This document shows, one piece after another, positions 1 through 64,000 of a stretch of 64,000 bases of DNA. The DNA comes from Tenacibaculum agarivorans (GTDB lineage Bacteria > Bacteroidota > Bacteroidia > Flavobacteriales > Flavobacteriaceae), in the NCBI RefSeq assembly GCF_001936575.1, contig NZ_MSMP01000001.1, forward strand, positions 310,001-374,000. Direction: 5' to 3'. Made by a program: the position numbers and the translations under genes. The number at the start of each line of letters is the position of its first letter. Position 1 is the first letter of the stretch. Under the pieces are notes generated by a model that was not told where the DNA came from, searched no databases, and worked only from the letters and a program-made list of their open reading frames with translations.

Positions 1-998
1 TTTAGTATTACATATTTTTCTTGATATAAAAAACCTTCTTTAAACTGATTATCAAAGTACAAAGCTTCAGAGAATAACCAGTATAAATGTGCTATTTCTG
101 AAGCTTCTACGTAATCGCTATATAACTGTAATGTTTTTTTATACAACTCTATCGCCTTCTTATAATTCTTATTCGTATGATAATAAGTAGCTAATGTAGA
201 ATTGGTATAATAAAGACCAACATAGTCAAAAATTTTAGAGCTAATTTCTTCTGACTTTTTTATAACCTCTAACCCTTTTTTATAATTATCTTTCTGAATA
301 AAAAGATCTCCAAGATTACTGTAAACAAGAGCTTTATAATATTCATTATCTGTGTTTTGGATAATACGTAATGCCTTTTCATAAAAATAAACACTACTAT
401 CTTTATTAATGGTTTGGTATATTATTCCTAGTAAATTATAACTTCTACTTCTATTCTCATCTTCTGTAAAATCTTTGTTATCAATAGCTTTTTTAAGCAA
501 TGCTATTGCCTTTCTGTTATTGTTTGTTTTTTTTAGTAAGCGAGAATTTGTGTTCAAAATTCTATGTAGTATTTCATTATTACCTAGTTCTTCAGCATTT
601 TTTTTAGCTTCTTCAATAGCCTGAAGACTCTCAATGTAATCTGCTAATTGATAATTAATTCTACTTAACACATTATACGATAATGATAAAATTTTTAAAT
701 TATTAGTTCTTTCTGATAAATCAATTGCCTTTTTTACTACTATTTTAGCTTCTGAAATTTTATTGTATTTAAATAATGCTTCTGATAAATAATAGTTAGA
801 AATCGCATTTAAGGAGTCATTTGTAACTTGATTCCCCAATTCCACAGCTTTGGTTGCACAACCTTTGGCTTTAGCTAAATCCTTATTCTTTACTTCTTCA
901 TATTGTTGCTGTAACTCAACTATTTTTTGTTCTTGAGAAAAACAAGAAAAAGAACTCAACACAACAATAAGTAATGCACATATGCTTGATTTTCGCAT
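1..998 (-). CDS. TPR-repeat protein, C-terminus cut by window edge
   Basis: The frame opens at an ATG complementary to 996-998 and runs left past base 1 without a stop, so at least 332 residues are present and the C-terminus is missing. A hydrophobic leader (ICALLIVVLSSF, then SCFSQ) suggests export. The remainder is repeated helix pairs of TPR type, for example NYKKAIELYKKTLQLY and DSSVYFYEKALRI. In flavobacteria such exported TPR regions usually precede a membrane segment and a histidine kinase or LuxR-type HTH. That part would lie outside the window, so the molecular function is not decided. It is divergent from the secreted gene at 1087 and shares a palindromic promoter region with it. 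Confidence 0.75.
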   Translation of the reverse strand, partial: MRKSSICALLIVVLSSFSCFSQEQKIVELQQQYEEVKNKDLAKAKGCATKAVELGNQVTNDSLNAISNYYLSEALFKYNKISEAKIVVKKAIDLSERTNNLKILSLSYNVLSRINYQLADYIESLQAIEEAKKNAEELGNNEILHRILNTNSRLLKKTNNNRKAIALLKKAIDNKDFTEDENRSRSYNLLGIIYQTINKDSSVYFYEKALRIIQNTDNEYYKALVYSNLGDLFIQKDNYKKGLEVIKKSEEISSKIFDYVGLYYTNSTLATYYHTNKNYKKAIELYKKTLQLYSDYVEASEIAHLYWLFSEALYFDNQFKEGFLYQEKYVIL

Positions 999-1024
999 AA
1001 ATTTTATCAAAATTTAAGTTACTA

Positions 1025-1061
1025 GGGCTAAAAATACCATAAATATGGTATTTATTTGCCC
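1025..1061. promoter_or_regulatory. Palindromic operator-like element in a divergent promoter
   Basis: A 9-bp perfect inverted repeat, AAATACCAT / ATGGTATTT with a 4-bp AAAT centre (1032-1053), is flanked by an outer GGGC/GCCC pair (1025-1028, 1058-1061). It lies between the divergent TPR gene and the secreted gene at 1087. It has no T-run, so it is more likely a protein-binding site than a terminator. The binding protein is unknown. Confidence 0.5.
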
Positions 1062-1086
1062 CTAAATTCATAACAAATTTGTAACC

Positions 1087-1671
1087 ATGAAAAGAGTATT
1101 AATAAGGGGAACACTACTATTCAGTCTTTTTGTGAATGTTTTAGCATTACACTCACAAAAATTTTTAAAATGCCGACTCAATGGAGAAGCACGTATTGAA
1201 AGTGGTGAATTAATAGGTATAGATATATCACATTGTGATAACGATCTAACCATAACTACATTAATGGAAAATACAGTAGTGAAAAGTTTTATCCATGTAA
1301 AAGCTGGACAGAAAATACGAATTAGGCCTACCCAAAATTATAATATAACTATACGTCATGTAGATCTAGATGGTGATGGAAATCCTCTTAAACCAGGAGA
1401 CCGAACAAAAGTTCAAGGTCAAGGAAATGGAAGAGACAAAGACGATATAGAAGTAATTATATATCCAAATCCAGCTAATGATATACTCACTATAGAAACG
1501 GATGCAACTATACTCAGTTATACAATTATTGATACCTACGGGGTTTTACATCAAGAAGGTACTAGTATACCAAACCAAACTATTTCAGTTGCTAATTTAG
1601 CTACAGGACTGTATAACCTAGTACTACACACACAAACAGAAACGATAACAAAAACATTTTATAAAAATTAA
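1087..1671 (+). CDS. Secreted protein with T9SS type A sorting domain
   Basis: A 194-residue protein with an N-terminal signal peptide (about residues 1-24, ending ALHSQ). A conserved C-terminal domain begins around residue 120 with the T9SS hallmark IIYPNPANDILTIE and ends with a short basic tail (TKTFYKN). The T9SS exports such proteins through the outer membrane and usually removes the C-terminal domain. The roughly 90-residue central part has a hydrophilic linker (DGDGNPLKPGDRTKVQ) but no domain I recognise. The next gene starts 13 bp downstream, suggesting one transcript. Confidence 0.8.
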   Translation: MKRVLIRGTLLFSLFVNVLALHSQKFLKCRLNGEARIESGELIGIDISHCDNDLTITTLMENTVVKSFIHVKAGQKIRIRPTQNYNITIRHVDLDGDGNPLKPGDRTKVQGQGNGRDKDDIEVIIYPNPANDILTIETDATILSYTIIDTYGVLHQEGTSIPNQTISVANLATGLYNLVLHTQTETITKTFYKN

Positions 1672-1684
1672 AAAACAAGACATT

Positions 1685-2536
1685 ATGAAAAAAGTAAGTT
1701 TATTTCTAGCACTAGTAGCAACAAATTTCTTATTTGCTCAATTAAAAAACAATGCTTTCAACTTGGACAATAATTATGGTGACTTAAATATGAGAAACTT
1801 TATTGCGAATGATTTGAAATGGAAAAGAGCAATATCTGCAGGCACTAATGATCTAACTATCAACTTTGATGGAGATTTTGAAAACGGAGTTATTGTATCA
1901 GGAAAGGGATTAAAAGTAGAAAAGTTTATTCAGATTAATACCGCATCAAACACCAATAATAACTCTGCGGGTATAATTGTAGCTTCATCCGAAGGTGATG
2001 ATTTTCTATATGATGGAAAATATATAAACCAATACGGTTTTGGTTTCCATGATTATAAAGATAACTCAAGTCCTGCAAATGGCCATAACGCTTATATTTC
2101 TAGTTTTTGGGGAATGGATTTTTTCTCAGGCGGACAAAACAGAGTTCGAATTAACCATAACGGAGATGTAGGGATAGGCACTAAAAATCCAGACAGTAAA
2201 TTAACTGTTAAAGGACAAATACATTGTCAAGAAGTATTAGTAGACTTAACGATACCTGCAGATTATGTGTTTCAAAAGTATTATACCGGAGCATCTAGCT
2301 TAAAAGAAGATTATATAATGCCAACATTAGAAGAAGTGGAAACCTTTACCAAAGAAAACCACCACTTGCCTAACGTACCATCGGCTAAAACCATACAAGA
2401 GGGAGGATTGCAATTAAAAGAGATGACGAATGTCTTATTACAAAAAATAGAGGAATTAACTCTATACACCATTGAGCAAGAAAAACGCATTAAAGCGTTA
2501 GAAACTCAACTACATACTTCGAAAAAGAAAAAGTAA
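1685..2536 (+). CDS. Secreted tail-fibre-like protein with a GIGT motif
   Basis: A 283-residue protein with a signal peptide (residues 1-19, ending FLFAQ). The GDVGIGTKNPDSKLTVKG segment near residue 160 is the motif common to flavobacterial cell-surface proteins resembling phage tail-fibre C-termini. It is followed by the typical HHLPNVPSAKTIQEGG stretch and a C-terminal helical or coiled-coil tail (LQKIEELTLYTIEQEKRIKAL) with a lysine-rich end. In phage proteins this region often carries an intramolecular chaperone, but I do not see a clear endosialidase chaperone domain. It lies 13 bp after the T9SS gene and ends at a strong terminator. A surface or adhesive role is inferred. Confidence 0.65.
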   Translation: MKKVSLFLALVATNFLFAQLKNNAFNLDNNYGDLNMRNFIANDLKWKRAISAGTNDLTINFDGDFENGVIVSGKGLKVEKFIQINTASNTNNNSAGIIVASSEGDDFLYDGKYINQYGFGFHDYKDNSSPANGHNAYISSFWGMDFFSGGQNRVRINHNGDVGIGTKNPDSKLTVKGQIHCQEVLVDLTIPADYVFQKYYTGASSLKEDYIMPTLEEVETFTKENHHLPNVPSAKTIQEGGLQLKEMTNVLLQKIEELTLYTIEQEKRIKALETQLHTSKKKK

Positions 2537-2550
2537 GCTAACGTCATCAA

Positions 2551-2580
2551 CTGCCTAGAAAACTAGGCAGTTTGTTTTTC
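2551..2580 (+). terminator. Rho-independent terminator
   Basis: Stem CTGCCTAG / CTAGGCAG with an AAAA loop, followed by a T-rich run. It ends the 1087-2536 transcript. Confidence 0.9.
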
Positions 2581-2753
2581 TATTTACCTCAACACATTTG
2601 CTTGGGGGAGAATTTTAATGCCTAAAAATTAAAATCGATAATAATGCCGTTAGAGATCTTTACTCTAATCTTTTTAAAAAGTAAATACTTATTACAGCAA
2701 AAAATTATACACAGAAAGAATAGAAAATAGATATAACGCAAAAAATAAAATTC

Positions 2754-5441
2754 ATGAAAAAACTATTACACTCCTTGCTCTTTTTTTTCGTACTTAATTG
2801 TTCATATTCACAAATTTGTGGCTTTGATAAATATCTAGAAAATTCGATAAAAACCAATCCAGAATATGAAAGAAATTTAGTAGAAAAAGTCACAAGGTTA
2901 ACTAGAACTAAAGAAAGGGGAATTAGAACAGATAATATCATTACAATTCCGGTTGTGTTTAATTTAGTGTACCCCGCTAACCAATCACAAGGAATAGGTA
3001 GTATAACTCTTTCTGACTTAGAAAGAGAAATAGAAAAATTAAATAAAGCATTTAGTGGTGAACTCGGACAACACATTAAAGTAGATACTAAAATTAGATT
3101 TTGTTTAGCTAGAAATGATGTCTTTGGAAACGACAGATTAGGTGTAAATAGATATAATGGTTACAGCAGTTATCAGCCCTATATAGATACCGGTACACGC
3201 GAAGAACAAATAAACCATTTTGAAAATTTAGATGCAAGATTAAAACAGAACAGAAATGCTAATTTTCCAAGCAGTACTTTTTTAAATGTATGGATAACAG
3301 ATCTTAAAAGCTCTAATGGCAGTGATGGATTATTAGGGTATTCATCCTTCCCTTTTGATCTAGAAGATATTGACCCACAAGCACCATCTATACCAAAAAC
3401 TGGAGATGGAATCGTTCTTGATTATACTCAATTAGTAGCCGGTAATAGAAGCTTAACTCACGAAACAGGACATTGGTTAGGGTTATTCCATACTTTTCAA
3501 AATTTGAATATACACACATTTGGAATTACGTTTTCATGTGAAGAAAATGACCCTTATACACAAGGAGATTTGGTTTATGACACTGACCCTATGAGCAATA
3601 AAAGAAATCCTTTTACTAATATAGTACCTGGTAAAACCTGTATTGGCTATGAATGTAATGAACTAGAAACTATAGACGTACAAAATTATATGTATTACTA
3701 CAAAAATAGTTGTTATAGTTTTTTTTCTCAAGGACAAAAAGAAAGAATGAGAGATGTACTAAGTGAGTACAGACCTTTTATCGCAAATAGCTTGTCTAAT
3801 CATTGTGAAACAACAGGTACTGGATCTGATGATAATCCTACATCTGGTGGTAATGGATCCTCAGGATTCATAAATTGTGGAAAGTGTTACACCCCTTCTT
3901 TACAACCTACTTTCGATTATACAACTAATTGGGGAGAAGGATATAGAGGTATGTCACAACGATATAAAGGAACATTACATGTTAGGGGTGCTAGGACACA
4001 AGACTCTAAAGATATCTCTGAATTAGTATTTAGTAGAAAGTTATGTAATCAACTCGTAGAGGAAGGCTACTTAAACTATTCATCGTCAATAAAATACGGT
4101 TCTGCAAATTTTATACTTGATGATAACACATATCTCGTTAATCTATATAAGCCATACAGATCAAACTTTTCAGAAATTAAAATATTTAAAAAAATAAATA
4201 CTTCTTGGATAGAAACTAAAACAATTAATATTAACGGTTTTCTATTAAACGTAAGAGAAAATAGAACTTACTTACAAAATAAAATTGAAAATAATAGAGG
4301 TGGTAATTTGTATAGTTATGATTTAACTACAGAAACTTCCAAATTAATTTTTAAGAGTACCTCGTCTAAAAGAATGTTTCTAACCAATAAAGGATATAAT
4401 ATCGCTTCTGCATCTGGTTTTGAAATTGAAGAATGGATATATAATGATACTAATGATTCCTATTATTTAAAAGAGTCGCATAATTTTCCAAAACCTGCAG
4501 AATATTCTCACTACCCAGAAATTTATATCCATAAAAATTATGCTATTACATATGATTATTTTGAAGACACATATGTTTACACCAAAAAAAATGGAGCTTG
4601 GACAATTAGTCAAAATCTAGGGAGAATTCCTGTTAAAGACGAAAACTCTCTGATAAATGATAACTATTTTGTCACCGGAAGGGTTCTTAATGGTAATTTT
4701 TGCCATCCAAATACATTTTACAAGAAAAACGCCAACGGTATTTTTGAAGCAATAACGGATTATAAGCATATGGATGTGTATTCAAATAAACCTGTAGAGA
4801 GATTAGTTGGTTTTTTAAACACGATAAACAAAGATCAAAACGAAATTATATTATCAGACCAGATACTCAAATTATCTGATATTTTACAAGATGATTCTTT
4901 CAAAGGTTTTAATAATTCTATTGAAATCTGTTCAGAAGTAATCAGTCCAATAAAAGCTAAAGACGTTAAAATTGGCGGTAATTGTTCATTAACTATAAAT
5001 AATTCAACTGAAATTATAGCAACCAATAGAATCGTTATAAAGCCCAAAACTCGTATAAAATCTAGTAAACTTTTATTACGTGTGTCAAATTCAAATATAA
5101 ATGACTGTGGTTTTAATGCTTTTTGTGTTACATCTACATCTGCTCCCACGCCTATTCCTACAACAAGAACACTAGAGAACCTTAGTAGAGAAAGTATATC
5201 AAAAGAGATAACTAAAATCAACTATATTTTCCCTAACCCTAATAAAAATAGAATTTTAAACATTAAAAATTATGAGGAAATTGTACATATAGAAATATAC
5301 AGTTTAGCAGGATTCTTGGAGTTTTCTACCAAAAATATACAATCTCAAATTAGTATCCCTAAGATGAGAAAAGGAATCTTTAATGTGAAACTATATACCG
5401 TTAATAATAAGATAATAGATGAAAAATTAATTTTAGAATGA
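2754..5441 (+). CDS. Secreted M43 (pappalysin-type) zinc metalloprotease, T9SS cargo
   Basis: An 895-residue protein with a signal peptide (about residues 1-20, ending SYSQ). The catalytic domain carries the metzincin motif HETGHWLGLFH with zinc ligands H236, H240 and H246. It is followed by a cysteine-rich segment and a Met-turn-like VQNYMYYY near residue 310, as in cytophagalysin-type M43 peptidases. Residues from about 370 form a long second half of beta-rich character that I do not recognise. The C-terminus (from about residue 822, IFPNPNKNRILNIKNY) is a T9SS type A sorting domain. Likely role: secreted protease acting on extracellular proteins. Its stop codon overlaps the start of the next gene (ATGA), so the two are probably translationally coupled. 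Confidence 0.88.
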   Translation: MKKLLHSLLFFFVLNCSYSQICGFDKYLENSIKTNPEYERNLVEKVTRLTRTKERGIRTDNIITIPVVFNLVYPANQSQGIGSITLSDLEREIEKLNKAFSGELGQHIKVDTKIRFCLARNDVFGNDRLGVNRYNGYSSYQPYIDTGTREEQINHFENLDARLKQNRNANFPSSTFLNVWITDLKSSNGSDGLLGYSSFPFDLEDIDPQAPSIPKTGDGIVLDYTQLVAGNRSLTHETGHWLGLFHTFQNLNIHTFGITFSCEENDPYTQGDLVYDTDPMSNKRNPFTNIVPGKTCIGYECNELETIDVQNYMYYYKNSCYSFFSQGQKERMRDVLSEYRPFIANSLSNHCETTGTGSDDNPTSGGNGSSGFINCGKCYTPSLQPTFDYTTNWGEGYRGMSQRYKGTLHVRGARTQDSKDISELVFSRKLCNQLVEEGYLNYSSSIKYGSANFILDDNTYLVNLYKPYRSNFSEIKIFKKINTSWIETKTININGFLLNVRENRTYLQNKIENNRGGNLYSYDLTTETSKLIFKSTSSKRMFLTNKGYNIASASGFEIEEWIYNDTNDSYYLKESHNFPKPAEYSHYPEIYIHKNYAITYDYFEDTYVYTKKNGAWTISQNLGRIPVKDENSLINDNYFVTGRVLNGNFCHPNTFYKKNANGIFEAITDYKHMDVYSNKPVERLVGFLNTINKDQNEIILSDQILKLSDILQDDSFKGFNNSIEICSEVISPIKAKDVKIGGNCSLTINNSTEIIATNRIVIKPKTRIKSSKLLLRVSNSNINDCGFNAFCVTSTSAPTPIPTTRTLENLSRESISKEITKINYIFPNPNKNRILNIKNYEEIVHIEIYSLAGFLEFSTKNIQSQISIPKMRKGIFNVKLYTVNNKIIDEKLILE

Positions 5442-6415
5442 TGAAAATAACTGTAATTCTTTTTGTTTATGCTATGAGTCTTCATTGCCAAAGTATTGAT
5501 AAAAAAATGATCATTGGTAATTGGGGTTATGCACAACATACCAAAAATTACGACAAAATGATACGAGTACATAAAGACTCAACTCAAAAAGTAAGTATTA
5601 TTTTTTTTGAAGACGGCAAACTTTCGAGGTTTTCTATAGGTGGTCCATATGACGGAGCTCCAAAAACAGAAACAAAACATGAAAAATGGTATTTCAAAAA
5701 TGATAGTGTTATTTATTTTACATACAAGGATAGAACGTTCAAGACATATAAAATAAAAGAAGTTACAGATTCAACATTATATCTTGAGACCATAAAAACA
5801 AAAGAAGAAAAAATAATTGGTCGTTGGAAACACGTAGATGCTAAAAAAGGGCATGAAAAAATGATACGAATATACAGGTATCCACGTCTGCTAAGGCCAG
5901 GTATTATTTTTTTAAGAAGTGGCAGACTTGCGAGGTTTCTTTCAAGTCAATCAGATCCGAATAAGTATAGAGAAACACAACATGAAAAATGGCATTTTAA
6001 AAACGATAGTATTCTGTATTTTACACATAAGGATAGCATCTTTGCAACCTATAAATTGAAAAAATTAACAGAAGCAGAGTTACTTCTCGAAAAAATAAAT
6101 AGTCAGAAAATTTCTGATCCTAAACTAGTAGGAGTCTGGTATATAACTCATGCAAATGGAAACAAGTTTTCTTTACAAAAAAAAGATACTGTAAATCGGA
6201 ATTATGTATACTACCAATTTAAAGAAAACGGCCTCCTTGAGGCTAACCTTTTAAATCATTTATGGGATAACCCTGCTCAGCCATTACTATACAACAATAA
6301 AGGTTTCTGGAAAAAAAATCTAGATACCATTACATTGGAATTTGATAAAAATGAAGAAATCTGGCTCATCAAAAAAATGAGTTCTACCACCCTTGAAATA
6401 ACTAAAAATGAATAG
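5438..6415 (+). CDS. Exported lipocalin-like protein with three repeated domains
   Basis: A 325-residue protein with a signal peptide (about residues 1-19, ending LHCQS). Three successive units each start with a lipocalin-like G-x-W core: IIGNWGYAQH, IIGRWKHVDA and LVGVWYITHA. Units 1 and 2 are clearly homologous to each other (KMIR...GKLSRF...HEKWYFKNDSVIYFTYKD against KMIR...GRLARF...HEKWHFKNDSILYFTHKD). Unit 3 is more divergent. The start overlaps the stop of the metalloprotease gene by 4 bp. The fold family resembles the lipocalin-like DUFs common in Bacteroidetes. The ligand is unknown, and an inhibitory or chaperone role for the protease is only suggested by the coupling. Confidence 0.6.
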   Translation: MMKITVILFVYAMSLHCQSIDKKMIIGNWGYAQHTKNYDKMIRVHKDSTQKVSIIFFEDGKLSRFSIGGPYDGAPKTETKHEKWYFKNDSVIYFTYKDRTFKTYKIKEVTDSTLYLETIKTKEEKIIGRWKHVDAKKGHEKMIRIYRYPRLLRPGIIFLRSGRLARFLSSQSDPNKYRETQHEKWHFKNDSILYFTHKDSIFATYKLKKLTEAELLLEKINSQKISDPKLVGVWYITHANGNKFSLQKKDTVNRNYVYYQFKENGLLEANLLNHLWDNPAQPLLYNNKGFWKKNLDTITLEFDKNEEIWLIKKMSSTTLEITKNE

Positions 6416-6994
6416 TAATCCGTTGTGCATTTGGAGTGAAATCCTGTCAATTCGAGATGATCCTCAATAAAAATTTTGTGAAACGGTGTAATGACATTTA
6501 AGTAACTAAAATTGGATCTATTGATAAGAATTACTAAAAATCAAGGTAGCAGAGTTGGAATAGAGATGAAAAGCTGTTTGAGCGATAGCGAGTTCTTTTC
6601 ATCTGTGGCTGATGATACCGTAGTATTTTTTAATTTTTATCATAAATCTTGATTTTTGCTCCTTTGTATCAAGACAAAGGAGGGAGTAAATCATCAATTC
6701 AAAGGTTATTATAAGCAGCTTATTTTCAACACAAAAAAGACATCAATAGTAGTTATTTTCCCGAATGAAATGAAGAAAAATGGTACTGAATCAAGTTCAG
6801 CAAAGCTATAGAGAACAAAAATTTTAACTCCAAAATAGTTCTCGATGCACTTTTTCGTACCTCAAAAGTACTCGGACTGACAATTTAAGATTGTTTAAGT
6901 TCCTAAGTATATAACGAGTAAATAATACTGTTAAGACTACATTCGAATATTAATTTTCTACTTGGGTTAAGTATAGTTGTATTCAATGTTTTTT
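6416..6994. other. Spacer with dispersed intergenic repeats, no gene seen
   Basis: No credible coding frame. It contains a short hairpin (CTCCTTTGT / ACAAAGGAG at 6659-6682) and the repeat described at 6760-6895. The remainder is AT-rich and not recognised. Confidence 0.5.
6760..6895. repeat. Dispersed intergenic repeat, family 1
   Basis: Shares segments with 43260-43402 and more weakly 38308-38397: GAATGAAATGAAGAAAAAT, a GCTGAATCAAattCAGCA-like dyad, GTTCTCGAT(G/A)CAC and CTCGAACTGACAATT-like ends. These are the REP/BIME-like repeats typical of flavobacterial spacers. Confidence 0.6.
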
Positions 6995-7026
6995 AGAGGC
7001 AAACTTGTCACTTGCCTCTTTTTCTA
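6995..7026 (+). terminator. Orphan Rho-independent terminator
   Basis: Stem AGAGGCAA / TTGCCTCT (6995-7002, 7012-7019) followed by TTTTTCT. It stands about 580 bp after the nearest upstream gene, so it may end an unannotated RNA rather than the lipocalin-like transcript. Confidence 0.7.
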
Positions 7027-7084
7027 TTTAACGTGAATTTCTATGTAAGAATACATTTTTTTGACTGTAAATCAATAAATTATA

Positions 7085-7195
7085 TCTTTACGATGAATGA
7101 AACGTAGTGAAGTGAAGAAGTAATCTGTTAATTTAATAACGAAAATCTCGTTTTTAAGATAGGGATTGCTTCATCCGTTGCACTCCTTCGCAAAG
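7085..7195. repeat. Dispersed intergenic repeat, family 2 (GCAATCTGTT type)
   Basis: Contains GTAATCTGTTAATTTAATAACGA and, in inverted orientation, GGGATTGCTTCATCC with CTTCGCAAAGAC. It matches the repeats around 46835, 47315, 47529 and 48262. This copy carries both orientations and is therefore a partial inverted repeat. Confidence 0.55.
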
Positions 7196-7320
7196 ACCTG
7201 TTTATTTACAAGGATTTAAGGTTAAAACTTCATCAAACTCACGTTATTTAATGTCACCAACGTAAATTTTATCCTTTTACTGTATCTTAATAAATAGCTT
7301 CAATACAAGCCTTGGCTATC

Positions 7321-7352
7321 TTGCGATTAAAAGTAGCAAATACCTATATTTG
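7321..7352 (+). promoter_or_regulatory. purD promoter, Bacteroidetes type
   Basis: TTG (7321-7323), a 21-bp spacer and TATATTTG (7345-7352) match the flavobacterial -33/-7 consensus. The purD ATG is 23 bp downstream. Confidence 0.6.
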
Positions 7353-7374
7353 CCCCAAATAACACAACAACACC

Positions 7375-8649
7375 ATGAATATTTTAATTTTAGGATCAGG
7401 AGGAAGAGAACACGCCTTTACCTATAAACTTTCACAAAGTAAAAAACTAGACACTATTTTTGTTGCACCAGGTAATGCAGGTACAGCTGAAATTGCAACA
7501 AATGTTGCTATTAACCCTACAGATTTTGATGCGGTAAAAAAGGTAGTTTTAGACAACAATATAACCATGGTGGTGGTGGGTCCAGAAGCGCCTTTAGTGG
7601 AAGGAGTTCACGATTTCTTTTTGGCAGATGATGCGCTAAAATCGATTCCTGTTATTGGACCTAAAAAAGATGGTGCATTATTGGAAGGAAGTAAAGATTT
7701 CTCTAAACAATTTATGGAGAAACATAACATTCCTACCGCAAAATATAAATCTTTTACACAAAAAACTTTAACAGAAGGATATGCTTTTTTAGAAACATTA
7801 CAACCTCCTTTTGTTTTAAAAGCTGACGGTTTAGCTGCTGGAAAAGGAGTATTAATCTTGGATAACATAGATGAAGCTAAAGCAGAGTTAAAAGAAATGC
7901 TAACAAACCAAAAATTTGGTGCTGCTTCTGCAACTGTAGTTATTGAAGAATTTTTAAAAGGAATAGAGCTTTCTGTTTTTGTACTTACAGACGGAAAAAG
8001 TTATAAAGTGTTACCTTCTGCAAAAGACTATAAAAGAATTGGCGAAGGTGATACTGGATTAAATACCGGTGGAATGGGAGCCATCTCTCCTGTACCTTTT
8101 GCTGATAATGCGTTTTTAACTAAAGTTGAAGAACGAATTATAAAACCTACTGTGGATGGTTTACAAAAAGATGGAATTGATTACAGAGGTTTCATTTTTA
8201 TTGGCTTAATGAATGTTGCTGGAGATCCTTTTGTAATTGAATACAATGTAAGAATGGGTGATCCTGAAACAGAAGTGGTATTACCTAGAATAGCATCTGA
8301 TCTTTTGGAGTTATTCGAAGGTGTGGCGAATCAAAATTTAAATGAAAAAAGCTTTGAAGTAATTGCTCAAACAGCTACAACTGTCATGTTAGTTTCTGGT
8401 GGATATCCTGAAGCATACGAAAAAGGAAAACAAATTTCTGGAGTAGAGTTTGTAGAGGATTCTATTGTTTTTCATGCAGGTACCAAATTAGAAAATGATA
8501 CGGTAGTAACTAATGGAGGAAGAGTAATGGCCATTACTTCATTTGGTGATACAATCCAAGAAGCATTACAAAAATCATACAAAAATATCGATAAGATTTC
8601 TTTTGAGAAAATGAACTTTAGAAAAGATATTGGATTCGATTTACAATAG
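7375..8649 (+). CDS. purD: Phosphoribosylamine-glycine ligase (GAR synthetase)
   Basis: A 424-residue cytoplasmic ATP-grasp enzyme joining 5-phosphoribosylamine and glycine in de novo purine synthesis. The N-terminal ILGSGGREHAF motif, the ATP-grasp segments PFVLKADGLAAGKGV and TGGMGAISPVP, and the metal-binding VIEYNVRMGDPETEVVLPR are all present. Length matches the family. It is transcribed alone from the promoter at 7321-7352 and is followed by a tRNA gene on the other strand. It works in the same pathway as purF at 57518 and downstream of prs. Confidence 0.97.
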   Translation: MNILILGSGGREHAFTYKLSQSKKLDTIFVAPGNAGTAEIATNVAINPTDFDAVKKVVLDNNITMVVVGPEAPLVEGVHDFFLADDALKSIPVIGPKKDGALLEGSKDFSKQFMEKHNIPTAKYKSFTQKTLTEGYAFLETLQPPFVLKADGLAAGKGVLILDNIDEAKAELKEMLTNQKFGAASATVVIEEFLKGIELSVFVLTDGKSYKVLPSAKDYKRIGEGDTGLNTGGMGAISPVPFADNAFLTKVEERIIKPTVDGLQKDGIDYRGFIFIGLMNVAGDPFVIEYNVRMGDPETEVVLPRIASDLLELFEGVANQNLNEKSFEVIAQTATTVMLVSGGYPEAYEKGKQISGVEFVEDSIVFHAGTKLENDTVVTNGGRVMAITSFGDTIQEALQKSYKNIDKISFEKMNFRKDIGFDLQ

Positions 8650-8659
8650 AAAAGTCTAG

Positions 8660-8743
8660 TACCAAAGGTGGGACTCGAACCCACACGCTCTTGCGAGCAT
8701 CGGATTTTGAATCCGACGTGTCTACCAATTCCACCACTTTGGC
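8660..8743 (-). tRNA. tRNA-Leu (anticodon CAA)
   Basis: The reverse strand folds into an 84-nt class II tRNA. The acceptor stem is GCCAAAG / CTTTGGT with discriminator A. The anticodon stem is TCGGA / TCCGA around loop TTCAAAA. A long variable arm (TGCTCGCAAGAGCG) and the T-arm GTGGGTTCGAGTCCCAC are present. CCA is not encoded. Confidence 0.96.
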
Positions 8744-8816
8744 TATTAGTGAATGCAAATCTAATTATTTTTTGTTGAATTCAATTAAATCTCTTTATTA
8801 CTGTTCAAAATAATTT

Positions 8817-8824
8817 TACTTTTG
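8817..8824 (+). promoter_or_regulatory. -7 box upstream of prs
   Basis: TACTTTTG, a perfect TAnnTTTG, lies 30 bp before the prs start. No convincing -33 box is visible. Confidence 0.5.
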
Positions 8825-8854
8825 CCGAAACACAACAATAAACACAACTGATAA

Positions 8855-9796
8855 ATGTCTTACAGTCAACTTACTCCAAAATTGTTTGCTTGCAGACAAA
8901 GTATGGAGCTAGCAAAAAAAATAGCCGCAGCTTATGGTGAAGAGTTAGGAAATGTGAAAATTACTCCGTTTAGCGATGGAGAATTTCAACCTGCTTTTGA
9001 AGAATCTGTGAGAGGAAGAAGAGTTTTTATTATTGGCTCTACTTTTCCTACTGCTGATAATCTAATGGAAATGCTTTTAATGCTTGATGCCGCTAAAAGA
9101 GCTTCAGCAAGACACATTACTGCTGTTATGCCTTACTTTGGTTGGGCCAGACAAGATAGAAAAGATAAACCTAGAGTTGCTATTGGTGCAAAATTAGTAG
9201 CCAATTTATTACAAGCCGCTGGTGCGACTAGAATTATGACCATGGATTTACATGCAGATCAAATTCAAGGTTTTTTCGAAAAGCCAGTAGATCACTTATT
9301 TGCTTCTACCATTTTTATGGAGTATATAGAAAGCTTAAAACTTGAAAATGTTACTATTGCTTCTCCAGATATGGGAGGTTCTAAAAGAGCTTACGCCTAT
9401 TCTAAATACTTAGCTAGTGATGTAGTTATTTGTTACAAGCAAAGAAAGAAAGCCAATGTAATTGAGCATATGGAATTAATTGGTGAAGTAGAAGGTAAAA
9501 ATGTAATTCTTGTTGACGACATGATTGATACAGGGGGAACATTAACCAGAGCTGCAGATTTAATGGTAGAAAGAGGTGCAAAATCTGTACGAGCAATCTG
9601 TACGCACCCAATACTTTCTGGTGATGCTTATGAGCGAATTCAAAACTCTAAGTTAACAGAGTTAATTGTCTCAGATACAATTCCTTTAAAAAAGGATATT
9701 TCTAAAATAAAAGTTGTATCTTGCGCGCCCTTATTCGCTGATGTGATGCACAAAGTGCAGAGTAACACCTCAATAAGTGATAAGTTTTTAATGTAG
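8855..9796 (+). CDS. prs: Ribose-phosphate pyrophosphokinase
   Basis: A 313-residue cytoplasmic enzyme making PRPP from ribose 5-phosphate and ATP, the precursor for purines, pyrimidines, histidine and NAD. Family motifs: FSDGEFQPAFEESVRG, the ATP-site PYFGWARQDRKDKPR, DLHADQIQGFF, and the PRPP loop VILVDDMIDTGGTL. Length matches class I PRPP synthetases. rplY follows after 64 bp on the same strand, and no terminator is seen between them. Confidence 0.97.
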   Translation: MSYSQLTPKLFACRQSMELAKKIAAAYGEELGNVKITPFSDGEFQPAFEESVRGRRVFIIGSTFPTADNLMEMLLMLDAAKRASARHITAVMPYFGWARQDRKDKPRVAIGAKLVANLLQAAGATRIMTMDLHADQIQGFFEKPVDHLFASTIFMEYIESLKLENVTIASPDMGGSKRAYAYSKYLASDVVICYKQRKKANVIEHMELIGEVEGKNVILVDDMIDTGGTLTRAADLMVERGAKSVRAICTHPILSGDAYERIQNSKLTELIVSDTIPLKKDISKIKVVSCAPLFADVMHKVQSNTSISDKFLM

Positions 9797-9860
9797 TTTC
9801 AGCTACACTCAACCACCAGAATGGTTGTTGAATAATTTTTAATATATAAATAGATAAGTA

Positions 9861-10436
9861 ATGCAATCGATTACAATCAACGGATCTCAAAGAGAAAGCG
9901 TGGGTAAAAAAGCAACAAAAGCCCTACGTAATGCTGGAAAGGTTCCTTGCGTATTATACGGAGGAGATAAACCTGTACACTTTTCAGCTGAAGAAAAAGC
10001 GTTCAAAAGTTTAGTATATACTCCAAACGTATATACAGCTTCGATTGAACTAGACGGTAAAACTTATGCAGCTGTTTTACAAGATATTCAATTCCACCCT
10101 GTAACTGACAAAATTTTACACATTGATTTTTATCAGTTATTTGAAGACAAGCCTGTTACCATGGAAATTCCTGTTAAATTAGTAGGTAGTTCTAAAGGGG
10201 TTATGATTGGTGGTGCTTTACGTCACAACATGCGTAAAGTAAAAGTAAAAGCTTTACCAGCTAACTTACCTGACTTTATTGAAGCAGATATTACTGAGTT
10301 AGAAATTGGTAATAAGCTTTACATTACTGAATTAGCAAACGAGAACTTTACTTTCTTACACCCAGATAACACTGTGGTTGCTCAAGTACGTATGTCTCGT
10401 AATGCCGCTAAAGCTGCAGCAGAAGCTGAAAGTTAA
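9861..10436 (+). CDS. rplY: 50S ribosomal protein L25/general stress protein Ctc
   Basis: A 191-residue protein of the long (TL5/CTC) form that binds 5S rRNA. The N-terminal L25 domain ([25 protein letters not shown]) is followed by the CTC C-terminal beta domain and an Ala/Glu-rich tail ([10 protein letters not shown]). The prs-rplY order is common in Bacteroidetes. Likely cotranscribed with prs and ended by the terminator at 10461. Confidence 0.95.
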
Positions 10437-10460
10437 GAATAACATTCATACAATAGAAAA

Positions 10461-10488
10461 GACCGACAATTATGTCGGTCTTTTTTTT
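10461..10488. terminator. Bidirectional Rho-independent terminator
   Basis: Stem GACCGACA / TGTCGGTC flanked by AAAA and TTTTTTTT, so it can serve rplY on plus and the ankyrin gene on minus. Confidence 0.9.
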
Positions 10489-10513
10489 GATTCAAACAAT
10501 TTACAAATGAAGT

Positions 10514-10900
10514 TTATTTCTTCATTGCTTTTTCAATAATTTCAACTGTTTCGTTAGCCTTAGCTATCTTAGCCCATTTTAAAGCAGTTAATCCTCTTTT
10601 AGATCTTGTTTTAAGCTTTGCTCCGTTATCAATTAGCAATTGAGCAATTTTAGCTCTGTTATAACGTGCTGCAAACATTAATGGAGTTAAACCTGTAGAT
10701 GTTTTATTTACGTTTTCACCATTATCTATCATAGCTTTTACAGCATCAAAATTTCCTTCTCTTATTAACTTGCAAAATGTAGTAACAGCATCGTATTTTG
10801 CTGTAATACTATTAATTTCATTCTTTGGTAATTCAGTAGCGTTAAGTGTTCCTGTATATGCTCCAAATGCTAAGGCGATGGTTAAAATGATTGTTCTCAT
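10514..10900 (-). CDS. Exported ankyrin-repeat protein
   Basis: A 128-residue protein with a signal peptide (about residues 1-21, ending LNATE). Three ankyrin-like repeats follow, including GLTPLMFAARYNRAKIAQLL and GLTALKWAKIAKANETVEII. Likely a periplasmic protein-protein interaction module; the partner is unknown. It is a single gene between an L25 terminator and a 247-bp AT-rich spacer. Confidence 0.85.
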   Translation of the reverse strand: MRTIILTIALAFGAYTGTLNATELPKNEINSITAKYDAVTTFCKLIREGNFDAVKAMIDNGENVNKTSTGLTPLMFAARYNRAKIAQLLIDNGAKLKTRSKRGLTALKWAKIAKANETVEIIEKAMKK

Positions 10901-11147
10901 AGTATAAAAAAATTAATTATGTTGTTGTTTGCTTAAAAGACGCCGCTAATTTTAATTTGTTTCACTAAATACCAATAATTAACAAAATCCTAACTTTAAT
11001 AAGATTTTCTTAACATTTCTGAAAATCAAACCCTTATAAATAAAAACTGTTAAAAAAGTTAAAAACACAACAGGTTTTATCATGTCTTTTGTTAAAATTT
11101 TCAAAAAAAAGTAATAAATTCACAATCAGTAACATAAATCAAAAAAT

Positions 11148-12074
11148 ATGAGTAAAAGACTGATGTACCTCTTAGGTATTTTGCTTACCATAGTCATAGG
11201 AACCTTCCTTTGTTGGAAGCTCTGTTGTCAACAAAGTATGGACGAACAAAATCCTATTACTTCTAAAGAAACTAAAGAAAACACTACTAAAATTGTGAAA
11301 ACCCCAACTTCATTCCCTTTTGCAATTAAAGATCCTAATGATGATTTTTCTTTAAAGGTGAATGATAATTTTAATTTTGAATCGTCAAACCTTAGTTTTT
11401 TAAAACCTATTTCTTCTAATTTAGATTTAGAAGTGGACAAACTAAAGGACTATCTAACATCTAACAGTAACAAATCATTAGCCATAACTGGTTATTATAC
11501 TAATGAGGAGAAAAACAATTCTGCTTATCCAAATTTAGGACTGGCTAGAGCGAACTCTATTAAAAACTTTTTAACCTCTAAAGGAGTTCCTTCTAAAGTA
11601 ATGAACACTTTTGGTGAAGTCAAGAATGATATGGTTCCAGATTCATTACATGTATTCCATGGACCTATAGCTTTTAACTTATCTGAACTAAAAGATGATA
11701 CTGAAGAAATGGACAAATTAGCTGAATATATTAAAGCTCATGCTATTGAATTACACTTTGAAACTGGTCAATCTAAAATTGATTTGAACGCAGAAGAGCG
11801 ACAAGAAATTGCAGACATTGCTAAATATCTTGATAAAGTTGATGGGGCTACTTGTTTAATCACTGGACATACGGACAATACTGGTGATTCAGCAAACAAT
11901 TTAGTTTTAGGTCAGAATAGAGCAAACTCAGTAAAAGAGTATTTAATAAAGAATGCTGCCATACCTGAAAATAAAATCATAGCAACCTCTAAAGGCGAAA
12001 CAGAACCTATAGCGGATAATACTACCGAAGAAGGAAAAGCAAAAAATAGAAGAACAATAATAACAATTAAATAA
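11148..12074 (+). CDS. Membrane-anchored protein with two OmpA-like domains
   Basis: A 308-residue protein. Residues 5-25 are a hydrophobic anchor followed by a short Lys/Thr linker. A first, degenerate OmpA-like unit spans about 65-170 (LAITGYYTNEEKNNS, LGLARANSIKNFLTSKGV). A second, canonical OmpA domain spans about 195-308 (LHFETGQSKIDL, ITGHTDNTGDSANN, NRANSVKEYLI, NRRTIITIK), the part expected to bind peptidoglycan. The next gene starts 11 bp later and is also a membrane protein, so they probably form one operon. Confidence 0.85.
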   Translation: MSKRLMYLLGILLTIVIGTFLCWKLCCQQSMDEQNPITSKETKENTTKIVKTPTSFPFAIKDPNDDFSLKVNDNFNFESSNLSFLKPISSNLDLEVDKLKDYLTSNSNKSLAITGYYTNEEKNNSAYPNLGLARANSIKNFLTSKGVPSKVMNTFGEVKNDMVPDSLHVFHGPIAFNLSELKDDTEEMDKLAEYIKAHAIELHFETGQSKIDLNAEERQEIADIAKYLDKVDGATCLITGHTDNTGDSANNLVLGQNRANSVKEYLIKNAAIPENKIIATSKGETEPIADNTTEEGKAKNRRTIITIK

Positions 12075-12085
12075 AATTAAAAAAT

Positions 12086-12814
12086 ATGAATTGGTGTATC
12101 ATCATACCTATTTTAGTAGGACTTATATCGGCTTTATTAGGATATTTATTGGGTAGACATATTCTTAAAGAATCACAACAAGGACATGCAACTGAAGGTG
12201 AATTATTAGAATTAAAAAATAAAATAACTAATTTAGAAGGAGAACTAAAAACCTGTAGAGAGAGTAAATTAGGTTTAGCTTCTGATTTAAAATTAGCAAG
12301 AGAATCTGCTAGTACTAATCTTGGCGCGGCAGCTTCTTTAACTGGTAACGCTGATGCGGATACTGAAGAAATACAAAAGTTAAAAACAAAAATTAATACA
12401 TTAGAAGCTGATTTAAGCGCATGCCAAGAAAGTAAATTAGGATTGGCATCTGACTTAAAATTAGCAAGAGAGTCTGCTAGCTCACTTACCGCAACTAGTG
12501 ATGTGAAGCTGATACCTTTTGATGCTGATGCGGCTAAGACAGCCTTTGGTAAGAAAATTAAACAAGATGATTTGAAAATTGTTGAAGGAATAGGTCCTAA
12601 AATAGAAGGATTATTTCACAGTTTTGGAATTAAAACTTGGAAAGCATTAAGTGAAACTTCAATAGAAAAATGCCAAGAAGTGTTAGATAGCGGTGGAGAA
12701 CGTTACAGAATCCATAAGCCAGATACTTGGCCACAACAAGCAGGATTAGCTTACGAAGGCAAATGGCAAGAGTTGAAAAAATGGCAAGATGAACTAGATG
12801 GCGGAAAAGCATAA
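12086..12814 (+). CDS. Membrane coiled-coil protein with HhH-like C-terminal domain
   Basis: A 242-residue protein. Residues 5-25 form a transmembrane helix (IIPILVGLISALLGYLLGRH). Residues about 35-140 are a coiled coil containing a duplicated segment, CRESKLGLASDLKLARESAS and CQESKLGLASDLKLARESAS. The C-terminal domain (LKIVEGIGPKIEGLFHSFGI onward) is the helix-hairpin-helix-like module that databases often name flap endonuclease-1-like 5' DNA nuclease; nuclease activity is not established. The DTWPQQAGLAYEGKWQELKK ending is typical of this family next to OmpA proteins in Bacteroidetes. It may form an envelope unit with the preceding gene. Confidence 0.75.
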   Translation: MNWCIIIPILVGLISALLGYLLGRHILKESQQGHATEGELLELKNKITNLEGELKTCRESKLGLASDLKLARESASTNLGAAASLTGNADADTEEIQKLKTKINTLEADLSACQESKLGLASDLKLARESASSLTATSDVKLIPFDADAAKTAFGKKIKQDDLKIVEGIGPKIEGLFHSFGIKTWKALSETSIEKCQEVLDSGGERYRIHKPDTWPQQAGLAYEGKWQELKKWQDELDGGKA

Positions 12815-12816
12815 AA

Positions 12817-12850
12817 CAAAAAGCGCGACAAATTTTGTCGCGCTTTTTTT
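12817..12850. terminator. Bidirectional Rho-independent terminator
   Basis: Stem AAGCGCGACAAA / TTTGTCGCGCTT followed by a T-run, with an A-run on the other side. It separates the OmpA operon (plus) from the cupredoxin-like gene (minus). Confidence 0.92.
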
Positions 12851-12865
12851 ATGAAGCTATTAACT

Positions 12866-13228
12866 TTATTCTACAATTAACGTATACTCCGGTGTTTTGT
12901 TCAACGGACAAAAGTAAGTATACTCCCCCTTTGTTAATGTTACTTGCTTAGAAGTAGACTTAGAGTTATTCTTCACTAAAGATGTTACATAAGCTTCTTT
13001 GATGTGATTTTCCTGACTTGTTTTTCCTTTAGGAGTTAATACAAATCCTACATCTTTTCCAACATTTGAGTTTGAAATTTCGAAAATGTATGTTCCTTCT
13101 GATAAAGTCAATGACTTTTGAGTGAATTCTCCTTTAGTTTGCTCTAAAGCTACTGTTTTAACTTCTTGAGCGTTTAAATTCATAGTTACACCAAATACTA
13201 CGGCTAAAATTGCAATTACTTTTTTCAT
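12866..13228 (-). CDS. Exported cupredoxin-like protein with incomplete copper site
   Basis: A 120-residue protein with a signal peptide (about residues 1-20, ending LNAQ). The small beta-sandwich pattern resembles the cupredoxin_1 family, with TYIFEISNSNVGKDVGFVL early and GEYTYFCPLNKTPEYTLIVE at the end. The single Cys sits where type 1 copper proteins have their Cys ligand, but the usual C-x(n)-H-x(n)-M is not visible (CPLNKTPEY). Copper binding is therefore doubtful. It is the last gene of a minus-strand operon with the AhpD-like protein and the zinc-ribbon peptide. Confidence 0.65.
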   Translation of the reverse strand: MKKVIAILAVVFGVTMNLNAQEVKTVALEQTKGEFTQKSLTLSEGTYIFEISNSNVGKDVGFVLTPKGKTSQENHIKEAYVTSLVKNNSKSTSKQVTLTKGEYTYFCPLNKTPEYTLIVE

Positions 13229-13269
13229 GATTACTTGTTATATTTATTAAAATTAAAGGATTATAAAAA

Positions 13270-13827
13270 TTATGAGTTTACGGTAAACTTACCTGCTTCT
13301 ACTTTTGGAAAATCTACTTCCGTTTCTGCAATGTGGTTTACATAGTTTGTTAATGTGTTTGATACTACGTTAAGTACTATTTCTAAAATATCTCCATCAT
13401 TGTATCCTGCTGCTTTTACTGCTTCAATTTCTTCAGTACTAACGTTACCTCTGTTCTTAGTAATGCTTTGTGCAAACTGTAAACCTGCTGCTACCTTATC
13501 ATCTGAAGAACGTCCTTGTCTGTTTTCCTCAGTTTGTTCGTCTGTTAAACCATTCATCTTTCCGATTGCAGTGTGAGCAGATAAACAGTAGTTACAACTA
13601 TTTTCTTCTGCAATAGCTAAAGCTAATTGCTCTCTAAATTTGTTTGAAAAATTACCACTAGCCGTTAAATCTCCTAACGTTAAGTAACTTTGTAATGTAG
13701 CTGGTGAATTTCCAAATACTTTAATTAGGTTTGGAATGAATCCTAATTTGTTTTGCACTGCATCAAATAATTCTTTTGACTTACCTGTTGTTGTGTCTGG
13801 ATTTAAGGTTTGAATTCTTGTACTCAT
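13270..13827 (-). CDS. AhpD-like carboxymuconolactone decarboxylase family protein
   Basis: A 185-residue protein of the CMD/AhpD fold. The active-site signature SCNYCLSAHTAIGK has C78, C81 and H85, the peroxidatic/resolving pair and proton relay of AhpD-type alkylhydroperoxide reductases. Residues 1-60 resemble the peroxidase-related N-terminus. Likely an antioxidant enzyme in the cytoplasm; the substrate is unknown. It lies 12 bp after the stop of a 33-codon zinc-ribbon gene and 41 bp before the cupredoxin-like gene, all on minus. Confidence 0.85.
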   Translation of the reverse strand: MSTRIQTLNPDTTTGKSKELFDAVQNKLGFIPNLIKVFGNSPATLQSYLTLGDLTASGNFSNKFREQLALAIAEENSCNYCLSAHTAIGKMNGLTDEQTEENRQGRSSDDKVAAGLQFAQSITKNRGNVSTEEIEAVKAAGYNDGDILEIVLNVVSNTLTNYVNHIAETEVDFPKVEAGKFTVNS

Positions 13828-13839
13828 CTTTTTAAGGTT

Positions 13840-13941
13840 TTAGTTGTTATTATTTTTTTCTTGTTTATTTATTAATTCGTTTTGCTCTTCGTATTCTTGG
13901 TACCCCCAGCAATTTGGGCATTGGTATGTATTTAAATTCAT
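13840..13941 (-). CDS. 33-residue zinc-ribbon-like peptide (CPNCWGYQEY)
   Basis: A short frame from ATG (complement of 13939-13941) to TAA (13840-13842) encodes a peptide starting MNLNTYQCPNCWGYQEYEEQ and ending in an Asn-rich tail. The CPNC pair followed by WGYQEY looks like half a rubredoxin-type zinc knuckle, so a metal-binding dimer is conceivable. It is the first gene of the operon with the AhpD-like protein, with only 12 bp between them. I recall similar CPNCWGYQEY peptides in flavobacteria but could not check. Confidence 0.65.
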   Translation of the reverse strand: MNLNTYQCPNCWGYQEYEEQNELINKQEKNNNN

Positions 13942-14423
13942 ATTCGTATCGTTTAAATAGGTTTAATTAATATTTCTGATACAAAGATGCGACGAGAATA
14001 GACCTTAAAAAATGGACAAAAGTTCCTATGCCTTGTACATTTGGGTTTTTAGCTAGGAACAACCTAAAAATAGTGGTGATTTTCGAGTAATATTGAACAA
14101 ATTATAACATACTAGTTCAATTTATTTTAAACCTATGTAATGGTTATTTAAATCAAAATATGTGACCAGAGAATTAAACATAAAAGGTTTTAAAAAAAAC
14201 AGGAATGTAAATAATAATGAGATGCATTTAGATTATAATAAAAACTACATATTCTGCATGGCTTTACTTTAATAGTTTAGCTCCAAAGAGATTTTATAGT
14301 ATCGCTAACTGCTTCTAAACATATATTTAGTGTGGTCCAATTCAGTATATGTAAGTTATATAATCTTAATAATTATTAAACCAGTGAAAACCGTTATCAA
14401 AAAAAATTCGGACAGGAATTGCA
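13942..14423. other. Spacer with no recognised feature
   Basis: About 480 bp of AT-rich DNA. I see no coding frame with plausible composition, no tRNA and no strong hairpin. The right end of the spacer must hold the promoter of the zinc-ribbon operon; CATCTTTG on minus at about 13985 is a one-mismatch -7 box. Confidence 0.4.
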
Positions 14424-14454
14424 AAAAAATAAAGCTCTCGATTTAACGAGAGCT
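14424..14454 (-). terminator. Rho-independent terminator of leader peptide A
   Basis: On minus: stem AGCTCTCG / CGAGAGCT with a six-base loop, then TTTATTTTTTT. It lies 18 bp after the peptide stop codon. Confidence 0.88.
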
Positions 14455-14471
14455 AAAAGCATTAAGATAAA

Positions 14472-14636
14472 TTAGAGAATGCTACTTAATGTTGAGCAAG
14501 GGTCATAACTAATATCACAAGAGAGGATATATCGATCTCCATTCTTACAGGTATACTTACAGCTACCACCTCCAGCAATAGTTTTTTGTTCCGTTTTACT
14601 AAGGGTTTTACCCAAATTTGAAATGTTTTTTAACAT
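14472..14636 (-). CDS. Double-glycine leader peptide A (bacteriocin/pheromone-like precursor)
   Basis: A 54-residue peptide starting MLKNISNLGKTLSKTEQKTI and then AGGG at residues 21-24. The leader matches the ComC/bacteriocin-type double-glycine signal common in flavobacteria, which a peptidase-containing ABC transporter cuts after GG. The 31-residue core has four Cys (C26, C30, C40, C47), suggesting disulfides or modification. It is monocistronic, with its own terminator at 14424. No transporter or modifying enzyme lies in the window. Whether it is a bacteriocin, a signal or another exported peptide cannot be decided from sequence. Confidence 0.75.
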   Translation of the reverse strand: MLKNISNLGKTLSKTEQKTIAGGGSCKYTCKNGDRYILSCDISYDPCSTLSSIL

Positions 14637-14782
14637 GATTAAATTTTTAAGGTTAATAATTAATTAAAAATAACGATAAAAATAAGAACGGAATATGGAA
14701 TATCTAATTAGCTGTATTAACGTGTACATTAGCATAAATTAATAACAGAAAAAGAGTAGGAATCATGAGAGGTAAAAAAGAA

Positions 14783-14806
14783 GAAAAAAGCGACCCGAAA
14801 GCCGCT
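14783..14806 (-). terminator. Rho-independent terminator of leader peptide B
   Basis: On minus: AGCGGC / GTCGCT (one G-U pair) with a TTTCGG loop, followed by TTTTTTCTTC. It is 5 bp after the peptide B stop. Confidence 0.8.
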
Positions 14807-14811
14807 AGTAA

Positions 14812-14976
14812 TTAGCATGCTTCTCCACATGCTTCTACTCGATCTGTACCACATCCGATAACAGTTTCACCTGTTAAGCAATGACAGTAATAGCATCTAT
14901 AACTGCCACCTCCTGAAATAAGACGTTGTTTCGTTTTAGATAATTCAATTCCCAATTTAGAAATGTTTTCTAGCAT
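14812..14976 (-). CDS. Double-glycine leader peptide B (bacteriocin/pheromone-like precursor)
   Basis: A 54-residue peptide, the same length as peptide A. The leader MLENISKLGIELSKTKQRLI followed by SGGG (residues 21-24) is homologous to that of A, while the core is different and richer in Cys: C28, C31, C33, C42, C50 and C54, six in 31 residues. Cleavage after GG by a peptidase-ABC transporter is expected from the family. It has its own terminator. The TAAAACAGTAG motif also found behind neighbouring small genes lies 55 bp upstream of its start. Function is unknown. Confidence 0.75.
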   Translation of the reverse strand: MLENISKLGIELSKTKQRLISGGGSYRCYYCHCLTGETVIGCGTDRVEACGEAC

Positions 14977-15041
14977 AATAAAAAATTTAAAAGGTTAATA
15001 CAGTAAAAAGATACAAAATAAAAAACTCATTAAAACAGTAG

Positions 15042-15194
15042 TTAGAAGTCATCAAAAAAAGTAATGTCATCACCAGGATCAGATGATCGACCATCATTAT
15101 CTCCATTACCTCTAAACAGTGAAATGATAAAAGCTACAACGATCAAAAAAATGATAACAAACCAAATACTTACTTCTGTCTCTTCTTGTACCAT
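15042..15194 (-). CDS. Small single-helix membrane protein, acidic tail
   Basis: A 50-residue protein: acidic start MVQEETEVS, one transmembrane helix (IWFVIIFLIVVAFIISLF, residues 10-27), then a Gly/Asp-rich soluble tail ending FFDDF. No family recognised. The stop codon is immediately followed by CTACTGTTTTA, a motif repeated behind the next two genes. Start chosen at the only ATG in frame. Its position beside two double-glycine peptides makes an immunity or accessory role possible, but that is a guess. Confidence 0.6.
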   Translation of the reverse strand: MVQEETEVSIWFVIIFLIVVAFIISLFRGNGDNDGRSSDPGDDITFFDDF

Positions 15195-15234
15195 GAAGTA
15201 AAACTAGTAAAAACAAAATAACGTAAAAGAGTAG

Positions 15235-15390
15235 TTAGTCAATATCAATGTCTATATCATCATCAAAAGTTTCTATATATTTTTTTACATCATCTTCTTT
15301 ACCAAAGATGATCACTTTAAAAAATTTCCAGATTTTAACTAATAAAAGGAGAGCTAAAAAGATAAATAAAACAATATGATACCATTCCAT
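15235..15390 (-). CDS. Small single-helix membrane protein, Asp-rich tail
   Basis: A 51-residue protein: MEWYHI, one transmembrane helix (VLFIFLALLLLVKIWKFF, about residues 7-24), a basic/acidic region and an Asp-Ile repeat at the end (DDDIDIDID). Similar in architecture to the 15042 product, with little sequence identity. The stop is immediately followed by CTACTCTTTTA. No family recognised. Confidence 0.6.
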   Translation of the reverse strand: MEWYHIVLFIFLALLLLVKIWKFFKVIIFGKEDDVKKYIETFDDDIDIDID

Positions 15391-15420
15391 ATTTCAAAAC
15401 TAGAAAAAATAAAAGAGTAG

Positions 15421-15606
15421 TTATTCCTTTCTCTTTCCGAATAATATCACATAAGTGAGGAAAAGAAATACTATTGAAATGAACAACAAAAATGGTCTAA
15501 GATTACAAAACGTCAAACTATCCTCACAACTAATAAATAACATTGGAGAGGAAATTAAAAAGGATAAAACAAGATAGAATTTCGCTCTTAAATTAAATTT
15601 ATTCAT
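15421..15606 (-). CDS. Small two-helix membrane protein
   Basis: A 61-residue protein with two hydrophobic helices (FYLVLSFLISSPMLFIS and FLLFISIVFLFLTYVILF) separated by CEDSLTFCNLRP, which has two Cys, and a basic end GKRKE. A perfect -7 box TATATTTG lies on minus about 15 bp before the ATG (complement of 15612-15619), so it probably starts its own transcript. The stop codon is directly followed by CTACTCTTTTA. No family recognised. Confidence 0.55.
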   Translation of the reverse strand: MNKFNLRAKFYLVLSFLISSPMLFISCEDSLTFCNLRPFLLFISIVFLFLTYVILFGKRKE

Positions 15607-15637
15607 GGAGCAAATATAGATAAACGATTAACCGTAA

Positions 15638-15877
15638 TTATTGAGATTGTTTCTTTTTGAAAAATAGAAGTTTTACACCTAGGTAAAAACATAAAAAGAT
15701 TATTAAATATAGAATTATATGAAATATTATAAACCTGTACCCTCCTTTGTCAATCGGTGAACCACTAAAAACTAATCCAAAGGTGTATATGATTTTAGAA
15801 ATAATCTCAGCTAGTTCTATATTCAATAGGTATAGACCAAGAGTTAAAAGAATTAAACCAGAGACTTTCTTAAGCAT
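15638..15877 (-). CDS. Small multi-helix membrane protein
   Basis: A 79-residue protein from the ATG at 15877. Two or three hydrophobic helices (VSGLILLTLGLYLL, IIYTFGLVF, FIIFHIILYLIIFLCFYLGV) and a basic end FFKKKQSQ. A longer frame from a TTG at 15916 exists, but it would translate the conserved intergenic motif TGACTACTCTATTA, so I prefer the internal ATG. No family recognised. It is part of the same row of small membrane genes. Confidence 0.5.
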   Translation of the reverse strand: MLKKVSGLILLTLGLYLLNIELAEIISKIIYTFGLVFSGSPIDKGGYRFIIFHIILYLIIFLCFYLGVKLLFFKKKQSQ

Positions 15878-15901
15878 AAAAAATAATAAAACAAAATAAA
15901 G

Positions 15902-15915
15902 TAATAGAGTAGTCA
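15902..15915 (-). repeat. Stop-adjacent 14-bp motif, upstream copy
   Basis: TGACTACTCTATTA on minus. Equivalent copies TAACTACTCTTTTA occur at 15410-15423 and 15224-15237, and TAACTACTGTTTTA at 15031-15044. In those three the first triplet is the stop codon of a small gene. Here only about ten codons (ending FSSVD) precede the TGA, suggesting the remains of a lost gene. Confidence 0.6.
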
Positions 15916-16036
15916 ATCGACACTACTAAATATAGCTGATAAAGTTCTTTAATACAATTAATAGTAAGTTAAAATGGGGGAAAAACCTGTTTGAATTAAT
16001 TAAATATATTTTAATTTTAAGGTTAAAACTCATAAT

Positions 16037-16309
16037 ATGAAAATTTTTACCTACCTATTTATTTTTTTTCTAGCGTTTCATGTTTCAGCACAAGATCATG
16101 ATTCTCAAAAAGAAGCACAACAAAAAATTGATAAATCACTGCCGAAAGAAAAGACAAAACTTAAAACAGAAAAAGATATAAACAAGACAACAAATAATCT
16201 TAGTAAAGAAGCAAGTACTAAACCAACACCAGTACAAAAACCAAAAGCAAAAGAAGTAACAAGAGCAAAAGGAAGATCAAGGCATACTGAAGTAAAGAAG
16301 AAAAAATAA
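16037..16309 (+). CDS. Small exported Lys-rich low-complexity protein
   Basis: A 90-residue protein with a signal peptide (about residues 1-18, FTYLFIFFLAFHVSAQ). The mature part is hydrophilic and strongly basic (KKEKTKLKTEKDINK-like stretches, ending RHTEVKKKK) with no cysteine and no predicted fold. A terminator follows at 16369. Function unknown; possibly a nucleic-acid- or polyanion-binding envelope peptide. Confidence 0.55.
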   Translation: MKIFTYLFIFFLAFHVSAQDHDSQKEAQQKIDKSLPKEKTKLKTEKDINKTTNNLSKEASTKPTPVQKPKAKEVTRAKGRSRHTEVKKKK

Positions 16310-16368
16310 ATAGAAGTACCATCTTATAAAGCAGCAACTAAGAAAATTAACCTTAATTGAAATATTAC

Positions 16369-16396
16369 AAGCACCTACGTTAAGGTGCTTTTTTTA
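16369..16396 (+). terminator. Rho-independent terminator
   Basis: Stem AAGCACCT / AGGTGCTT with an ACGTTA loop, then TTTTTTA. Ends the 16037 transcript. Confidence 0.88.
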
Positions 16397-16442
16397 TTGT
16401 CAAAAATTTAACCGATAACTCAAGTTCTCAAAATATCTGTAA

Positions 16443-16577
16443 TTAGAAGAAATAAGAAACGATAAAATATATGATAACAGCTATTAAAAGTAATACATAA
16501 ATAACTGCACCAAATTTAGTTCGGTTCACAAATACATTTGTTAATACTTCTAATATTACTTCCCAAATTGAACTCAT
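16443..16577 (-). CDS. 44-residue membrane peptide
   Basis: ATG at 16577 to TAA at 16443. The product begins MSSIWEVILEVLTNVFVNRT, an amphipathic start, followed by a strongly hydrophobic helix (FGAVIYVLLLIAVIIYFIVS). It could be a small membrane protein or a type I toxin-like peptide. The upstream region has no clear -7 box. No family recognised. Confidence 0.4.
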   Translation of the reverse strand: MSSIWEVILEVLTNVFVNRTKFGAVIYVLLLIAVIIYFIVSYFF

Positions 16578-16811
16578 ACTCCATTAGTACTCAATAAACA
16601 GAAAATGTTACAAATAGATAAAAACTGTAATTAAATGAAAATCTTACTTATTAAAGACAATAAAAAATAAGAATAAATTTATCTCGTGAGTCGATTAATG
16701 AATCATAAAAAGAACTAGTGGAATTAACATAATAGCAATTAAAAAGTCTTTTATTTTTTCATCAGTGAAACACAGCAAAAACAACGAATAAAAAGCAGTA
16801 GATTTTTAGTT

Positions 16812-16855
16812 CAGGGCCAATTATATGTCAAATTTTATACTTACAATTGGCCCTG
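16812..16855 (-). terminator. 11-bp hairpin downstream of an Ala-rich small gene
   Basis: CAGGGCCAATT (16812-16822) and AATTGGCCCTG (16845-16855) form a perfect stem with a 22-nt loop. It lies 31 bp after the stop of the 16886 gene on minus. The T-run is weak, so it may be a terminator or another RNA structure. Confidence 0.5.
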
Positions 16856-16885
16856 TCAACTATTTCAATAAGTTAATCTGTAGAA

Positions 16886-17212
16886 TTAACTCGCACACCA
16901 TCTTGCTGGAGCAGGAATTGATGCTCTAAGTGCTGCATAACTTGTAAAACCATATCTAGCAAAAGCTGCAGCTGGATTAGTTGCATAAAGATTTTTAATT
17001 CCTGCTGTAAAATTTCTAACAGCGATACATCCACCTGTTGCCAATAATGCAACAATTACCAAAACAATAGCGGCAATTACTGTAGGTGTTAGAGCAGCGT
17101 AAATAATAAATACTGAAGTTAGCATTAAAATAAACGCACTTAAAAACATTTTCTGTATACCTTTAATTAGGCTTATAGCATAAAAACTATAATTATCTTC
17201 TTTAGTGTCCAT
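16886..17212 (-). CDS. Small hydrophobic Ala-rich protein
   Basis: A 108-residue protein from the ATG at 17212 (MDTKEDNYSFYAISLIKGIQ). Two transmembrane helices (FLSAFILMLTSVFIIYAAL and VIAAIVLVIVALLATGGC) are followed by an Ala-rich amphipathic C-terminus (TNPAAAFARYGFTSYAALRA) ending ARWCAS. It has a good promoter box at 17231 and a hairpin behind it. It could be a membrane-active peptide precursor (note ATGGC in the second helix) or simply a small membrane protein. No family recognised. An AraC regulator lies just upstream on the same strand. Confidence 0.5.
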   Translation of the reverse strand: MDTKEDNYSFYAISLIKGIQKMFLSAFILMLTSVFIIYAALTPTVIAAIVLVIVALLATGGCIAVRNFTAGIKNLYATNPAAAFARYGFTSYAALRASIPAPARWCAS

Positions 17213-17230
17213 TATATTAAAATTTTTGAA

Positions 17231-17238
17231 CAAAGGTA
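17231..17238 (-). promoter_or_regulatory. -7 box for the 16886 gene
   Basis: TACCTTTG on minus, a perfect TAnnTTTG, 19 bp before the ATG at 17212. Confidence 0.55.
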
Positions 17239-17376
17239 GTTTCGAAGACTTATCTTTTTTCTAGGTAATCAACCTTGAAACAAGGAGGTAAAACCCTCAT
17301 TTTAATAATTATAAATAAGAAAATTTTAAACAGACGTATATTAATAAAATACAGATTTAGATAAGAAATAAAATGA

Positions 17377-18222
17377 TTATACTTTTTGAGTTTTTTTAAA
17401 ATGTGCAGGTGAAGTACCTGTTGCTTTGGTAAAAAAACGAGAGAAATATGCAGGATCATTAAATCCTAAGTCAAATGCTATGTGTTTTATTGCTTCATTC
17501 GAATACAATAACAGTCTTTTAGCTTCAGTAATAATTCTATTTTTGATAAAATCACTTGGTGTTTCTGTCCCAATCTTTTGAAAATGCTTAGTCAATGATT
17601 TTGGAGAAATTCCTAATCGGTTCGCATAATCTGTTACACTATGGAGTTTTCTAAAGTTTTGTTCTACCAATAAACTAAAATCTTTGAAAAGCTTAGTTTC
17701 TGTATCTTCTTTCACATTTGAATACTCTTTTTTGATGCGAACAGAATATATAATAAATTGTTTTAAGAAGGATTGTAACATGTCATATTGAGCTGTTTCT
17801 TCTAACTCAAATTCTTCAATTAAGTTTTCTAGAATGAAGTTCAACTTTTGTGTATCCTTTTTAGAAGGAGCTACAAAAGGAGTTTCATATACATTGTTAA
17901 ACAATACTCCATTACAAGCAATTTCTGTATCATGAGTTTGGATACAATAAAAATCTCTAGTAAAACTTAATTGATATGCTTCTTTGATCTTTTCAGAATC
18001 CACGGTAAAAACCTGACCTGGTGATAGAAAAAACAAGACACTCCCGTCAAATGAGTAACTTTTAAAATCAATATTATAAGTTCCTTTTCCTTCTTTGATC
18101 CAAAAAATATTGTATTCAGAAATTTGTTTGGGTTTATTAACTACACAAGCTTTTTCAAAATCGACTAACTGTATTGAAAAAACATCTTTAAAGGTATACG
18201 TTTTAATTTCTTGAATTGCCAT
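17377..18222 (-). CDS. AraC family transcriptional regulator
   Basis: A 281-residue protein. An N-terminal cupin-like sensing region (IFWIKEGKGTYNIDFKSYSF, SPGQVFTV) is followed by a C-terminal AraC double HTH at about 185-281, with LGISPKSLTKHFQKIGTETP and IKHIAFDLGFNDPAYFSRFF, then the family's GTSPAHFKK end. Acts as a cytoplasmic activator; the effector is unknown. It sits between the small-peptide cluster and the holin/endolysin genes on the same strand, but the terminator-like hairpin at 18358 separates it from the holin. Regulation of either group is possible but unproven. Confidence 0.92.
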   Translation of the reverse strand: MAIQEIKTYTFKDVFSIQLVDFEKACVVNKPKQISEYNIFWIKEGKGTYNIDFKSYSFDGSVLFFLSPGQVFTVDSEKIKEAYQLSFTRDFYCIQTHDTEIACNGVLFNNVYETPFVAPSKKDTQKLNFILENLIEEFELEETAQYDMLQSFLKQFIIYSVRIKKEYSNVKEDTETKLFKDFSLLVEQNFRKLHSVTDYANRLGISPKSLTKHFQKIGTETPSDFIKNRIITEAKRLLLYSNEAIKHIAFDLGFNDPAYFSRFFTKATGTSPAHFKKTQKV

Positions 18223-18357
18223 AAACCAAATTTACTAATTGGTCGTAACAAAAAAAATTACTGACAAAATCAATGGGGTCATTTTTTAGTGACTTTCACA
18301 ATAAACAAACTTTAATCAAAGCTTAAAAAGTAACAACTTTAGTTCTTAGTATTAAAA

Positions 18358-18392
18358 CAAAAAACGCAACACAAAATTATGCTGCGTTTTAT
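18358..18392 (-). terminator. Rho-independent terminator of the holin transcript
   Basis: On minus: AAAACGCA / TGCGTTTT with a 14-nt loop, continuing TTGTTTTAAT. It lies 12 bp after the holin stop. Confidence 0.75.
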
Positions 18393-18403
18393 CATAAAAA
18401 AGA

Positions 18404-18823
18404 TTACACTTTCTCTTTCTTCTCTTCATCATAAACTTGTTTAATAGCCTCTCTAAAACCATACTGATGTAATAAACCTCTTAATACTTTAAAAATGTTT
18501 ACTCCATAAATACTATTGTAATTTTCTAGAATAGACTTTATTTCTGTAATTGCTATAAAACCAGCAATTATTTTTAAAAAAGGAACTTCGTTCACAATGT
18601 GTTTTTCGATAAAATAAGCTGAAACGATAACTAAATTGTAAATAAAAAACTTAGAAATTGTATTGGCTATTTTTTCACTTCTAATCATTGTTCCTGATTT
18701 TAATGCTGCATAAGTACCAGTAATAAAATCAACTACAATAAGAAACATAATTGTCGTTAGCACACCACTCAGTGGAGAAAGCATGGTGAGCAACCAAAAA
18801 ATTAAATGCATCACTCTATCCAT
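18404..18823 (-). CDS. Phage holin family protein (holin_4 type)
   Basis: A 139-residue membrane protein. The segment FLIVVDFITGTYAALKSGTM (about residues 27-46) and SEKIANTISKFFIYNLVIV match the toxin-secretion/phage-lysis holin_4 family. Three to four hydrophobic helices are followed by a charged tail ending EEKKEKV, typical of holins. Its start overlaps the end of the endolysin-like gene by 8 bp, so they are translationally coupled. Expected role: timed pores in the inner membrane giving the endolysin access to the cell wall. Confidence 0.85.
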   Translation of the reverse strand: MDRVMHLIFWLLTMLSPLSGVLTTIMFLIVVDFITGTYAALKSGTMIRSEKIANTISKFFIYNLVIVSAYFIEKHIVNEVPFLKIIAGFIAITEIKSILENYNSIYGVNIFKVLRGLLHQYGFREAIKQVYDEEKKEKV

Positions 18824-19247
18824 TTTTTCTTAATTTTCTATAATCTAATATTCTACTTTTAGGATATGCTTTTATACTCACACTATTTCCTTGATTACCT
18901 CCTATAAGGTATACATAACGTTTAGATTCTTTAACCAAAAAACCAACGTGTCCTTCATCACTACTTGGATATCTTTTCCACAACACAACAACATCACCTT
19001 GCTTTGGTGCATCTGTTGAAGTTCCTACTGTTAACCAGCTTCTTGCCGACAACCCTTTAGATGCTTCATAACCGGCTTCATTTGCTACCCAATTTGCAAA
19101 GGCGCTCGACCAAGTTAATTCGTTTCTATACTTCATCCTGTCAAATCCCATGGAAGTGAAATAATTAATTATTTGTGGGTGATCTTTAGACCCTTTCACT
19201 TCCTTAACTCCATATTGCGATAACGCTATTGATATTAATTTACTCAT
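18816..19247 (-). CDS. Endolysin-like protein (TIGR02594/CHAP type) with Cys-to-Ser change
   Basis: A 143-residue protein resembling the TIGR02594 family of NlpC/P60- or CHAP-like hydrolases. It starts ISIALSQYGVKEVKGSKDHP. TWSSAFANWVANEAGYE stands where relatives normally read WCSAF or WCAAF. Then come SWLTVGT, QGDVVVLWKR, the His-containing EGHVGFLV, and IGGNQGNSVSI. The expected nucleophile Cys is Ser47 here, while the His and the GNQ motif are kept. It overlaps the holin gene by 8 bp, forming a lysis pair. The protein may be inactive, work with Ser, or bind wall only. Confidence 0.75.
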   Translation of the reverse strand: MSKLISIALSQYGVKEVKGSKDHPQIINYFTSMGFDRMKYRNELTWSSAFANWVANEAGYEASKGLSARSWLTVGTSTDAPKQGDVVVLWKRYPSSDEGHVGFLVKESKRYVYLIGGNQGNSVSIKAYPKSRILDYRKLRKNG

Positions 19248-19390
19248 ATATATAATTTTAAAGCGTTAGCAGACATAACACACTAATACAAACTCTTTTG
19301 TTTTTCTTCTTACACCAGAAGGGGGTTAATCTATATTATAATGTTTCCACTTAACATGAAAGGTTAATATTTATTTACATTTTAATAGGA

Positions 19391-19444
19391 CTGCAAATAT
19401 ACAAACATATTACAATTAATTAAAACTTTTTTTGTAATATGTTT
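19391..19444 (-). promoter_or_regulatory. Promoter and dyad operator of the endolysin-holin operon
   Basis: On minus the -7 box TATATTTG (complement of 19394-19401) is directly preceded by TTGTAATATGTTTG (arm at 19403-19415). A second, inverted 13-bp copy AAACATATTACAA / TTGTAATATGTTT is at 19432-19444. Bases 19391-19415 are nearly identical (24 of 25) to 22206-22230. Likely repressor-controlled. Confidence 0.6.
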
Positions 19445-19568
19445 TTATCAAAACCAATAAAAGACCTTTTTAACTTTCTTTTATACCTCCTCCAATTCTT
19501 TATTTAAAGAAATATCTTTATTTTGTACTAGTTTAAAAATTCTTAAAAAAGAACTAAAAACATCTATT

Positions 19569-20207
19569 ATGAAATTAAAAACTATACTATTCTCAGTAGC
19601 TTTTTTATTGATTGCTGCGCAAACTGTTTTTGGTCAAAGCAAAAAGCTTTCTGGCATAATAACCGATTATAAGAATAAGCCGATTAAAAATGTTCGTATT
19701 TTTGTTGATTCAACTAAAACTTCAGCAAAAACAAATAAAAAAGGAGAGTACACTCTTACCGTTTCAAAAAAGAATAAATTAATTACAGCATTTTCTAAAA
19801 ATCATGGGGTAATTGATATCGAATATACTGGACAGGATAAAATTAATTTTATTTTCCCTGAGGAAAGTAAAAAATTATCTAAAAGCGATTTTTATAGGCT
19901 AGGATACAATAAATCAGCGGCATCAGATAACTATTCAAATTATACTGATATGTATTCATTACTGAAAGCTAAATATCCTAATTTAAGGTTTATTGGAGAA
20001 GACAAAATAGTAATACCTGGAGGTGGGGCTAGTTTATCTCAGGGAGGATTATTAGGTGCTGCATTCTTTGTTAATAATACACAAGTAAACAGCATTAGAA
20101 GTATTGATCCTGCTAATGTAAAAAAGATTTCTGTTCAAAGAAACACCAGTAGTATTTACGGATCTAGAGTTGGGTCTGGCGGTATCATTAAGATTACACT
20201 TAAATAA
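19569..20207 (+). CDS. Exported stand-alone carboxypeptidase-regulatory/TonB-plug-like protein
   Basis: A 212-residue protein with a signal peptide (about residues 1-22, ending TVFGQ). Residues about 25-95 form a CarboxypepD_reg-like beta-sandwich (LSGIITDYKNKPIKNVRIFV, SAKTNKKGEYTLTV). Residues about 110-212 resemble the plug of SusC/TonB-dependent receptors (NVKKISVQRNTSSIYGSRVG, SGGIIKITLK), with no beta-barrel. Length is a fraction of a receptor, yet signal, domains and stop are intact. It is the only plus-strand gene inside the otherwise minus-strand toxin cassette and has its own terminator. It could be a receptor relic or a small periplasmic protein. Confidence 0.7.
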   Translation: MKLKTILFSVAFLLIAAQTVFGQSKKLSGIITDYKNKPIKNVRIFVDSTKTSAKTNKKGEYTLTVSKKNKLITAFSKNHGVIDIEYTGQDKINFIFPEESKKLSKSDFYRLGYNKSAASDNYSNYTDMYSLLKAKYPNLRFIGEDKIVIPGGGASLSQGGLLGAAFFVNNTQVNSIRSIDPANVKKISVQRNTSSIYGSRVGSGGIIKITLK

Positions 20208-20229
20208 CTATATATAACAATTCAATAGG

Positions 20230-20262
20230 AGCAGCTGCAATAACAAGGCAGCTGCTTTTTTA
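20230..20262 (+). terminator. Rho-independent terminator
   Basis: AGCAGCTGC / GCAGCTGCT with a nine-base loop followed by TTTTTTA. Ends the 19569 transcript. Confidence 0.9.
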
Positions 20263-20289
20263 TTTGCTATAGTTTTATAGTTTATAACA

Positions 20290-21222
20290 TTACGGTGTAT
20301 AAACATTAGTTACATATGTGCCTACAATTCTTATTCCTCCTTCCGTAAAAATTACTCCAGATATAAAGTTTGTTATACCTGTTTCTACATCAAAAGCACC
20401 TATTTCAATTCTATTAAGGTCATTCCGAGAACTTATCCATATAGTTAAATCTCTTACCTCGTTTGACGGAAGATTGGTTCCATGAATTTCTAAGGTATTA
20501 TTATTGGTTAAAGTAGCACTATTTGCAGGCGGAAATGGCAGGCCTGATATGTTAAAATACCCCGGAGTTCCTGCAGTACTATCTATAGTATAAAACATTT
20601 GATAATGTACTAAATTTCCTAATCTAAGATATGTTCCAAATCCTGTACCTGAATAACTAGACTCACTAATAACAGGTGTCCAATTTCCTTCATCATAAAA
20701 GCCAGCCTTCATTAACCCTGCTCTATCTTTATCTGCCACAGGAATTACTGCGTTTTTGCCCGTACTTGATTCAATAGTTCCTTGAGCAGGTGAACCTTTA
20801 AAAGATAAATCTGTGGGTGTAGGCACACTACCACTATTCAGTAAACTACTAAAATCAACCGTAAAAGTAGAATTGTCATCTCTTTGAAAAGTTGCTACAC
20901 CATTTACATCCAAAGTCCCAGAAACTAAACGAGCCAAATTAGTGTCGTCAACATAATTTGTTAAATCAATTTCTTTGACTACATTTCCATCCTTCAACAA
21001 TGAAAGTTTATTAGCTACTATATCTGAAAGATTATACTCTGGTAAAGTACTTTCTAAACCTAAACTCACTTCTCCATTTTCATCAATTACAAATCTTCTA
21101 TTCGGCTCTCCCACAGATTGCTTGGCATCAATATAACTATCAATTAAATTAGCATACTGTTCTTGTGTAGGTTTATCACCTGTTTCAAAATATGTTTTTA
21201 CTACTTCTTTACTTTTTTTCAT
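20290..21222 (-). CDS. Fibre-like protein, paralogue 1
   Basis: A 310-residue protein without signal peptide. The N-terminal about 85 residues (KTYFETGDKPTQEQYANLID, FVIDENGEVSLGLE, LSLLKDGNVVKEIDLTNYVD) are shared with the next gene upstream. The middle has DKDRAGLMKAGFYDEGNW, a motif typical of phage tail-fibre-like proteins. The C-terminal about 120 residues are a beta-rich, Ser/Thr/Gly-rich domain unrelated to the paralogue. Likely a trimeric fibre or receptor-binding component. It starts 2 bp after the stop of paralogue 2. Confidence 0.65.
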   Translation of the reverse strand: MKKSKEVVKTYFETGDKPTQEQYANLIDSYIDAKQSVGEPNRRFVIDENGEVSLGLESTLPEYNLSDIVANKLSLLKDGNVVKEIDLTNYVDDTNLARLVSGTLDVNGVATFQRDDNSTFTVDFSSLLNSGSVPTPTDLSFKGSPAQGTIESSTGKNAVIPVADKDRAGLMKAGFYDEGNWTPVISESSYSGTGFGTYLRLGNLVHYQMFYTIDSTAGTPGYFNISGLPFPPANSATLTNNNTLEIHGTNLPSNEVRDLTIWISSRNDLNRIEIGAFDVETGITNFISGVIFTEGGIRIVGTYVTNVYTP

Positions 21223-21224
21223 AT

Positions 21225-21896
21225 CTAATTTATTTGAATTAACAAAACAGCAAAAAACTCATTAAAACCTTGAAGCGGTAATGCACTTCTCAATACTGAT
21301 GAATTTGCCGGAACAAAATAATCTTGCATACCCGCTGTACCTCCTCCTCTAAAAAACTGGGTACTTTGAATTTTAAAAGGTAAATTTGATGTTATCACAT
21401 TATCTGAAGAAGAACCACTCACATTAGAACCTTGAATAATCAAAAACTTACCTTCAATTTTAACACGTAAAAAAGAGGCAGAATAACCATCATTCAAAGG
21501 AACGTCTTGCCATTCAGTATACATATCTTCAAAAACTTCATTTGTAGTTTTGTTTATCACTACATCATGAAAACTAGGTCGATAACTAGAGTGATAGCCT
21601 CTTTTCCCTACAATATTATCTCCTGAAAATTGTGTTAAATCAATTTCCTTAACTGGCACATCATCTTTCAATAATGACATCTTATTATTTACAACTTCTG
21701 AAAGTGAATACTCAGGAATGGTTTCTTTTACAGCAACATTCACTTCTCCATTTTCATCTATTACAAATCTTCTATCAGACTCTCCAGCAGCCTGCTTAGC
21801 ATCTATAAAACTATCTATTAAATCTGCATACTGCTGCTGCGTTGGTTTATCTCCTGTTTCAAAATATTCTTTTAAAATTTCTTTACTTTTTTTCAT
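21225..21896 (-). CDS. Fibre-like protein, paralogue 2
   Basis: A 223-residue protein from the ATG at 21896; an upstream frame extension to 21938 is less likely because the paralogue starts at the matching MKKSKE. N-terminal module: KEYFETGDKPTQQQYADLID, FVIDENGEVNVAVKE, MSLLKDDVPVKEIDLTQF. The C-terminal about 125 residues (YHSSYRPSFHDVVINKTTNE onward) differ from paralogue 1. A promoter-operator element lies about 310 bp upstream at 22206. A common anchor with different heads suggests alternative receptor-binding ends. Confidence 0.6.
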   Translation of the reverse strand: MKKSKEILKEYFETGDKPTQQQYADLIDSFIDAKQAAGESDRRFVIDENGEVNVAVKETIPEYSLSEVVNNKMSLLKDDVPVKEIDLTQFSGDNIVGKRGYHSSYRPSFHDVVINKTTNEVFEDMYTEWQDVPLNDGYSASFLRVKIEGKFLIIQGSNVSGSSSDNVITSNLPFKIQSTQFFRGGGTAGMQDYFVPANSSVLRSALPLQGFNEFFAVLLIQIN

Positions 21897-22205
21897 ATCT
21901 AGTATTTTTAAATTATATATATGTAACTGTAGCTCCAACTTTCTAAAACAACATTAGAAGTTAGACACCACATATTGGTCAGTAATTGATTTAATTATAA
22001 AGTAAAGTTGATTTCACATAAACAAATTGAACGGGCGTGTAAGTATACACCATTTTACAAAATGACATATAAAAAACACCGAGCATCACGATTATGTTAA
22101 CATGTAAACAGACAAATAAAAATTGGATTATTAACCTCACTGGGTTTTGAAAATCTTTTTCATTTTTCTGCAACACTATTATAGTTCTAAACTATTAGAA
22201 AAGCA
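21897..22205. other. Long leader between operator and fibre genes
   Basis: About 310 bp that would be the 5' leader of the fibre transcript. A 61-codon frame on minus (22176-21991) exists but has no recognisable protein features and no visible ribosome-binding context. I do not call it a gene. Confidence 0.35.
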
Positions 22206-22240
22206 CTGCAAATATACCAACATATTACAAATTACACAAA
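22206..22240 (-). promoter_or_regulatory. Promoter-operator of the fibre genes
   Basis: On minus: TTTG (complement of 22237-22240), a 20-bp spacer containing TTGTAATATGTTGG, and TATATTTG (complement of 22209-22216). The 25 bp at 22206-22230 differ from 19391-19415 at one position. Confidence 0.65.
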
Positions 22241-22269
22241 TAAAACGTCAGTTTTAACGTATCTTTAAA

Positions 22270-22665
22270 TTAGGCTACCTGTTTGTGAAAATTTATACTA
22301 CCCTCTTGTACAGTTGGGGTATTTATAAAACTACTGTTAATAGTATCAAATTGAATAGAAAAATCTGATGCATAGTTTAAAATTGTAAAATTCATACCAC
22401 AACCTTCTATATGTATTTGCAATTCTTTTTTTAAGTTCTGTACATCTATTTCACAAAAGCATTCATTAGCATTGACTAACATACTATACTGCAAACTTTT
22501 ATTGTTCAACTGAGTTGTGAATGTAATTTGAAAAGCTTCTCGCTCAAAATATGCTTCAGAAGCAATATTATTAACTACCGCAATGGAACCTGAAAGATCT
22601 ATAGTATTATTAGTTTTAGCAATTTTGAACCAGCGCTCATAGCTGTTTATTTTCTCTTTATTCAT
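22270..22665 (-). CDS. Unknown cytoplasmic protein of the toxin cassette
   Basis: A 131-residue protein from the ATG at 22665 (MNKEKINSYERWFKIAKTNN); a longer frame exists but begins in a low-complexity hydrophobic stretch. The remainder looks like mixed beta-strands (IDLSGSIAVVNNIASEAYFE, FSIQFDTINSSFINTPTVQE) with two Cys near residue 73. No signal peptide and no recognised family. It lies between the fibre genes and the terminator of the toxin/immunity operon, so it has its own transcript or is fed by read-through. Confidence 0.55.
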   Translation of the reverse strand: MNKEKINSYERWFKIAKTNNTIDLSGSIAVVNNIASEAYFEREAFQITFTTQLNNKSLQYSMLVNANECFCEIDVQNLKKELQIHIEGCGMNFTILNYASDFSIQFDTINSSFINTPTVQEGSINFHKQVA

Positions 22666-22749
22666 ATAACATATTTTTTGTTTGAATATAAAAAATAAAA
22701 ATGACACAAATGTTTAGTTTTTGTTAAACGTTATGCAGTAATAACAATT

Positions 22750-22795
22750 TAAAAAGCTATAAAATCAAAGTGTTTATACTCTAATTTTATAGCTT
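22750..22795 (-). terminator. Terminator of the toxin-immunity operon
   Basis: AAGCTATAAAAT (22754-22765) and ATTTTATAGCTT (22784-22795) form a perfect 12-bp stem with an 18-nt loop; on minus it continues TTTAAATTG. It lies about 150 bp after the last immunity gene. Confidence 0.7.
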
Positions 22796-22943
22796 ACTCT
22801 TTATACAATATAGTTCACTTAAAGAACCTCATTGTAGAATTAGAATTGTTCAACAATTCTTATTTCTTTATTTAAACACGAGTTTCTAAACCATAAAATA
22901 AATAGTAGTATCTCACGGATCACAAAGCCGCTTCATTTAGATT

Positions 22944-23306
22944 TTAGTCTTCCACATAATCATAAACATCGATAAACTGAATTTTTCCTTTTTGTCTTCT
23001 TAAAGGCGTATACTCAAAATTATAAATAAGAATAATACTATTGTTATTTTCCCAATCTAAATCAGGAATACTTTTAATAAATGATTCTACATAAGAAAAC
23101 CCTTCAAAAACCTCTTGTTTAGTTGACAAACCTTGGTAAAAATCAACTTCCTGAAATTGATTATCTAAAAATTCTACTTTCAAAAAACTCATAAATTCCG
23201 AACTAACATCTCCTTCTTCATCATACTTTTCTTCGATAAAACTATTTAAATCTTCTTTAGATTTAAAATTCCCGATCCACAAGGATACTTTACCTAACTT
23301 TATCAT
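22944..23306 (-). CDS. Imm22-like immunity protein
   Basis: A 120-residue acidic protein. The start VSLWIGNFKSKEDLNSFIEE, the FMSFLKVEFLDNQFQEVDFY segment and the compact alpha/beta pattern fit the Imm22 family of polymorphic-toxin immunity proteins. It lies 8 bp after the stop of another candidate immunity gene. Expected role: binds and neutralises a toxin domain in the cytoplasm. Which toxin it matches is not clear, since immunity genes accumulate downstream of toxins. Confidence 0.65.
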   Translation of the reverse strand: MIKLGKVSLWIGNFKSKEDLNSFIEEKYDEEGDVSSEFMSFLKVEFLDNQFQEVDFYQGLSTKQEVFEGFSYVESFIKSIPDLDWENNNSIILIYNFEYTPLRRQKGKIQFIDVYDYVED

Positions 23307-23314
23307 TATTAAAC

Positions 23315-23632
23315 TTAGCCATTAAATGCTTCTCTAGCTTCTTGAACTTCATTTTTAAACCCATTTACATTTGGGGAAAACTTTTCAAGTAAACCATCCA
23401 AACATTCTACTAATTCTTTACTTTGTAATTCATAAGATATTTTTTCAAAAGTTGAACTAATCCATTCTATAGACAAGAGATTCAGCTCTTTCAGGACCTC
23501 TATTGTAACCTTAGAGTCTTTAACTAACAATCTTTCTATCTCATCAAGTATAAAATCAATATTTGGATCATTTACATGTGTGTTCTCCATGTAATCAACA
23601 TCTTTCTCTATTTTAACTACTAATTCATTCAT
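23315..23632 (-). CDS. Small helical candidate immunity protein
   Basis: A 105-residue acidic, all-helical protein (FILDEIERLLVKDSKVTIEV, EWISSTFEKISYELQSKELV, LDGLLEKFSPNV). It resembles small helical proteins often found downstream of polymorphic toxins, but I cannot name the family with certainty. Gene order toxin, 23685, 23315, 22944 on one strand supports an immunity role. Confidence 0.55.
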   Translation of the reverse strand: MNELVVKIEKDVDYMENTHVNDPNIDFILDEIERLLVKDSKVTIEVLKELNLLSIEWISSTFEKISYELQSKELVECLDGLLEKFSPNVNGFKNEVQEAREAFNG

Positions 23633-23684
23633 ACCTTTACTTAAATGGGTTACACTTCGCTAAATCTGCCCCTCCTTGATTTTA

Positions 23685-23927
23685 CTACGAATATTTATCT
23701 TTATACTGTTTTTTCTCCTCATCAGTCTTAAAATTCCATTTTAATTCACCAATCTTTTTGATTATATGAGACAAACGCTCTATTTCTTCTTTATTCTCAC
23801 TTATAAAAATCTTTTTTTGATCTTCAGACAATAAAAAAGGATCATTGTAAAGGTTTTCAATTATATATTGATACTTTTTCTTTTCTTCTAGTAAATTATC
23901 TAGCTTCTTTCTGTTATTATTATCCAT
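23685..23927 (-). CDS. Small helical protein directly downstream of the toxin gene
   Basis: An 80-residue highly charged helical protein (KLDNLLEEKKKYQYIIENLY, EEIERLSHIIKKIGELKWNF) with no Cys and no signal. It begins 7 bp after the toxin stop codon, the usual place of the cognate immunity gene, so it is the first candidate for neutralising the ADP-ribosyltransferase-like domain. It could also be a chaperone. Confidence 0.55.
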   Translation of the reverse strand: MDNNNRKKLDNLLEEKKKYQYIIENLYNDPFLLSEDQKKIFISENKEEIERLSHIIKKIGELKWNFKTDEEKKQYKDKYS

Positions 23928-23934
23928 AATATTA

Positions 23935-26610
23935 TTATATTTCTTTGATAATTATCGTTTTTACTTTATCTCCAAAAGGATCAATTGGGTTAATACTTTC
24001 TGTCACTCTCTCTACCAAAAACCTAGTCTTACTTTTAAACAAAACTTCAGCTTCTTCTTTAAAGGTTGATAAGGGCTCTATTAACTTACCTGTCTTACTT
24101 TCTATTCTAATTAAAACCGTAAAAGGTCTTCTTTGCATTGCTTCTCCAATGGCAAACATATCGTATGTAGTTGATGTAAAATGCTTATTTAAAATTTCAC
24201 TACCCACCTTATACACATCTCGAATCTGAGCTTCTGTCAAATTTTCAATTCTATATAATAATCCTTCAGATTTAAAGTTCGGCAGTTTATCAAGTCCTTG
24301 ATTCATTAATTTTTCTTGTTCAAAGAAAAAATCTGTCATCGGAATTTCACCTCTTAAAGCTTTATTAAAATCTTTATAACCCAAATTAGTTGTATAAAAT
24401 TTTAACATTGCTTCTTCTCCTACTGTAAGAAAGCCTTCAAATACTCTTTTAGCTATACCATTCTTTAAATCTTCCAGATATTTTTTAAAACTACCCCGTT
24501 TTTCTAACAAAGTCTCAATCAAAACATCAAAATACCTCTTAATAGCCTCATCTTTTTTGTTTTTAATACTCGAAAATAAACCTTTTAAAAACTCTTCTGC
24601 TTGACTTTTGGTTAAATTTTCAGCAATATTAGTACCGTTATAGAAAAAGGCATAACTACCATCTTCATTTTTTAACATGGCAACACCTATAGTTTTTAAC
24701 TTATTCCATGCATTGGTTCTAGCAACATTAAAAAAACTTTTTCCTAAAGCGGTTATTGGGTCTACAAAACTATACGCAACATTATCCACTAAAATAATTC
24801 TAGCTTGTAAACTCGCCACAAACTCATCTATCAAACTTTTTAAGGTATCTAAATGTTTAGGAATATTTTTGGTAAAAGCTATTATGGCATCCCAAAGTTT
24901 AGTAAACGTATTGATGGTAAATTGTACCGTGTTTTTTGCGATTTTAGCTGTATTTGCGGCTACTTTACTTGGTATAGTTGCCATCGCTTTATATGATTTC
25001 AACACCGTTTGCAGTGCTTTAGCTACATTTCCTGTTCCTCCTGTAGCAAAAAAGGTTACTACTTCTGAGGCTACAAAACCAACACTAAAACCTAAATAAT
25101 ACCCAATAGCTCCCGGATCTATAGTAATATTAATAGGTGTGTTTATTAGGTTTACTATTGCAGTATAGGCCACTTTAGGCAATGATGCTAATAAAGACAG
25201 AAACTTTTTAAGGTTTGTAAACGTAAACACATTCACAAAAGCATCTACTAAGTTCTCAAAGTTTTCAGCAAAAAGACTTAAATAACTTCCTGGATTTTTA
25301 AAGAACGTGGTGCTTTGCACAAGACCGTTTAATACATCAAACAGCATGGCTAAAATATCAAAAAAAGATTTTACAAAATCTATAATGCTATTAATTAACC
25401 CCACTAATAAACCGTTGATAAAATAATAGAGATCCACTAAATTATCTATAACTGCATCAAAAAAATCGTGCAATAACTCTGGAATACTTTGAATTACCTG
25501 CAGTACTTTTTCTAAATTAAAAGGTACTAGTTTAGCAATAATCTTATTATCCAAAATAGATACTGTTGCCTTAGTAGCTTTTTCTGTAATTGGAAACAAA
25601 TACGTTTTATAGATTGCCTTTACCTGTGTTTCTATATCTACACCCTTTTCATCATCTTTAAGCTCTGGAAGCAACGGGTCAAATTTTGGATTCTCTTTAC
25701 CGTCTATTTGAGTTTTCCAATAGGTGTTATTTAATTTTAAGTCATTAATTTCGGTACTAATTAATTTTAAGCCATCAGAAACCCCAGTAAAAATCTCATC
25801 TGTAGTCCAACGTATAACATTTCCTCCATAGGATAATGTTTTACTGGCTATTAAATAAAATTGACTTTCTTTTTTATCTTTAAGCTCTTCTTTTATCATG
25901 GTAGAGAGTTCATTGGTAGCAATATCTACTCCAAATACTCTAGCCACTTGCGCTATGGTCAATCTATCTACTTCAGGTAGTGTACGTACATTTTTTCCCT
26001 TTTTAATTCTAAAAACTGTACCTAAAAAGTTAGTGTCTTCACTTGTTTCTATAAATAGCACCACTTGATGTGCATTTACATCTGTTATGCTCTGAAAAGC
26101 ACTTTCCAATTTAGCCCCATTACCAGAAACCAACAAGGTAACAAAAGCATCTAATTCTACACTCGGTATTTTTTGTGGTTTCGGTTCTAAACCTGCTTTT
26201 ACTTTAATATCTAAAAAAACTTCCTCTAGCTCTACGCTACTATCTAAACGTATGTAAAATTTCTCATTAATTTCATAGTACGAAATTTTATCATCACTAT
26301 TTAAATCTAACATATGCTCCTGTAAAAAAGCTATACTTTCTTCATCTTCTTTATATTCTAGCGCGTCTGCTTCTCCTGCTGGAGGGTTATTTTCGATATA
26401 AAAATCACCATATTCTCCAGAAAGCCTACTGTTTAAATGAACAAACCATTTATCAGAACTTTCTACTCCTTTTTCAATTTCTATATAAACATTAGTACTA
26501 GGAGGTTCTGTTTCTTCTATTTGATTTTGTTGTGTATCTGAAAACACTACCAAATTTTTAAAATTGGTTTTGTGTTTAAAATTTCTCAATCCATATTCGT
26601 GTGCGTACAT
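23935..26610 (-). CDS. Large polymorphic toxin with ADP-ribosyltransferase-like C-terminus
   Basis: An 891-residue protein without signal peptide. Residues about 1-160 are beta-rich (NVYIEIEKGVESSDKWFVHL). Residues about 360-560 are a run of hydrophobic and amphipathic helices (FINGLLVGLINSIIDFVKSF, AIGYYLGFSVGFVASEVVTF), as in translocation regions of polymorphic toxins. The last about 110 residues resemble an R-S-E class ADP-ribosyltransferase: R787 in LLYRIENL, S813 in FTSTTYD, and E853-A-E855 in FKEEAEVLF. Such enzymes transfer ADP-ribose from NAD to target proteins. Immunity-like genes follow directly. The target and delivery route are unknown. Confidence 0.72.
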   Translation of the reverse strand: MYAHEYGLRNFKHKTNFKNLVVFSDTQQNQIEETEPPSTNVYIEIEKGVESSDKWFVHLNSRLSGEYGDFYIENNPPAGEADALEYKEDEESIAFLQEHMLDLNSDDKISYYEINEKFYIRLDSSVELEEVFLDIKVKAGLEPKPQKIPSVELDAFVTLLVSGNGAKLESAFQSITDVNAHQVVLFIETSEDTNFLGTVFRIKKGKNVRTLPEVDRLTIAQVARVFGVDIATNELSTMIKEELKDKKESQFYLIASKTLSYGGNVIRWTTDEIFTGVSDGLKLISTEINDLKLNNTYWKTQIDGKENPKFDPLLPELKDDEKGVDIETQVKAIYKTYLFPITEKATKATVSILDNKIIAKLVPFNLEKVLQVIQSIPELLHDFFDAVIDNLVDLYYFINGLLVGLINSIIDFVKSFFDILAMLFDVLNGLVQSTTFFKNPGSYLSLFAENFENLVDAFVNVFTFTNLKKFLSLLASLPKVAYTAIVNLINTPINITIDPGAIGYYLGFSVGFVASEVVTFFATGGTGNVAKALQTVLKSYKAMATIPSKVAANTAKIAKNTVQFTINTFTKLWDAIIAFTKNIPKHLDTLKSLIDEFVASLQARIILVDNVAYSFVDPITALGKSFFNVARTNAWNKLKTIGVAMLKNEDGSYAFFYNGTNIAENLTKSQAEEFLKGLFSSIKNKKDEAIKRYFDVLIETLLEKRGSFKKYLEDLKNGIAKRVFEGFLTVGEEAMLKFYTTNLGYKDFNKALRGEIPMTDFFFEQEKLMNQGLDKLPNFKSEGLLYRIENLTEAQIRDVYKVGSEILNKHFTSTTYDMFAIGEAMQRRPFTVLIRIESKTGKLIEPLSTFKEEAEVLFKSKTRFLVERVTESINPIDPFGDKVKTIIIKEI

Positions 26611-26688
26611 AGCTTTTTTTTAATTACTAATACTTTTTTTATTCTCTTTTTATCTCAAATGCAAAACTTATTTTTACCTGAAGGAAAA

Positions 26689-26711
26689 GTAATTGTACTA
26701 AGTACAATTAC
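26689..26711 (-). terminator. Intra-operon hairpin between the 1267-aa gene and the toxin gene
   Basis: GTAATTGTAC / GTACAATTAC form a perfect 10-bp stem with a 3-nt loop; on minus it is followed by TTTTCCTT. It lies 45 bp after one gene and 78 bp before the next, so it may act as a partial terminator or RNA-stability element. Confidence 0.55.
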
Positions 26712-26756
26712 CCTCCTTACATTTAAAAATGTTAGTTATCACATTTTACTTAAAAA

Positions 26757-29700
26757 CTATCGCACATCATTATCCTGACCTACTGTATCAAAGCCTACAC
26801 CTTCAAGATCATTTGAAGTATTACCTCCCAAAGTATTTTTAGACGTTCCAAACTCACTTGTATCATCACAATTTAGATTGCATGGTAATCCCCCTTCATC
26901 TAACACAACAGAATCTGCTTGTAAAATAGTTAAGGCTGTAGGCACACGTGTTTCCCAAGTACCTTCTACTTCTCCAATTGGATTTAACATTTCTTCTGCA
27001 ACAGATACATATAGTTCATCTTCTGTATCAGTAACCATACCTTGTCCATTCCAAATTTCACCCGTATTCATAAACCAGTTCACTGCTTTTTCAAATCCCG
27101 GACGTACAGGCACTACAGCTCTAGCCATTCCGCTTTGTAAGAAAGCTTTAAAAATAGGATCGTTACTATTTTCGTAGTCGAAACTTTTTACCCAAGCCTC
27201 TTCACCTGCTTTATAAAAATATGGATAGAAGGTGTAGGCCATGATTTCCCAATCGAAAGCTTGTTCAAAAAATTTCACTACTTCCGCATGGTTTTGGAAT
27301 TCTTTGTTTCTATTTACAAATGCACTTGAATCCTTATAATTTGACTTACTTGTTGTTAAACCAAACGGTTTGGTCATTAAATCAACAGCAATACGTTTGA
27401 TTTCACGTTTTTCAATACCACGATTCAATTGCGAACTAAATTCTCTTTGTTTTTCTGCTTCTTCACCTTCTAAAGACTGTCCTTGCATAAACTCATTATA
27501 CTCTCGCACTCGCTCATTATAAGCATTTAGTATTGCATTATAGGTTTCGTTTTGCCATTGCTCATAGTACTCTCTTGTTCTGGAACACTCTGCAGAAACA
27601 GAAATTGCAATAGTCCCTGTATCATATGACTCATAAGCTATAGCTAATTTTCCTTGTACACCCCCTAAATATTCAAATCTTATATTTTGCTCATCTTCTC
27701 GTACTCCTTCAGAAGAAGAACTACTACGGTTAAAATTTTTGTGATGACTTTTCCCTCCTATTTGGATAGAGTAAGAAGGATATTCTTTATCATTATGATG
27801 AAAATTATAACTTACACTAGCAAAAGCTGTATTAACTTCATAACCTTCAGGTATATCCATTTCACCTACTTCACTTGTAAGCCAGCCTAATTCTTTCCCT
27901 CCTTTATAATAGTTAGATCCGAATCCTGTAGTAATTCTCTTTATTGGAAGCGGCTCTGGTTTTACTTCTGCATTATACAATGCTGCTATATCTTGATAAT
28001 TATCCTTATGTAAATTAACAGGACTTAACAAACCTTGCGGAAGTAAAAGCCCCATTCTAAGCTCACTAGGGTGTTTTGGTTTTTGTGGCGCTATTATACT
28101 ACCATTATTCACTGTTGATTTTTTACTATCTCCATTTAAATAACAATCAATATAAAACTTTGCAGGTTCAGGTATTGCAAATTCATACATTAAACGTTTA
28201 CCATAATTTACCATGCTATTCTTATAGATAATATCTACCCAGCGATACACTCCGGTTACGTGCTTATCTCCTTTTCTATTATCAAAACCATGAGTATTAT
28301 TTTCTTCAAATTCCTTAACAATACGTGAGGTACGTTTGCGACTTACTTTTTCCACTACACGCTCTAAAGCACGTTCTGTAACTTCTTGGGCATAGGTTTG
28401 TGCTTGTAAATTAGAATCTGACCTGGAACTGCTAGAAGAACTATTATAATTTGTACCCGCAGAAAACATTGTATCTGCAAATCCAAGTTTTCCACTTACA
28501 CTGGCATTCGCTCCAAAACTAGTGACATTGTCTTCATTTACCACAGAAGAAGCCTCACTTTGTAACTCGTTGCGTTCTGTAGTAGTAGTATCCGTTAAGT
28601 TTTCCGTTTCGCGTTCCCTACTCTGTTCTGTAGTAACATCGCTAATTCTAAGATTTCTTGTTGAACGCTCTTTATATTCGCGTGCCATTATATTTTCAAT
28701 ATGTGACACTTCTCCAGGCACATAACAGCACACTTCTTGCTCTACACGTCTAAAATCTGCAATTCCTAATTGACTTACCCCGTAGATCACGCCATCAGGA
28801 GCTTCTGTATCTTCATCTTTATGTTCAGTTCCACTATCTGAATCCACTACTTTAGCTATACCCACAACGGTTTCCTCTAAAGTAAAAGTATTAAACTTAG
28901 GTTCTATTTTAGAACTAAAACTTAAAACCGTGTTATCAGATAGCGTAATCTCTCCTTCAATAGTATACGAACTCTGTCCTACTAAAATTCCTAGTGGGAA
29001 GATTTTTACTTTTTCATAAGATGATATCTGTGATGCTAAAGCTCTAAACGCATCAGCAGATACAATTTCTACTCCTTTATCATCTAACATTTTGTAGGAC
29101 ATCTCTGTGATTTTTCTAAAAGAATCTCCAATATGTATATTGATATCAAAAGTAGACGAGGCCTGAAACATAACATTATGCAAACTTATAGAGTATACAT
29201 ACGGCACACTATCCGCCACATCTACAGTAATCCCTTCAGTATTAATAGTATCATTAATAACACCCACAGGCGTGTTATCTACAATTGTTAAATTCTCCTC
29301 CTCTATTCTATCTTCTAATACTGATGTTACCTCAGCAAACGTATCAAAAATCTCGAATTCCGTAGAATTAAATAAACCTATCGTTTCTGGTGATAGCTGA
29401 GCCAAAATTCTTGCTTCAGAAGCTGTAGGAGCTTCGGTAGATCCATCAGGAATTCTAATAATCTCTGGGCTTTTTGTATACGCTAAAGTAATATCAGTGA
29501 TTTCCTCTGAAGGTGTAGTTACTGTTTGAGCGTCTACACTATCTTCATTTGATACAACCGTTTTTTCAGTTACAGCTGTTTCCTTTGTTAATTGAGCTTG
29601 ACTTTGTGATTCTCGTACTTTAGCTTCATACTCTTGTAGTGCAGCTTCACGTTTTTTTACTTCTTCTTTATTATATACAATCTCTGCACGTTTTAGCTCT

Positions 29701-30560
29701 TTTAATGACGCTTTATACTGCGCTAATCTCAATTGTGCTTTATCCACAATAGCCTGCTTTCTTAAATATTCAGAAACTCTAGAAGACAATCCAGCATCAG
29801 TAACTGATTCCTCAGTTTTTGGCGCATATAATACTTCTTTAGGTATCACCACACTAGCGTTAGCTCTAAGCGTAAATTCTCTCAACTCTTCTGAGGTAAA
29901 CTCTAATGCTTCTAAAGGGTTTCCAGCACCTGCTTCACTTCCTGGAGTAAAATCTTTAGGAACACCTGAACCAGGCTCAGTTCTTCCTCCCCCGACACTA
30001 CCTCCCGGTGTCATAGCATTAAAATTTACTTCCACATATGTTTTAAATGCTTTTAAAAACTTATTTGCAATCAACATTTGAATGATCGTTTCACGAACTG
30101 CAGTGGAAGTTTTGTGAATAGTTTGGTAGTATAAATTCTCCCAAAGTTGTGGCTCCTCTTTATCTGATAAAATAACATCGTCAAATGAAGGGAATATAGG
30201 CGCTGCAGTTGGACCACTAATATCATCTGCAAAAAGTACTGCTAAGTTTTGCATAATACTTAATGGTGATAAGTAATTTTTATTACGCATTAACCAACTA
30301 GAAAACTGATATAGTTTTGTTTTTCTAAGTTCCAGCGCATTTTCTATTGGTAAAAATTGCATTGGATCTTTATATGCTTGTTCCAACGCTGTTTGTTTTT
30401 GCTTCTGATCTGTGATGCCTTGAGTTGCCCTATGTGCAATACTCACATCTTTATTTTCTAAAGCTACAAACGCAAATTCTTTACTTTTTTCATCTGGTAA
30501 TTGCGGACTGCGTAGTGTTACAAACCTGAACAAGTTTGATTTGATTGGTTTTTTTTCCAT
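26757..30560 (-). CDS. Very large unknown protein of the toxin cassette (1267 aa)
   Basis: A 1267-residue protein without signal peptide or transmembrane helix. The N-terminal about 150 residues are helical (FRFVTLRSPQLPDEKSKEF), with a Gly-rich linker near 180-210 (GGSVGGGRTEPGSG). A coiled coil at about 285-340 (KELKRAEIVYNKEEVKKREA), a beta-rich region to about 620 and a Ser/Glu-rich helical part (VTERALERVVEKVSRKRTSR) follow. The long C-terminal part includes FEQAFDWEIMAYTFYPYFYK and GMARAVVPVRPGFEKAVNWF. I vaguely recall similar C-terminal segments in large uncharacterised proteins of several phyla but cannot name a family. It is first in the operon with the toxin, suggesting a carrier, assembly or delivery role. 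Confidence 0.5.
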   Translation of the reverse strand: MEKKPIKSNLFRFVTLRSPQLPDEKSKEFAFVALENKDVSIAHRATQGITDQKQKQTALEQAYKDPMQFLPIENALELRKTKLYQFSSWLMRNKNYLSPLSIMQNLAVLFADDISGPTAAPIFPSFDDVILSDKEEPQLWENLYYQTIHKTSTAVRETIIQMLIANKFLKAFKTYVEVNFNAMTPGGSVGGGRTEPGSGVPKDFTPGSEAGAGNPLEALEFTSEELREFTLRANASVVIPKEVLYAPKTEESVTDAGLSSRVSEYLRKQAIVDKAQLRLAQYKASLKELKRAEIVYNKEEVKKREAALQEYEAKVRESQSQAQLTKETAVTEKTVVSNEDSVDAQTVTTPSEEITDITLAYTKSPEIIRIPDGSTEAPTASEARILAQLSPETIGLFNSTEFEIFDTFAEVTSVLEDRIEEENLTIVDNTPVGVINDTINTEGITVDVADSVPYVYSISLHNVMFQASSTFDINIHIGDSFRKITEMSYKMLDDKGVEIVSADAFRALASQISSYEKVKIFPLGILVGQSSYTIEGEITLSDNTVLSFSSKIEPKFNTFTLEETVVGIAKVVDSDSGTEHKDEDTEAPDGVIYGVSQLGIADFRRVEQEVCCYVPGEVSHIENIMAREYKERSTRNLRISDVTTEQSRERETENLTDTTTTERNELQSEASSVVNEDNVTSFGANASVSGKLGFADTMFSAGTNYNSSSSSSRSDSNLQAQTYAQEVTERALERVVEKVSRKRTSRIVKEFEENNTHGFDNRKGDKHVTGVYRWVDIIYKNSMVNYGKRLMYEFAIPEPAKFYIDCYLNGDSKKSTVNNGSIIAPQKPKHPSELRMGLLLPQGLLSPVNLHKDNYQDIAALYNAEVKPEPLPIKRITTGFGSNYYKGGKELGWLTSEVGEMDIPEGYEVNTAFASVSYNFHHNDKEYPSYSIQIGGKSHHKNFNRSSSSSEGVREDEQNIRFEYLGGVQGKLAIAYESYDTGTIAISVSAECSRTREYYEQWQNETYNAILNAYNERVREYNEFMQGQSLEGEEAEKQREFSSQLNRGIEKREIKRIAVDLMTKPFGLTTSKSNYKDSSAFVNRNKEFQNHAEVVKFFEQAFDWEIMAYTFYPYFYKAGEEAWVKSFDYENSNDPIFKAFLQSGMARAVVPVRPGFEKAVNWFMNTGEIWNGQGMVTDTEDELYVSVAEEMLNPIGEVEGTWETRVPTALTILQADSVVLDEGGLPCNLNCDDTSEFGTSKNTLGGNTSNDLEGVGFDTVGQDNDVR

Positions 30561-30736
30561 TTCCTTTTCTTTTAATATTATTAATTTGCTTTTAAAAATG
30601 TATTCTATTTTTTTGCTTTTCTAATAGCTTACACACTTCTAAACAACTAAACTCAATAATTTATCACGAAAAAACATAGCATAACAGACTAGTTTTAAAC
30701 ACATTAAAACCTAGACCTTATTTATCTTTTACATAA

Positions 30737-30776
30737 CACAAATGTTTGATTTTGTAAGATTTTATGTATCTTCGCA
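30737..30776 (+). promoter_or_regulatory. Promoter-operator of the S24 repressor
   Basis: TTTG (30745-30748), an 18-bp spacer and TATCTTCG (30767-30774, one mismatch from TAnnTTTG). The spacer contains TTTGTAAGATTTTATG, related to the TTGTAATATGTT element of the endolysin and fibre promoters. An inverted partial copy, ACATAACACAA, starts at about 30731. The divergent 1267-aa gene begins 177 bp to the left. Confidence 0.5.
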
Positions 30777-30856
30777 ATCAATTACAGGTCAAAAATAAAA
30801 ACATTTTACAAAAAACAAAAACTTTTTTGTGTGTTTTGTGTTAAAATAATCACAAG

Positions 30857-31654
30857 ATGGATATTTCTAAAAAAATAGCTGAAATTCGAGATTTTCATAA
30901 ACTCAACAACCTATCTTTCTCTAAACGCATTAACGTTACAGGAACTACAATAGATAGTATTGTAAATGGTAGACCTCAGTCTGATGGTAGTAGAAAAAAA
31001 ACAAAACCAGGTTATGATGTATTGACCTCTATTATTAATGAGTTTAAAATTAATCCTGATTATTTATTTGGCTTAAGTCAAATTATGCTTCGTAAAGATT
31101 TGCCGAATAGCAATTATACTGGAACTCCACAAGTAGTATCTACAAATGATTCTGGACATGAAAACATCATTTTTGTCCCGACACAAGCTCGAGCTGGATA
31201 TTTGAGTGGTTATGGTGATACTGAATACATTCAAAATTTACCATCTTTCCATATGCCGCATTTACGTCATGGATCATTTCGTTGTTTCGAAGTACAAGGC
31301 AATTCTATGGTACGCACTTTTTTTGACGGTGATTTAGTTTTTGGTCAATATGTTGAAAATCTTAATGATATTAAAGATGGTAGAGTATACGTTATTGTAA
31401 GTAAAAATGATGGTATTGTACTAAAACGGGTAATTAATAGAATACTGGAACGGGGAAAGTTGATTTTGAAAAGTGATAATAAAGATGGAAATTATCCTAC
31501 TTACACTATTAATGTTGATGAAATTATGGAGGTATGGTATGTAACTATGTATGCTTCAAAACAAATGCCAGAACCTGTAGATGTTTACGATAGACTTCAC
31601 GATTTAGAAAGTCAAATCACAGAACTTCAAGAACAGATAAAGTTTAAAAAATAA
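30857..31654 (+). CDS. XRE-type repressor with S24 (LexA/CI-like) autoprotease domain
   Basis: A 265-residue cytoplasmic regulator. The N-terminal HTH (about residues 1-75: IAEIRDFHKLNNLSFSKRIN, YDVLTSIINEFKINPDYLFG) is followed by a C-terminal peptidase S24 domain. The S24 features are all there: cleavage site A113-G114 in QARAGYLSG, nucleophile S150 in VQGNSMV, and general base K190 in GIVLKRV. Family knowledge: RecA filament triggers self-cleavage of LexA/CI-type proteins and derepresses target genes. A C-terminal coiled coil (LHDLESQITELQEQIKF) may aid dimerisation. Divergent from the toxin operon, so it probably controls it. Confidence 0.9.
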   Translation: MDISKKIAEIRDFHKLNNLSFSKRINVTGTTIDSIVNGRPQSDGSRKKTKPGYDVLTSIINEFKINPDYLFGLSQIMLRKDLPNSNYTGTPQVVSTNDSGHENIIFVPTQARAGYLSGYGDTEYIQNLPSFHMPHLRHGSFRCFEVQGNSMVRTFFDGDLVFGQYVENLNDIKDGRVYVIVSKNDGIVLKRVINRILERGKLILKSDNKDGNYPTYTINVDEIMEVWYVTMYASKQMPEPVDVYDRLHDLESQITELQEQIKFKK

Positions 31655-31686
31655 GGATTTGCAGTAATGCAAACCCTCGAAATATA

Positions 31687-32766
31687 TTAACTCAAATCTT
31701 TCTTTAACAAATTATGAAAATGATGCACTCCAGTTTCTCGAGTCGTAGAAAATCGCCCATCAGTATAAAATCTTGATTTTAATCCTTTTTGAACACCTTC
31801 TACCACCCACTCATCTTCTTGCTGTGTTTTTTCTCCTAGCTGCTCACCACTCATGCGTTCCCAAATCGTTCTATCTTTAATATAATATAGAAACTCTACT
31901 TTGGTAAAATTCTCAGTGTAAGGCCTCACTATATTCAATTGTACCCCCCAAGGATAAAAATTCAGCATGAAGTTTGGATAAAACCAGTAATAATATGCAG
32001 AAATATTTTTCCCATAATCTGGATGATCTTCAGGAAAATCAAATGTTTCTGCTCCACCTTCAGCATACCCAACTTGCAATACCATATTTTTATCACAAAT
32101 GGTATCATAGCTTCCATAATCTAAAATGCTATTTAAAGCAGGATGCACAAAAGGAATATGAAAACCTTCTAAATAATTATCGATATACAATGCCCAGTGC
32201 GATTGTACATTGTAGGTTTTAGAATATTCTGGAGCAAATTCAAATTCTTCAACATTTAAAAAACCAACCTTCTTTTCTAATTCCTCAGATATTTCAGAAA
32301 AATCCATCTTCGGGTCTAAGCTAGTGAATAAAAATTGTTCCCATTTTTTTAAGAGTAATTGATGTAAATGATCACATGGTCTTGGAAAGTTTTCTACTTC
32401 TTTAAACTCCGGCATAAATTCAAATTTTCCTTCTAAATTGAATCGTCTACCGTGATAAGAACACACTAATTTCCTGTTTTTCCCAGGGTGATGTGATAAT
32501 AAAAAACCTCTGTGTGTACATACATTTGATAAACACCTAACCTCCTCTTTTTGCTTAGTTAACACTAAAGGTTCATCAATATATTTATCTAACAAGTTAA
32601 AAGGATACGTATTTATAGCTACATTAAAAATTTCTTTTTCATCACCTATGTATTGCCAACTTTTAGCAAATACTTTCTCTTTCATGGCTTCCCATATTTC
32701 TTTATCGAAATAGAAATCTGCTGGTAGCGTTGAAGACTCCGAAATACTAGTAGTCACTTTTTCCAT
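31687..32766 (-). CDS. Rieske-type ring-hydroxylating oxygenase, alpha subunit-like
   Basis: A 359-residue oxygenase. The Rieske [2Fe-2S] ligands are C83-x-H85 (NVCTHRG) and C102-x2-H105 (VCSYHGRRF). The mononuclear iron site includes H203 and H208 in DNYLEGFHIPFVHPAL of the SRPBCC catalytic domain. Length is at the short end of the family. Substrate is not identifiable: relatives include aromatic dioxygenases and choline monooxygenase-like enzymes. No reductase or beta-subunit gene is adjacent, so it would use a general electron donor. Confidence 0.88.
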   Translation of the reverse strand: MEKVTTSISESSTLPADFYFDKEIWEAMKEKVFAKSWQYIGDEKEIFNVAINTYPFNLLDKYIDEPLVLTKQKEEVRCLSNVCTHRGFLLSHHPGKNRKLVCSYHGRRFNLEGKFEFMPEFKEVENFPRPCDHLHQLLLKKWEQFLFTSLDPKMDFSEISEELEKKVGFLNVEEFEFAPEYSKTYNVQSHWALYIDNYLEGFHIPFVHPALNSILDYGSYDTICDKNMVLQVGYAEGGAETFDFPEDHPDYGKNISAYYYWFYPNFMLNFYPWGVQLNIVRPYTENFTKVEFLYYIKDRTIWERMSGEQLGEKTQQEDEWVVEGVQKGLKSRFYTDGRFSTTRETGVHHFHNLLKKDLS

Positions 32767-32919
32767 ATTACGAATAATTAAGTCTATTGTTTATAAAAAT
32801 GCTGTATTGATAACAAAATAAGCTATTTTGTGATGAATAAAAAACAACATAGTTTTATGATGGATATCCAATAATCTATTTAAACCCATTCTAAATATAA
32901 AGTAAAACGAAGTACAATG

Positions 32920-32951
32920 TTTGTACAAGTAAGCCTTAGATCTTAACTTTG
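32920..32951 (+). promoter_or_regulatory. Promoter of the succinate dehydrogenase operon
   Basis: TTTG (32920-32923), a 20-bp spacer and TAACTTTG (32944-32951): a full match to the Bacteroidetes consensus, 32 bp before the sdhC start. Confidence 0.75.
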
Positions 32952-32983
32952 TTCACAATTATATAATTCAATAATAAACGACA

Positions 32984-33658
32984 ATGAGCGGATTATTAAA
33001 ATCTTCTATAGGAAGAAAGTTTGCGATGGCACTTTCAGCACTCTTTCTTATGATTTTTTTACTACAACATTTTGCAATTAACATCTTATCAGTATTTAGC
33101 GCAGATGCTTTTAACAAAGCTTCTCACTTCATGGGTACTTTCTGGGCTGTACAGTATTTATTACAACCTGTACTAATATTTGGTGTGATTTTTCACTTTG
33201 CGATGGGTTTTGTATTAGAAATCAAAAACAAAAGCGCACGAAATGTAAAGTATGCTAAGAATAATGGGGGTGCAAATTCTACATGGATGAGTAGAAACAT
33301 GATCTACAGTGGATTATTTATTTTAATCTTCTTAATCATTCACTTCATCGATTTCTGGATTCCTGAAATGAATACTAAGTACATTCAAGGTGATTTTTCT
33401 GGAATGCACAATGGAGAATTTAGATATTTCCATGAATTACAAGAAAAGTTTGTTCCAATGTGGCGTGTAGCTTTGTATTGTTTAGGTTTTGTGTTTTTAG
33501 CACTTCACTTATTACATGGTTTTAATTCTGCTTTCCAATCTGTAGGAGCAAATAACAAATACACTAAAGGATTGAAAACTTTTAGTAAAATTTATGCAAT
33601 TGGTCTTCCTTTAGGATTTATCATCATTGCATTATTTCACCATTTCAATCACCATTAA
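32984..33658 (+). CDS. sdhC: Succinate dehydrogenase cytochrome b subunit
   Basis: A 224-residue membrane subunit of the diheme type used in Bacteroidetes. It has five transmembrane helices and heme-ligand candidates in LLQHFAINIL, VIFHFAMGFV, IIHFIDFWI and LALHLLHGFNSAF. First gene of sdhC-A-B with 12-bp spacing. Function: anchors the complex and passes electrons to menaquinone. Confidence 0.93.
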   Translation: MSGLLKSSIGRKFAMALSALFLMIFLLQHFAINILSVFSADAFNKASHFMGTFWAVQYLLQPVLIFGVIFHFAMGFVLEIKNKSARNVKYAKNNGGANSTWMSRNMIYSGLFILIFLIIHFIDFWIPEMNTKYIQGDFSGMHNGEFRYFHELQEKFVPMWRVALYCLGFVFLALHLLHGFNSAFQSVGANNKYTKGLKTFSKIYAIGLPLGFIIIALFHHFNHH

Positions 33659-33670
33659 TAATAGTATCAT

Positions 33671-35686
33671 ATGGCAACTTTAGATTCAAAAACACCAAAA
33701 GGTCCTATTGCTGATAAATGGACTAATCATAAAAATAAAATCAACTTAGTTAACCCAGCAAACAAACGTTTAATTGATGTGATTGTTGTTGGAACTGGTT
33801 TAGCAGGAGGTTCTGCTGCTGCAACTTTAGCTGAGTTAGGATATAATGTAAAAGCGTTTTGTTTTCAAGATTCTCCTCGTAGAGCACACTCTATTGCTGC
33901 TCAAGGAGGAATTAACGCTGCAAAAAACTACCAAGGAGACGGGGATTCTACTTACAGATTATTTTACGATACTGTAAAAGGTGGTGACTATCGTTCTCGT
34001 GAAGCTAACGTTTACCGTTTGGCTGAAGTATCTGCAAATATTATCGACCAATGTGTGGCACAAGGTGTACCTTTTGCACGTGATTATGGTGGATTATTAG
34101 ATAACCGTTCTTTTGGAGGAGTATTAGTATCAAGAACTTTCTACGCAAAAGGACAAACAGGGCAACAATTATTATTAGGAGCGTATTCTGCAATGAACCG
34201 TCAAATCGGTCGTGGAAAAATCAAAATGTACAACCGTCATGAAATGTTAGATGTTGTAGTTGTTGATGGTAAAGCTCGTGGTATTATTGCTCGTAACTTA
34301 GTTACTGGAGAAATTGAGCGTCATTCTGCTCATGCTGTTGTATTAGGAACTGGAGGTTACGGAAACGTATTCTTCTTATCAACTAATGCAATGGGAAGTA
34401 ATGTAACAGCTGCTTGGAAAGCTCATAAAAAAGGAGCTTATTTTGCAAACCCATGTTATACACAAATTCACCCAACTTGTATTCCAGTATCTGGAGATCA
34501 TCAGTCTAAATTAACGTTAATGTCAGAATCATTACGTAATGATGGTCGTATTTGGGTTCCAAAGAAAATGGAAGATGTAAAAGCAATTCGTGAAGGAAAT
34601 TTAAAACCTACACAAATTGCTGAAGAAGATAGAGATTATTACTTAGAGCGTCGTTATCCTGCATTTGGTAACTTAGTACCTCGTGATGTTGCATCTCGTG
34701 CTGCTAAGGAACGTTGTGATGCTGGTTTTGGTGTTAACGCTACAGGAGAAGCTGTATATTTAGATTTTGCTTCTGCTATTCAACGTTACGGAAAAGAGCA
34801 GGCTACAATCAAAGGTTTAAATGTAAACGATGCTGCTTTAGTTAAAAAATTAGGTCAAGAAGTTGTAAAGAATAAGTACGGAAACTTATTCCAAATGTAT
34901 GAGAAGATTGTAGATGAGGATCCATATGAAACTCCAATGATGATTTATCCTGCAGTACATTATACTATGGGAGGAGTTTGGGTAGATTATAACTTAATGA
35001 CTACTGTACCTGGATTATATGCAATTGGAGAAGCAAACTTCTCTGATCACGGAGCTAACCGTTTAGGAGCCTCTGCTTTAATGCAAGGTTTAGCTGATGG
35101 TTACTTTGTATTACCATATACTATTGGTGATTATTTAGCTGACGATATTCGTACAGGACCAATTTCTACGGAAACTCCTGAGTTTGATGAAGCAGAGAAA
35201 AATGTTCGTGCAACTATCGATAAGTTTGTGAATAACAACGGAACAAAATCTGTAGATTATTTCCACAAACGTTTAGGTAAAATTATGTGGAACAAAGTAG
35301 GAATGTCTCGTAACGAACAAGGTTTAAAAGAAGCAATAGAAGAAATTTCTGCTTTAAGAGCTGAGTTTTACAGTGATGTTAGAGTTCCAGGTGGAGCAAA
35401 TGAATACAATGAAGAATTAGCAAAAGCTGGACGTGTAGCGGACTTCTTAGAGTTAGGAGAATTATTTGCTAAAGATGCATTGAACAGAACAGAGTCTTGT
35501 GGAGGGCACTTCCGTGAAGAATCTGTTGAATTAGACGGACCTCAAAAAGGTGAAGCTTTACGTAATGATAAGGAGTTTGCTTATGTATCTGCTTGGGAAT
35601 ATAAAGGAGAGCCTAAAGATGCTGTTTTACATAAAGAGGAGTTAGAGTTTAACGATATTGAATTAAAACAACGTTCATACAAATAA
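33671..35686 (+). CDS. sdhA: Succinate dehydrogenase/fumarate reductase flavoprotein subunit
   Basis: A 671-residue flavoprotein. FAD-binding [20 protein letters not shown]; covalent-FAD histidine H73 in [11 protein letters not shown]; substrate-site segments [11 protein letters not shown] and [27 protein letters not shown]. Oxidises succinate to fumarate in the TCA cycle on the cytoplasmic side of the inner membrane. The longer C-terminus is normal for the Bacteroidetes/epsilon type. Codon use is strikingly biased (many CGT, GGA and TTA), consistent with high expression. Confidence 0.97.
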
Positions 35687-35696
35687 GGAAAGAATT

Positions 35697-36443
35697 ATGA
35701 ATTTAACGTTAAAAATTTGGCGTCAAAAGAACGCAAGCGATAAAGGAAAAATGGTTGATTATAAAATCAACGATGTATCGCCAGATATGTCTTTCCTTGA
35801 AATGTTAGATGTGTTAAACACACAATTAATTGAAAGTGGTGATGAACCAGTAGCTTTCGATCATGATTGTCGTGAAGGAATTTGTGGAATGTGTTCATTA
35901 TACATTAATGGTGAAGCTCACGGACCAGATAGAGGAGTAACCACTTGTCAGTTACACATGCGTAAGTTTAAAGATGGTGACACTATTTATATTGAGCCAT
36001 TTAGAGCTAAAGCTTTCCCTGTAATTAAAGATTTAGTTGTTGATAGATCTTCTTTTGATAGAATTCAACATGCTGGCGGATTTATTTCGGTAAATACTTC
36101 AGGGAATACTCAAGATGCAAATGCTATTCCAATTAACAAAGAGAATGCAGACAAAGCCTTTGATGCTGCAACTTGTATTGGTTGTGGAGCTTGTGTAGCT
36201 ACTTGTAAGAATTCATCTGCAATGTTATACGTTTCTGCTAAAGTTTCTCAATTTGCCTTATTACCACAAGGACAAGTGGAAGCTACAGATCGTGTATTAA
36301 ACATGGTGAAGCAAATGGACGAAGAAGGATTTGGTAACTGTACAAATACAGGAGCATGTGAGGTAGAATGTCCTAAAGGAATTTCTTTAGAAAATATTGC
36401 TCGCATGAATACTGAATTCTTAAAAGCAAGTTTAAAAGGATAG
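35697..36443 (+). CDS. sdhB: Succinate dehydrogenase iron-sulfur subunit
   Basis: A 248-residue ferredoxin-type subunit. The [2Fe-2S] cluster is bound by [15 protein letters not shown] and a later Cys in VTTCQLH. The [4Fe-4S]/[3Fe-4S] motifs are [14 protein letters not shown] and [15 protein letters not shown]. It starts 10 bp after sdhA and ends the operon at a strong terminator. Confidence 0.97.
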
Positions 36444-36464
36444 TATATACTTTTTAGATATATA

Positions 36465-36496
36465 AAAACCCAAGGCTCTGTCTTGGGTTTTTTGTT
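36465..36496 (+). terminator. Rho-independent terminator of the sdh operon
   Basis: AAAACCCAAG / CTTGGGTTTT with a seven-base loop, then TTTG. 21 bp after sdhB. Confidence 0.9.
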
Positions 36497-36520
36497 TCTT
36501 TACATCATCAAAAACAATAC

Positions 36521-38290
36521 ATGATTCATCACATCAGTTTCTATAAAGAACAACAAGAAAAATATCTTGGAGAAATCACCCTCATTAAAAAGAAAATTTC
36601 AAATTTAAGTTTGCTGCGATTATTTACTTTTTTAGCTACAGCATTTGGTATATATACATCTTTTACTATTTGGAAAATTAGTATTGTAATAGCTATTGTG
36701 GGGATTGCTACATTTATCTTTCTTTTATTGAAGTATACTAATGCAAAAAGAAAATTAGCGCTTCTTACTACTTTAGTTCACATAAATGAAGAAGAATTAG
36801 CCATTGTAGCTGGCGATTTTCACCATAGAGAAGCTGGTTTAGAATTTCAAGATCCTAAACATTATTACAGTTTGGATATTGATTTATTTGGGATTGGATC
36901 TTTTTTTCAATTCATAAATAGAACTACAATCCCTGAGAGTACATTAAAGTTAGCCAATGCTTTAAAAGCTAACAATATTGATAACATAAATTTTCGTCAA
37001 GAAGCTATAAAAGAATTAGCAACTAAACCAAAATGGCGACAACATTACCAAGCACTTGCTAGTTTAATTAAAGTAGAAACACCAGCAAAAAATATAATAG
37101 CATGGCTAAAAAATTACAAGTCTTTTATTCCGAATCAAATGCAATGGATTTCTGGACTATTCTCTCTAATATCATTAAGCTTATTTGTATGTGTGTATTT
37201 GAATTCAATTAGTCCATCTTTATTACTAATTTGGATGCTTTTAGGATTAGGAATTACTTCTCGTTATCTAAAAAAAATTAATGCTGTATCTCAAAATTCA
37301 GATCAAATAAAAGATACATTTCGCCAGTATGCACAGCTTTTAAACGAAATTGAAAATGAAGAATTCACGGCTTCAATATTAAAAGAAAAACAGCGTGAGA
37401 TTCAGTCTGAAACGGAAAAAGCATCTGTCATTTTCACTGCATTCTCTAAAGCTTTGGATGCCTTAGACAACAGAAACAACATTATTATTGCCATTTTCGG
37501 AAATGGTTTCTTTTTATTAGATATCATAAACACCTTACGAATTGAAAAATGGATTGCAAATTATAAAAATACTGTTGAAAAATGGTTTGATGTGATTACC
37601 TATTTTGATGCTTATAATAGTTTAGGTAATTATACTTTTAATCATCCAGAATATGTATTTCCAGAAATAAAACAAAGTACAGCTATTTTAGACACAAAAG
37701 GTTTGGGACACCCATTACTTAAAAAAGAGAAAAGAGTTGATAATGACATCTTAATAGACAAAGAACAATTCTTTATTGTTACAGGAGCAAATATGGCTGG
37801 TAAAAGCACATTTTTACGTACTGTTTCACTTAATATAGTTATGGCAAATATTGGATTACCTGTTTGCGCAACATCCTGTGCTTATTCTCCAATACAATTA
37901 ATTACTAGTATGCGAACTAGTGATTCTTTAACTGATGATAGTTCTTATTTTTTCTCAGAGTTAACACGATTAAAATTTATAGTAGATACAATTGAAACGG
38001 ATCCTTATTTTATCATTTTAGATGAAATTTTAAAAGGAACTAACAGTACTGATAAAGCTATAGGTTCGAAGAAGTTTGTTGAAAAATTAGTAGGATCTAA
38101 TGCTACTGGAATTATAGCTACACACGACTTAAGCCTTTGCGAAATAGAAAATGAATTAACCGCAATTAAAAATTACTATTTTGATGCTGAAATTGTTAAT
38201 GATGAACTTTATTTTGATTACACCTTTAAAAAAGGAATATGTAGAAATATGAATGCTAGTTTCTTATTAAAAAAGATGGAAATTATTTAA
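36521..38290 (+). CDS. MutS-related membrane-associated ATPase
   Basis: A 589-residue protein. The N-terminal region has two hydrophobic helix pairs (about 29-70 and 205-245: LLTSYLWK-type segments such as ISGLFSLISLSLFVCVYL). The C-terminal third is a MutS-type ATPase with Walker A GANMAGKSTFLRTVSLN, Walker B YFIILDEILKGTNSTDKA and GIIATHDLSL. It lacks the mismatch-recognition domain of MutS, so a repair role is doubtful. This MutS-like family with transmembrane segments is common next to sdh in flavobacteria; its function is unknown. Confidence 0.85.
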   Translation: MIHHISFYKEQQEKYLGEITLIKKKISNLSLLRLFTFLATAFGIYTSFTIWKISIVIAIVGIATFIFLLLKYTNAKRKLALLTTLVHINEEELAIVAGDFHHREAGLEFQDPKHYYSLDIDLFGIGSFFQFINRTTIPESTLKLANALKANNIDNINFRQEAIKELATKPKWRQHYQALASLIKVETPAKNIIAWLKNYKSFIPNQMQWISGLFSLISLSLFVCVYLNSISPSLLLIWMLLGLGITSRYLKKINAVSQNSDQIKDTFRQYAQLLNEIENEEFTASILKEKQREIQSETEKASVIFTAFSKALDALDNRNNIIIAIFGNGFFLLDIINTLRIEKWIANYKNTVEKWFDVITYFDAYNSLGNYTFNHPEYVFPEIKQSTAILDTKGLGHPLLKKEKRVDNDILIDKEQFFIVTGANMAGKSTFLRTVSLNIVMANIGLPVCATSCAYSPIQLITSMRTSDSLTDDSSYFFSELTRLKFIVDTIETDPYFIILDEILKGTNSTDKAIGSKKFVEKLVGSNATGIIATHDLSLCEIENELTAIKNYYFDAEIVNDELYFDYTFKKGICRNMNASFLLKKMEII

Positions 38291-38307
38291 AACTAAACAT
38301 GTCACAT

Positions 38308-38397
38308 TGAGTGATTTTTCAGAATAAAATGAAGAAAAATTGTATCGAGATGTTAACAAATCGCTCTCGATACAATCCTAATCGGTTCTTGAATCGT
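38308..38397. repeat. Dispersed intergenic repeat, family 1 (partial)
   Basis: GAATAAAATGAAGAAAAAT followed by TGTATCGAGA and an inverted TCTCGATACA, resembling the 6760 and 43260 copies. The TGTATCGAGA / TCTCGATACA arms can form a hairpin. Confidence 0.5.
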
Positions 38398-38412
38398 TAC
38401 CAATTAACCCTT

Positions 38413-38784
38413 TTACTGTATTGCTTTAGCAATAAACCCCTTTATTTTTAATAATTTTCGTTCTTGCTTAGCGTTTGAAAAAACAGTTATTGCTTTTGAA
38501 AATTTACCCAGCCTCTTTGTATCGTAAGATACTGATATACTTCCTTTTTCTCCTGGCATAATTGGTTTCTCGGGTTTTTGCGGAACTGTACACCCACAAG
38601 TTGATTTAATTTGCTTCACAATTAGAGGAGCATCACCTATATTGGTAAACTCAAATACTCGTAATCCTTCTGATCCCTGAGCTATCTTTCCATAATCAAT
38701 AGTTTCATTCTCAAATTTAAACTCTTGCGCATTACCACCTATTGCAAAGGCTAAAAGCAGTAAAAATGTAATTTGTACTTTCAT
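38413..38784 (-). CDS. DUF1573 domain protein, exported
   Basis: A 123-residue protein with a signal peptide (about residues 1-19, ending GGNAQ). The DUF1573 core is present: FEFTNIGDAPLIVKQIKSTC, CGCTVPQKPEKPIMPGEKGS, VSYDTKRLGKFSKAITVFSN. This Ig-like beta-sandwich occurs in many Bacteroidetes periplasmic proteins of unknown role. It follows the thioredoxin-like gene by 19 bp on the same strand. Confidence 0.88.
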   Translation of the reverse strand: MKVQITFLLLLAFAIGGNAQEFKFENETIDYGKIAQGSEGLRVFEFTNIGDAPLIVKQIKSTCGCTVPQKPEKPIMPGEKGSISVSYDTKRLGKFSKAITVFSNAKQERKLLKIKGFIAKAIQ

Positions 38785-38803
38785 AATATATAGTTTTTAA
38801 TTG

Positions 38804-39685
38804 TTAACTCTTAGCATGTATTTCTTGAATTAGTTCTTTAATTTTTTTGTTTTCAGGATAAAGGCTCAATGCTTTATAGAATTGCTCTAATGCTTCTTTA
38901 TACTTTTTTTGTTCATAATACAATGTTCCCAAACTGCTATATGTAACATAATTATTCGGATAGATTTTGGTGTTCAATTCAAATATATACGCCGCTTTAT
39001 CAAACTCTTTATTTCTTAACTTCACAAAACCATAAGTATTCAGTTCTCTTGTTCCTTTTGTTATTTCTGGAAGGAAATGAAGTAACTGTTTTTCCATAGA
39101 CTGAACACTATCTTTTGAATTTTTCAAGAGATTCTCTATAAGCTCTACAGCTCTGTATTTAGGATAATACTTTTCTTTAGTAACAATATTCAGCAAATCT
39201 CTTTCAAAAGTTTCTTTAGGATCTTCCACTATTCTATTAACTTCTTTTCCTTCTTTATACACTATAAATGTTGGGACTCTGTGAATATTCAATCCTTTTT
39301 CTTCTCTATTTGGAGATTGCTTATAGGCTTCTTTTTTTCTATCTACAGCAAAAACTTCAAGATTTTCTTTTGGAAATCCCGCCTCTTCAAGCACTTTATA
39401 AAAAATAGGAAGATTACGTTTGCTATCTCCACACCAAGAGCCAAAAAACACTTTTATGTTATAGTCTTTTAATTTACTCTTTAACTCAGTTATTACTTTA
39501 TCATTAGTCAAATACTTTTGGTGATTTTTAGCAAACCAATCAAATGCTGAGGAATTAAAACCTTCTTTATCTACTTTTCCCAATAACATTTCGTTTCCTT
39601 TCTCATCTTTAGTTATAAAATTTAGTTGTGCATCTATACCTATAAAAGAGACTAAAAGCAAAAGGATGGTCATATTTTTTTTCAT
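38804..39685 (-). CDS. Exported thioredoxin-like protein with C-terminal TPR
   Basis: A 293-residue protein with a signal peptide (about residues 1-19, ending IDAQ). The thioredoxin-like domain (about 65-165) has FFGSWCGDSKRNLPIFYKVL, that is CxxS rather than CxxC, and the cis-Pro segment HRVPTFIVYKEGKEV. Two TPR units follow near the end (YVTYSSLGTLYYEQKKYKEA, LEQFYKALSLYPENKKIKEL). With one Cys it is more likely a monothiol or binding protein than a classical reductase. Paired with the DUF1573 gene. Confidence 0.82.
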   Translation of the reverse strand: MKKNMTILLLLVSFIGIDAQLNFITKDEKGNEMLLGKVDKEGFNSSAFDWFAKNHQKYLTNDKVITELKSKLKDYNIKVFFGSWCGDSKRNLPIFYKVLEEAGFPKENLEVFAVDRKKEAYKQSPNREEKGLNIHRVPTFIVYKEGKEVNRIVEDPKETFERDLLNIVTKEKYYPKYRAVELIENLLKNSKDSVQSMEKQLLHFLPEITKGTRELNTYGFVKLRNKEFDKAAYIFELNTKIYPNNYVTYSSLGTLYYEQKKYKEALEQFYKALSLYPENKKIKELIQEIHAKS

Positions 39686-39873
39686 GGTTTATGTGTTTTT
39701 TTTCTCAAAACTAATAGCAAGATGGTTTTTAAAAAAAGAGAACTTAACACACTACATATAAATCGGTACAAACAACATTAACCAGCGTATAAAGTGCTTT
39801 TTATACTTCTTTTGCTGCATTTTGTACTTGATCTTATTGTAATAGCGTTTAAATCTGTATTTTCATCTTGACA

Positions 39874-40842
39874 ATGGAAATTCTTAAAAAACACATTTCA
39901 CAACTATTAGTACACCTATTATTTTGGGTGCTTTTTATATGTATATCATTATTTGTATTCTCAGAATACTATTGGTCTGAAAATCCTTTTTTACAATACC
40001 TATCTATTCTTATTTGTATAGTGTATACTAATAATTTCTTATTGCTTCCTTATTTTGTAAAAAAGAAAAGCTATTTTATTTACGCTATTATTTTCATTGC
40101 AATTTCATTTTTTGCTACTCAATTGTACTGCAACGTTTTTACACGATGTGGATGTACAATAATGAAATGTTTAAGTGATTATTTATGGCAAAGTTTAGTT
40201 CCTTTAATCTTTTTCTCTTTTGTTTGGATACTCTTTAAGTATTTAGAACGAGAGGACGAACTTCAAAAAGCACAACAAGAACGCACAGCAATGGAACTTA
40301 AGTTTTTAAAATCTCAAATGAATCCACATGTACTTTTTAATAACTTAAATACAATCTATTCTTATGCTATTGAAAAACCAGACGAAACTCCAGATTTGAT
40401 TTTAAAACTATCTGATAATTTAAAACATGTATTGTATGAAAGTAATGCAGATTTTATTCCTTTAGAAAATGAACTACAATACGTTACTAATTATATCGAT
40501 TTTCAAAGAATACGAATTGAGGGCGTTAAAAAACTAAATTATACTTCAACCATTAACAATACCAATTACCAAATTGCTCCACTACTTTTAATCGCTATTA
40601 TAGAAAATGCTTTTAAACATAGTACGCCCAATAGTACTATTACTATTAGCATTTTTCAAGAAGACTCAAACATTATTTGTTTTTGTGAAAACGAATATGA
40701 TGCTGCTAAAATTTCAGAAAGCACAAATATTGGGTTACAAAATTTAGAAAAAAGACTACACTTACTTTATGAAGATAAGTATAGTTTACAAATTAAGACT
40801 GATGCAACATTTTCAGTAACGCTAAAACTAAATTTAGTATGA
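39874..40842 (+). CDS. LytS-type membrane sensor histidine kinase
   Basis: A 322-residue protein from the ATG at 39874. An in-frame TTG at 39868 exists, but the ATG two codons later is the natural start. Four transmembrane helices (residues about 10-125) are followed by a His_kinase (PF06580) domain with H152 in KSQMNPHVLFNNLNTIYSYA, and an HATPase domain (IIENAFKHSTPNSTITIS, NIGLQNLEKRL). The next gene overlaps by 4 bp and encodes its LytTR partner. The signal is unknown. Confidence 0.9.
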   Translation: MEILKKHISQLLVHLLFWVLFICISLFVFSEYYWSENPFLQYLSILICIVYTNNFLLLPYFVKKKSYFIYAIIFIAISFFATQLYCNVFTRCGCTIMKCLSDYLWQSLVPLIFFSFVWILFKYLEREDELQKAQQERTAMELKFLKSQMNPHVLFNNLNTIYSYAIEKPDETPDLILKLSDNLKHVLYESNADFIPLENELQYVTNYIDFQRIRIEGVKKLNYTSTINNTNYQIAPLLLIAIIENAFKHSTPNSTITISIFQEDSNIICFCENEYDAAKISESTNIGLQNLEKRLHLLYEDKYSLQIKTDATFSVTLKLNLV

Positions 40843-41522
40843 TTACCTGTATTATTATAGAAGATGAATTACCTGCACAGAACATTCTTAAGAATTTTGT
40901 AGGTAAAATTCCTGATATTACCATAACTGCTACTTTTCAAACGGCAGAAGAAGCAAGTCTATATTTAAAAACAAATAGTGTAGATTTTGTATTCTTAGAC
41001 ATCAATCTTCCTGATTATATGGGGCTCGATTTTATTAAAACGGTGCTAAATCCACCTCTTATTATTATTACTACAGCATATCCTAATTATGCCTTAGATA
41101 GTTTCGAATTAGAAACTATTGTTGATTATCTGGTAAAACCTTTTTCTTTTGATCGTTTTTTAAAAGCCATTCATAAAATTAAAAAGAGCACAAATAGTGT
41201 AGAAAAACAACCTCCTAAATCCATTGTTTTAAATATTGATAAAACATTACACAAATTATCTATTGAAGATATCCTATATATAGAATCTGATAGAAATTAC
41301 ATCACTTTTGTAACCATTGGTAAAAAACTTGTGATTATTGATACATTGAAGAGATGGAAAGAAAATTTATCCGATGCATTTTTCCACGTTCATAAATCTT
41401 ACATCGTAAATATGCATCATATTGAAAAGGTTTCTGGAAATGTAATTTATATTAGAGATAAAAAAATTCCTATCGGAAGAGTTTTTAAAGCTGATTTTTT
41501 TAAAAAGTTTGACACTAAATAA
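40839..41522 (+). CDS. LytTR-type response regulator
   Basis: A 227-residue regulator. Receiver domain with acidic pocket (IIIEDELPAQ), phospho-acceptor D54 in DFVFLDINLP, and the conserved Lys in DYLVKPFSFDRF. The LytTR DNA-binding domain spans about 130-227 (LSIEDILYIESDRNYITFVT, HVHKSYIVNMHHIEKVSGN, IPIGRVFKADFF). It overlaps the kinase gene by 4 bp. LytTR proteins bind paired short direct repeats; no target site is obvious nearby. Confidence 0.92.
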   Translation: MITCIIIEDELPAQNILKNFVGKIPDITITATFQTAEEASLYLKTNSVDFVFLDINLPDYMGLDFIKTVLNPPLIIITTAYPNYALDSFELETIVDYLVKPFSFDRFLKAIHKIKKSTNSVEKQPPKSIVLNIDKTLHKLSIEDILYIESDRNYITFVTIGKKLVIIDTLKRWKENLSDAFFHVHKSYIVNMHHIEKVSGNVIYIRDKKIPIGRVFKADFFKKFDTK

Positions 41523-41650
41523 TTCTTCATTTTAGACTCATCAGTGCACCTGTAGGCATTGATTTTTATGAACTTCCTAACTTAAAATTAACTTAAGAGT
41601 TTAATTTTTATATCTTAAAATTTTATTAAAAACACATTTAAAATGCGTTT

Positions 41651-41685
41651 TTTGCTTTTTTAATTGAAAAATATATGTACTTTTG
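41651..41685 (+). promoter_or_regulatory. Promoter of the small secreted gene at 41864
   Basis: TACTTTTG (41678-41685) is a perfect -7 box. TTTG at 41651-41654 leaves a longer than usual 23-bp spacer. The transcript would have a leader of about 170 nt. Confidence 0.55.
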
Positions 41686-41863
41686 CGCCCGCAATTGAGA
41701 ATTTATCAATGTTAGATAATTGTTAAGTTCTTTAAAAAGATCATAAAAAACATGTAAAAAAGACTTTTTGTTAATATAGCAAATCGCTCAAAAACAATTA
41801 TCCGAAAGTATTTTTGCCATGTAATTTTTAACGAAAAATAATAAAACCCAAAATAAAAAAAAG

Positions 41864-42196
41864 ATGAGAAAATTAGTAGTATTAGTTGTAGTAGCTTTAG
41901 TAAACTTTTCAGCATTTGCAAACAACGCTAGACCAGCAGAAGTGATTAAATCTGAATTAAGATCTGAGATTATTAAATTATTAGGAAAAGCAAACTTTGA
42001 GTTAGCTGAAAAAGAATCTACTGTAGTAGAATTTACAGTAAATCAAAAAGGAGAAATCATTGTTTTAACTGTTAACTCTAACAATAGTTTAGTTGATACT
42101 TTTGTAAAGAACAAATTAAACTACAAAGTAATCACTAACAATAATGTAGCTAAAGGTAAAACTTTCAAAATGCCTTTAACTCTTATCGCAGAATAA
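41864..42196 (+). CDS. Small secreted protein of unknown function
   Basis: A 110-residue protein with a signal peptide (about residues 1-19, ending SAFAN). The mature part has a beta-rich pattern (VVEFTVNQKGEIIVLTVNSN, TFVKNKLNYKVITNNNVAKG, TFKMPLTLIAE) reminiscent of the TonB C-terminal or small periplasmic energy-transduction folds common in flavobacteria. I do not assign a function. Strong promoter, long leader and strong terminator suggest high, independent expression. Confidence 0.7.
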   Translation: MRKLVVLVVVALVNFSAFANNARPAEVIKSELRSEIIKLLGKANFELAEKESTVVEFTVNQKGEIIVLTVNSNNSLVDTFVKNKLNYKVITNNNVAKGKTFKMPLTLIAE

Positions 42197-42240
42197 TCAT
42201 ATACGAGTAGTATTTTTAGTAATAAATTATCCCTCAATTT

Positions 42241-42276
42241 AAAAACCAGTAAGAAGTCAGCTTACTGGTTTTTTGT
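42241..42276 (+). terminator. Rho-independent terminator
   Basis: AAAACCAGTAAG / CTTACTGGTTTT with a seven-base loop, then TTTTG. Ends the 41864 transcript. Confidence 0.92.
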
Positions 42277-42295
42277 TATATATAAGTTTATATAA

Positions 42296-42376
42296 ACAAA
42301 AAGAGGTTGCTTTACAGCAACCTCTAAATAATCCCCTAAGATGTTTTCACCCTCTTATTACATTGTGGATGATCAC
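42296..42376 (-). ncRNA. Predicted small RNA 1 of the tandem array
   Basis: About 80 nt on minus between a perfect -7 box (TACCTTTG, complement of 42382-42389) and a terminator (stem AGAGGTTGCT / AGCAACCTCT, 42302-42325, then TTTTTG). Conserved internal segments shared with RNAs 2-4: GATCATCCACAATGTAA, GGGTGAAAA and TTAGGGGATTAT. No conserved reading frame: the one frame open in copies 2 and 3 is stopped by TAG here. Ends are inferred from promoter and terminator only. Confidence 0.65.
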
Positions 42377-42381
42377 CGATA

Positions 42382-42442
42382 CAAAGGTATGACCAAGTCA
42401 CTAGTTTATAAAGGGGATTTCCGCAGCATATATTGTGGATTT
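42382..42442 (-). promoter_or_regulatory. 61-bp promoter module of small RNA 1
   Basis: Read on plus: CAAAGGTA (42382-42389), 25 bp, GGATTTCCGCA (42415-42425), 8 bp, TGTGGATTT (42434-42442). The two GGATTT cores are 22 bp apart in direct orientation, upstream of the minus-strand start. Confidence 0.75.
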
Positions 42443-42623
42443 ATGTAGTAGTGATTACTTTTTACAATAGTGAGATTATGAAAAGAAATCAGTTACACTA
42501 ATTGCAACAGAAAACTGCTTTTCATTACACTTTTTTGTAATGATATTTTTAATCAATTATGATGGAATAAAAAGTTAGTTATTGAAATTCGAATCCTCAA
42601 AATGGATTCATAAAAAACTGAAG

Positions 42624-42706
42624 AAAAAAAAAGAGGTTGTTCCCACAACCTCTCATATAATCCCCTAAAATGTTTTTCACCCTCTTATTACATTGTGGAT
42701 GATCAC
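42624..42706 (-). ncRNA. Predicted small RNA 2 of the tandem array
   Basis: About 83 nt on minus. The -7 box TACCTTTG is the complement of 42712-42719. The terminator is AGAGGTTGT / ACAACCTCT (42632-42640, 42645-42653) with a T-run at 42624-42631. The sequence is nearly identical to RNA 3 and close to RNA 1. Confidence 0.68.
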
Positions 42707-42711
42707 ACGCA

Positions 42712-42772
42712 CAAAGGTAGAACCAAGTCACTAGTTTATAAAGGGGATTTCCGCAGCATATATTGTGGATTT
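42712..42772 (-). promoter_or_regulatory. 61-bp promoter module of small RNA 2
   Basis: CAAAGGTA (42712-42719), 25 bp, GGATTTCCGCA (42745-42755), 8 bp, TGTGGATTT (42764-42772), read on plus for a minus-strand transcript. Confidence 0.75.
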
Positions 42773-42951
42773 ATGTAGCAGTGATTACTTTTTACAATAG
42801 TGAGATTATGAAAAGAAATCAGTTACACTAATTGCAACAAAAAACTGCTTTTCATTACCCTTTTTGTAATGATATTTTTAATCAATTATGATGGAATAAA
42901 AAGTTAGTTATTGAAATTCGAATCCTCAAAACGGATTCATAAAAATCTGAA

Positions 42952-43034
42952 ACAAAAAAAGAGGTTGTTCCCACAACCTCTCATATAATCCCCTAAAATG
43001 TTTTTCACCCTCTTATTACATTGTGGATGATCAC
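42952..43034 (-). ncRNA. Predicted small RNA 3 of the tandem array
   Basis: About 83 nt on minus. The -7 box TACCTTTG is the complement of 43040-43047. The terminator stem is AGAGGTTGT / ACAACCTCT (42960-42968, 42973-42981) with a T-run at 42953-42959. Confidence 0.68.
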
Positions 43035-43039
43035 ACGCA

Positions 43040-43100
43040 CAAAGGTAAAACCAAGTCACTCGTTTATAAAGGGGATTTCCGCACTGTAGCGTGTGGATTT
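43040..43100 (-). promoter_or_regulatory. 61-bp promoter module of small RNA 3
   Basis: CAAAGGTA (43040-43047), 25 bp, GGATTTCCGCA (43073-43083), 8 bp (CTGTAGCG, different from copies 1 and 2), TGTGGATTT (43092-43100). Confidence 0.75.
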
Positions 43101-43115
43101 ATGTAGTGGTGATCT

Positions 43116-43430
43116 CTGTTTATGATTAAAAGTGAGGGCAGGAAATTTACTAAGCTTTTTACAATTAACACGATAGGTAAACAACCTAAGTTAGATTAGT
43201 GTCATTTTAAAATTAGTGTTTTAATTTTAACATCACTTCTAGTGAAATTACCTGTAATATAACTAAGAGAAATTTTGTGCTGAATCAAATTCAGCAGAGC
43301 TATTGAGAAGCTTTCAATATGCATATTGTTCTCGATACACTTTTACTTTTGATTTCGACTAAGCTCAATCACCAGAAAAAGCACTCGAACTGACAATTAG
43401 TGTTTTGAAGACTTAACTGATCAAAATATG
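43116..43430. other. Spacer inside the small RNA array
   Basis: About 315 bp without coding frame or RNA signals, ending in a family 1 dispersed repeat (43260-43402). Confidence 0.45.
43260..43402. repeat. Dispersed intergenic repeat, family 1
   Basis: GCTGAATCAAATTCAGC dyad, TTCTCGATACACTTTTAC, CGACTAAGCTCAATCACCAG and CACTCGAACTGACAATTAG. This is the fullest copy in the window; compare 6760-6895. Confidence 0.65.
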
Positions 43431-43431
43431 A

Positions 43432-43509
43432 AGCAAAAAAAAGAGGCTGTCACGCAACCTCTTATATAATCCCCTAAAATGTTTTCACCCTTACATTGTG
43501 GATGATCAC
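43432..43509 (-). ncRNA. Predicted small RNA 4 of the array (diverged)
   Basis: About 78 nt on minus. The -7 box TACATTTG is the complement of 43515-43522. In the minus-strand RNA the terminator stem AGAGGUUG / CAGCCUCU pairs fully with one U-G wobble, whereas the plus-strand RNA would have an A-C mismatch; this supports minus-strand transcription. The internal conserved segments are kept although the surrounding DNA has diverged. Confidence 0.68.
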
Positions 43510-43514
43510 TGAAA

Positions 43515-43575
43515 CAAATGTATGGGATAGTCACATTTTTATAAAGGGGATTTCCGCAAAAAAAAATGTGGATTT
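43515..43575 (-). promoter_or_regulatory. 61-bp promoter module of small RNA 4
   Basis: CAAATGTA (43515-43522), 25 bp, GGATTTCCGCA (43548-43558), 8 A residues, TGTGGATTT (43567-43575). The spacer between is different in sequence but identical in length. Confidence 0.75.
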
Positions 43576-43598
43576 CTGCAAATGGTTGTTTTTGAACC

Positions 43599-43694
43599 AA
43601 AAAAAACCCTTCAACCACGTTGAAGGATTCAATTCTTCTTTCTAATCTTTCCAAGGAATTTTTCCCTTTGTTCGTTTGAACTATTAAACTAATT
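43599..43694 (-). ncRNA. Predicted small RNA 5 of the array (unrelated body)
   Basis: About 95 nt on minus. The -7 box TACATTTG is the complement of 43700-43707. The terminator is CCTTCAAC / GTTGAAGG (43608-43615, 43619-43626) with a T-run at 43599-43606. The body shares no obvious sequence with RNAs 1-4, but the promoter module has the same geometry. A short coding function cannot be excluded. Confidence 0.55.
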
Positions 43695-43699
43695 CGATA

Positions 43700-43760
43700 C
43701 AAATGTAACTAAGTTGTTTCTCCTCTGGAAAGGGATATCTGTAACTGAAAATGTGGATTT
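43700..43760 (-). promoter_or_regulatory. 61-bp promoter module of small RNA 5
   Basis: CAAATGTA (43700-43707), 25 bp of unrelated sequence, GGATATCTGTA (43733-43743), 8 bp, TGTGGATTT followed by CCGCA (43752-43765). It lies 11 bp from the stop of the response regulator gene. Confidence 0.7.
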
Positions 43761-43770
43761 CCGCAACGGG

Positions 43771-44448
43771 TTAATCCAATATACCTAACTCTTTAGCTTT
43801 CAGCACTAAATCTGTATTATTATTAGCTTGTAAGTCTGTTCTAAGTTTTGCCAATTTGTTTTCTATGGATCTAATTTTTAAAAAACTACCATCTTCTTTT
43901 TTTACAACCCCCTCTAAGTTACTGATCTTAGGGTGGTTTGGTAATTCTTTTAAAATTTGAATAGCTACATCATCCATTTGAATTTCAACTAATGCTCTTT
44001 TCAATAGCTTCTGATGAATTTCATGTGTGTAGTATATTTCGCCTGCTAACATTTTTTGAATGGCAAAATTTAACTCATTCGTATTACATTTTCCTTTTAG
44101 TAAATACGCTGAAGGTTCTAAGTTTCTAATTACATTAAAAATACGATTGGTTTCAGAGTGCCCAGTAAGCACACCTACTTTAATATCTATATTTTCCGAT
44201 CGTAATGTTTTAATTAGGTTTTCACCGCTATCTATTTTAGAACTATTATCTGTATTATCGAAACTTAAATCTGTAAAAAGAATATCAAATGGCTCATCAA
44301 CCAATGCTACTTTAATTTTAGCATAAGCATCATCACACGAGTTTGTAGTTACAATATCTAAATTTTCTATTCCGTTTAAATACGAAAGTATTCCTTCAAT
44401 GATTAACTGGTGATCGTCTGTTAAGAGTATTTTAGTAGTTTTAGGCAT
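43771..44448 (-). CDS. NarL-type response regulator
   Basis: A 225-residue regulator. Receiver domain about residues 5-130 with the acidic pair in LLTDDHQLIIEGI, phospho-acceptor D60 in FDILFTDLSF, and LLKGKCNTNEL near the end. The C-terminal part (about 150-225, VAIQILKELPNHPKISNLEG, IRSIENKLAKLRTDLQANNN) has the spacing of a helix-turn-helix output domain, though it is not a textbook LuxR HTH. It overlaps the kinase gene by 8 bp. The five small RNA promoter modules begin 11 bp behind its stop codon, making it the prime candidate for their activator. Confidence 0.85.
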   Translation of the reverse strand: MPKTTKILLTDDHQLIIEGILSYLNGIENLDIVTTNSCDDAYAKIKVALVDEPFDILFTDLSFDNTDNSSKIDSGENLIKTLRSENIDIKVGVLTGHSETNRIFNVIRNLEPSAYLLKGKCNTNELNFAIQKMLAGEIYYTHEIHQKLLKRALVEIQMDDVAIQILKELPNHPKISNLEGVVKKEDGSFLKIRSIENKLAKLRTDLQANNNTDLVLKAKELGILD

Positions 44449-46276
44449 TTAGAGGTACTTGAATTGCTATTTGGGTTCCTTTTTCTAATTCACTAGAAAT
44501 AGCCAACTTACCATTTAATTCCCCAACTCTCTCATCCATATTTTGTAAGCCAATTCCTTTTTTAGAATTATTTGTGTTGAAACCTTTACCGTTGTCTTGA
44601 ATATCCAAATGTACAGCTTTTTTATGTACTTTAAAATTTATATCTATTCTAGATGCTTCGGCGTACTTCTGACAATTCTGAATGCTTTCTCTAATACTTA
44701 AATATAATACTCTTTTTATGGACTGATTTACATTGTGCCAATTGATCTCTTTTAGTCCATGTACCCTAATGATAAACCCTGGCTCGAAGTAATCACTAAT
44801 TAGGTTAATAATCTGATCTACAAAGTTTACTTTCTCAAAACTTACACTACTCAATTGATGCGATAGGTTTCGAACGTTTTCTTTTACCTCTTCTAATTTT
44901 TGTGCCTCTGGTAGTAACTGTGATTGCGCTAATTTTTGATGCAACAAACGTAAATCTCCAGCTACCTCATCATGTAACGATTTTGCAATTTGCCTACGTT
45001 CATTTTCTCTGGCTTGTATTTTTTGTAATTGCGCTTGATACAATAACCGTTTTCTACGAAAAGAAAAGAAGGAAATACTCGATAATAAAATAAGTACACT
45101 TAAAATAGCTACTAGCCAACCTATTATTTTTTGCTGTCGTTGCTTTTCTACTTCAGCCAAACGCTTTTCATTCTCTGACTTTAAAAAAGTGTTTTCTTTT
45201 TCTTTTTTATCCGTCTCATAACGGATTTTAGCAAACTGATTTTTTAACTGACGTTCTTGTTGAAATAAACTGTCGTTTAAAGTTATATATTCTTCTAAAT
45301 AGGCTTTAGATTCATTACCTGAGCTTAAAACAGAAAGTAATTGTAAAGCATCTAACCAACGCTTATTATTATGAGTTTGCTTGGCATATTTTAGAGCCTC
45401 AAGACCATATAGTTTAGCATTTTGGTTTTTATTTATATCTATATAAAAATTAGCTATATTTAGTAAAGTAGTACTAACCCCTTGTAAGTTATTTTCTCTT
45501 TTTTTTATTTCTAATACTTTATTGTAGCGATTTATTACTTGATCTTTCATCCCTAACTGCAACTCGCTAAATATTAAATTTTCTAATAGTAATGAGTATT
45601 GATGAGGGTGGTTTTGCTCTATACTATCGAACTTTAACCCCTTTAAAAAGTACTCTTTTGCTTTATTATGTTTTGATTGGTTTTGATATAAAAATCCTAA
45701 ATTATTTATCGTAAACAAATACTCCCTATCATTCTTATTATTTTTATTGATCTCTAAAGCTTTATTATAATAAATAGATGCTTCTTCTTTTTTATCTAAC
45801 TCTTCAGCAACAACACCGAGATTATTATATACTACCTCAATGTATTTATATGATTTTATTGGTTCTAAATATTGCAAAGCTTCTATAGAGCTGATTTCAC
45901 TGCCTAAAAAATCTTTTGCATTTCTCTGCAGTACAGCTAAACTTAACAAACGCCTACCAACTGCTAAAGAATCATTAATTAGCTTTGAAATGTTCTTTGA
46001 TTCATGATAAAAATAAAAAGCACTATCATTTTTATAAGTTAATTTATGCTGTAATGCTTTAAAATGATAGTATTTAGCAAATAAAATAGAGTCCCCTTCT
46101 AAATTATACAAAGAATCTACCTGAGTAGTTATTTTTTGTAACTTATTCAGATCTTTAGAAAAATATGCTTGTCTTCCTCTTTCTATCAACTCGTTTTTAA
46201 TTGAAGGTCTTTCATTTAAATCCTGAGCAAATATGACAAGAGGAAACAATAAAAAAATAAGTAGTCGTTTAATCAT
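44441..46276 (-). CDS. TPR-containing sensor histidine kinase (NarL partner type)
   Basis: A 611-residue kinase. Signal peptide (about residues 1-18, ending VIFAQ), then TPR repeats to about residue 330 (YNNLGVVAEELDKKEEASIY, FTINNLGFLYQNQSKHNKA), probably periplasmic. A coiled stretch and one transmembrane helix follow (about 383-403, IGWLVAILSVLILLSSISFF). The HisKA_3 phospho-acceptor is H435 in RRQIAKSLHDEVAGDL, and the HATPase is at about 510-605 (ESIQNCQKYAEASRIDINFK, DNGKGFNTNNSKKGIGLQNM). It overlaps the response regulator gene. A TPR sensor facing outward suggests a peptide or protein ligand. Confidence 0.9.
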   Translation of the reverse strand: MIKRLLIFLLFPLVIFAQDLNERPSIKNELIERGRQAYFSKDLNKLQKITTQVDSLYNLEGDSILFAKYYHFKALQHKLTYKNDSAFYFYHESKNISKLINDSLAVGRRLLSLAVLQRNAKDFLGSEISSIEALQYLEPIKSYKYIEVVYNNLGVVAEELDKKEEASIYYNKALEINKNNKNDREYLFTINNLGFLYQNQSKHNKAKEYFLKGLKFDSIEQNHPHQYSLLLENLIFSELQLGMKDQVINRYNKVLEIKKRENNLQGVSTTLLNIANFYIDINKNQNAKLYGLEALKYAKQTHNNKRWLDALQLLSVLSSGNESKAYLEEYITLNDSLFQQERQLKNQFAKIRYETDKKEKENTFLKSENEKRLAEVEKQRQQKIIGWLVAILSVLILLSSISFFSFRRKRLLYQAQLQKIQARENERRQIAKSLHDEVAGDLRLLHQKLAQSQLLPEAQKLEEVKENVRNLSHQLSSVSFEKVNFVDQIINLISDYFEPGFIIRVHGLKEINWHNVNQSIKRVLYLSIRESIQNCQKYAEASRIDINFKVHKKAVHLDIQDNGKGFNTNNSKKGIGLQNMDERVGELNGKLAISSELEKGTQIAIQVPLNA

Positions 46277-46290
46277 TTACTTGTAAAATC

Positions 46291-46327
46291 AAAAAAACCA
46301 TTATTTATCAAAAATAATGGTTTTTTT
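46291..46327. terminator. Bidirectional Rho-independent terminator
   Basis: AAAAAAACCATTATTT / AAAATAATGGTTTTTTT with a short loop. It lies 15 bp upstream of the kinase start and ends the short peptide gene at 46357, so the kinase relies on read-through or its own start nearby; TATTTTTG on minus lies inside the stem. Confidence 0.88.
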
Positions 46328-46356
46328 AATTTTCTAATTAGATAATTAGTCTATTT

Positions 46357-46494
46357 TTATCTATCACCATCTCCTGTTCCTGTATCTCCACCTCCACCTC
46401 CAGTAGATGTTCCGCCTCCTGTTGTAGGGCCTTCTTTTTCTTCGTTTGGAAATTTAGTAACTCCATTTTTTTGATTTTGAGTAATACTTAGCAT
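46357..46494 (-). CDS. 45-residue Gly-rich peptide
   Basis: Start chosen at the ATG at 46494 (MLSITQNQKNGVTKFPNEEK); a longer frame is unlikely. After EGPTTGGG the peptide is almost only Gly, Thr and Asp (TSTGGGGGDTGTGDGDR). The N-terminal half resembles short leader sequences of flavobacterial exported or modified peptides, and the GGG step is where a double-glycine processing site would be. It is just upstream of the TPR kinase on the same strand with a terminator between them. Function unknown. Confidence 0.5.
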   Translation of the reverse strand: MLSITQNQKNGVTKFPNEEKEGPTTGGGTSTGGGGGDTGTGDGDR

Positions 46495-46560
46495 GTTTAG
46501 AATTTTAAAGTTAATAATACAATAATCACTTAAATTTAAATCTTTCTGGCTAAAAAACAC

Positions 46561-46971
46561 AATATACGACTCGTTTTCAACTGTAAATCAATAAATTGTT
46601 AGTTTTTTAACACGAATTTTAAATTTAGTTACTCTAATGTAAACTTATAATCTCTCTGTTTTTAGATTTTTCGTCATAGCTATTGCTAATTGACGTTAGT
46701 TTCCCTGTTTACAAAGATAAACAAACATTTTATTTGGGTAAGAGAAAAAAACAACGTCTTTACAGTGATCAGTTATCATTAATCAATTATCAATTTTAGT
46801 TTCCTTCGAGTGCCTCAGGAAACGCTTTGTGATTAAGAAAAGAAAGTCTTTGCGAGTGAAACGCAGTGGAACGAAGCAATCTGTTGTTTGAGAAACGAGA
46901 AGCAAGAAACAAGAATCGAGACATATTTCTAGCCCCAAGGGAAGCACTTAAATTATTTCTAATGAAGACAT
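46561..46971. other. Spacer with family 2 repeat
   Basis: No gene seen. Positions 46835-46930 are a family 2 repeat (CTTTGCGAGTGAAACGCAGT, GAAGCAATCTGTTGTTTGAG). The rest is AT-rich and presumably carries the promoter of the 46357 peptide. Confidence 0.5.
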
Positions 46972-47001
46972 AAAAAAAACCGTTATTAACTAACAACGGT
47001 C
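46972..47001 (-). terminator. Rho-independent terminator of leader peptide D
   Basis: On minus: ACCGTT / AACGGT with a 10-nt loop, followed by eight T. 25 bp after the peptide stop. Confidence 0.75.
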
Positions 47002-47025
47002 TTAAACTTTTAAAAGAAATATAAT

Positions 47026-47184
47026 CTAACAAACTTCTACAGTCTCATCGCAAACAGGTGTAGTGTTTACATCTCCGCTTCCATTACTTCCACCACCACC
47101 GCTTCCAGGACATGGTCTTCCTCCTCCATATACATTTAATAATTCTTTTTTTACAATTGCAAACTGCTTTAAATTTTCTAACAT
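47026..47184 (-). CDS. Double-glycine leader peptide D
   Basis: A 52-residue peptide: leader MLENLKQFAIVKKELLNVYG followed by GG (residues 20-22, YGGG). The core is Gly/Ser-rich with three Cys (RPCPGSGGGGSNGSGD, TTPVCDETVEVC). The leader has the acidic/hydrophobic pattern and GG site recognised by peptidase-containing ABC exporters. It is monocistronic with its own terminator and has 11-bp direct repeats about 35 bp upstream. It could be a signal, bacteriocin or modified peptide. Confidence 0.7.
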   Translation of the reverse strand: MLENLKQFAIVKKELLNVYGGGRPCPGSGGGGSNGSGDVNTTPVCDETVEVC

Positions 47185-47219
47185 AATTTTAGTTTTAAAA
47201 GATTAATAAAGAGGAAAAA

Positions 47220-47252
47220 TACTTTTGCAATACTTTTGCAATACTTTTAAAA
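47220..47252. repeat. Three 11-bp direct repeats upstream of leader peptide D
   Basis: TACTTTTGCAA at 47220-47230 and 47231-47241, then TACTTTTAAAA at 47242-47252, head to tail with an 11-bp period. Each of the first two also contains a plus-strand TAnnTTTG box. Likely a regulator-binding or promoter array. Confidence 0.6.
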
Positions 47253-47314
47253 CAAATTTTTGCTGTTAAAAAAAGGATAAAGTAATTTTTTGTGTTTGGG
47301 AGTGGAGCATGAAC

Positions 47315-47471
47315 GTTTTTGCGAGTGAAACGAAGCAATCTGTTGTTTGAGAAACATGAAGCAAGAGGTGAGAGAAAACTAATTCAATACTGCTATTTAG
47401 AATACTGGAAATTACTAACTCTTAGTAATAAGATCACTTCGGTCATTTCGATCCCTCGTGATGACGGAAAA
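47315..47471. repeat. Direct repeat left of the ParDE genes
   Basis: Family 2 sequence (GAAGCAATCTGTTGTTTGAG) followed by TACTGCTATTTAGAATACTGG and AAATTACTAACTCTTAG and ending CCCTCGTGATGACGGAAA. A near-identical block is at 48262-48408; a shorter copy is at 47529-47605. Confidence 0.75.
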
Positions 47472-47676
47472 AATAAACGTCTTTGCGAGCGATCCCTGGA
47501 TGTTTCCTGAGGTTCTCGAAGGAAAGAGATGGGGAAGCGAAGCAATCTGTTGTTTGAGAAACGAGAAGCAAGAAACAAGAGAAAAGACTAATTCAATACT
47601 TCTATCTTATTATAACAATGGAAAAGAATTTGTGTTTGATTCGTTTTTGGTGTATTTTTACATCAAACAATACATT

Positions 47677-47922
47677 ATGTCTAGACAAAGTATATCATTT
47701 ACAAAACCAAACGATGAGTGGCTAAAAGCTCAAGTAGACAGTAAAGAATATTCAAGTAAAAGTGAGTTAGTTAACGACTTGATTAGACAAGCCAGAAAAC
47801 AACAAGTTCAAATTGATTGGATTAAAGCTAAACTAGAAAAAGCTGAACATAGTGGATTTACAAACGATAGTAAAGAAAGTATTTTAGCACAATCTAAGTC
47901 TTTTCTAAATGGCCCAATATAG
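47677..47922 (+). CDS. ParD-like antitoxin
   Basis: An 81-residue protein from the ATG at 47677. A much longer upstream extension in frame would translate repeat DNA and is rejected. The N-terminal ribbon-helix-helix (QSISFTKPNDEWLKAQVDSK, SSKSELVNDLIRQARKQQVQ) is the DNA-binding and dimerisation part. The C-terminal helix (IDWIKAKLEKAEHSGF) wraps the toxin in this family. It overlaps the toxin gene by 14 bp, antitoxin first. Confidence 0.9.
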   Translation: MSRQSISFTKPNDEWLKAQVDSKEYSSKSELVNDLIRQARKQQVQIDWIKAKLEKAEHSGFTNDSKESILAQSKSFLNGPI

Positions 47923-48196
47923 GTTATCCAACGAAGCAAAAAATGACTTAATTCGGATTCATCACTACGGAGTTGAAAAATTTGGAATGACCCAAGCAGA
48001 CAAATACTTTGAATCCTTTTTCAATTATTTTGACATCATTGCTGAACGTCCTTTTTCCTTTGAATCCGTAGATTTTATAAAAAAAGGATATAGACGCTGT
48101 GTGTGCAGTGTTGACAGTATTTACTACAAAATAAATGGAAACACTGTAGAAATAATGGCAATAGTAGGAAAACAAGATTTGAATGAAAAACTATGA
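47909..48196 (+). CDS. ParE/RelE-family toxin
   Basis: A 95-residue protein of the ParE type: YRLSNEAKNDLIRIHHYGVE, ADKYFESFFNYFDIIAERPF, and the C-terminal YRRCVCSVDSIYYKINGNTV and MAIVGKQDL. ParE toxins poison gyrase; RelE relatives cleave mRNA. The adjacent ParD-like partner favours ParE. The pair lies between direct repeats, consistent with mobile acquisition. Confidence 0.9.
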   Translation: MAQYRLSNEAKNDLIRIHHYGVEKFGMTQADKYFESFFNYFDIIAERPFSFESVDFIKKGYRRCVCSVDSIYYKINGNTVEIMAIVGKQDLNEKL

Positions 48197-48261
48197 TTCA
48201 AATTAAACCTCTTTATCAGCGGAACCCTTAACGTTTCCTGAGGTTATCAAAGGAAAGATAA

Positions 48262-48408
48262 GGGGAAGCAATCTGTTGTTTGAGAGACGAGAAGCAAGAA
48301 ACAAGAGAAAAGACTAATTCAATACTGCTATTTAGAATGCTGGAAATTACTAACTCTTAGAATGAGATCACTTCGGTAATTTCAATCCCTCGTGATGACG
48401 GAAACATA
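48262..48408. repeat. Direct repeat right of the ParDE genes
   Basis: GAAGCAATCTGTTGTTTGAG, then GACTAATTCAATACTGCTAT, AAATTACTAACTCTTAG and CCCTCGTGATGACGGAAA in the same order as 47315-47471. Confidence 0.75.
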
Positions 48409-48420
48409 TAGCAAGTTATT

Positions 48421-48951
48421 CTAACCTCTTAACTTACAAAACAAATCCCATAACACTACTCCACAACTTACAGAAATATTTAGCGAGTGCTTGGTACCTA
48501 ATTGTGGAATTTCAATACATACATTAGAAGCAGAAACTACGTCTTGCTGTACGCCTTTTACTTCATTACCAAATACCACAGCATATTTTTGATTTGGTAC
48601 TACACTAAACGTATCTAACATAGTACTATTTTCTGCTTGCTCTATGGATAAAACCTGAACACCTTCAGCCTTTAATTTTTCTACCAAGGTCAAGGTATCT
48701 TCTACATATTCCCAAGCTACAGATTCCGTAGATCCTAATGCAGTTTTATGAATTTCTTTATTAGGTGGTGTAGCGGTTATACCACACAAATATATTTTTT
48801 CAATTAAAAACGCATCCGAAGTTCTAAATACTGAACCTACATTATTTAAACTTCTAATATTATCTAACACCACTATAATTGGCGTTTTATCAGCATTTTT
48901 AAACTCTTCTACAGATATTCTTCCTAGTTCGCTATTTCTTAGTTTCCTCAT
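48421..48951 (-). CDS. TrmH/SpoU-type RNA methyltransferase
   Basis: A 176-residue protein from the ATG at 48951 (MRKLRNSELGRISVEEFKNA); an extension to 49008 is less likely. SPOUT-fold motifs: IVVLDNIRSLNNVGSVFRTS, YLCGITATPPNKEIHKTALG, VVFGNEVKGVQQDVV and the knot segment IEIPQLGTKHSLNISVSCGV. 2'-O-methylates tRNA or rRNA using SAM; the target base is not deducible. Divergent from mutS. Confidence 0.9.
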   Translation of the reverse strand: MRKLRNSELGRISVEEFKNADKTPIIVVLDNIRSLNNVGSVFRTSDAFLIEKIYLCGITATPPNKEIHKTALGSTESVAWEYVEDTLTLVEKLKAEGVQVLSIEQAENSTMLDTFSVVPNQKYAVVFGNEVKGVQQDVVSASNVCIEIPQLGTKHSLNISVSCGVVLWDLFCKLRG

Positions 48952-49047
48952 GTTTAGTTCGCAGTATATAGTTGGCAGTCGACAGTTATTTTTAAATAAA
49001 ATATTCACAAACTGTTCACTGAAAACTGCCTACTGATGACTTTTTTC

Positions 49048-49055
49048 TATCTTCG
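49048..49055 (+). promoter_or_regulatory. -7 box upstream of mutS
   Basis: TATCTTCG, one mismatch from TAnnTTTG, 26 bp before the mutS start. The same variant occurs at the S24 repressor promoter. Confidence 0.45.
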
Positions 49056-49081
49056 CAAAACTAACTTAAAAATCTATAAAC

Positions 49082-51691
49082 TTGGCAAAAACAAAGGCAA
49101 AAAAGGTAACTCCATTAATGCAGCAATACAACGGAATTAAGGCTAAGCATCCGGATGCTATGTTGCTATTTAGGGTGGGTGATTTTTATGAAACCTTTGG
49201 TGAAGATGCTATTAAAGCGTCAGAAGTTTTGGGTATTGTATTAACCAAACGTGGTAATGGTAGTGAAAGTGAAACAGCATTGGCTGGATTTCCACATCAT
49301 TCCTTAAACACTTATTTACCTAAGTTAGTAAAATCTGGTTTACGTGTAGCCATTTGTGATCAGTTAGAAGATCCAAAAATGACTAAAAAGATTGTAAAAC
49401 GTGGAGTAACTGAATTGGTAACTCCAGGAGTGTCTTTAAATGATGAGGTGCTACAATCGAAAACCAATAACTTTTTAGCTGCGGTTCATTTTGATAAAAA
49501 ACAGCTTGGAGTTTCTTTCTTAGATGTATCTACAGGAGAGTTTTTAGTAGCTCAGGGGGATGAAGCGTATATAGATAAGTTGTTACAGAATTTTTCGCCA
49601 AGTGAAATTTTGGTTCAAAAACAACATAAACAACGTTTTTTAGAAGCATTTACTAACGATTTCCATACCTTTTATTTAGAAGATTGGGTGTTTCAAAAAG
49701 ATTATGGTTATGAAACGTTACTAAATCATTTCAAAGTAAAAAATCTAAAGGGGTTTGGTGTAGACGAAATTACAAGTGGTATTATTGCTGCTGGTGCGGT
49801 AATGTATTACTTGTCAGAAACACAACTGAATAAAATTGAACATATTCAATCGATCAGTAGAATTGCTGAAGATTTGTATGTTTGGATGGATCGTTTTACG
49901 GTTAAAAACTTAGAATTGTATGGTGGTAATTCTGTAAACTCAGTTTGTTTATTAGATATTATCGATAAAACCATTTCTCCTATGGGAGGGCGTTTATTAA
50001 AACGTTGGTTGGCCTTACCATTGAAAGATTTAAAACCAATTCAGCAACGACAAGAACAGGTTCAGTTTTTAATTGATAACGAATCATTTTTCGATACAGT
50101 TACTTATCAATTAAAACAGATTTCTGATTTGGAGCGTTTAATTTCTAAGGTAGCTACAGGTAAAGTTTCACCTAGAGAGGTTGTTTTATTAAAGAATTCG
50201 TTAAAAGCTATTCATCCAATAAAATCTGCTGCCGAAGCCACTAAAAATGCTACGGTAAAAATGATTGGTTCTTTACTAAAAGATTGTAATGATCTTATTG
50301 ATAAGATTAGCGCAACTTTATTTGAAGATGCTCCTGTAAATATTAACAAAGGCAATGCGATTGCCAATGGAATTTCTGAAGAGCTGGATGAACTACGAAA
50401 TATTGCCAATTCTGGAAAGGAGTATTTGGATGATATGTTGGCTCGTGAATCAGAACGTACTGGAATTCCAAGTTTAAAAATTGCATTTAATAATGTGTTC
50501 GGCTATTATATTGAAGTCCGTAATACCCATAAAGATAAAGTACCTGAAGAATGGATTCGTAAACAGACTTTAGTAAGTGCAGAACGCTATATTACTGAAG
50601 AATTAAAAGAATACGAAGCTAAAATTTTAGGTGCTGAAGATAAAATTCAGTCGTTAGAAGCTGATTTATTTATTGAACTGATTCAGTATATTGTAAAAGA
50701 TGTGCAAGATGTACAAAGTAATGCACAACTCATTGCGCAATTAGATTGCTTATTGTCTTTTGCCAATTTAGCTAAGGAGAATAATTATGTGCGTCCTGTT
50801 ATTGACAAAAGCACTACTCTTGAGATAAAAAATGGTCGTCATCCTGTTATTGAAAAACAATTACCAATAGGTGAAGAATATGTAGCTAATGATGTTGTTT
50901 TGAATCGTGAAGATCAACAAATCATTATGATTACAGGGCCTAATATGTCGGGTAAATCGGCAATATTGCGTCAAACGGCTTTAATTGTGTTGTTAGCACA
51001 AATGGGAAGTTACGTTCCTGCAACTGAAGCTAAAATTGGTATCGTAGACAAGATTTTTACACGTGTTGGTGCTAGTGATAATATTTCGATGGGAGAATCT
51101 ACATTTATGGTAGAAATGAATGAAACGGCTTCTATTTTAAATAACATTTCTGATCGTAGTTTGGTATTGTTAGATGAAATTGGACGTGGTACCTCTACGT
51201 ATGACGGAATTTCTATTGCTTGGGCAATTACAGAATATTTGCATGAACATCCTTCAAAAGCAAAAACGTTATTTGCTACGCACTATCATGAATTAAATGA
51301 AATGACTACGACTTTTGAGCGTATCAAAAACTTCAATGTTTCTGTAAAAGAATTAGAAGATAGCATTATCTTTTTACGTAAACTAGTTGCTGGTGGAAGT
51401 AATCATAGTTTCGGAATTCACGTAGCTAAATTAGCTGGAATGCCTAATGTGGTGATTCGAAAGGCTAATAAAATCTTAAAACAGTTAGAAGAAAGTCATG
51501 CTAACAAAAATGTTGAAGACACCTTAAAAGATGTTCAAAACAATGATATGCAAATGAGCTTTTTTCAATTAGACGATCCTTTATTAGAAGATATTAGAGA
51601 AGAGATTTTAACCACAAATATTGATACACTAACTCCTATTGAAGCTTTAATGAAACTGAATGAAATTAAGCGGATGTTAGTAAAGAAATAA
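49082..51691 (+). CDS. mutS: DNA mismatch repair protein MutS
   Basis: An 869-residue protein. It apparently starts with TTG at 49082 ([17 protein letters not shown]); the next ATG is 12 codons in and would remove residues conserved in flavobacterial MutS. The mismatch-recognition domain has the Phe-x-Glu motif in [15 protein letters not shown]. The ATPase has Walker [32 protein letters not shown] and [13 protein letters not shown]. Binds mismatches and starts repair with MutL (not in window). Confidence 0.97.
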
Positions 51692-51709
51692 TATTTGTTT
51701 TTCTAATTA

Positions 51710-53209
51710 TTACCAATCTGTTATAGAAGCATAATTTAAGTTATAGGTATCCCTAAAAATAGCGGGGTAATTATCATTGTATTTTTTGATCCATTCTGGA
51801 TAATAATATGTAGCTTTTAAGGTATCTCCTTTCCATACATACTTTGCAAAAGGTTTTCCTTTTTCTGGAACATTTTGTAAATCAAAGTTATCACTAAGAC
51901 CACTTTTAAATTTACAATCCATGTCTTGAGACCAAATCAACTCTACTTCTGTGTCAGAAATAATTTTAACAGGGTACGTATAATAACATTGACTATGCAA
52001 TTCAATTATTATTCCTTGTTTAGAAATTCTTAATTCACCCCATCGACTAAAAATAGAATAGTAATCTAAATTAATTAAAAAACCACTAAATACATATCCT
52101 AATCTTTTTGTATTACTTTCCTTATCTATAAATTCAGTTTGATACCAATAGCCTTCAATAGGATACTCTTCTTCTTTATCATTATACTTCATTTCAATAT
52201 CTGTCTTCTCTAGAATAGTTATCTCAGTACCATAATCAAATTTACCTATTACATTACCATATGAAGCTGGTTGATCACGAATAAGTAGGCCGTTTTTTGC
52301 AAAAACTTTATATCTATTATTTAGAGTAATGTGGGGCTTGTATTTGTATTTTTCTCCATCCCATGCGAGAATCTCATTACAATCAATTACTAAATCGTTA
52401 ACTTCATTTGTTTTTGATGCCAACACTCCCAACCTTTTTATACTTCTTTTCGGTATTGCTATATTTCTATTAGGATTATATTCATGAAATAGCACGTCTA
52501 ACTTATCAAATCCTTTGGTAATTTTATTATATGTTAAAGTCAATTGATCTATATGACCATCATTATCTAAATCAAAATCAATATACTTTCTAGACTCAAC
52601 AATCGATTGGTTTTCGATGAGGTTTATACAATCTACTCCAGTAATTGCCTTTCTTTTGCCTACTTGATTGACAGAAACTCTCTTAAAATTATAACCATCC
52701 AATACAAAAACCTCTTCTTTATCATCACAGGAAAGTGTTGTTGTATTACTGTAAACACTTGCAGCATGAGTCTCAATAGTGAAATGAAGTTTCTCTTCTT
52801 TCATTTCCATTTCAATACCATTCCAAGCTTTTCCTACTTCTTTTGTTCTTCGAAATTTTTTTCCATCATAAGTCATAATGAAATAAGAACTTCCTTCATG
52901 GCTTACATAACTATACTCACCTTTATCATAACATCCTTTTCTATTTTCTAACAAAACATCTAACGCTCCATCGTTATTAAAATCGTCTTGCAGTTGAATA
53001 TACAAATTCAACTTTTCATTGTAATTAATAAGTATCTGTTCTTTACCATTAACATTAGCCAATAATTGCCTACCACAATGATCTTTACCTTCTTTTAATT
53101 GATAAGAAATAGTAACATCCTGTTGTTTTAAAATCTCTTCTTTGTCGGTTTTGCAACACATCAAAGACATAAAAAAAGTTAAAATGGTACTACAGGAAAA
53201 AAACTTCAT
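51710..53209 (-). CDS. Lipoprotein with SH3-like and dockerin-like calcium motifs
   Basis: A 499-residue protein. The N-terminus ILTFFMSLMCCKTDKEEI fits a lipoprotein signal with Cys at about residue 18. Two segments look like calcium-binding FG-GAP/EF-type loops: DDFNNDGALDVLLENRKGCY and DFDLDNDGHIDQLTLTY. Near residue 300 is an SH3b-type domain (YKVFAKNGLLIRDQPASYGN, GKFDYGTEITILEKTD). The C-terminal third is beta-rich and unrecognised. Possibly a periplasmic or outer-membrane protein that recognises cell-wall or calcium-containing ligands. Ends 18 bp from the mutS stop, on the other strand. Confidence 0.65.
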   Translation of the reverse strand: MKFFSCSTILTFFMSLMCCKTDKEEILKQQDVTISYQLKEGKDHCGRQLLANVNGKEQILINYNEKLNLYIQLQDDFNNDGALDVLLENRKGCYDKGEYSYVSHEGSSYFIMTYDGKKFRRTKEVGKAWNGIEMEMKEEKLHFTIETHAASVYSNTTTLSCDDKEEVFVLDGYNFKRVSVNQVGKRKAITGVDCINLIENQSIVESRKYIDFDLDNDGHIDQLTLTYNKITKGFDKLDVLFHEYNPNRNIAIPKRSIKRLGVLASKTNEVNDLVIDCNEILAWDGEKYKYKPHITLNNRYKVFAKNGLLIRDQPASYGNVIGKFDYGTEITILEKTDIEMKYNDKEEEYPIEGYWYQTEFIDKESNTKRLGYVFSGFLINLDYYSIFSRWGELRISKQGIIIELHSQCYYTYPVKIISDTEVELIWSQDMDCKFKSGLSDNFDLQNVPEKGKPFAKYVWKGDTLKATYYYPEWIKKYNDNYPAIFRDTYNLNYASITDW

Positions 53210-53307
53210 ATAAGGTATTAATTGTAAATGAGAAGTAATGTTAAAGAAAATAACCCAAAATGAATATTATGATTGTATTATTGCCTGTATTAAAGTAATA
53301 TTCGCAA

Positions 53308-54291
53308 CTATTGTTTCTCTAAAAAACGGACCACCTGATCAGGAAAATCGCTAAAACAACCATCTACTTTTGCTTCAAATAGTAGGATTTTTATATTTTC
53401 TTCAAAAGAAGAAAACTCTCCTAATTGGTCTGCTCTCAACGTGTAGGTATGCACTTTTAAATCTAAATCATGTGCGTCATTTACTAATGAAGTAAATTGC
53501 CATTTTCCATCTACTTTTTTATCTACAATTTGTTTATACCATGGACCTATTCCATCAGCATAAGTGGCAAAATATGCTAACTGTTTGGTTTCTTCAGGAA
53601 ATTCAATTAATTGAATTAAAAACAATTCAGATTTTAATTCTTTTCGAATGCGCTCTAACTCTTTTGCATCAAAACATTGGAAGATACATTTATCTGATTT
53701 GCTTGTATAACCGTACTCTGCTAAAATTGAAAGTGTAATTTTAGCGATATCTTTTCCTTCTTTATGATGGAATTCAGGATTTTTAATCTCTGGGTAAATT
53801 CCAATATCATTTCCTGTACTTGAGTTTAATCCTTGAATTAACTCTATCTCTTGTTGCAGTGAATGCAACCTAAAATTTCCTTTTCCTTTGGGGAAACGAT
53901 TCGGATAAAATTGTTTTCCGTTTTCATGATTAAATCGTTCATAAACTTGAAGCTGTTGTATTTCTTCGAAAGTAAAATCTATAACATAATAACGTCCATC
54001 TTCTCTTTTTCTATCTGGAAATTTTTCTGCTACGTTAGTTACCTCGTCCAAGTGGATATCGTGAATTACTACTGGCACACTATCTTTACTTAACACCAAA
54101 TCTTGCTCAATATAATCAGGCTGCATCGCATACGCCATTGCTTTTGCTTCCATGGTATGTTCAGGTAAATATCCTGATGCTCCTCTATGCGCTACTACAA
54201 TTTTGGATTTCATAGGTTTTGGGGTTGGTTTTTCTTCGGTTTTACAGTTACTAACACATAAGATAACTATTGCAACAACTAAATATCGCAT
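53308..54291 (-). CDS. Glycerophosphodiester phosphodiesterase (GlpQ-like lipoprotein)
   Basis: A 327-residue protein from the ATG at 54291 (MRYLVVAIVILCVSNCKTEE), which puts a lipobox Cys at about residue 16; a longer frame is rejected. GDPD motifs: VVAHRGASGYLPEHTMEA, YIEQDLVLSKDSVPVVIHD and IYPEIKNPEFH. Hydrolyses glycerophosphodiesters in the periplasm to glycerol 3-phosphate. The 54330 gene precedes it on the same strand by 38 bp. Confidence 0.93.
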   Translation of the reverse strand: MRYLVVAIVILCVSNCKTEEKPTPKPMKSKIVVAHRGASGYLPEHTMEAKAMAYAMQPDYIEQDLVLSKDSVPVVIHDIHLDEVTNVAEKFPDRKREDGRYYVIDFTFEEIQQLQVYERFNHENGKQFYPNRFPKGKGNFRLHSLQQEIELIQGLNSSTGNDIGIYPEIKNPEFHHKEGKDIAKITLSILAEYGYTSKSDKCIFQCFDAKELERIRKELKSELFLIQLIEFPEETKQLAYFATYADGIGPWYKQIVDKKVDGKWQFTSLVNDAHDLDLKVHTYTLRADQLGEFSSFEENIKILLFEAKVDGCFSDFPDQVVRFLEKQ

Positions 54292-54329
54292 TATTTTTTG
54301 GTTTGATACATTTCTAATGGCATTAATAA

Positions 54330-54674
54330 TTATGACCTGGTCCATAGCATCGTTTTTTTGAAGAGTCCAGCTTTTACCAATACATGAAGTTCATTTTCTT
54401 TTAATTCTAAAATAGCATTGTACCATTTATTACGTTTAATACTAAATATTTTTCCTTTCCATTCACCATCTTTAACCTGAACGTCTTTTACAATTTGCTT
54501 TCCTACTTTAGCTTTACTTGTATCAGAAGAAACTATAAATCCGTTACATACTCCTTTATTTTCTTTGATCTCTATTTTAGTATTGAATCTTGCTGTATTC
54601 CATACACCTACTATTGCTTCCTGAGCATTTAGTGTTGAAGAAAATAATAGTGTAAAAATGATAATTAATTTCAT
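54330..54674 (-). CDS. DUF2147-like exported protein
   Basis: A 114-residue protein with a signal peptide (about residues 1-18, ending LNAQE). The lipocalin-like DUF2147 pattern is clear: IVGVWNTARFNTKIEIKENK, KVGKQIVKDVQVKDGEWKGK and a C-terminal ELHVLVKAGLFKKTMLWTR. It is shorter than most family members. Ligand unknown. Probably cotranscribed with the downstream GDPD gene. Confidence 0.78.
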   Translation of the reverse strand: MKLIIIFTLLFSSTLNAQEAIVGVWNTARFNTKIEIKENKGVCNGFIVSSDTSKAKVGKQIVKDVQVKDGEWKGKIFSIKRNKWYNAILELKENELHVLVKAGLFKKTMLWTRS

Positions 54675-54730
54675 TTGATAATTTTATGTACCAAAACATT
54701 ATAAGCATCCAATATTTTAGTCAAAAAAAA

Positions 54731-56500
54731 TTATTTCTTAATTAGTTTGGAAATATAACTATTTTTTTTCTCATTGTTTATATTAATAAAGTAAACCCCC
54801 AAAGGTAGATCTTTAATATCAATTTGAAGATCTTCATTAGTTTCTTTTGTTAAAATTAACTGCCCTTTAATATTATATAGTGCTACTTTAAAATTACTGC
54901 TGATACTATAGTTTTCAATGTTTACAATATCTGAACTAGGATTGGGGTAAATATTAAAAGAAGTATTGGGTTTTAAAGACAAATTATCATTAGTTAAACT
55001 TAGAGTAGCTGTAATATCTAGTTTCATCACAAAAAAGTCTGAACCTCCATTAGAATTTACAGGAAAAGATATATTGTTACCAATCGTAAAATCAATATTT
55101 TCTTTAAATATGCCCGAAATCACCCAAGCATTATCGGTTATATCTGCTTCATAAACATTTTCGTTTCCTGTTCCACTAATCATTGAACTCCATTCTATTG
55201 CCCCATCTACTGTATTTAATCTAGCCAATAATATATCTTGAAGTATTGGAGTATATGTAGTATTTCCGAACAAAAAGTTTTTTTCTTCAATAGAATTAAC
55301 ATCCCCTGCATAGTATAAATTATTGTTATTATCTAATGAAAGGACACCTCCTTGCTCTGGGTCTAAAAAGTCAGGGGTATTATACCAAGGCCCAAATGTT
55401 GTAACCCATTCAAAATCACCTGAAGCATTTAGTTTGTGAATGAATTGTTGACTTTCAGTTGTTTCAGATCTACTAATAGAAAAAACTTCAGGTCCAGGAT
55501 CAAAATCTATTCCACTAGTTGAACCTTGGTATACCCCACTAGTATATACATTCTGCTCCTGATCGACAGCTATCGAGTGAATTACCGTATTATATGGATT
55601 TTTTAGTTGCTTTGCCCAAATAAAATTGGCTTCTGAATCCAATTTTTGGATATACCCATCTTGAGTTATTGGAAAACCTGTAATAGACAGCCCTGTTTCT
55701 TTCATTATAAAACTCCCCTCCCCTTTATAGTCAAAATTATTTTCAAATAAAAAAAGACCTGCTATATAAATATTATTATCATTATCGAAAGTAATGTCTT
55801 TGGGAATTGTTACACCTGTTGCATAAGCCCACAAAATATTTGCATCTGAATCTATTCTAATTAAGGTACTAGATGCCGGTATGTTATCTGATGGGCTAGT
55901 CAGACTAACTGTTGACGAAAGTTGTATGAACTCATGAAATAAAATACTTAAAATAACATCCCCTGTATTATCTTCTGCCATAGCGTACAAGTAATCAGCA
56001 CCAATCGAACCATAACTATTTGCCCAAACTAAATTCCCGTTAGAGTCTAAATGTATTATATAAGTATCATAATCACCATTAGAAATTAGATCAAAAGTAT
56101 TATTGCTTGGATCTGCATCTATGATACCTTTATATATACCTCCAATTAGCACTCCTCCATTGATTGTGGAAGATAAAGATAAAACTTGCATTTCATTTGA
56201 AGTATTTAGGCTTTTAACCCATAAAAGATCTCCATCAGAATCTCTTTTTTCTATAAAAACATCTGTATTTCCCAAATATGGTAAGGAAAATTTGCCATAG
56301 GAAAAAGGTTCATTATAATTCCCAGAGGTAAAAACATTTCCATTATTGTCTAAATCTGTTAAAACAAAGTGTTCATCATCTTTAGATCCTTGACTTTTAA
56401 CCCAGTCTAAATTTTGTGCTGTGGTTAGCAAACTATAGAGTAAAATCAACGGTAAAATTATACGAACTCTAATTTGCTGTAGGTAAGGTAATCGTTTCAT
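54731..56500 (-). CDS. T9SS-secreted beta-propeller (SBBP-repeat) protein
   Basis: A 589-residue protein from the ATG at 56500 (MKRLPYLQQIRVRIILPLIL); a longer frame is rejected. After the signal peptide (ending LTTAQ) come about seven repeats of propeller type with Asp-rich loops, for example LTDLDNNGNVFTSGNYNEPF, ITFDNDNNIYIAGLFLFENN and LSLDNNNNLYYAGDV. The C-terminus NTSFNIYPNPSSDIVNIENY is a T9SS type A sorting domain. Role: secreted or cell-surface protein of unknown function. Confidence 0.85.
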   Translation of the reverse strand: MKRLPYLQQIRVRIILPLILLYSLLTTAQNLDWVKSQGSKDDEHFVLTDLDNNGNVFTSGNYNEPFSYGKFSLPYLGNTDVFIEKRDSDGDLLWVKSLNTSNEMQVLSLSSTINGGVLIGGIYKGIIDADPSNNTFDLISNGDYDTYIIHLDSNGNLVWANSYGSIGADYLYAMAEDNTGDVILSILFHEFIQLSSTVSLTSPSDNIPASSTLIRIDSDANILWAYATGVTIPKDITFDNDNNIYIAGLFLFENNFDYKGEGSFIMKETGLSITGFPITQDGYIQKLDSEANFIWAKQLKNPYNTVIHSIAVDQEQNVYTSGVYQGSTSGIDFDPGPEVFSISRSETTESQQFIHKLNASGDFEWVTTFGPWYNTPDFLDPEQGGVLSLDNNNNLYYAGDVNSIEEKNFLFGNTTYTPILQDILLARLNTVDGAIEWSSMISGTGNENVYEADITDNAWVISGIFKENIDFTIGNNISFPVNSNGGSDFFVMKLDITATLSLTNDNLSLKPNTSFNIYPNPSSDIVNIENYSISSNFKVALYNIKGQLILTKETNEDLQIDIKDLPLGVYFININNEKKNSYISKLIKK

Positions 56501-56568
56501 TTTGTGTTTTTGTATAATGTAAAAATGGCAAATACACACAAAATTAACCTGACACAAATGTGACAGAA

Positions 56569-57156
56569 TTATGTTAAAATTTTCTTTCTAATTCTACTTA
56601 GGGTTTGACGCTCTATCCCTAAGTAACTTGACAAATGAGAAATTGAAATACGATTTCGTAATTGTGGATTGTTTTTCAAAAAATTCAAGTAACGTTCTTT
56701 CGTATTTTCAAATAAAAAACTTTCGATTGTTTTTTGCCTTTCTATGAGTACTTTTTCACCTATTAACCTCCCAAAACGTTCGTAGTTTTTATATTTAGAA
56801 TACACCTCTTGAATCATATCATAACTGAGTTCAATTACAGAAGTTTGTTCTAAACATTTAAAATTATAATTTGTGGGAATTTGTTGTATAAATGCACTGT
56901 AATCCGTAGAAAAACTATTATCAGCATTAAATCTTATACTGATTTCTTTTCCTTTTTTATCAATGTAAAATTGTCTTATTAACCCTTTTGAAACAAAGGC
57001 CATACTTCGTTGAACTTCACCTTGTTTTAAATATAAAACTCCCTTTCGGAAGGTTTTTAATTTTAAATTAGGTTTTATTAAATTAAGTTCTTCAATTGTA
57101 AAATCAGGAACTATTCTTTTATAAAAAGAAAGATAATTTTCAATTTCACTAATCAT
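56569..57156 (-). CDS. Crp/Fnr family transcriptional regulator
   Basis: A 195-residue protein. Cyclic-nucleotide-binding-like domain about residues 20-130 (LKTFRKGVLYLKQGEVQRSM, SFSTDYSAFIQQIPT). HTH near the end (LRNRISISHLSSYLGIERQT, LSRIRKKI). This short Bacteroidetes subgroup usually lacks clear cAMP-contacting residues, so the ligand is uncertain. The genes it controls are unknown. Confidence 0.88.
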   Translation of the reverse strand: MISEIENYLSFYKRIVPDFTIEELNLIKPNLKLKTFRKGVLYLKQGEVQRSMAFVSKGLIRQFYIDKKGKEISIRFNADNSFSTDYSAFIQQIPTNYNFKCLEQTSVIELSYDMIQEVYSKYKNYERFGRLIGEKVLIERQKTIESFLFENTKERYLNFLKNNPQLRNRISISHLSSYLGIERQTLSRIRKKILT

Positions 57157-57498
57157 TGGTAACTCTTTTAATTTTAACCAACTCCTTTTTCAAATTGCTA
57201 ATTAACCTTTGAACGTTAGACTCATTATATTTTTTATTATAAAAATAACTCATAAGATTAATCCATTTTTTCACCCGCCTTCTTAAAATTCTATTAGCTA
57301 TTTTATCAACATATATAGATTTTAAATCTCTATCAAAGAAGATTACTTAATACCTTTTTTCATCACATCAGTAATCATTCCAATCGATGTTTTGGATTTT
57401 CAATTCTTGATCCTACCCTATTCCTAATATAACATATTTAAAACAAAGACTTTAAAAAGCAAACTTCCCTGAGGTTATTCTTGGCGTACGTTTTGAAA
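57157..57498. other. Spacer between the Crp gene and purF
   Basis: No confident gene. A 34-codon frame overlapping the Crp start (57253-57149 on minus, MSYFYNKKYNESNVQRLISN) is open for about 60 codons upstream without a start. It may be a coding remnant, but there is no support for expression. Confidence 0.3.
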
Positions 57499-57540
57499 GA
57501 AATGATAAAAGAGCGTATTAATACGCTCTTTTATCATTTC
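57499..57540 (-). terminator. Palindromic terminator overlapping the end of purF
   Basis: A perfect 42-bp palindrome (arms of 21 bp, each GAAATGATAAAAGAGCGTAT plus one base). On minus, the left arm is the last codons of purF and the stop TAA lies at the centre. The trailing sequence is TTTCTTTC, a weak T-run. Confidence 0.7.
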
Positions 57541-59416
57541 CTTCGTAAAAATTAATGAAGGCTTCATTTACTACTCGATGCCCTCCTGGTGTTGGGTAAT
57601 CTCCTGTGAAATACCAATCTCCTGTATGTCCTGGACAAGAATTATGTAAACCTTCAACAGTTTGGTAAATAATATCTACTTCAGCTTTCACATCCTCTGT
57701 CTTTAACATTTTACCAATTTTAGCTGAAATTTCTTCATGCGTAAATGGCGCGTAGATTTCTTTAACAAAATTTATAATCTCTATATCTTGTTTTCCTCTC
57801 TGCTCAATACATTTTTGATATACTTCATCAACAATATGATATTGATTCGTTTCTTTTAATAATTCTAATGCTGCTTTAAATGCAATAAAATCACCAATTC
57901 TAGCCATATCGATTCCGTAACAATCTGGATAACGAATTTGAGGTGCAGAAGATACTACCACTATCTTCTTAGGATTTAATCTATCTAAGATTCTGATAAT
58001 ACTCTTTTTTAACGTAGTACCTCTTACAATACTATCGTCTATAATTACTAAATTATCAGTTGGTTTTACTACTCCATAAGTAACATCATATACGTGGGCT
58101 ACCAAATCATCTCTACTGTTATCATCTGCAATAAAGGTCCTTAGTTTAGCATCTTTAATTGCTATTTTTTCAAAACGTGGACGTTCTGATAAAATCTCCG
58201 TTACTCTTTGCGCAGATAATTTTCCTCCTCCAGCTAAAATTTCCGCTGTTTTTTGCTGGTTTAATACATCTTCTGCAGCTTCCATCATTCCATAAAATGA
58301 AGTTTCTGCTGTATTAGGAATATAGGTAAATACGGAATTAGAGATATCATCATTAATAGACTTCATCACTTCAGGAAACACATACTTTCCTAAGTTTTTT
58401 CGTTCTTGATAAATATCTGCATCACTACCTCTAGAAAAATAAATACGTTCAAAAGAACATGATAATTTCTCTCTTTTCTTTAATACTTTCTCTATAGAAG
58501 TAGTTCCATTTTTCTTAATAATTAAGGCTTTTCCTCTTGGTAATTCTTTTACTTCTTCGATAGGAACATTAAAAGTAGTTTGTATAACTGGTCTTTCTGA
58601 AGCTACCACAACCACTTCATCATCTTGATACCAAAAAGCTGGACGAATCCCTGATGGATCTCTTAATACAAAAGCATCTCCATGCCCTAATAAACCAGCC
58701 ATAGCATAACCTCCATCCCAGTTTCTAGATGATCTTTTTAAGATGCGTTGGATATCTAAATGTTCTTCAATAAATGGAGAAGCTTGTTTTTTATTGAAAC
58801 CTACAGCTTTTGCCTTTTTGTAAGTGTCTGCCACTTCATCTTCTAAGAAGTGCCCAATTTTTTCCATCACCGTCACCGTATCCGTTGCTTCTTTGGGATG
58901 CTGACCTAGAGTAATTAATTCTTTCATTAACTCTCCAGAGTTTGTCATGTTAAAGTTACCTGCAACAATAAGATTTTTATGTTTCCAATTACTTTGACGT
59001 AAAAATGGATGCACATTTTCAATGCTATTTCCACCGAATGTTCCATAACGGACATGTCCTAAAAACAGGTTTCCTATATATGGCATATTTTCTTCTTGCC
59101 ATTGAACATCTTCCAATTTCTCTGGATCTTTCTCAAAAATATCGTTAATTCTATTATTGATTTGGCCAAAAATATCCTGAATTGGTTGCGTTTTATTCGA
59201 ACGAATTCTGCTAATGTATCTTGTGCCCGGATCAACATTAAATTTAATACTGGCTAAACCAGCACCATCTTGTCCACGGTTATGTTGCTTTTCCATAAGC
59301 AAGTACAACTTGTTTAATCCATAAAAAGCAGTACCGTATTTTTCTTTGTAATATTCTAAAGGTTTTAATAATCGTACTAATGCTATTCCGCACTCGTGCT
59401 TTAAAAAATCACTCAT
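57518..59416 (-). CDS. purF: Amidophosphoribosyltransferase
   Basis: A 632-residue enzyme of the long Bacteroidetes type. Catalytic N-terminal Cys C9 after a short propeptide (MSDFLKHECGIALVRL); glutamine amidotransferase segments GHVRYGTFGGNSIENVHPF and GNFNMTNSGEL. The PRPP loop is NLVIIDDSIVRGTTLKKSII. First committed step of purine synthesis: PRPP plus glutamine to phosphoribosylamine, the substrate of PurD at 7375. A -7 box is 18 bp before the ATG. Confidence 0.95.
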   Translation of the reverse strand: MSDFLKHECGIALVRLLKPLEYYKEKYGTAFYGLNKLYLLMEKQHNRGQDGAGLASIKFNVDPGTRYISRIRSNKTQPIQDIFGQINNRINDIFEKDPEKLEDVQWQEENMPYIGNLFLGHVRYGTFGGNSIENVHPFLRQSNWKHKNLIVAGNFNMTNSGELMKELITLGQHPKEATDTVTVMEKIGHFLEDEVADTYKKAKAVGFNKKQASPFIEEHLDIQRILKRSSRNWDGGYAMAGLLGHGDAFVLRDPSGIRPAFWYQDDEVVVVASERPVIQTTFNVPIEEVKELPRGKALIIKKNGTTSIEKVLKKREKLSCSFERIYFSRGSDADIYQERKNLGKYVFPEVMKSINDDISNSVFTYIPNTAETSFYGMMEAAEDVLNQQKTAEILAGGGKLSAQRVTEILSERPRFEKIAIKDAKLRTFIADDNSRDDLVAHVYDVTYGVVKPTDNLVIIDDSIVRGTTLKKSIIRILDRLNPKKIVVVSSAPQIRYPDCYGIDMARIGDFIAFKAALELLKETNQYHIVDEVYQKCIEQRGKQDIEIINFVKEIYAPFTHEEISAKIGKMLKTEDVKAEVDIIYQTVEGLHNSCPGHTGDWYFTGDYPTPGGHRVVNEAFINFYEGNDKRAY

Positions 59417-59433
59417 TTATCAGAAGTTTTGTG

Positions 59434-59441
59434 CAAAGTTA
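59434..59441 (-). promoter_or_regulatory. -7 box of purF
   Basis: TAACTTTG on minus, a perfect TAnnTTTG. Confidence 0.5.
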
Positions 59442-59473
59442 ATGTGATATTTTTATTTGATAAGGGTTTTGTA

Positions 59474-60598
59474 TTAAAAATTATTTCCTCCATTTTTTAT
59501 AATTGTATATCTCGTTTTTATCTTTAGAAAAACACTTTCATAATAATAATACGAAATGCTCGAAATTAGTATGGTAGTTGATAGTAATAAACTATAAACA
59601 AACCAATTAAAATCATAATTGTATTTTTTTGCTATAATTAATGTAGGAATTAAAACTATAAAATGATACATGTATATTCCATAAGATATTTTTCCTAAGT
59701 AATTTAAAACCTTCCATTCTAACACTTTTGACAAACTAGTATTACTGGCCAAATTAATAATGAGAACACCAAATAAAACCCCGTAAAACAAATAATGAAA
59801 AAAAGGTATTCTAATGCTAAAAGTTAGAAGTACTACAGTCAGCAATAAAGTAATGTAAAAGGTTGCTCCATTTACTAAATACTTTAAAAACCTATGTTTT
59901 TCGAAAAGTAATAAAGCTAATAAACTACCTATAGCTATAATATCAATATTAAAATGCATCCAAAACTTTTTAATAATCTCGACATACTTAAAATCAAAAA
60001 TATTGATATACAAGAAAACTCTTACTAGGGCATGAATTATAATAACAGTAATAAACAATTTATACCTATTTCTCTTTATTTTTTTTAGTAGTAAAGGCCA
60101 AATCAAATAAGCTTGCTCCTCTGTTCCTATAGACCATGCTGGTGCTATATATGGTAAAAAACCATAAATAGCAGTAACTAAGTTTGGTAGAAACAAAATA
60201 TGCAACACAAGAGTTTCGAAAAAGTTGTTTTTTATTGGGTCTTTCATCCTAGGAATATCCCAAAAAGAAAAGTTTTGAAGTACAAAAAAAACGATAATAA
60301 TAATGAGAAAGTATAGCGGAGCAATTCTTAAGAAACGCCTCATGTAGAATTTTTTTACATTAATAGTACTTAACTTATTTTCTTCAAGTAATAATAAGTA
60401 TGTAATTAAAAAACCACTTAACACAAAAAAAAGCATTACTCCTATTTTCCCACAGATTTTAGCAAAAGGAGCGACTGTGCCATCTCCTAAATTAAAAAAC
60501 AATTTTAATTGTTCTGTATGATTTATGATGACAAAAAAAGCAGCTATAAATCTTAGTCCATTTAAATTAGGAAAGTAAATTCTAGCTGCTGAAATCAT
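59474..60598 (-). CDS. Acyltransferase 3 family membrane protein
   Basis: A 374-residue protein with about ten transmembrane helices. The family signature NLNGLRFIAAFFVIINHTEQ near the start carries the conserved RFxAxxxVxxxH. FMRRFLRIAPLYFLII and APAWSIGTEEQAYLIWPLL further support the assignment. Transfers acyl groups to polysaccharide or lipid carriers in the inner membrane. Starts 4 bp after the PfkB kinase gene ends, so probably cotranscribed. Confidence 0.92.
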   Translation of the reverse strand: MISAARIYFPNLNGLRFIAAFFVIINHTEQLKLFFNLGDGTVAPFAKICGKIGVMLFFVLSGFLITYLLLLEENKLSTINVKKFYMRRFLRIAPLYFLIIIIVFFVLQNFSFWDIPRMKDPIKNNFFETLVLHILFLPNLVTAIYGFLPYIAPAWSIGTEEQAYLIWPLLLKKIKRNRYKLFITVIIIHALVRVFLYINIFDFKYVEIIKKFWMHFNIDIIAIGSLLALLLFEKHRFLKYLVNGATFYITLLLTVVLLTFSIRIPFFHYLFYGVLFGVLIINLASNTSLSKVLEWKVLNYLGKISYGIYMYHFIVLIPTLIIAKKYNYDFNWFVYSLLLSTTILISSISYYYYESVFLKIKTRYTIIKNGGNNF

Positions 60599-60602
60599 AA
60601 AA

Positions 60603-61529
60603 TTAAACTAATTCTATATCGAATTGTGTTAATTTCTTAAATGCCTCTAAACGTGTTTGTACTTCGTCTTTCGAAAGTTCTTGCATACGTTCTGTACCAA
60701 ACTTTTCTACACAGAAAGAAGCTAAATTAGATCCGTAGATAATAGCGTTCTTCATGTTTTCAAACGAGTAATTTCCTGTTTTACTTAAATAGCCACAGAA
60801 GCCACCTGCAAATGTATCTCCTGCTCCTGTTGGATCAAATACTTCTGCTAATGGTAATGCTGGAGCAAAAAACATATTATCATCGTTAAATAATAACGCA
60901 CCGTGCTCTCCTTTTTTAATTACCACATATTTTGGTCCCATTTCATGAATTTTCTTAGCTGCATTTACTAATGAATACTCACCACTTAACTGACGTGCTT
61001 CTTCATCATTGATTGTAATTACATCTATTCTTTTTAATACTTCATGAAGATCACTCAATGCTATATCCATCCAAAAGTTCATCGTATCTAGTACCACTAA
61101 CTTTGGTCGTTCATTCATTTGATCTAAAACTGATGCTTGTGTAAGTGGATGTAAGTTTCCTAACATTACTACTTCAGCATTTTTAAATGTTTCAGGCACT
61201 ACTGGATTGAATGTTTCTAATACATTTAGTTCTGTTACTAATGTATCTCTAGAATTCATATCGTTATGATATTTTCCACTCCAGAAAAATGTTTTTCCAT
61301 CTTTCACAATTTCAATTCCAGAAGTATCTATGCCTTTATTTTCCATCATATCTAAGTATGATTGTGGAAAATCTCCTCCAACTACAGATACTACTCCTGT
61401 TTGTACACCAAATTGTGAAGCTGCTAAACCGACAAAAGTTCCTGAACCTCCTAATATTTTGTCAGTTTTACCGAAAGGTGTCTCTATTGCATCAAAAGCA
61501 ACAGTTCCTACCGCTAATAGTTTACCCAT
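60603..61529 (-). CDS. PfkB-family sugar kinase
   Basis: A 308-residue cytoplasmic kinase. Motifs: GGSGTFVGLAASQFGVQTGV near the start, VITINDEEARQLSG, KKGEHGALLF, and the anion-hole/catalytic GAGDTFAGGFCGYL at about residue 240. Substrate could be ribose, fructose, adenosine or another sugar; it cannot be decided. Divergent from sufE with overlapping promoters. Confidence 0.93.
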   Translation of the reverse strand: MGKLLAVGTVAFDAIETPFGKTDKILGGSGTFVGLAASQFGVQTGVVSVVGGDFPQSYLDMMENKGIDTSGIEIVKDGKTFFWSGKYHNDMNSRDTLVTELNVLETFNPVVPETFKNAEVVMLGNLHPLTQASVLDQMNERPKLVVLDTMNFWMDIALSDLHEVLKRIDVITINDEEARQLSGEYSLVNAAKKIHEMGPKYVVIKKGEHGALLFNDDNMFFAPALPLAEVFDPTGAGDTFAGGFCGYLSKTGNYSFENMKNAIIYGSNLASFCVEKFGTERMQELSKDEVQTRLEAFKKLTQFDIELV

Positions 61530-61546
61530 TTATTAATTTTTATCAG

Positions 61547-61594
61547 TAATTTTGCACGGTAATTGCACAAAATAATTTATAAAGTGCAAAAATA
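61547..61594. promoter_or_regulatory. Overlapping face-to-face promoters of sufE and the PfkB gene
   Basis: Plus-strand TAATTTTG (61547-61554) for sufE and minus-strand TATTTTTG (complement of 61587-61594) for PfkB, both perfect -7 boxes. The two start sites would lie about 20 bp apart, facing each other, so the two 5' ends overlap. Confidence 0.55.
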
Positions 61595-61604
61595 GTTCTA
61601 AAAA

Positions 61605-62030
61605 ATGACTATCAAAGAAATACAAGAAGAAATTATCGATGAGTTTTCAATGTTTGAAGACTGGATGGAGCGATATGAATATATTATAGAGTTAGGAAAA
61701 TCCTTACCTCTTATAGATGACCAATATAAGCTTGATGAAAATCTAATCAAAGGATGTCAATCTAAAGTATGGATGCATTCTGAAATAGATACTGATAAAA
61801 TTAAGTTTACTGCAGATAGTGATGCTATTCTTACCAAAGGAATTGTAGCGTTATTATTACGTGTGTTTTCCGACCAAACTCCTAAAGCAATACTAGATGC
61901 TGATACTAGTTTTATTGATGAAATTGGTTTAAAGGAACATTTAAGCCCAACTAGAGCAAACGGATTGGTATCTATGGTAAAACAAATTAAAATGTATGCG
62001 ATTGCGCAGCAAGCCAAATTATCAAGTTAA
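61605..62030 (+). CDS. sufE: SufE family iron-sulfur assembly protein
   Basis: A 141-residue protein. Active Cys C51 in ENLIKGCQSKVWM accepts sulfur from the cysteine desulfurase SufS. SufE fold segments: SMFEDWMERYEYIIELGKSL, LTKGIVALLLRVFSDQTPKA and LSPTRANGLVSMVKQIKMYA. Followed after 2 bp by a SufT-like gene, fitting an Fe-S assembly operon. Confidence 0.95.
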   Translation: MTIKEIQEEIIDEFSMFEDWMERYEYIIELGKSLPLIDDQYKLDENLIKGCQSKVWMHSEIDTDKIKFTADSDAILTKGIVALLLRVFSDQTPKAILDADTSFIDEIGLKEHLSPTRANGLVSMVKQIKMYAIAQQAKLSS

Positions 62031-62032
62031 TT

Positions 62033-62353
62033 ATGACCGAAGAAAAATTAGAAGAATTAGGAGATAAAATCGTAAGAGTTTTAAAAACAATATTCGATCC
62101 TGAAATTCCAGTAGATATATATGAATTAGGATTAATCTATGATGTTTTTATTTCTGAAGAAAACGATGCTAAAATTTTAATGACCTTAACTTCACCTAAC
62201 TGCCCTGTTGCGGAAACGTTACCTGTTGAAGTAGAAGAAAAGGTAAAAACATTAAAGGAGATTAACGACTGTGAAGTTGAAATTACGTTTGATCCTACAT
62301 GGACTCAAGATATGATGAGTGAAGAAGCAAAACTAGAATTAGGTTTATTATAA
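62033..62353 (+). CDS. SufT-like DUF59/MIP18 protein
   Basis: A 106-residue protein of the DUF59 (MIP18) family: TIFDPEIPVDIYELGLIYDV and LTSPNCPVAETLPVEVEEKV with the conserved Cys, and ITFDPTWTQDMMSEEAKLEL. These proteins help mature iron-sulfur proteins. It is 2 bp after sufE, and its last base overlaps the next start (TAATG), implying coupled translation. Confidence 0.92.
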   Translation: MTEEKLEELGDKIVRVLKTIFDPEIPVDIYELGLIYDVFISEENDAKILMTLTSPNCPVAETLPVEVEEKVKTLKEINDCEVEITFDPTWTQDMMSEEAKLELGLL

Positions 62354-62862
62354 TGGAAGATGAAATTGTAAATAGAGTCGCCAACAGTAAATTAATCAAT
62401 ATAGATTTGGAGGATTATTATGCTGAAGGTAAACGAATATTGTTTGATATTTCTGATTGGTTATTTGAAGGTTTACTGCTTAGAGAAAAAGACTTTAGAG
62501 AACAGGTTAAAAACCATGATTGGTCTCAATATCAAGATACTTTTGTAGCCTTACACTGTTCTACTGATGCTATTATTCCTTCTTGGGCTTATCTATTACT
62601 AACGACAACACTAAACCCTTTTGCTAAAAAGGTTGTGATTGGGAGTTTGGAATTGTTAGAAACTGTAATCTTTGCAGATATCATACAAAATTTATCTGTT
62701 GAGGAGTTTAAAGATAAACCTGTAATTATAAAAGGTTGTAGTACTAAACCTATACCAGATAGTGCATATACATTGTTAATCTCTAAAGTTCAACCTGTTG
62801 CCAAAACCATCATGTTTGGTGAAGCGTGTTCTACTGTTCCTTTGTACAGAAAAAAAGGGTAA
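62353..62862 (+). CDS. DUF2480 family protein
   Basis: A 169-residue cytoplasmic protein of the DUF2480 family, conserved in Bacteroidetes next to suf genes. Characteristic segments: NRVANSKLINIDLEDYYAEG, DISDWLFEGLLLREKDFREQ and GCSTKPIPDSAYTLLISKVQ. No known activity. Its location in the sufE-SufT-like operon suggests a role in Fe-S metabolism. Confidence 0.88.
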   Translation: MEDEIVNRVANSKLINIDLEDYYAEGKRILFDISDWLFEGLLLREKDFREQVKNHDWSQYQDTFVALHCSTDAIIPSWAYLLLTTTLNPFAKKVVIGSLELLETVIFADIIQNLSVEEFKDKPVIIKGCSTKPIPDSAYTLLISKVQPVAKTIMFGEACSTVPLYRKKG

Positions 62863-62947
62863 TTAATTATATTTCCTGTGACTTTTAAACTTTATTTTTG
62901 TCTAATGTTAGTAACGAACTAATATCATAAAATAAATAATTAAAAAC

Positions 62948-63874
62948 ATGAAAAAATTAGTTATAGCTACAGCATTGTTAATGAGCACCTTTACTTTTGC
63001 TCAAACAATCGAGGAGTTAAAAGCAGAAAAGGCGAAGAAAGCTGCAGAAGCAGCAAAGTTACAGGCAGAAGTAAATGCTTTACAAGCAAAAATTGATGCT
63101 TTTCCTGGATGGAAATTTAGTGCGTTTGGTACAATTGGTGCTAATTTTTCTGGATTCAATGATTGGTTTTCTAATGCAGTGCCAAATTCATCTGCTGGTA
63201 ACATTGGGATTACTGTAAATGGAGTAGCAAATCTAGATAGGGAAAAGTTTTTCTGGAGAAACTCTGGGAATTTAAATTTAGGATGGGTGAAGTTAGATGA
63301 CAAAAATGACCCTACTGATGACACAAGTTTTAGAGGAACCACGGATGTATTTACGATTACTTCTCTTTATGGTCGTAAAATAACAAAAACATTAGCTGTT
63401 TCTACCTTAGGAGAATATAGAACTTCTTTTATTAGTAATTTTAATGATCCTGGTTATTTAGACGTTGGGGTTGGTGCTACTTGGACTCCAATTCCTGAAT
63501 TAGTAGTTGTTGCTCACCCATTAAACTATAACTTTGTGTTTAGTAGCGGAGGTAATACTTTTGACTCTTCTTTAGGAGCTAAAATTGTTGCTGAGTATAA
63601 TAAAACATTTGGAAAATTAAAGTTTAGATCTAATTTCTCTACCTTCCAAAGTTATAAGTCATTTGACTTATCTAACTGGACTTGGATTAACTCTTTAGGG
63701 TTTAATATTTGGAAAGGAATTGGTGTTGGTTTAGAGTCTGGTTTAAGAGACAACAGACAAGAAGTATTTAACTTAGATTTAAATGCTGATGGAACTCAAA
63801 AATATTCAAGTTTAGATAACACTCCAACTAAAATACAATCATACTGGTTAGTTGGTTTAAGTTATGCTTTCTAA
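62948..63874 (+). CDS. DUF3078 outer-membrane protein
   Basis: A 308-residue protein with a signal peptide (about residues 1-18, ending FTFAQ). A short coiled coil (ELKAEKAKKAAEAAKLQAEV, residues about 24-55) is followed by a beta-barrel-like DUF3078 domain (FSAFGTIGANFSGFNDWFSN, ITSLYGRKITKTLAVSTLGE) ending with the typical Phe (LVGLSYAF). Common in Bacteroidetes outer membranes; function unknown. The preceding DUF2480 gene is 85 bp upstream. Confidence 0.88.
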   Translation: MKKLVIATALLMSTFTFAQTIEELKAEKAKKAAEAAKLQAEVNALQAKIDAFPGWKFSAFGTIGANFSGFNDWFSNAVPNSSAGNIGITVNGVANLDREKFFWRNSGNLNLGWVKLDDKNDPTDDTSFRGTTDVFTITSLYGRKITKTLAVSTLGEYRTSFISNFNDPGYLDVGVGATWTPIPELVVVAHPLNYNFVFSSGGNTFDSSLGAKIVAEYNKTFGKLKFRSNFSTFQSYKSFDLSNWTWINSLGFNIWKGIGVGLESGLRDNRQEVFNLDLNADGTQKYSSLDNTPTKIQSYWLVGLSYAF

Positions 63875-63899
63875 TAAAGATAATTTCATATACTATTTT

Positions 63900-63935
63900 A
63901 GCCCCAAGATTTTTATTCTTGGGGCTTTCTTATTC
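63900..63935 (+). terminator. Rho-independent terminator
   Basis: AGCCCCAAGA / TCTTGGGGCT (63900-63909, 63917-63926) with a TTTTTAT loop, followed by TTC and a T-rich run. Ends the DUF3078 transcript. Confidence 0.9.
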
Positions 63936-64000
63936 AAGACAACCTTTTTAAAAGTAGAGAATAAGTAAAAGATTCAAAAAATAAATCAAGCTTTCGAATA

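Follow-up and report, generated by a model that had tools for sequence, protein, structure and literature searches.

The window analysed here, a stretch of 64,000 nt from Tenacibaculum agarivorans, contains an array of five sibling units on the minus strand behind a two-component regulator gene, and comparison with related genomes suggests that the array most likely belongs to a direct two-component regulon of multicopy small RNAs (sRNAs) and micropeptides. The units are very probably RNA genes, and it is likely that the adjacent regulator would control them directly. The same operator-promoter layout precedes genes for 33-aa peptides, further sRNA units and genes for ~90-aa proteins elsewhere, and because it stands ahead of peptide genes we predict that the switch governs a compact circuit of RNAs and peptides. 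A single operator with strict geometry delimits this small regulon (ten genomic sites) from sequence alone, and its output consists of RNAs and peptides. The peptides form a new family that neither Pfam nor NCBIfam models, and one genome can hold as many as eight of its genes. The array also offers a concrete test of sRNA action in a group where the usual partner proteins were not found: CsrA/RsmA (E. coli and B. subtilis controls detected) and Hfq (controls detected) in 0/20 genomes each, and RRM_1 (Bacteroides control detected) in 0/8 same-genus genomes and 1/12 genomes searched.

The array starts 5 bp past the stop codon of the regulator gene, directly behind it as the first-pass annotation of this DNA had placed it. 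All five minus-strand copies described there are present, each with a TAnnTTTG box, 25 bp, TGCGGAAATCC (TACAGATATCC in copy 5), 8 bp and AAATCCACA; these three motifs are written here as the reverse complement of the earlier ones. Box, spacing and operator are common to all units. Unit 1 (42298..42381, from just past the box to the T-run end) holds a GATCATCC element, a TTAGGGGATTAT motif and a terminator hairpin; its promoter box TACCTTTG is at 42382..42389 and its two-dyad operator at 42414..42447, with the left half of the first dyad decayed. Unit 2 (42624..42711) and unit 3 (42954..43039) have the same box TACCTTTG, at 42712..42719 and 43040..43047, and operators at 42744..42777 and 43072..43105, respectively. 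The box reads TACATTTG in unit 4 (43435..43514; box 43515..43522, operator 43547..43580) and in unit 5 (43599..43699; box 43700..43707, operator 43732..43765). Units 1 to 4 are of RNA class B, and unit 5 belongs to another class, class A, which adjoins the regulator in other species. As had been noted, every unit closes with a hairpin and T-run, here 80-101 nt past the box (the earlier figure was about 80-95 nt). Of the copies 1-3 for which a 330-bp tandem duplication had been invoked, copies 1 and 2 arose by it and show 95% identity across 192 nt (ungapped); copy 3 is at only 66%. The distances are indeed kept, and box-operator spacing is constant despite diverged spacer and body sequences.

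The operator is more extensive than had been thought. Its consensus over 143 sites consists of two tandem dyads, TGCGGA-N2-TCCRCA, N8 and TGCGGA-N2-TCCC, with a period of 22 bp. The two GGATTT half-sites 22 bp apart that had been proposed are ruled out as the entire operator by this consensus. Because the operator extends further upstream, AAATCCACA is part of a dyad, which reads TGCGGAAATCCACA in copy 5 (a nearly perfect first dyad, the second being decayed) and TGCAGAAATCCACA in copy 4 (again the first dyad) and is decayed to TACATAAATCCACA in copies 1-3; the second operator site is most of another dyad. Operator matches number 116 in 309 kb behind the regulator vs 6 in 474 kb elsewhere on the same strand, with 10 on the opposite strand, and these counts are not independent, since sites and transcripts are kin by duplication and ancestry, within arrays and among species. 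The TAnnTTTG box, which we take to be the Bacteroidota -7 element, lies exactly 31 nt past the operator in 104/116 cases and at 30 or 32 nt in 7, while 5 have no box within 60 nt; the spacer is 8 bp in every one of the 69 exact operator sites. With one operator ahead of each promoter, the sibling units have, as far as sequence goes, the layout of two-component-driven multicopy sRNAs.

The regulator gene (43771..44448, minus strand) encodes a response regulator with a receiver and a divergent NarL/FixJ-type C-terminal domain, the predicted activator of the array. The receiver matches Pfam Response_reg at 31.8 bits (cut-off 30.2), and the phospho-acceptor signature is present, with D11, D12, D60 and K118 invariant in 36 sequences. 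A search of the regulator for Pfam GerE gave no match. The structure model (mean pLDDT 88.9) matches spr1814, VraR, LiaR and RcsB over most of its length and shows C-terminal helices of a LuxR/GerE-type HTH, phmmer matches VraR chains, and we predict from the model that the protein is of the NarL/FixJ type. The predicted partner is a NarX/UhpB/LiaS-type sensor histidine kinase with a TPR part (44441..46276, minus strand; Pfam TPR and HATPase_c, partial NCBIfam matches under curated cut-offs), whose gene shares 8 nt with that of the regulator; an H-box is found upstream of the regulator in 57/59 loci. The array operator has the shape of NarL targets, inverted repeats with a 2-bp centre, and binding by the regulator is predicted. 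NarL itself binds 7-2-7 inverted repeats, and at ogt a tandem pair of which one abuts the -35 element, according to an excerpt of PMC7419079.

Comparison among relatives makes the adjacent NarL-type regulator, as first proposed, the best candidate for the activator of the sibling noncoding RNA units. The full module was found in 13/13 genomes of the genus with a regulator of at least 69% identity and in 0/24 genomes without a regulator ortholog (an ortholog being defined by at least 58% identity). Units lie behind the orthologous regulator in 48/57 closest loci, with 1-8 copies per locus; the remaining 9 score under the threshold, and decayed dyads are visible there by eye. Among genomes with a 58-67% identical regulator, 14/21 have a site 5-103 bp behind it. 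An array that is real but served by another regulator, its neighbourhood being historical, is very unlikely: the genus does contain distant paralogous regulators (28-33% identity), and the two-dyad pattern alone (2 mismatches) matched in one ortholog-less genome, G056, but such a reading has to be set against the distribution of the module just given, the clustering of operators behind the adjacent regulator gene in many species and a dyad shape that fits a NarL-type dimer.

In the 5,633,033-base genome of the window, the full pattern with up to 3 mismatches occurs at 10 sites, and at 0 in the reversed control. Five of them belong to the array, two to genes of 33-aa peptides, one to a further sRNA-like unit and two to genes for related 92-/119-aa proteins; every full-pattern site precedes a short transcript or small gene. 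The first-pass annotation had named a dispersed repeat among the findings that would undo its reading; this was checked, and with only 10 sites in 5.63 Mb and none in the control it is ruled out for the full module. A repeat or mobile element of no regulatory role could draw on the tandem duplication that gave copies 1-2 and on the TGCGG...CCGCA palindromes that stand without a box at further places in some genomes, but it is extremely improbable in view of where the ten sites lie and of a box-operator distance that stayed constant while spacer and body diverged. When the two-dyad pattern alone was searched with 2 mismatches, TAnnTTTG was correctly spaced in 4 of 15 sites inspected. Several box-less palindromes precede unrelated genes, including one at C1:118861 in the window's genome, and of 14 distant sites inspected, two with 3 mismatches apiece (L129 and L130) probably match by chance.

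All 143 units were sorted by simple motif rules, with class A as the default, into three noncoding RNA classes and peptide mRNAs. Terminators are present in 137/143 units by the rule used; of the 6 others, one is masked by N and two hold a peptide frame. The class B terminator helix is 100% paired, and 6 of its 8 pairs are changed on both sides. An Rfam check had been suggested for the array, and no family matched it; in the search of the window only a tRNA elsewhere reached its gathering score, and the matches at E up to 5 all fell far below theirs. The motif [AT]GGGG?A[AT] occurs in 128/142 transcripts (the N-masked unit is omitted) vs ~46 in shuffles that take no account of shared ancestry. 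All 18 class B sequences compared have the conserved stretch GGGGAUUAU / UUUAAGGGGAA without variation, and in classes B, C and E it sits between the 5' hairpin and the terminator. The predicted unpaired probability of the motif is 0.05-0.06 in units 2, 3 and 5 and 0.42 in units 1 and 4; class means are 0.61-0.75, scored over 17/19 class B, 34/34 class C and 59/62 class A units.

We also considered a reading in which each unit is a peptide gene, very short or decayed, and the RNA itself is passive. Peptide genes share the promoter and the leader motif and sit in or beside the same arrays, and in about ten species the class A units hold a short frame that opens with TTG or ATG GGG AAA (or GGA), resembling the peptide start. 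That frame, however, is disrupted by indels, and its end varies even between close species; in classes B and C (53/143 units) no shared reading frame was seen, yet the motif and the class B terminator are conserved across many species. This explanation is unlikely.

The 33-aa peptides have the consensus MGKxLLxK...LAExGKGASYALxH, and 27 aligned sequences gave no match in a Pfam and NCBIfam search. GGGG?A[AT] lies within 60 nt upstream of 57/64 distinct peptide ORFs vs 13 in shuffles that likewise take no account of shared ancestry (64 with one start per stop, 67 with 3 nested starts), and it is also found in peptide gene copies that are not under the module. A Shine-Dalgarno role of GGGGA was rejected because the distance from motif to start ranges between roughly 2 and 30 nt. 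The Gly2 codon is GGG in 25/45 peptides and GGA in the other 20; GGG makes up 21/164 of the other Gly codons. A peptide gene was detected by HMM in only 10/34 genus genomes with the regulator and is absent from 3/13 full-module genomes (G008, G017 and G018). For the ~90-aa proteins, a model from 7 sequences (mean pLDDT 88.0) has a winged-helix-like order of elements, and since no PDB match reaches E 0.001 we do not call them DNA-binding.

As to mechanism, a signal would reach the kinase/regulator pair through the TPR part of the kinase, and two dimers of the phosphorylated regulator would sit on the operator at a distance of 22 bp, or two helical turns, as the dyads and the predicted fold suggest. 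Several like promoters firing together may then set RNA dosage. A GGG(G)A(A/T) motif is common to the RNAs and the peptide leaders, and from this we infer that the RNAs would pull a putative RNA-binding factor off the peptide mRNAs in the manner of Rsm or CrcZ. Where peptides are missing, the putative factor may be pulled off other mRNAs; in the three full-module genomes that have none, the RNAs must do something else than serve the peptides. A decoy role is our preferred reading, held tentatively, and base pairing is about as likely. We give an even chance to the joint reading, in which regulator-driven sibling sRNAs of ~75-100 nt under a two-dyad operator would serve as decoys by imitating the GGGGA leaders of the 33-residue peptide mRNAs. 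A more elaborate version, rather unlikely in our view, has a Csr/Rsm-like titration that arose independently in a lineage lacking CsrA, Hfq and RRM proteins, and in which up to eight promoters fired by a NarL-type system would make leader-mimic RNAs that draw a GGGGA-binding factor off and free a burst of genus-restricted cationic amphipathic 33-residue peptides, themselves perhaps the signal or effector read by the TPR kinase. Many regulator genomes have no peptides, the motif is poorly free in the window RNAs, and CsrA, Hfq and RRM_1 were not found in the searches given above, all of which speaks against decoys. The shared motif could also reflect descent from a common ancestral transcript.

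In the base-pairing reading, for which we see a real but limited chance, the regulator-driven RNAs would use the conserved stretch as a seed on UCCCC sites near mRNA starts, like LhrC, the csRNAs and FopS. The invariance of the stretch in class B and its location between 5' hairpin and terminator, the usual place of a seed, are consistent with this, and such pairing does not require peptide genes, which many regulator genomes do not have. A candidate site ATAATCCCCTAACA ends 15 nt ahead of the start of a 316-codon ORF (L145), and FopS of Bacteroides repress susC mRNAs through a single-stranded 5' seed (PMC11697453, partial text). On the other hand, the peptide leaders hold the motif in the same sense, so that it cannot bind them, and the motif complement gave 18 hits (14 non-self once the array's own 4 are set aside) vs 8 in the reversed control, a weak test because it used one 14-mer in one genome; of 13 hits inspected, one lies just ahead of a same-strand start. 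The analogy with Qrr RNAs drawn at first pass extends to several sibling units under what is predicted to be one two-component regulator; as regards Qrr-like pairing, the motif complement is not clearly enriched (14 vs 8 hits).

Proteobacteria and Firmicutes offer well-studied cases of sRNA families under two-component control, and we found no described case of a two-component-controlled sRNA family in flavobacteria in the open-access literature (titles and abstract starts). Gac/Rsm titration and the Qrr arrays are both examples of two-component output through several redundant RNAs. The array differs from both in having no Rfam match, from Gac/Rsm in that CsrA/RsmA was found in 0/20 genomes, and from the Hfq-dependent Qrr system in that Hfq was likewise found in 0/20. 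GacAS-RsmY/Z is named as a two-component output through RNAs in the partial text of PMC4132741, which also describes LhrC1-5 of Listeria: five sibling sRNAs that carry a conserved motif more than once and depend strictly on one two-component system, LisRK. The LhrC motif UCCC binds target mRNAs, whereas the array has GGGGA, a sharp two-dyad operator and peptide genes that share this operator. The csRNAs under CiaRH in Streptococcus are similar in that a single regulator drives five of them from an operator made of repeats, TTTAAG-N5-TTTAAG (PMC8186281, in part); the operators differ, and the array is tandem behind the regulator gene. In Bacteroidota, PMC11697453 describes fourteen paralogous FopS sRNAs of ~65-70 nt, associated with RbpB in Bacteroides and deposited in Rfam, with an unpaired conserved stretch before the terminator as in the array; the FopS genes, by contrast, are scattered (9 intergenic, 4 antisense, 1 3'UTR-derived), have canonical promoters and a known seed and are bound by an RRM protein. 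The array shows neither an Rfam match nor an association with an RRM-1 protein, RRM_1 having been found in 0/8 genomes of its genus.

RgaR is a LytTR-type regulator. The RgaS-RgaR system of Clostridioides difficile, considered together with agr-like systems, resembles the present system in that a handful of direct targets join a regulatory RNA, a peptide and small ORFs (PMC10602386, from partial text); it operates through direct repeats, while in the array system the RNA is present in many copies and the 33-aa peptide is lineage-specific.

The five minus-strand units proposed in the first-pass annotation were confirmed at 42298-43765, directly 3' of the response regulator gene (43771-44448, minus strand), which lies immediately upstream of the array; the motifs and distances reported for them proved exact on rescan, and a hairpin with a T-run closes each unit 80-101 nt after the TAnnTTTG box. 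The partner kinase gene occupies 44441-46276 on the same strand. The nearest relatives of the regulator are Tenacibaculum proteins of at most 88% identity, which makes a Tenacibaculum the most likely source of the DNA. Pfam recognizes the receiver domain alone in it; a structure model built from 36 sequences (mean pLDDT 88.9) resembles NarL/FixJ regulators across most of the length (spr1814, VraR, LiaR, RcsB), and a phmmer search retrieved VraR chains. The kinase carries TPR repeats and HATPase_c, and its NCBIfam matches to UhpB, LiaS and NarX are partial and under the curated cut-offs. In 57 of 59 loci a search upstream of the regulator located an H-box. At 39868-41522 (plus strand), just past the far end of the array, lies another two-component pair, in which a kinase of the His_kinase family is joined by a LytTR regulator, and a ParE toxin with a ParD-like antitoxin, the latter slightly under the Pfam cut-off, at 47674-48196 (plus strand). 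Two short minus-strand ORFs (47026-47184 and 46357-46560) show a leader-like N-terminus or a glycine-rich tail (VYGGG..., GGGTSTGGGGG) and had zero Pfam matches; they are perhaps natural-product precursor peptides.

Units were called by score across the window and 66 regulator-bearing loci (n = 143). Their box-anchored alignment reads TTGCGGAAATCCACA-TTTTnnnt-TGCGGAAATCCC-nTTT ... TAnnTTTG, that is, an operator of two TGCGGA-N2-TCCRCA dyads 22 bp apart, the second truncated. Bacteroidota promoters follow a -33/-7 model, and the second dyad adjoins the expected -33 region. When the operator was searched without the box, there were 116 matches in 309 kb behind the regulator; the remaining 474 kb of that strand gave 6 and the opposite strand 10. 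The box follows at exactly 31 nt in 104 of the 116 matches and at 30 or 32 nt in 7, while 5 have no box within 60 nt. The inter-dyad spacer is 8 in all 69 exact sites (spacers of 4-13 were tried). Of the window's units, 4 and 5 have kept a good first dyad, which is degraded in units 1-3; a complete second dyad, TGCGGTTTACCGCA, occurs at two regulator-distant sites (L166, L167) of the Polaribacter-type genome G016. NarL targets are 7-2-7 inverted repeats, with a tandem pair at ogt of which one abuts the -35 (PMC7419079), much the same shape as the array operator. On comparative grounds it is well supported that the units would be RNA genes driven by the regulator.

At least one unit was called in 48 of the 57 closest loci (L001-L057), with a maximum of 8 within 5 kb; in the other 9, degraded dyads were recognised by eye. 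The remaining 9 of the 66 loci, with distant regulators (23-72% identity over the matched part), gave no unit by score, and one of them offers just 1 base downstream. Among 58 genus genomes, 34 have a regulator ortholog (at least 58% identity) and 15 the full pattern of operator plus box, including all 13 whose regulator is at least 69% identical; the other two, G019 and G025, have a single 3-mismatch site each, probably by chance. The full pattern is absent from all 24 genus genomes lacking the ortholog. The two-dyad pattern (2 mismatches) was found in 28 of the 58 genomes, at 61 sites vs 4 in the reversed control, G056 being the sole ortholog-lacking genome among them. Where the regulator is 58-67% identical, a site lies 5-103 bp behind its gene in 14 of 21 genomes. 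It looks as if a single unit behind the regulator was ancestral and later multiplied in Tenacibaculum. TAnnTTTG stands at the right distance in 4 of 15 examined two-dyad sites, the rest being mostly palindromes before unrelated genes. These operator-like but box-less palindromes, of the form TGCGGAAA...CCGCA (L173, L175, L177, L178 and, in the window's genome, C1:118861, L170), may be either a dispersed element or sites of another regulator.

The window's genome contains 10 full-pattern sites (reversed control, 0). Five are the array units behind the regulator gene, those at C1:291822 and 292326 each head a 33-aa peptide gene, that at C1:292138 heads a short transcript, and those at C40:28037 and 29733 head genes whose products, 92 and 119 aa long, are related to each other. 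The latter genes (C40:27736-33040; L086 7737-13041) adjoin AAA ATPase and HNH nuclease genes by Pfam, which we take to resemble a Septu-type defence pair. Of 14 distant sites examined in relatives, 7 precede another short RNA, class E, ending in a TTTAAGGGGAAAA-terminator and apparently sharing one and the same neighbouring gene; 5 precede genes of a ~90-aa protein family, and 2 are probably chance. The two-dyad search added a further ~90-aa gene under the operator in G035 (L176).

By simple motif rules the 143 units comprise 62 of class A (the default, covering the regulator-adjacent unit and Polaribacter-type units), 19 of class B, 34 of class C, 22 peptide mRNAs and 6 with no terminator by rule. 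Class B has the elements AUCAUC and GGGGAUUAU, invariant in 18 sequences; its terminator helix pairs at 100%, with both sides changed in 6 of 8 pairs, largely one replacement, and its 5' hairpin at 90% with zero double changes. A short peptide-start-like frame, TTG/ATG GGG AAA (or GGA), is present in class A units such as L010, L011, L013 and L029; it is unconserved at its end and was therefore provisionally counted as noncoding.

The 33-aa peptides (consensus of 27 aligned, MGKxLLxKxxxxxxxFLxxLAExGKGASYALxH) differ at 2795, 2250 and 4172 codon positions 1, 2 and 3, respectively, over 253 pairs; third positions being the most variable, the reading frame appears genuine. With a mean net charge of +3.3 the peptides are cationic, and for 24 of 27 the helical moment is larger than in shuffles (p<0.05), peaking at 100 degrees among seven angles tried. 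Members with GKGASYALRH-like ends lie in the window's genome at C1:291924-292772, C70:159862, C80:110583 and C19:54123 (L085, L149-L151). The motif also closes small ORFs near apparent mobile-element genes in L152 (weak, E 0.0016) and L164. The peptides gave zero matches in NCBIfam and Pfam; their genes occur in 11 of 58 genus genomes (maximum 8 per genome) and in 0 of 197 genomes from other genera of the bacterial family.

Of 142 units (one N-masked unit left out), 128 carry the motif [AT]GGGG?A[AT], vs ~46 in shuffles. A leader motif likewise accompanies 57 of 64 distinct peptide ORFs vs 13 in shuffles, and the peptide Gly2 codon is GGG in 25, GGA in 20 and GGT/GGC in 0, vs GGG in 21 of 164 other Gly codons (Fisher p 1.3e-8 on a slightly larger ORF set, kinship ignored). 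A GGGGA-type motif proper to the translation starts of the peptides thus reappears in the RNAs, and on this ground the RNAs may act as decoys mimicking the peptide mRNA leaders. Of several peptide genes situated away from the module, often at a single syntenic site, most retain a GGGATTA-like leader; since leaders even under other promoters carry the motif in the same sense, we prefer the decoy reading by a narrow margin. That site is flanked by a 120-aa ORF and a gene that reads as uracil-DNA-glycosylase-like. Against decoys, some genomes have RNA units yet no peptides: peptides occur in 10 of the 34 regulator-bearing genomes, all 10 among the 13 full-module genomes with an at least 69% identical regulator, so many relatives own the RNA unit alone. 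Predicted motif openness averages 0.66, 0.75 and 0.61 in classes B, C and A, but is 0.05-0.42 in the window's own units, which disfavours, for this species, a motif free to act as a decoy. About as likely is that the conserved stretch serves as a seed pairing with UCCCC-containing mRNA sites, although a complement-of-motif search, a weak test, was negative. CsrA and Hfq were each found in 0 of 20 genomes and RRM_1 in 0 of 8 genus genomes.

A prior description of the array was not found among titles and abstract openings of the open-access literature, and the F. psychrophilum sRNAs (Rfp) described in the available part of PMC9723704 include no comparable array. The nearest multicopy family found within the phylum is FopS, which is unlike the array in promoters, arrangement and partner protein (PMC11697453). 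Similar in architecture are LhrC/LisRK (PMC4132741), csRNA/CiaRH (PMC8186281) and RgaSR (PMC10602386).
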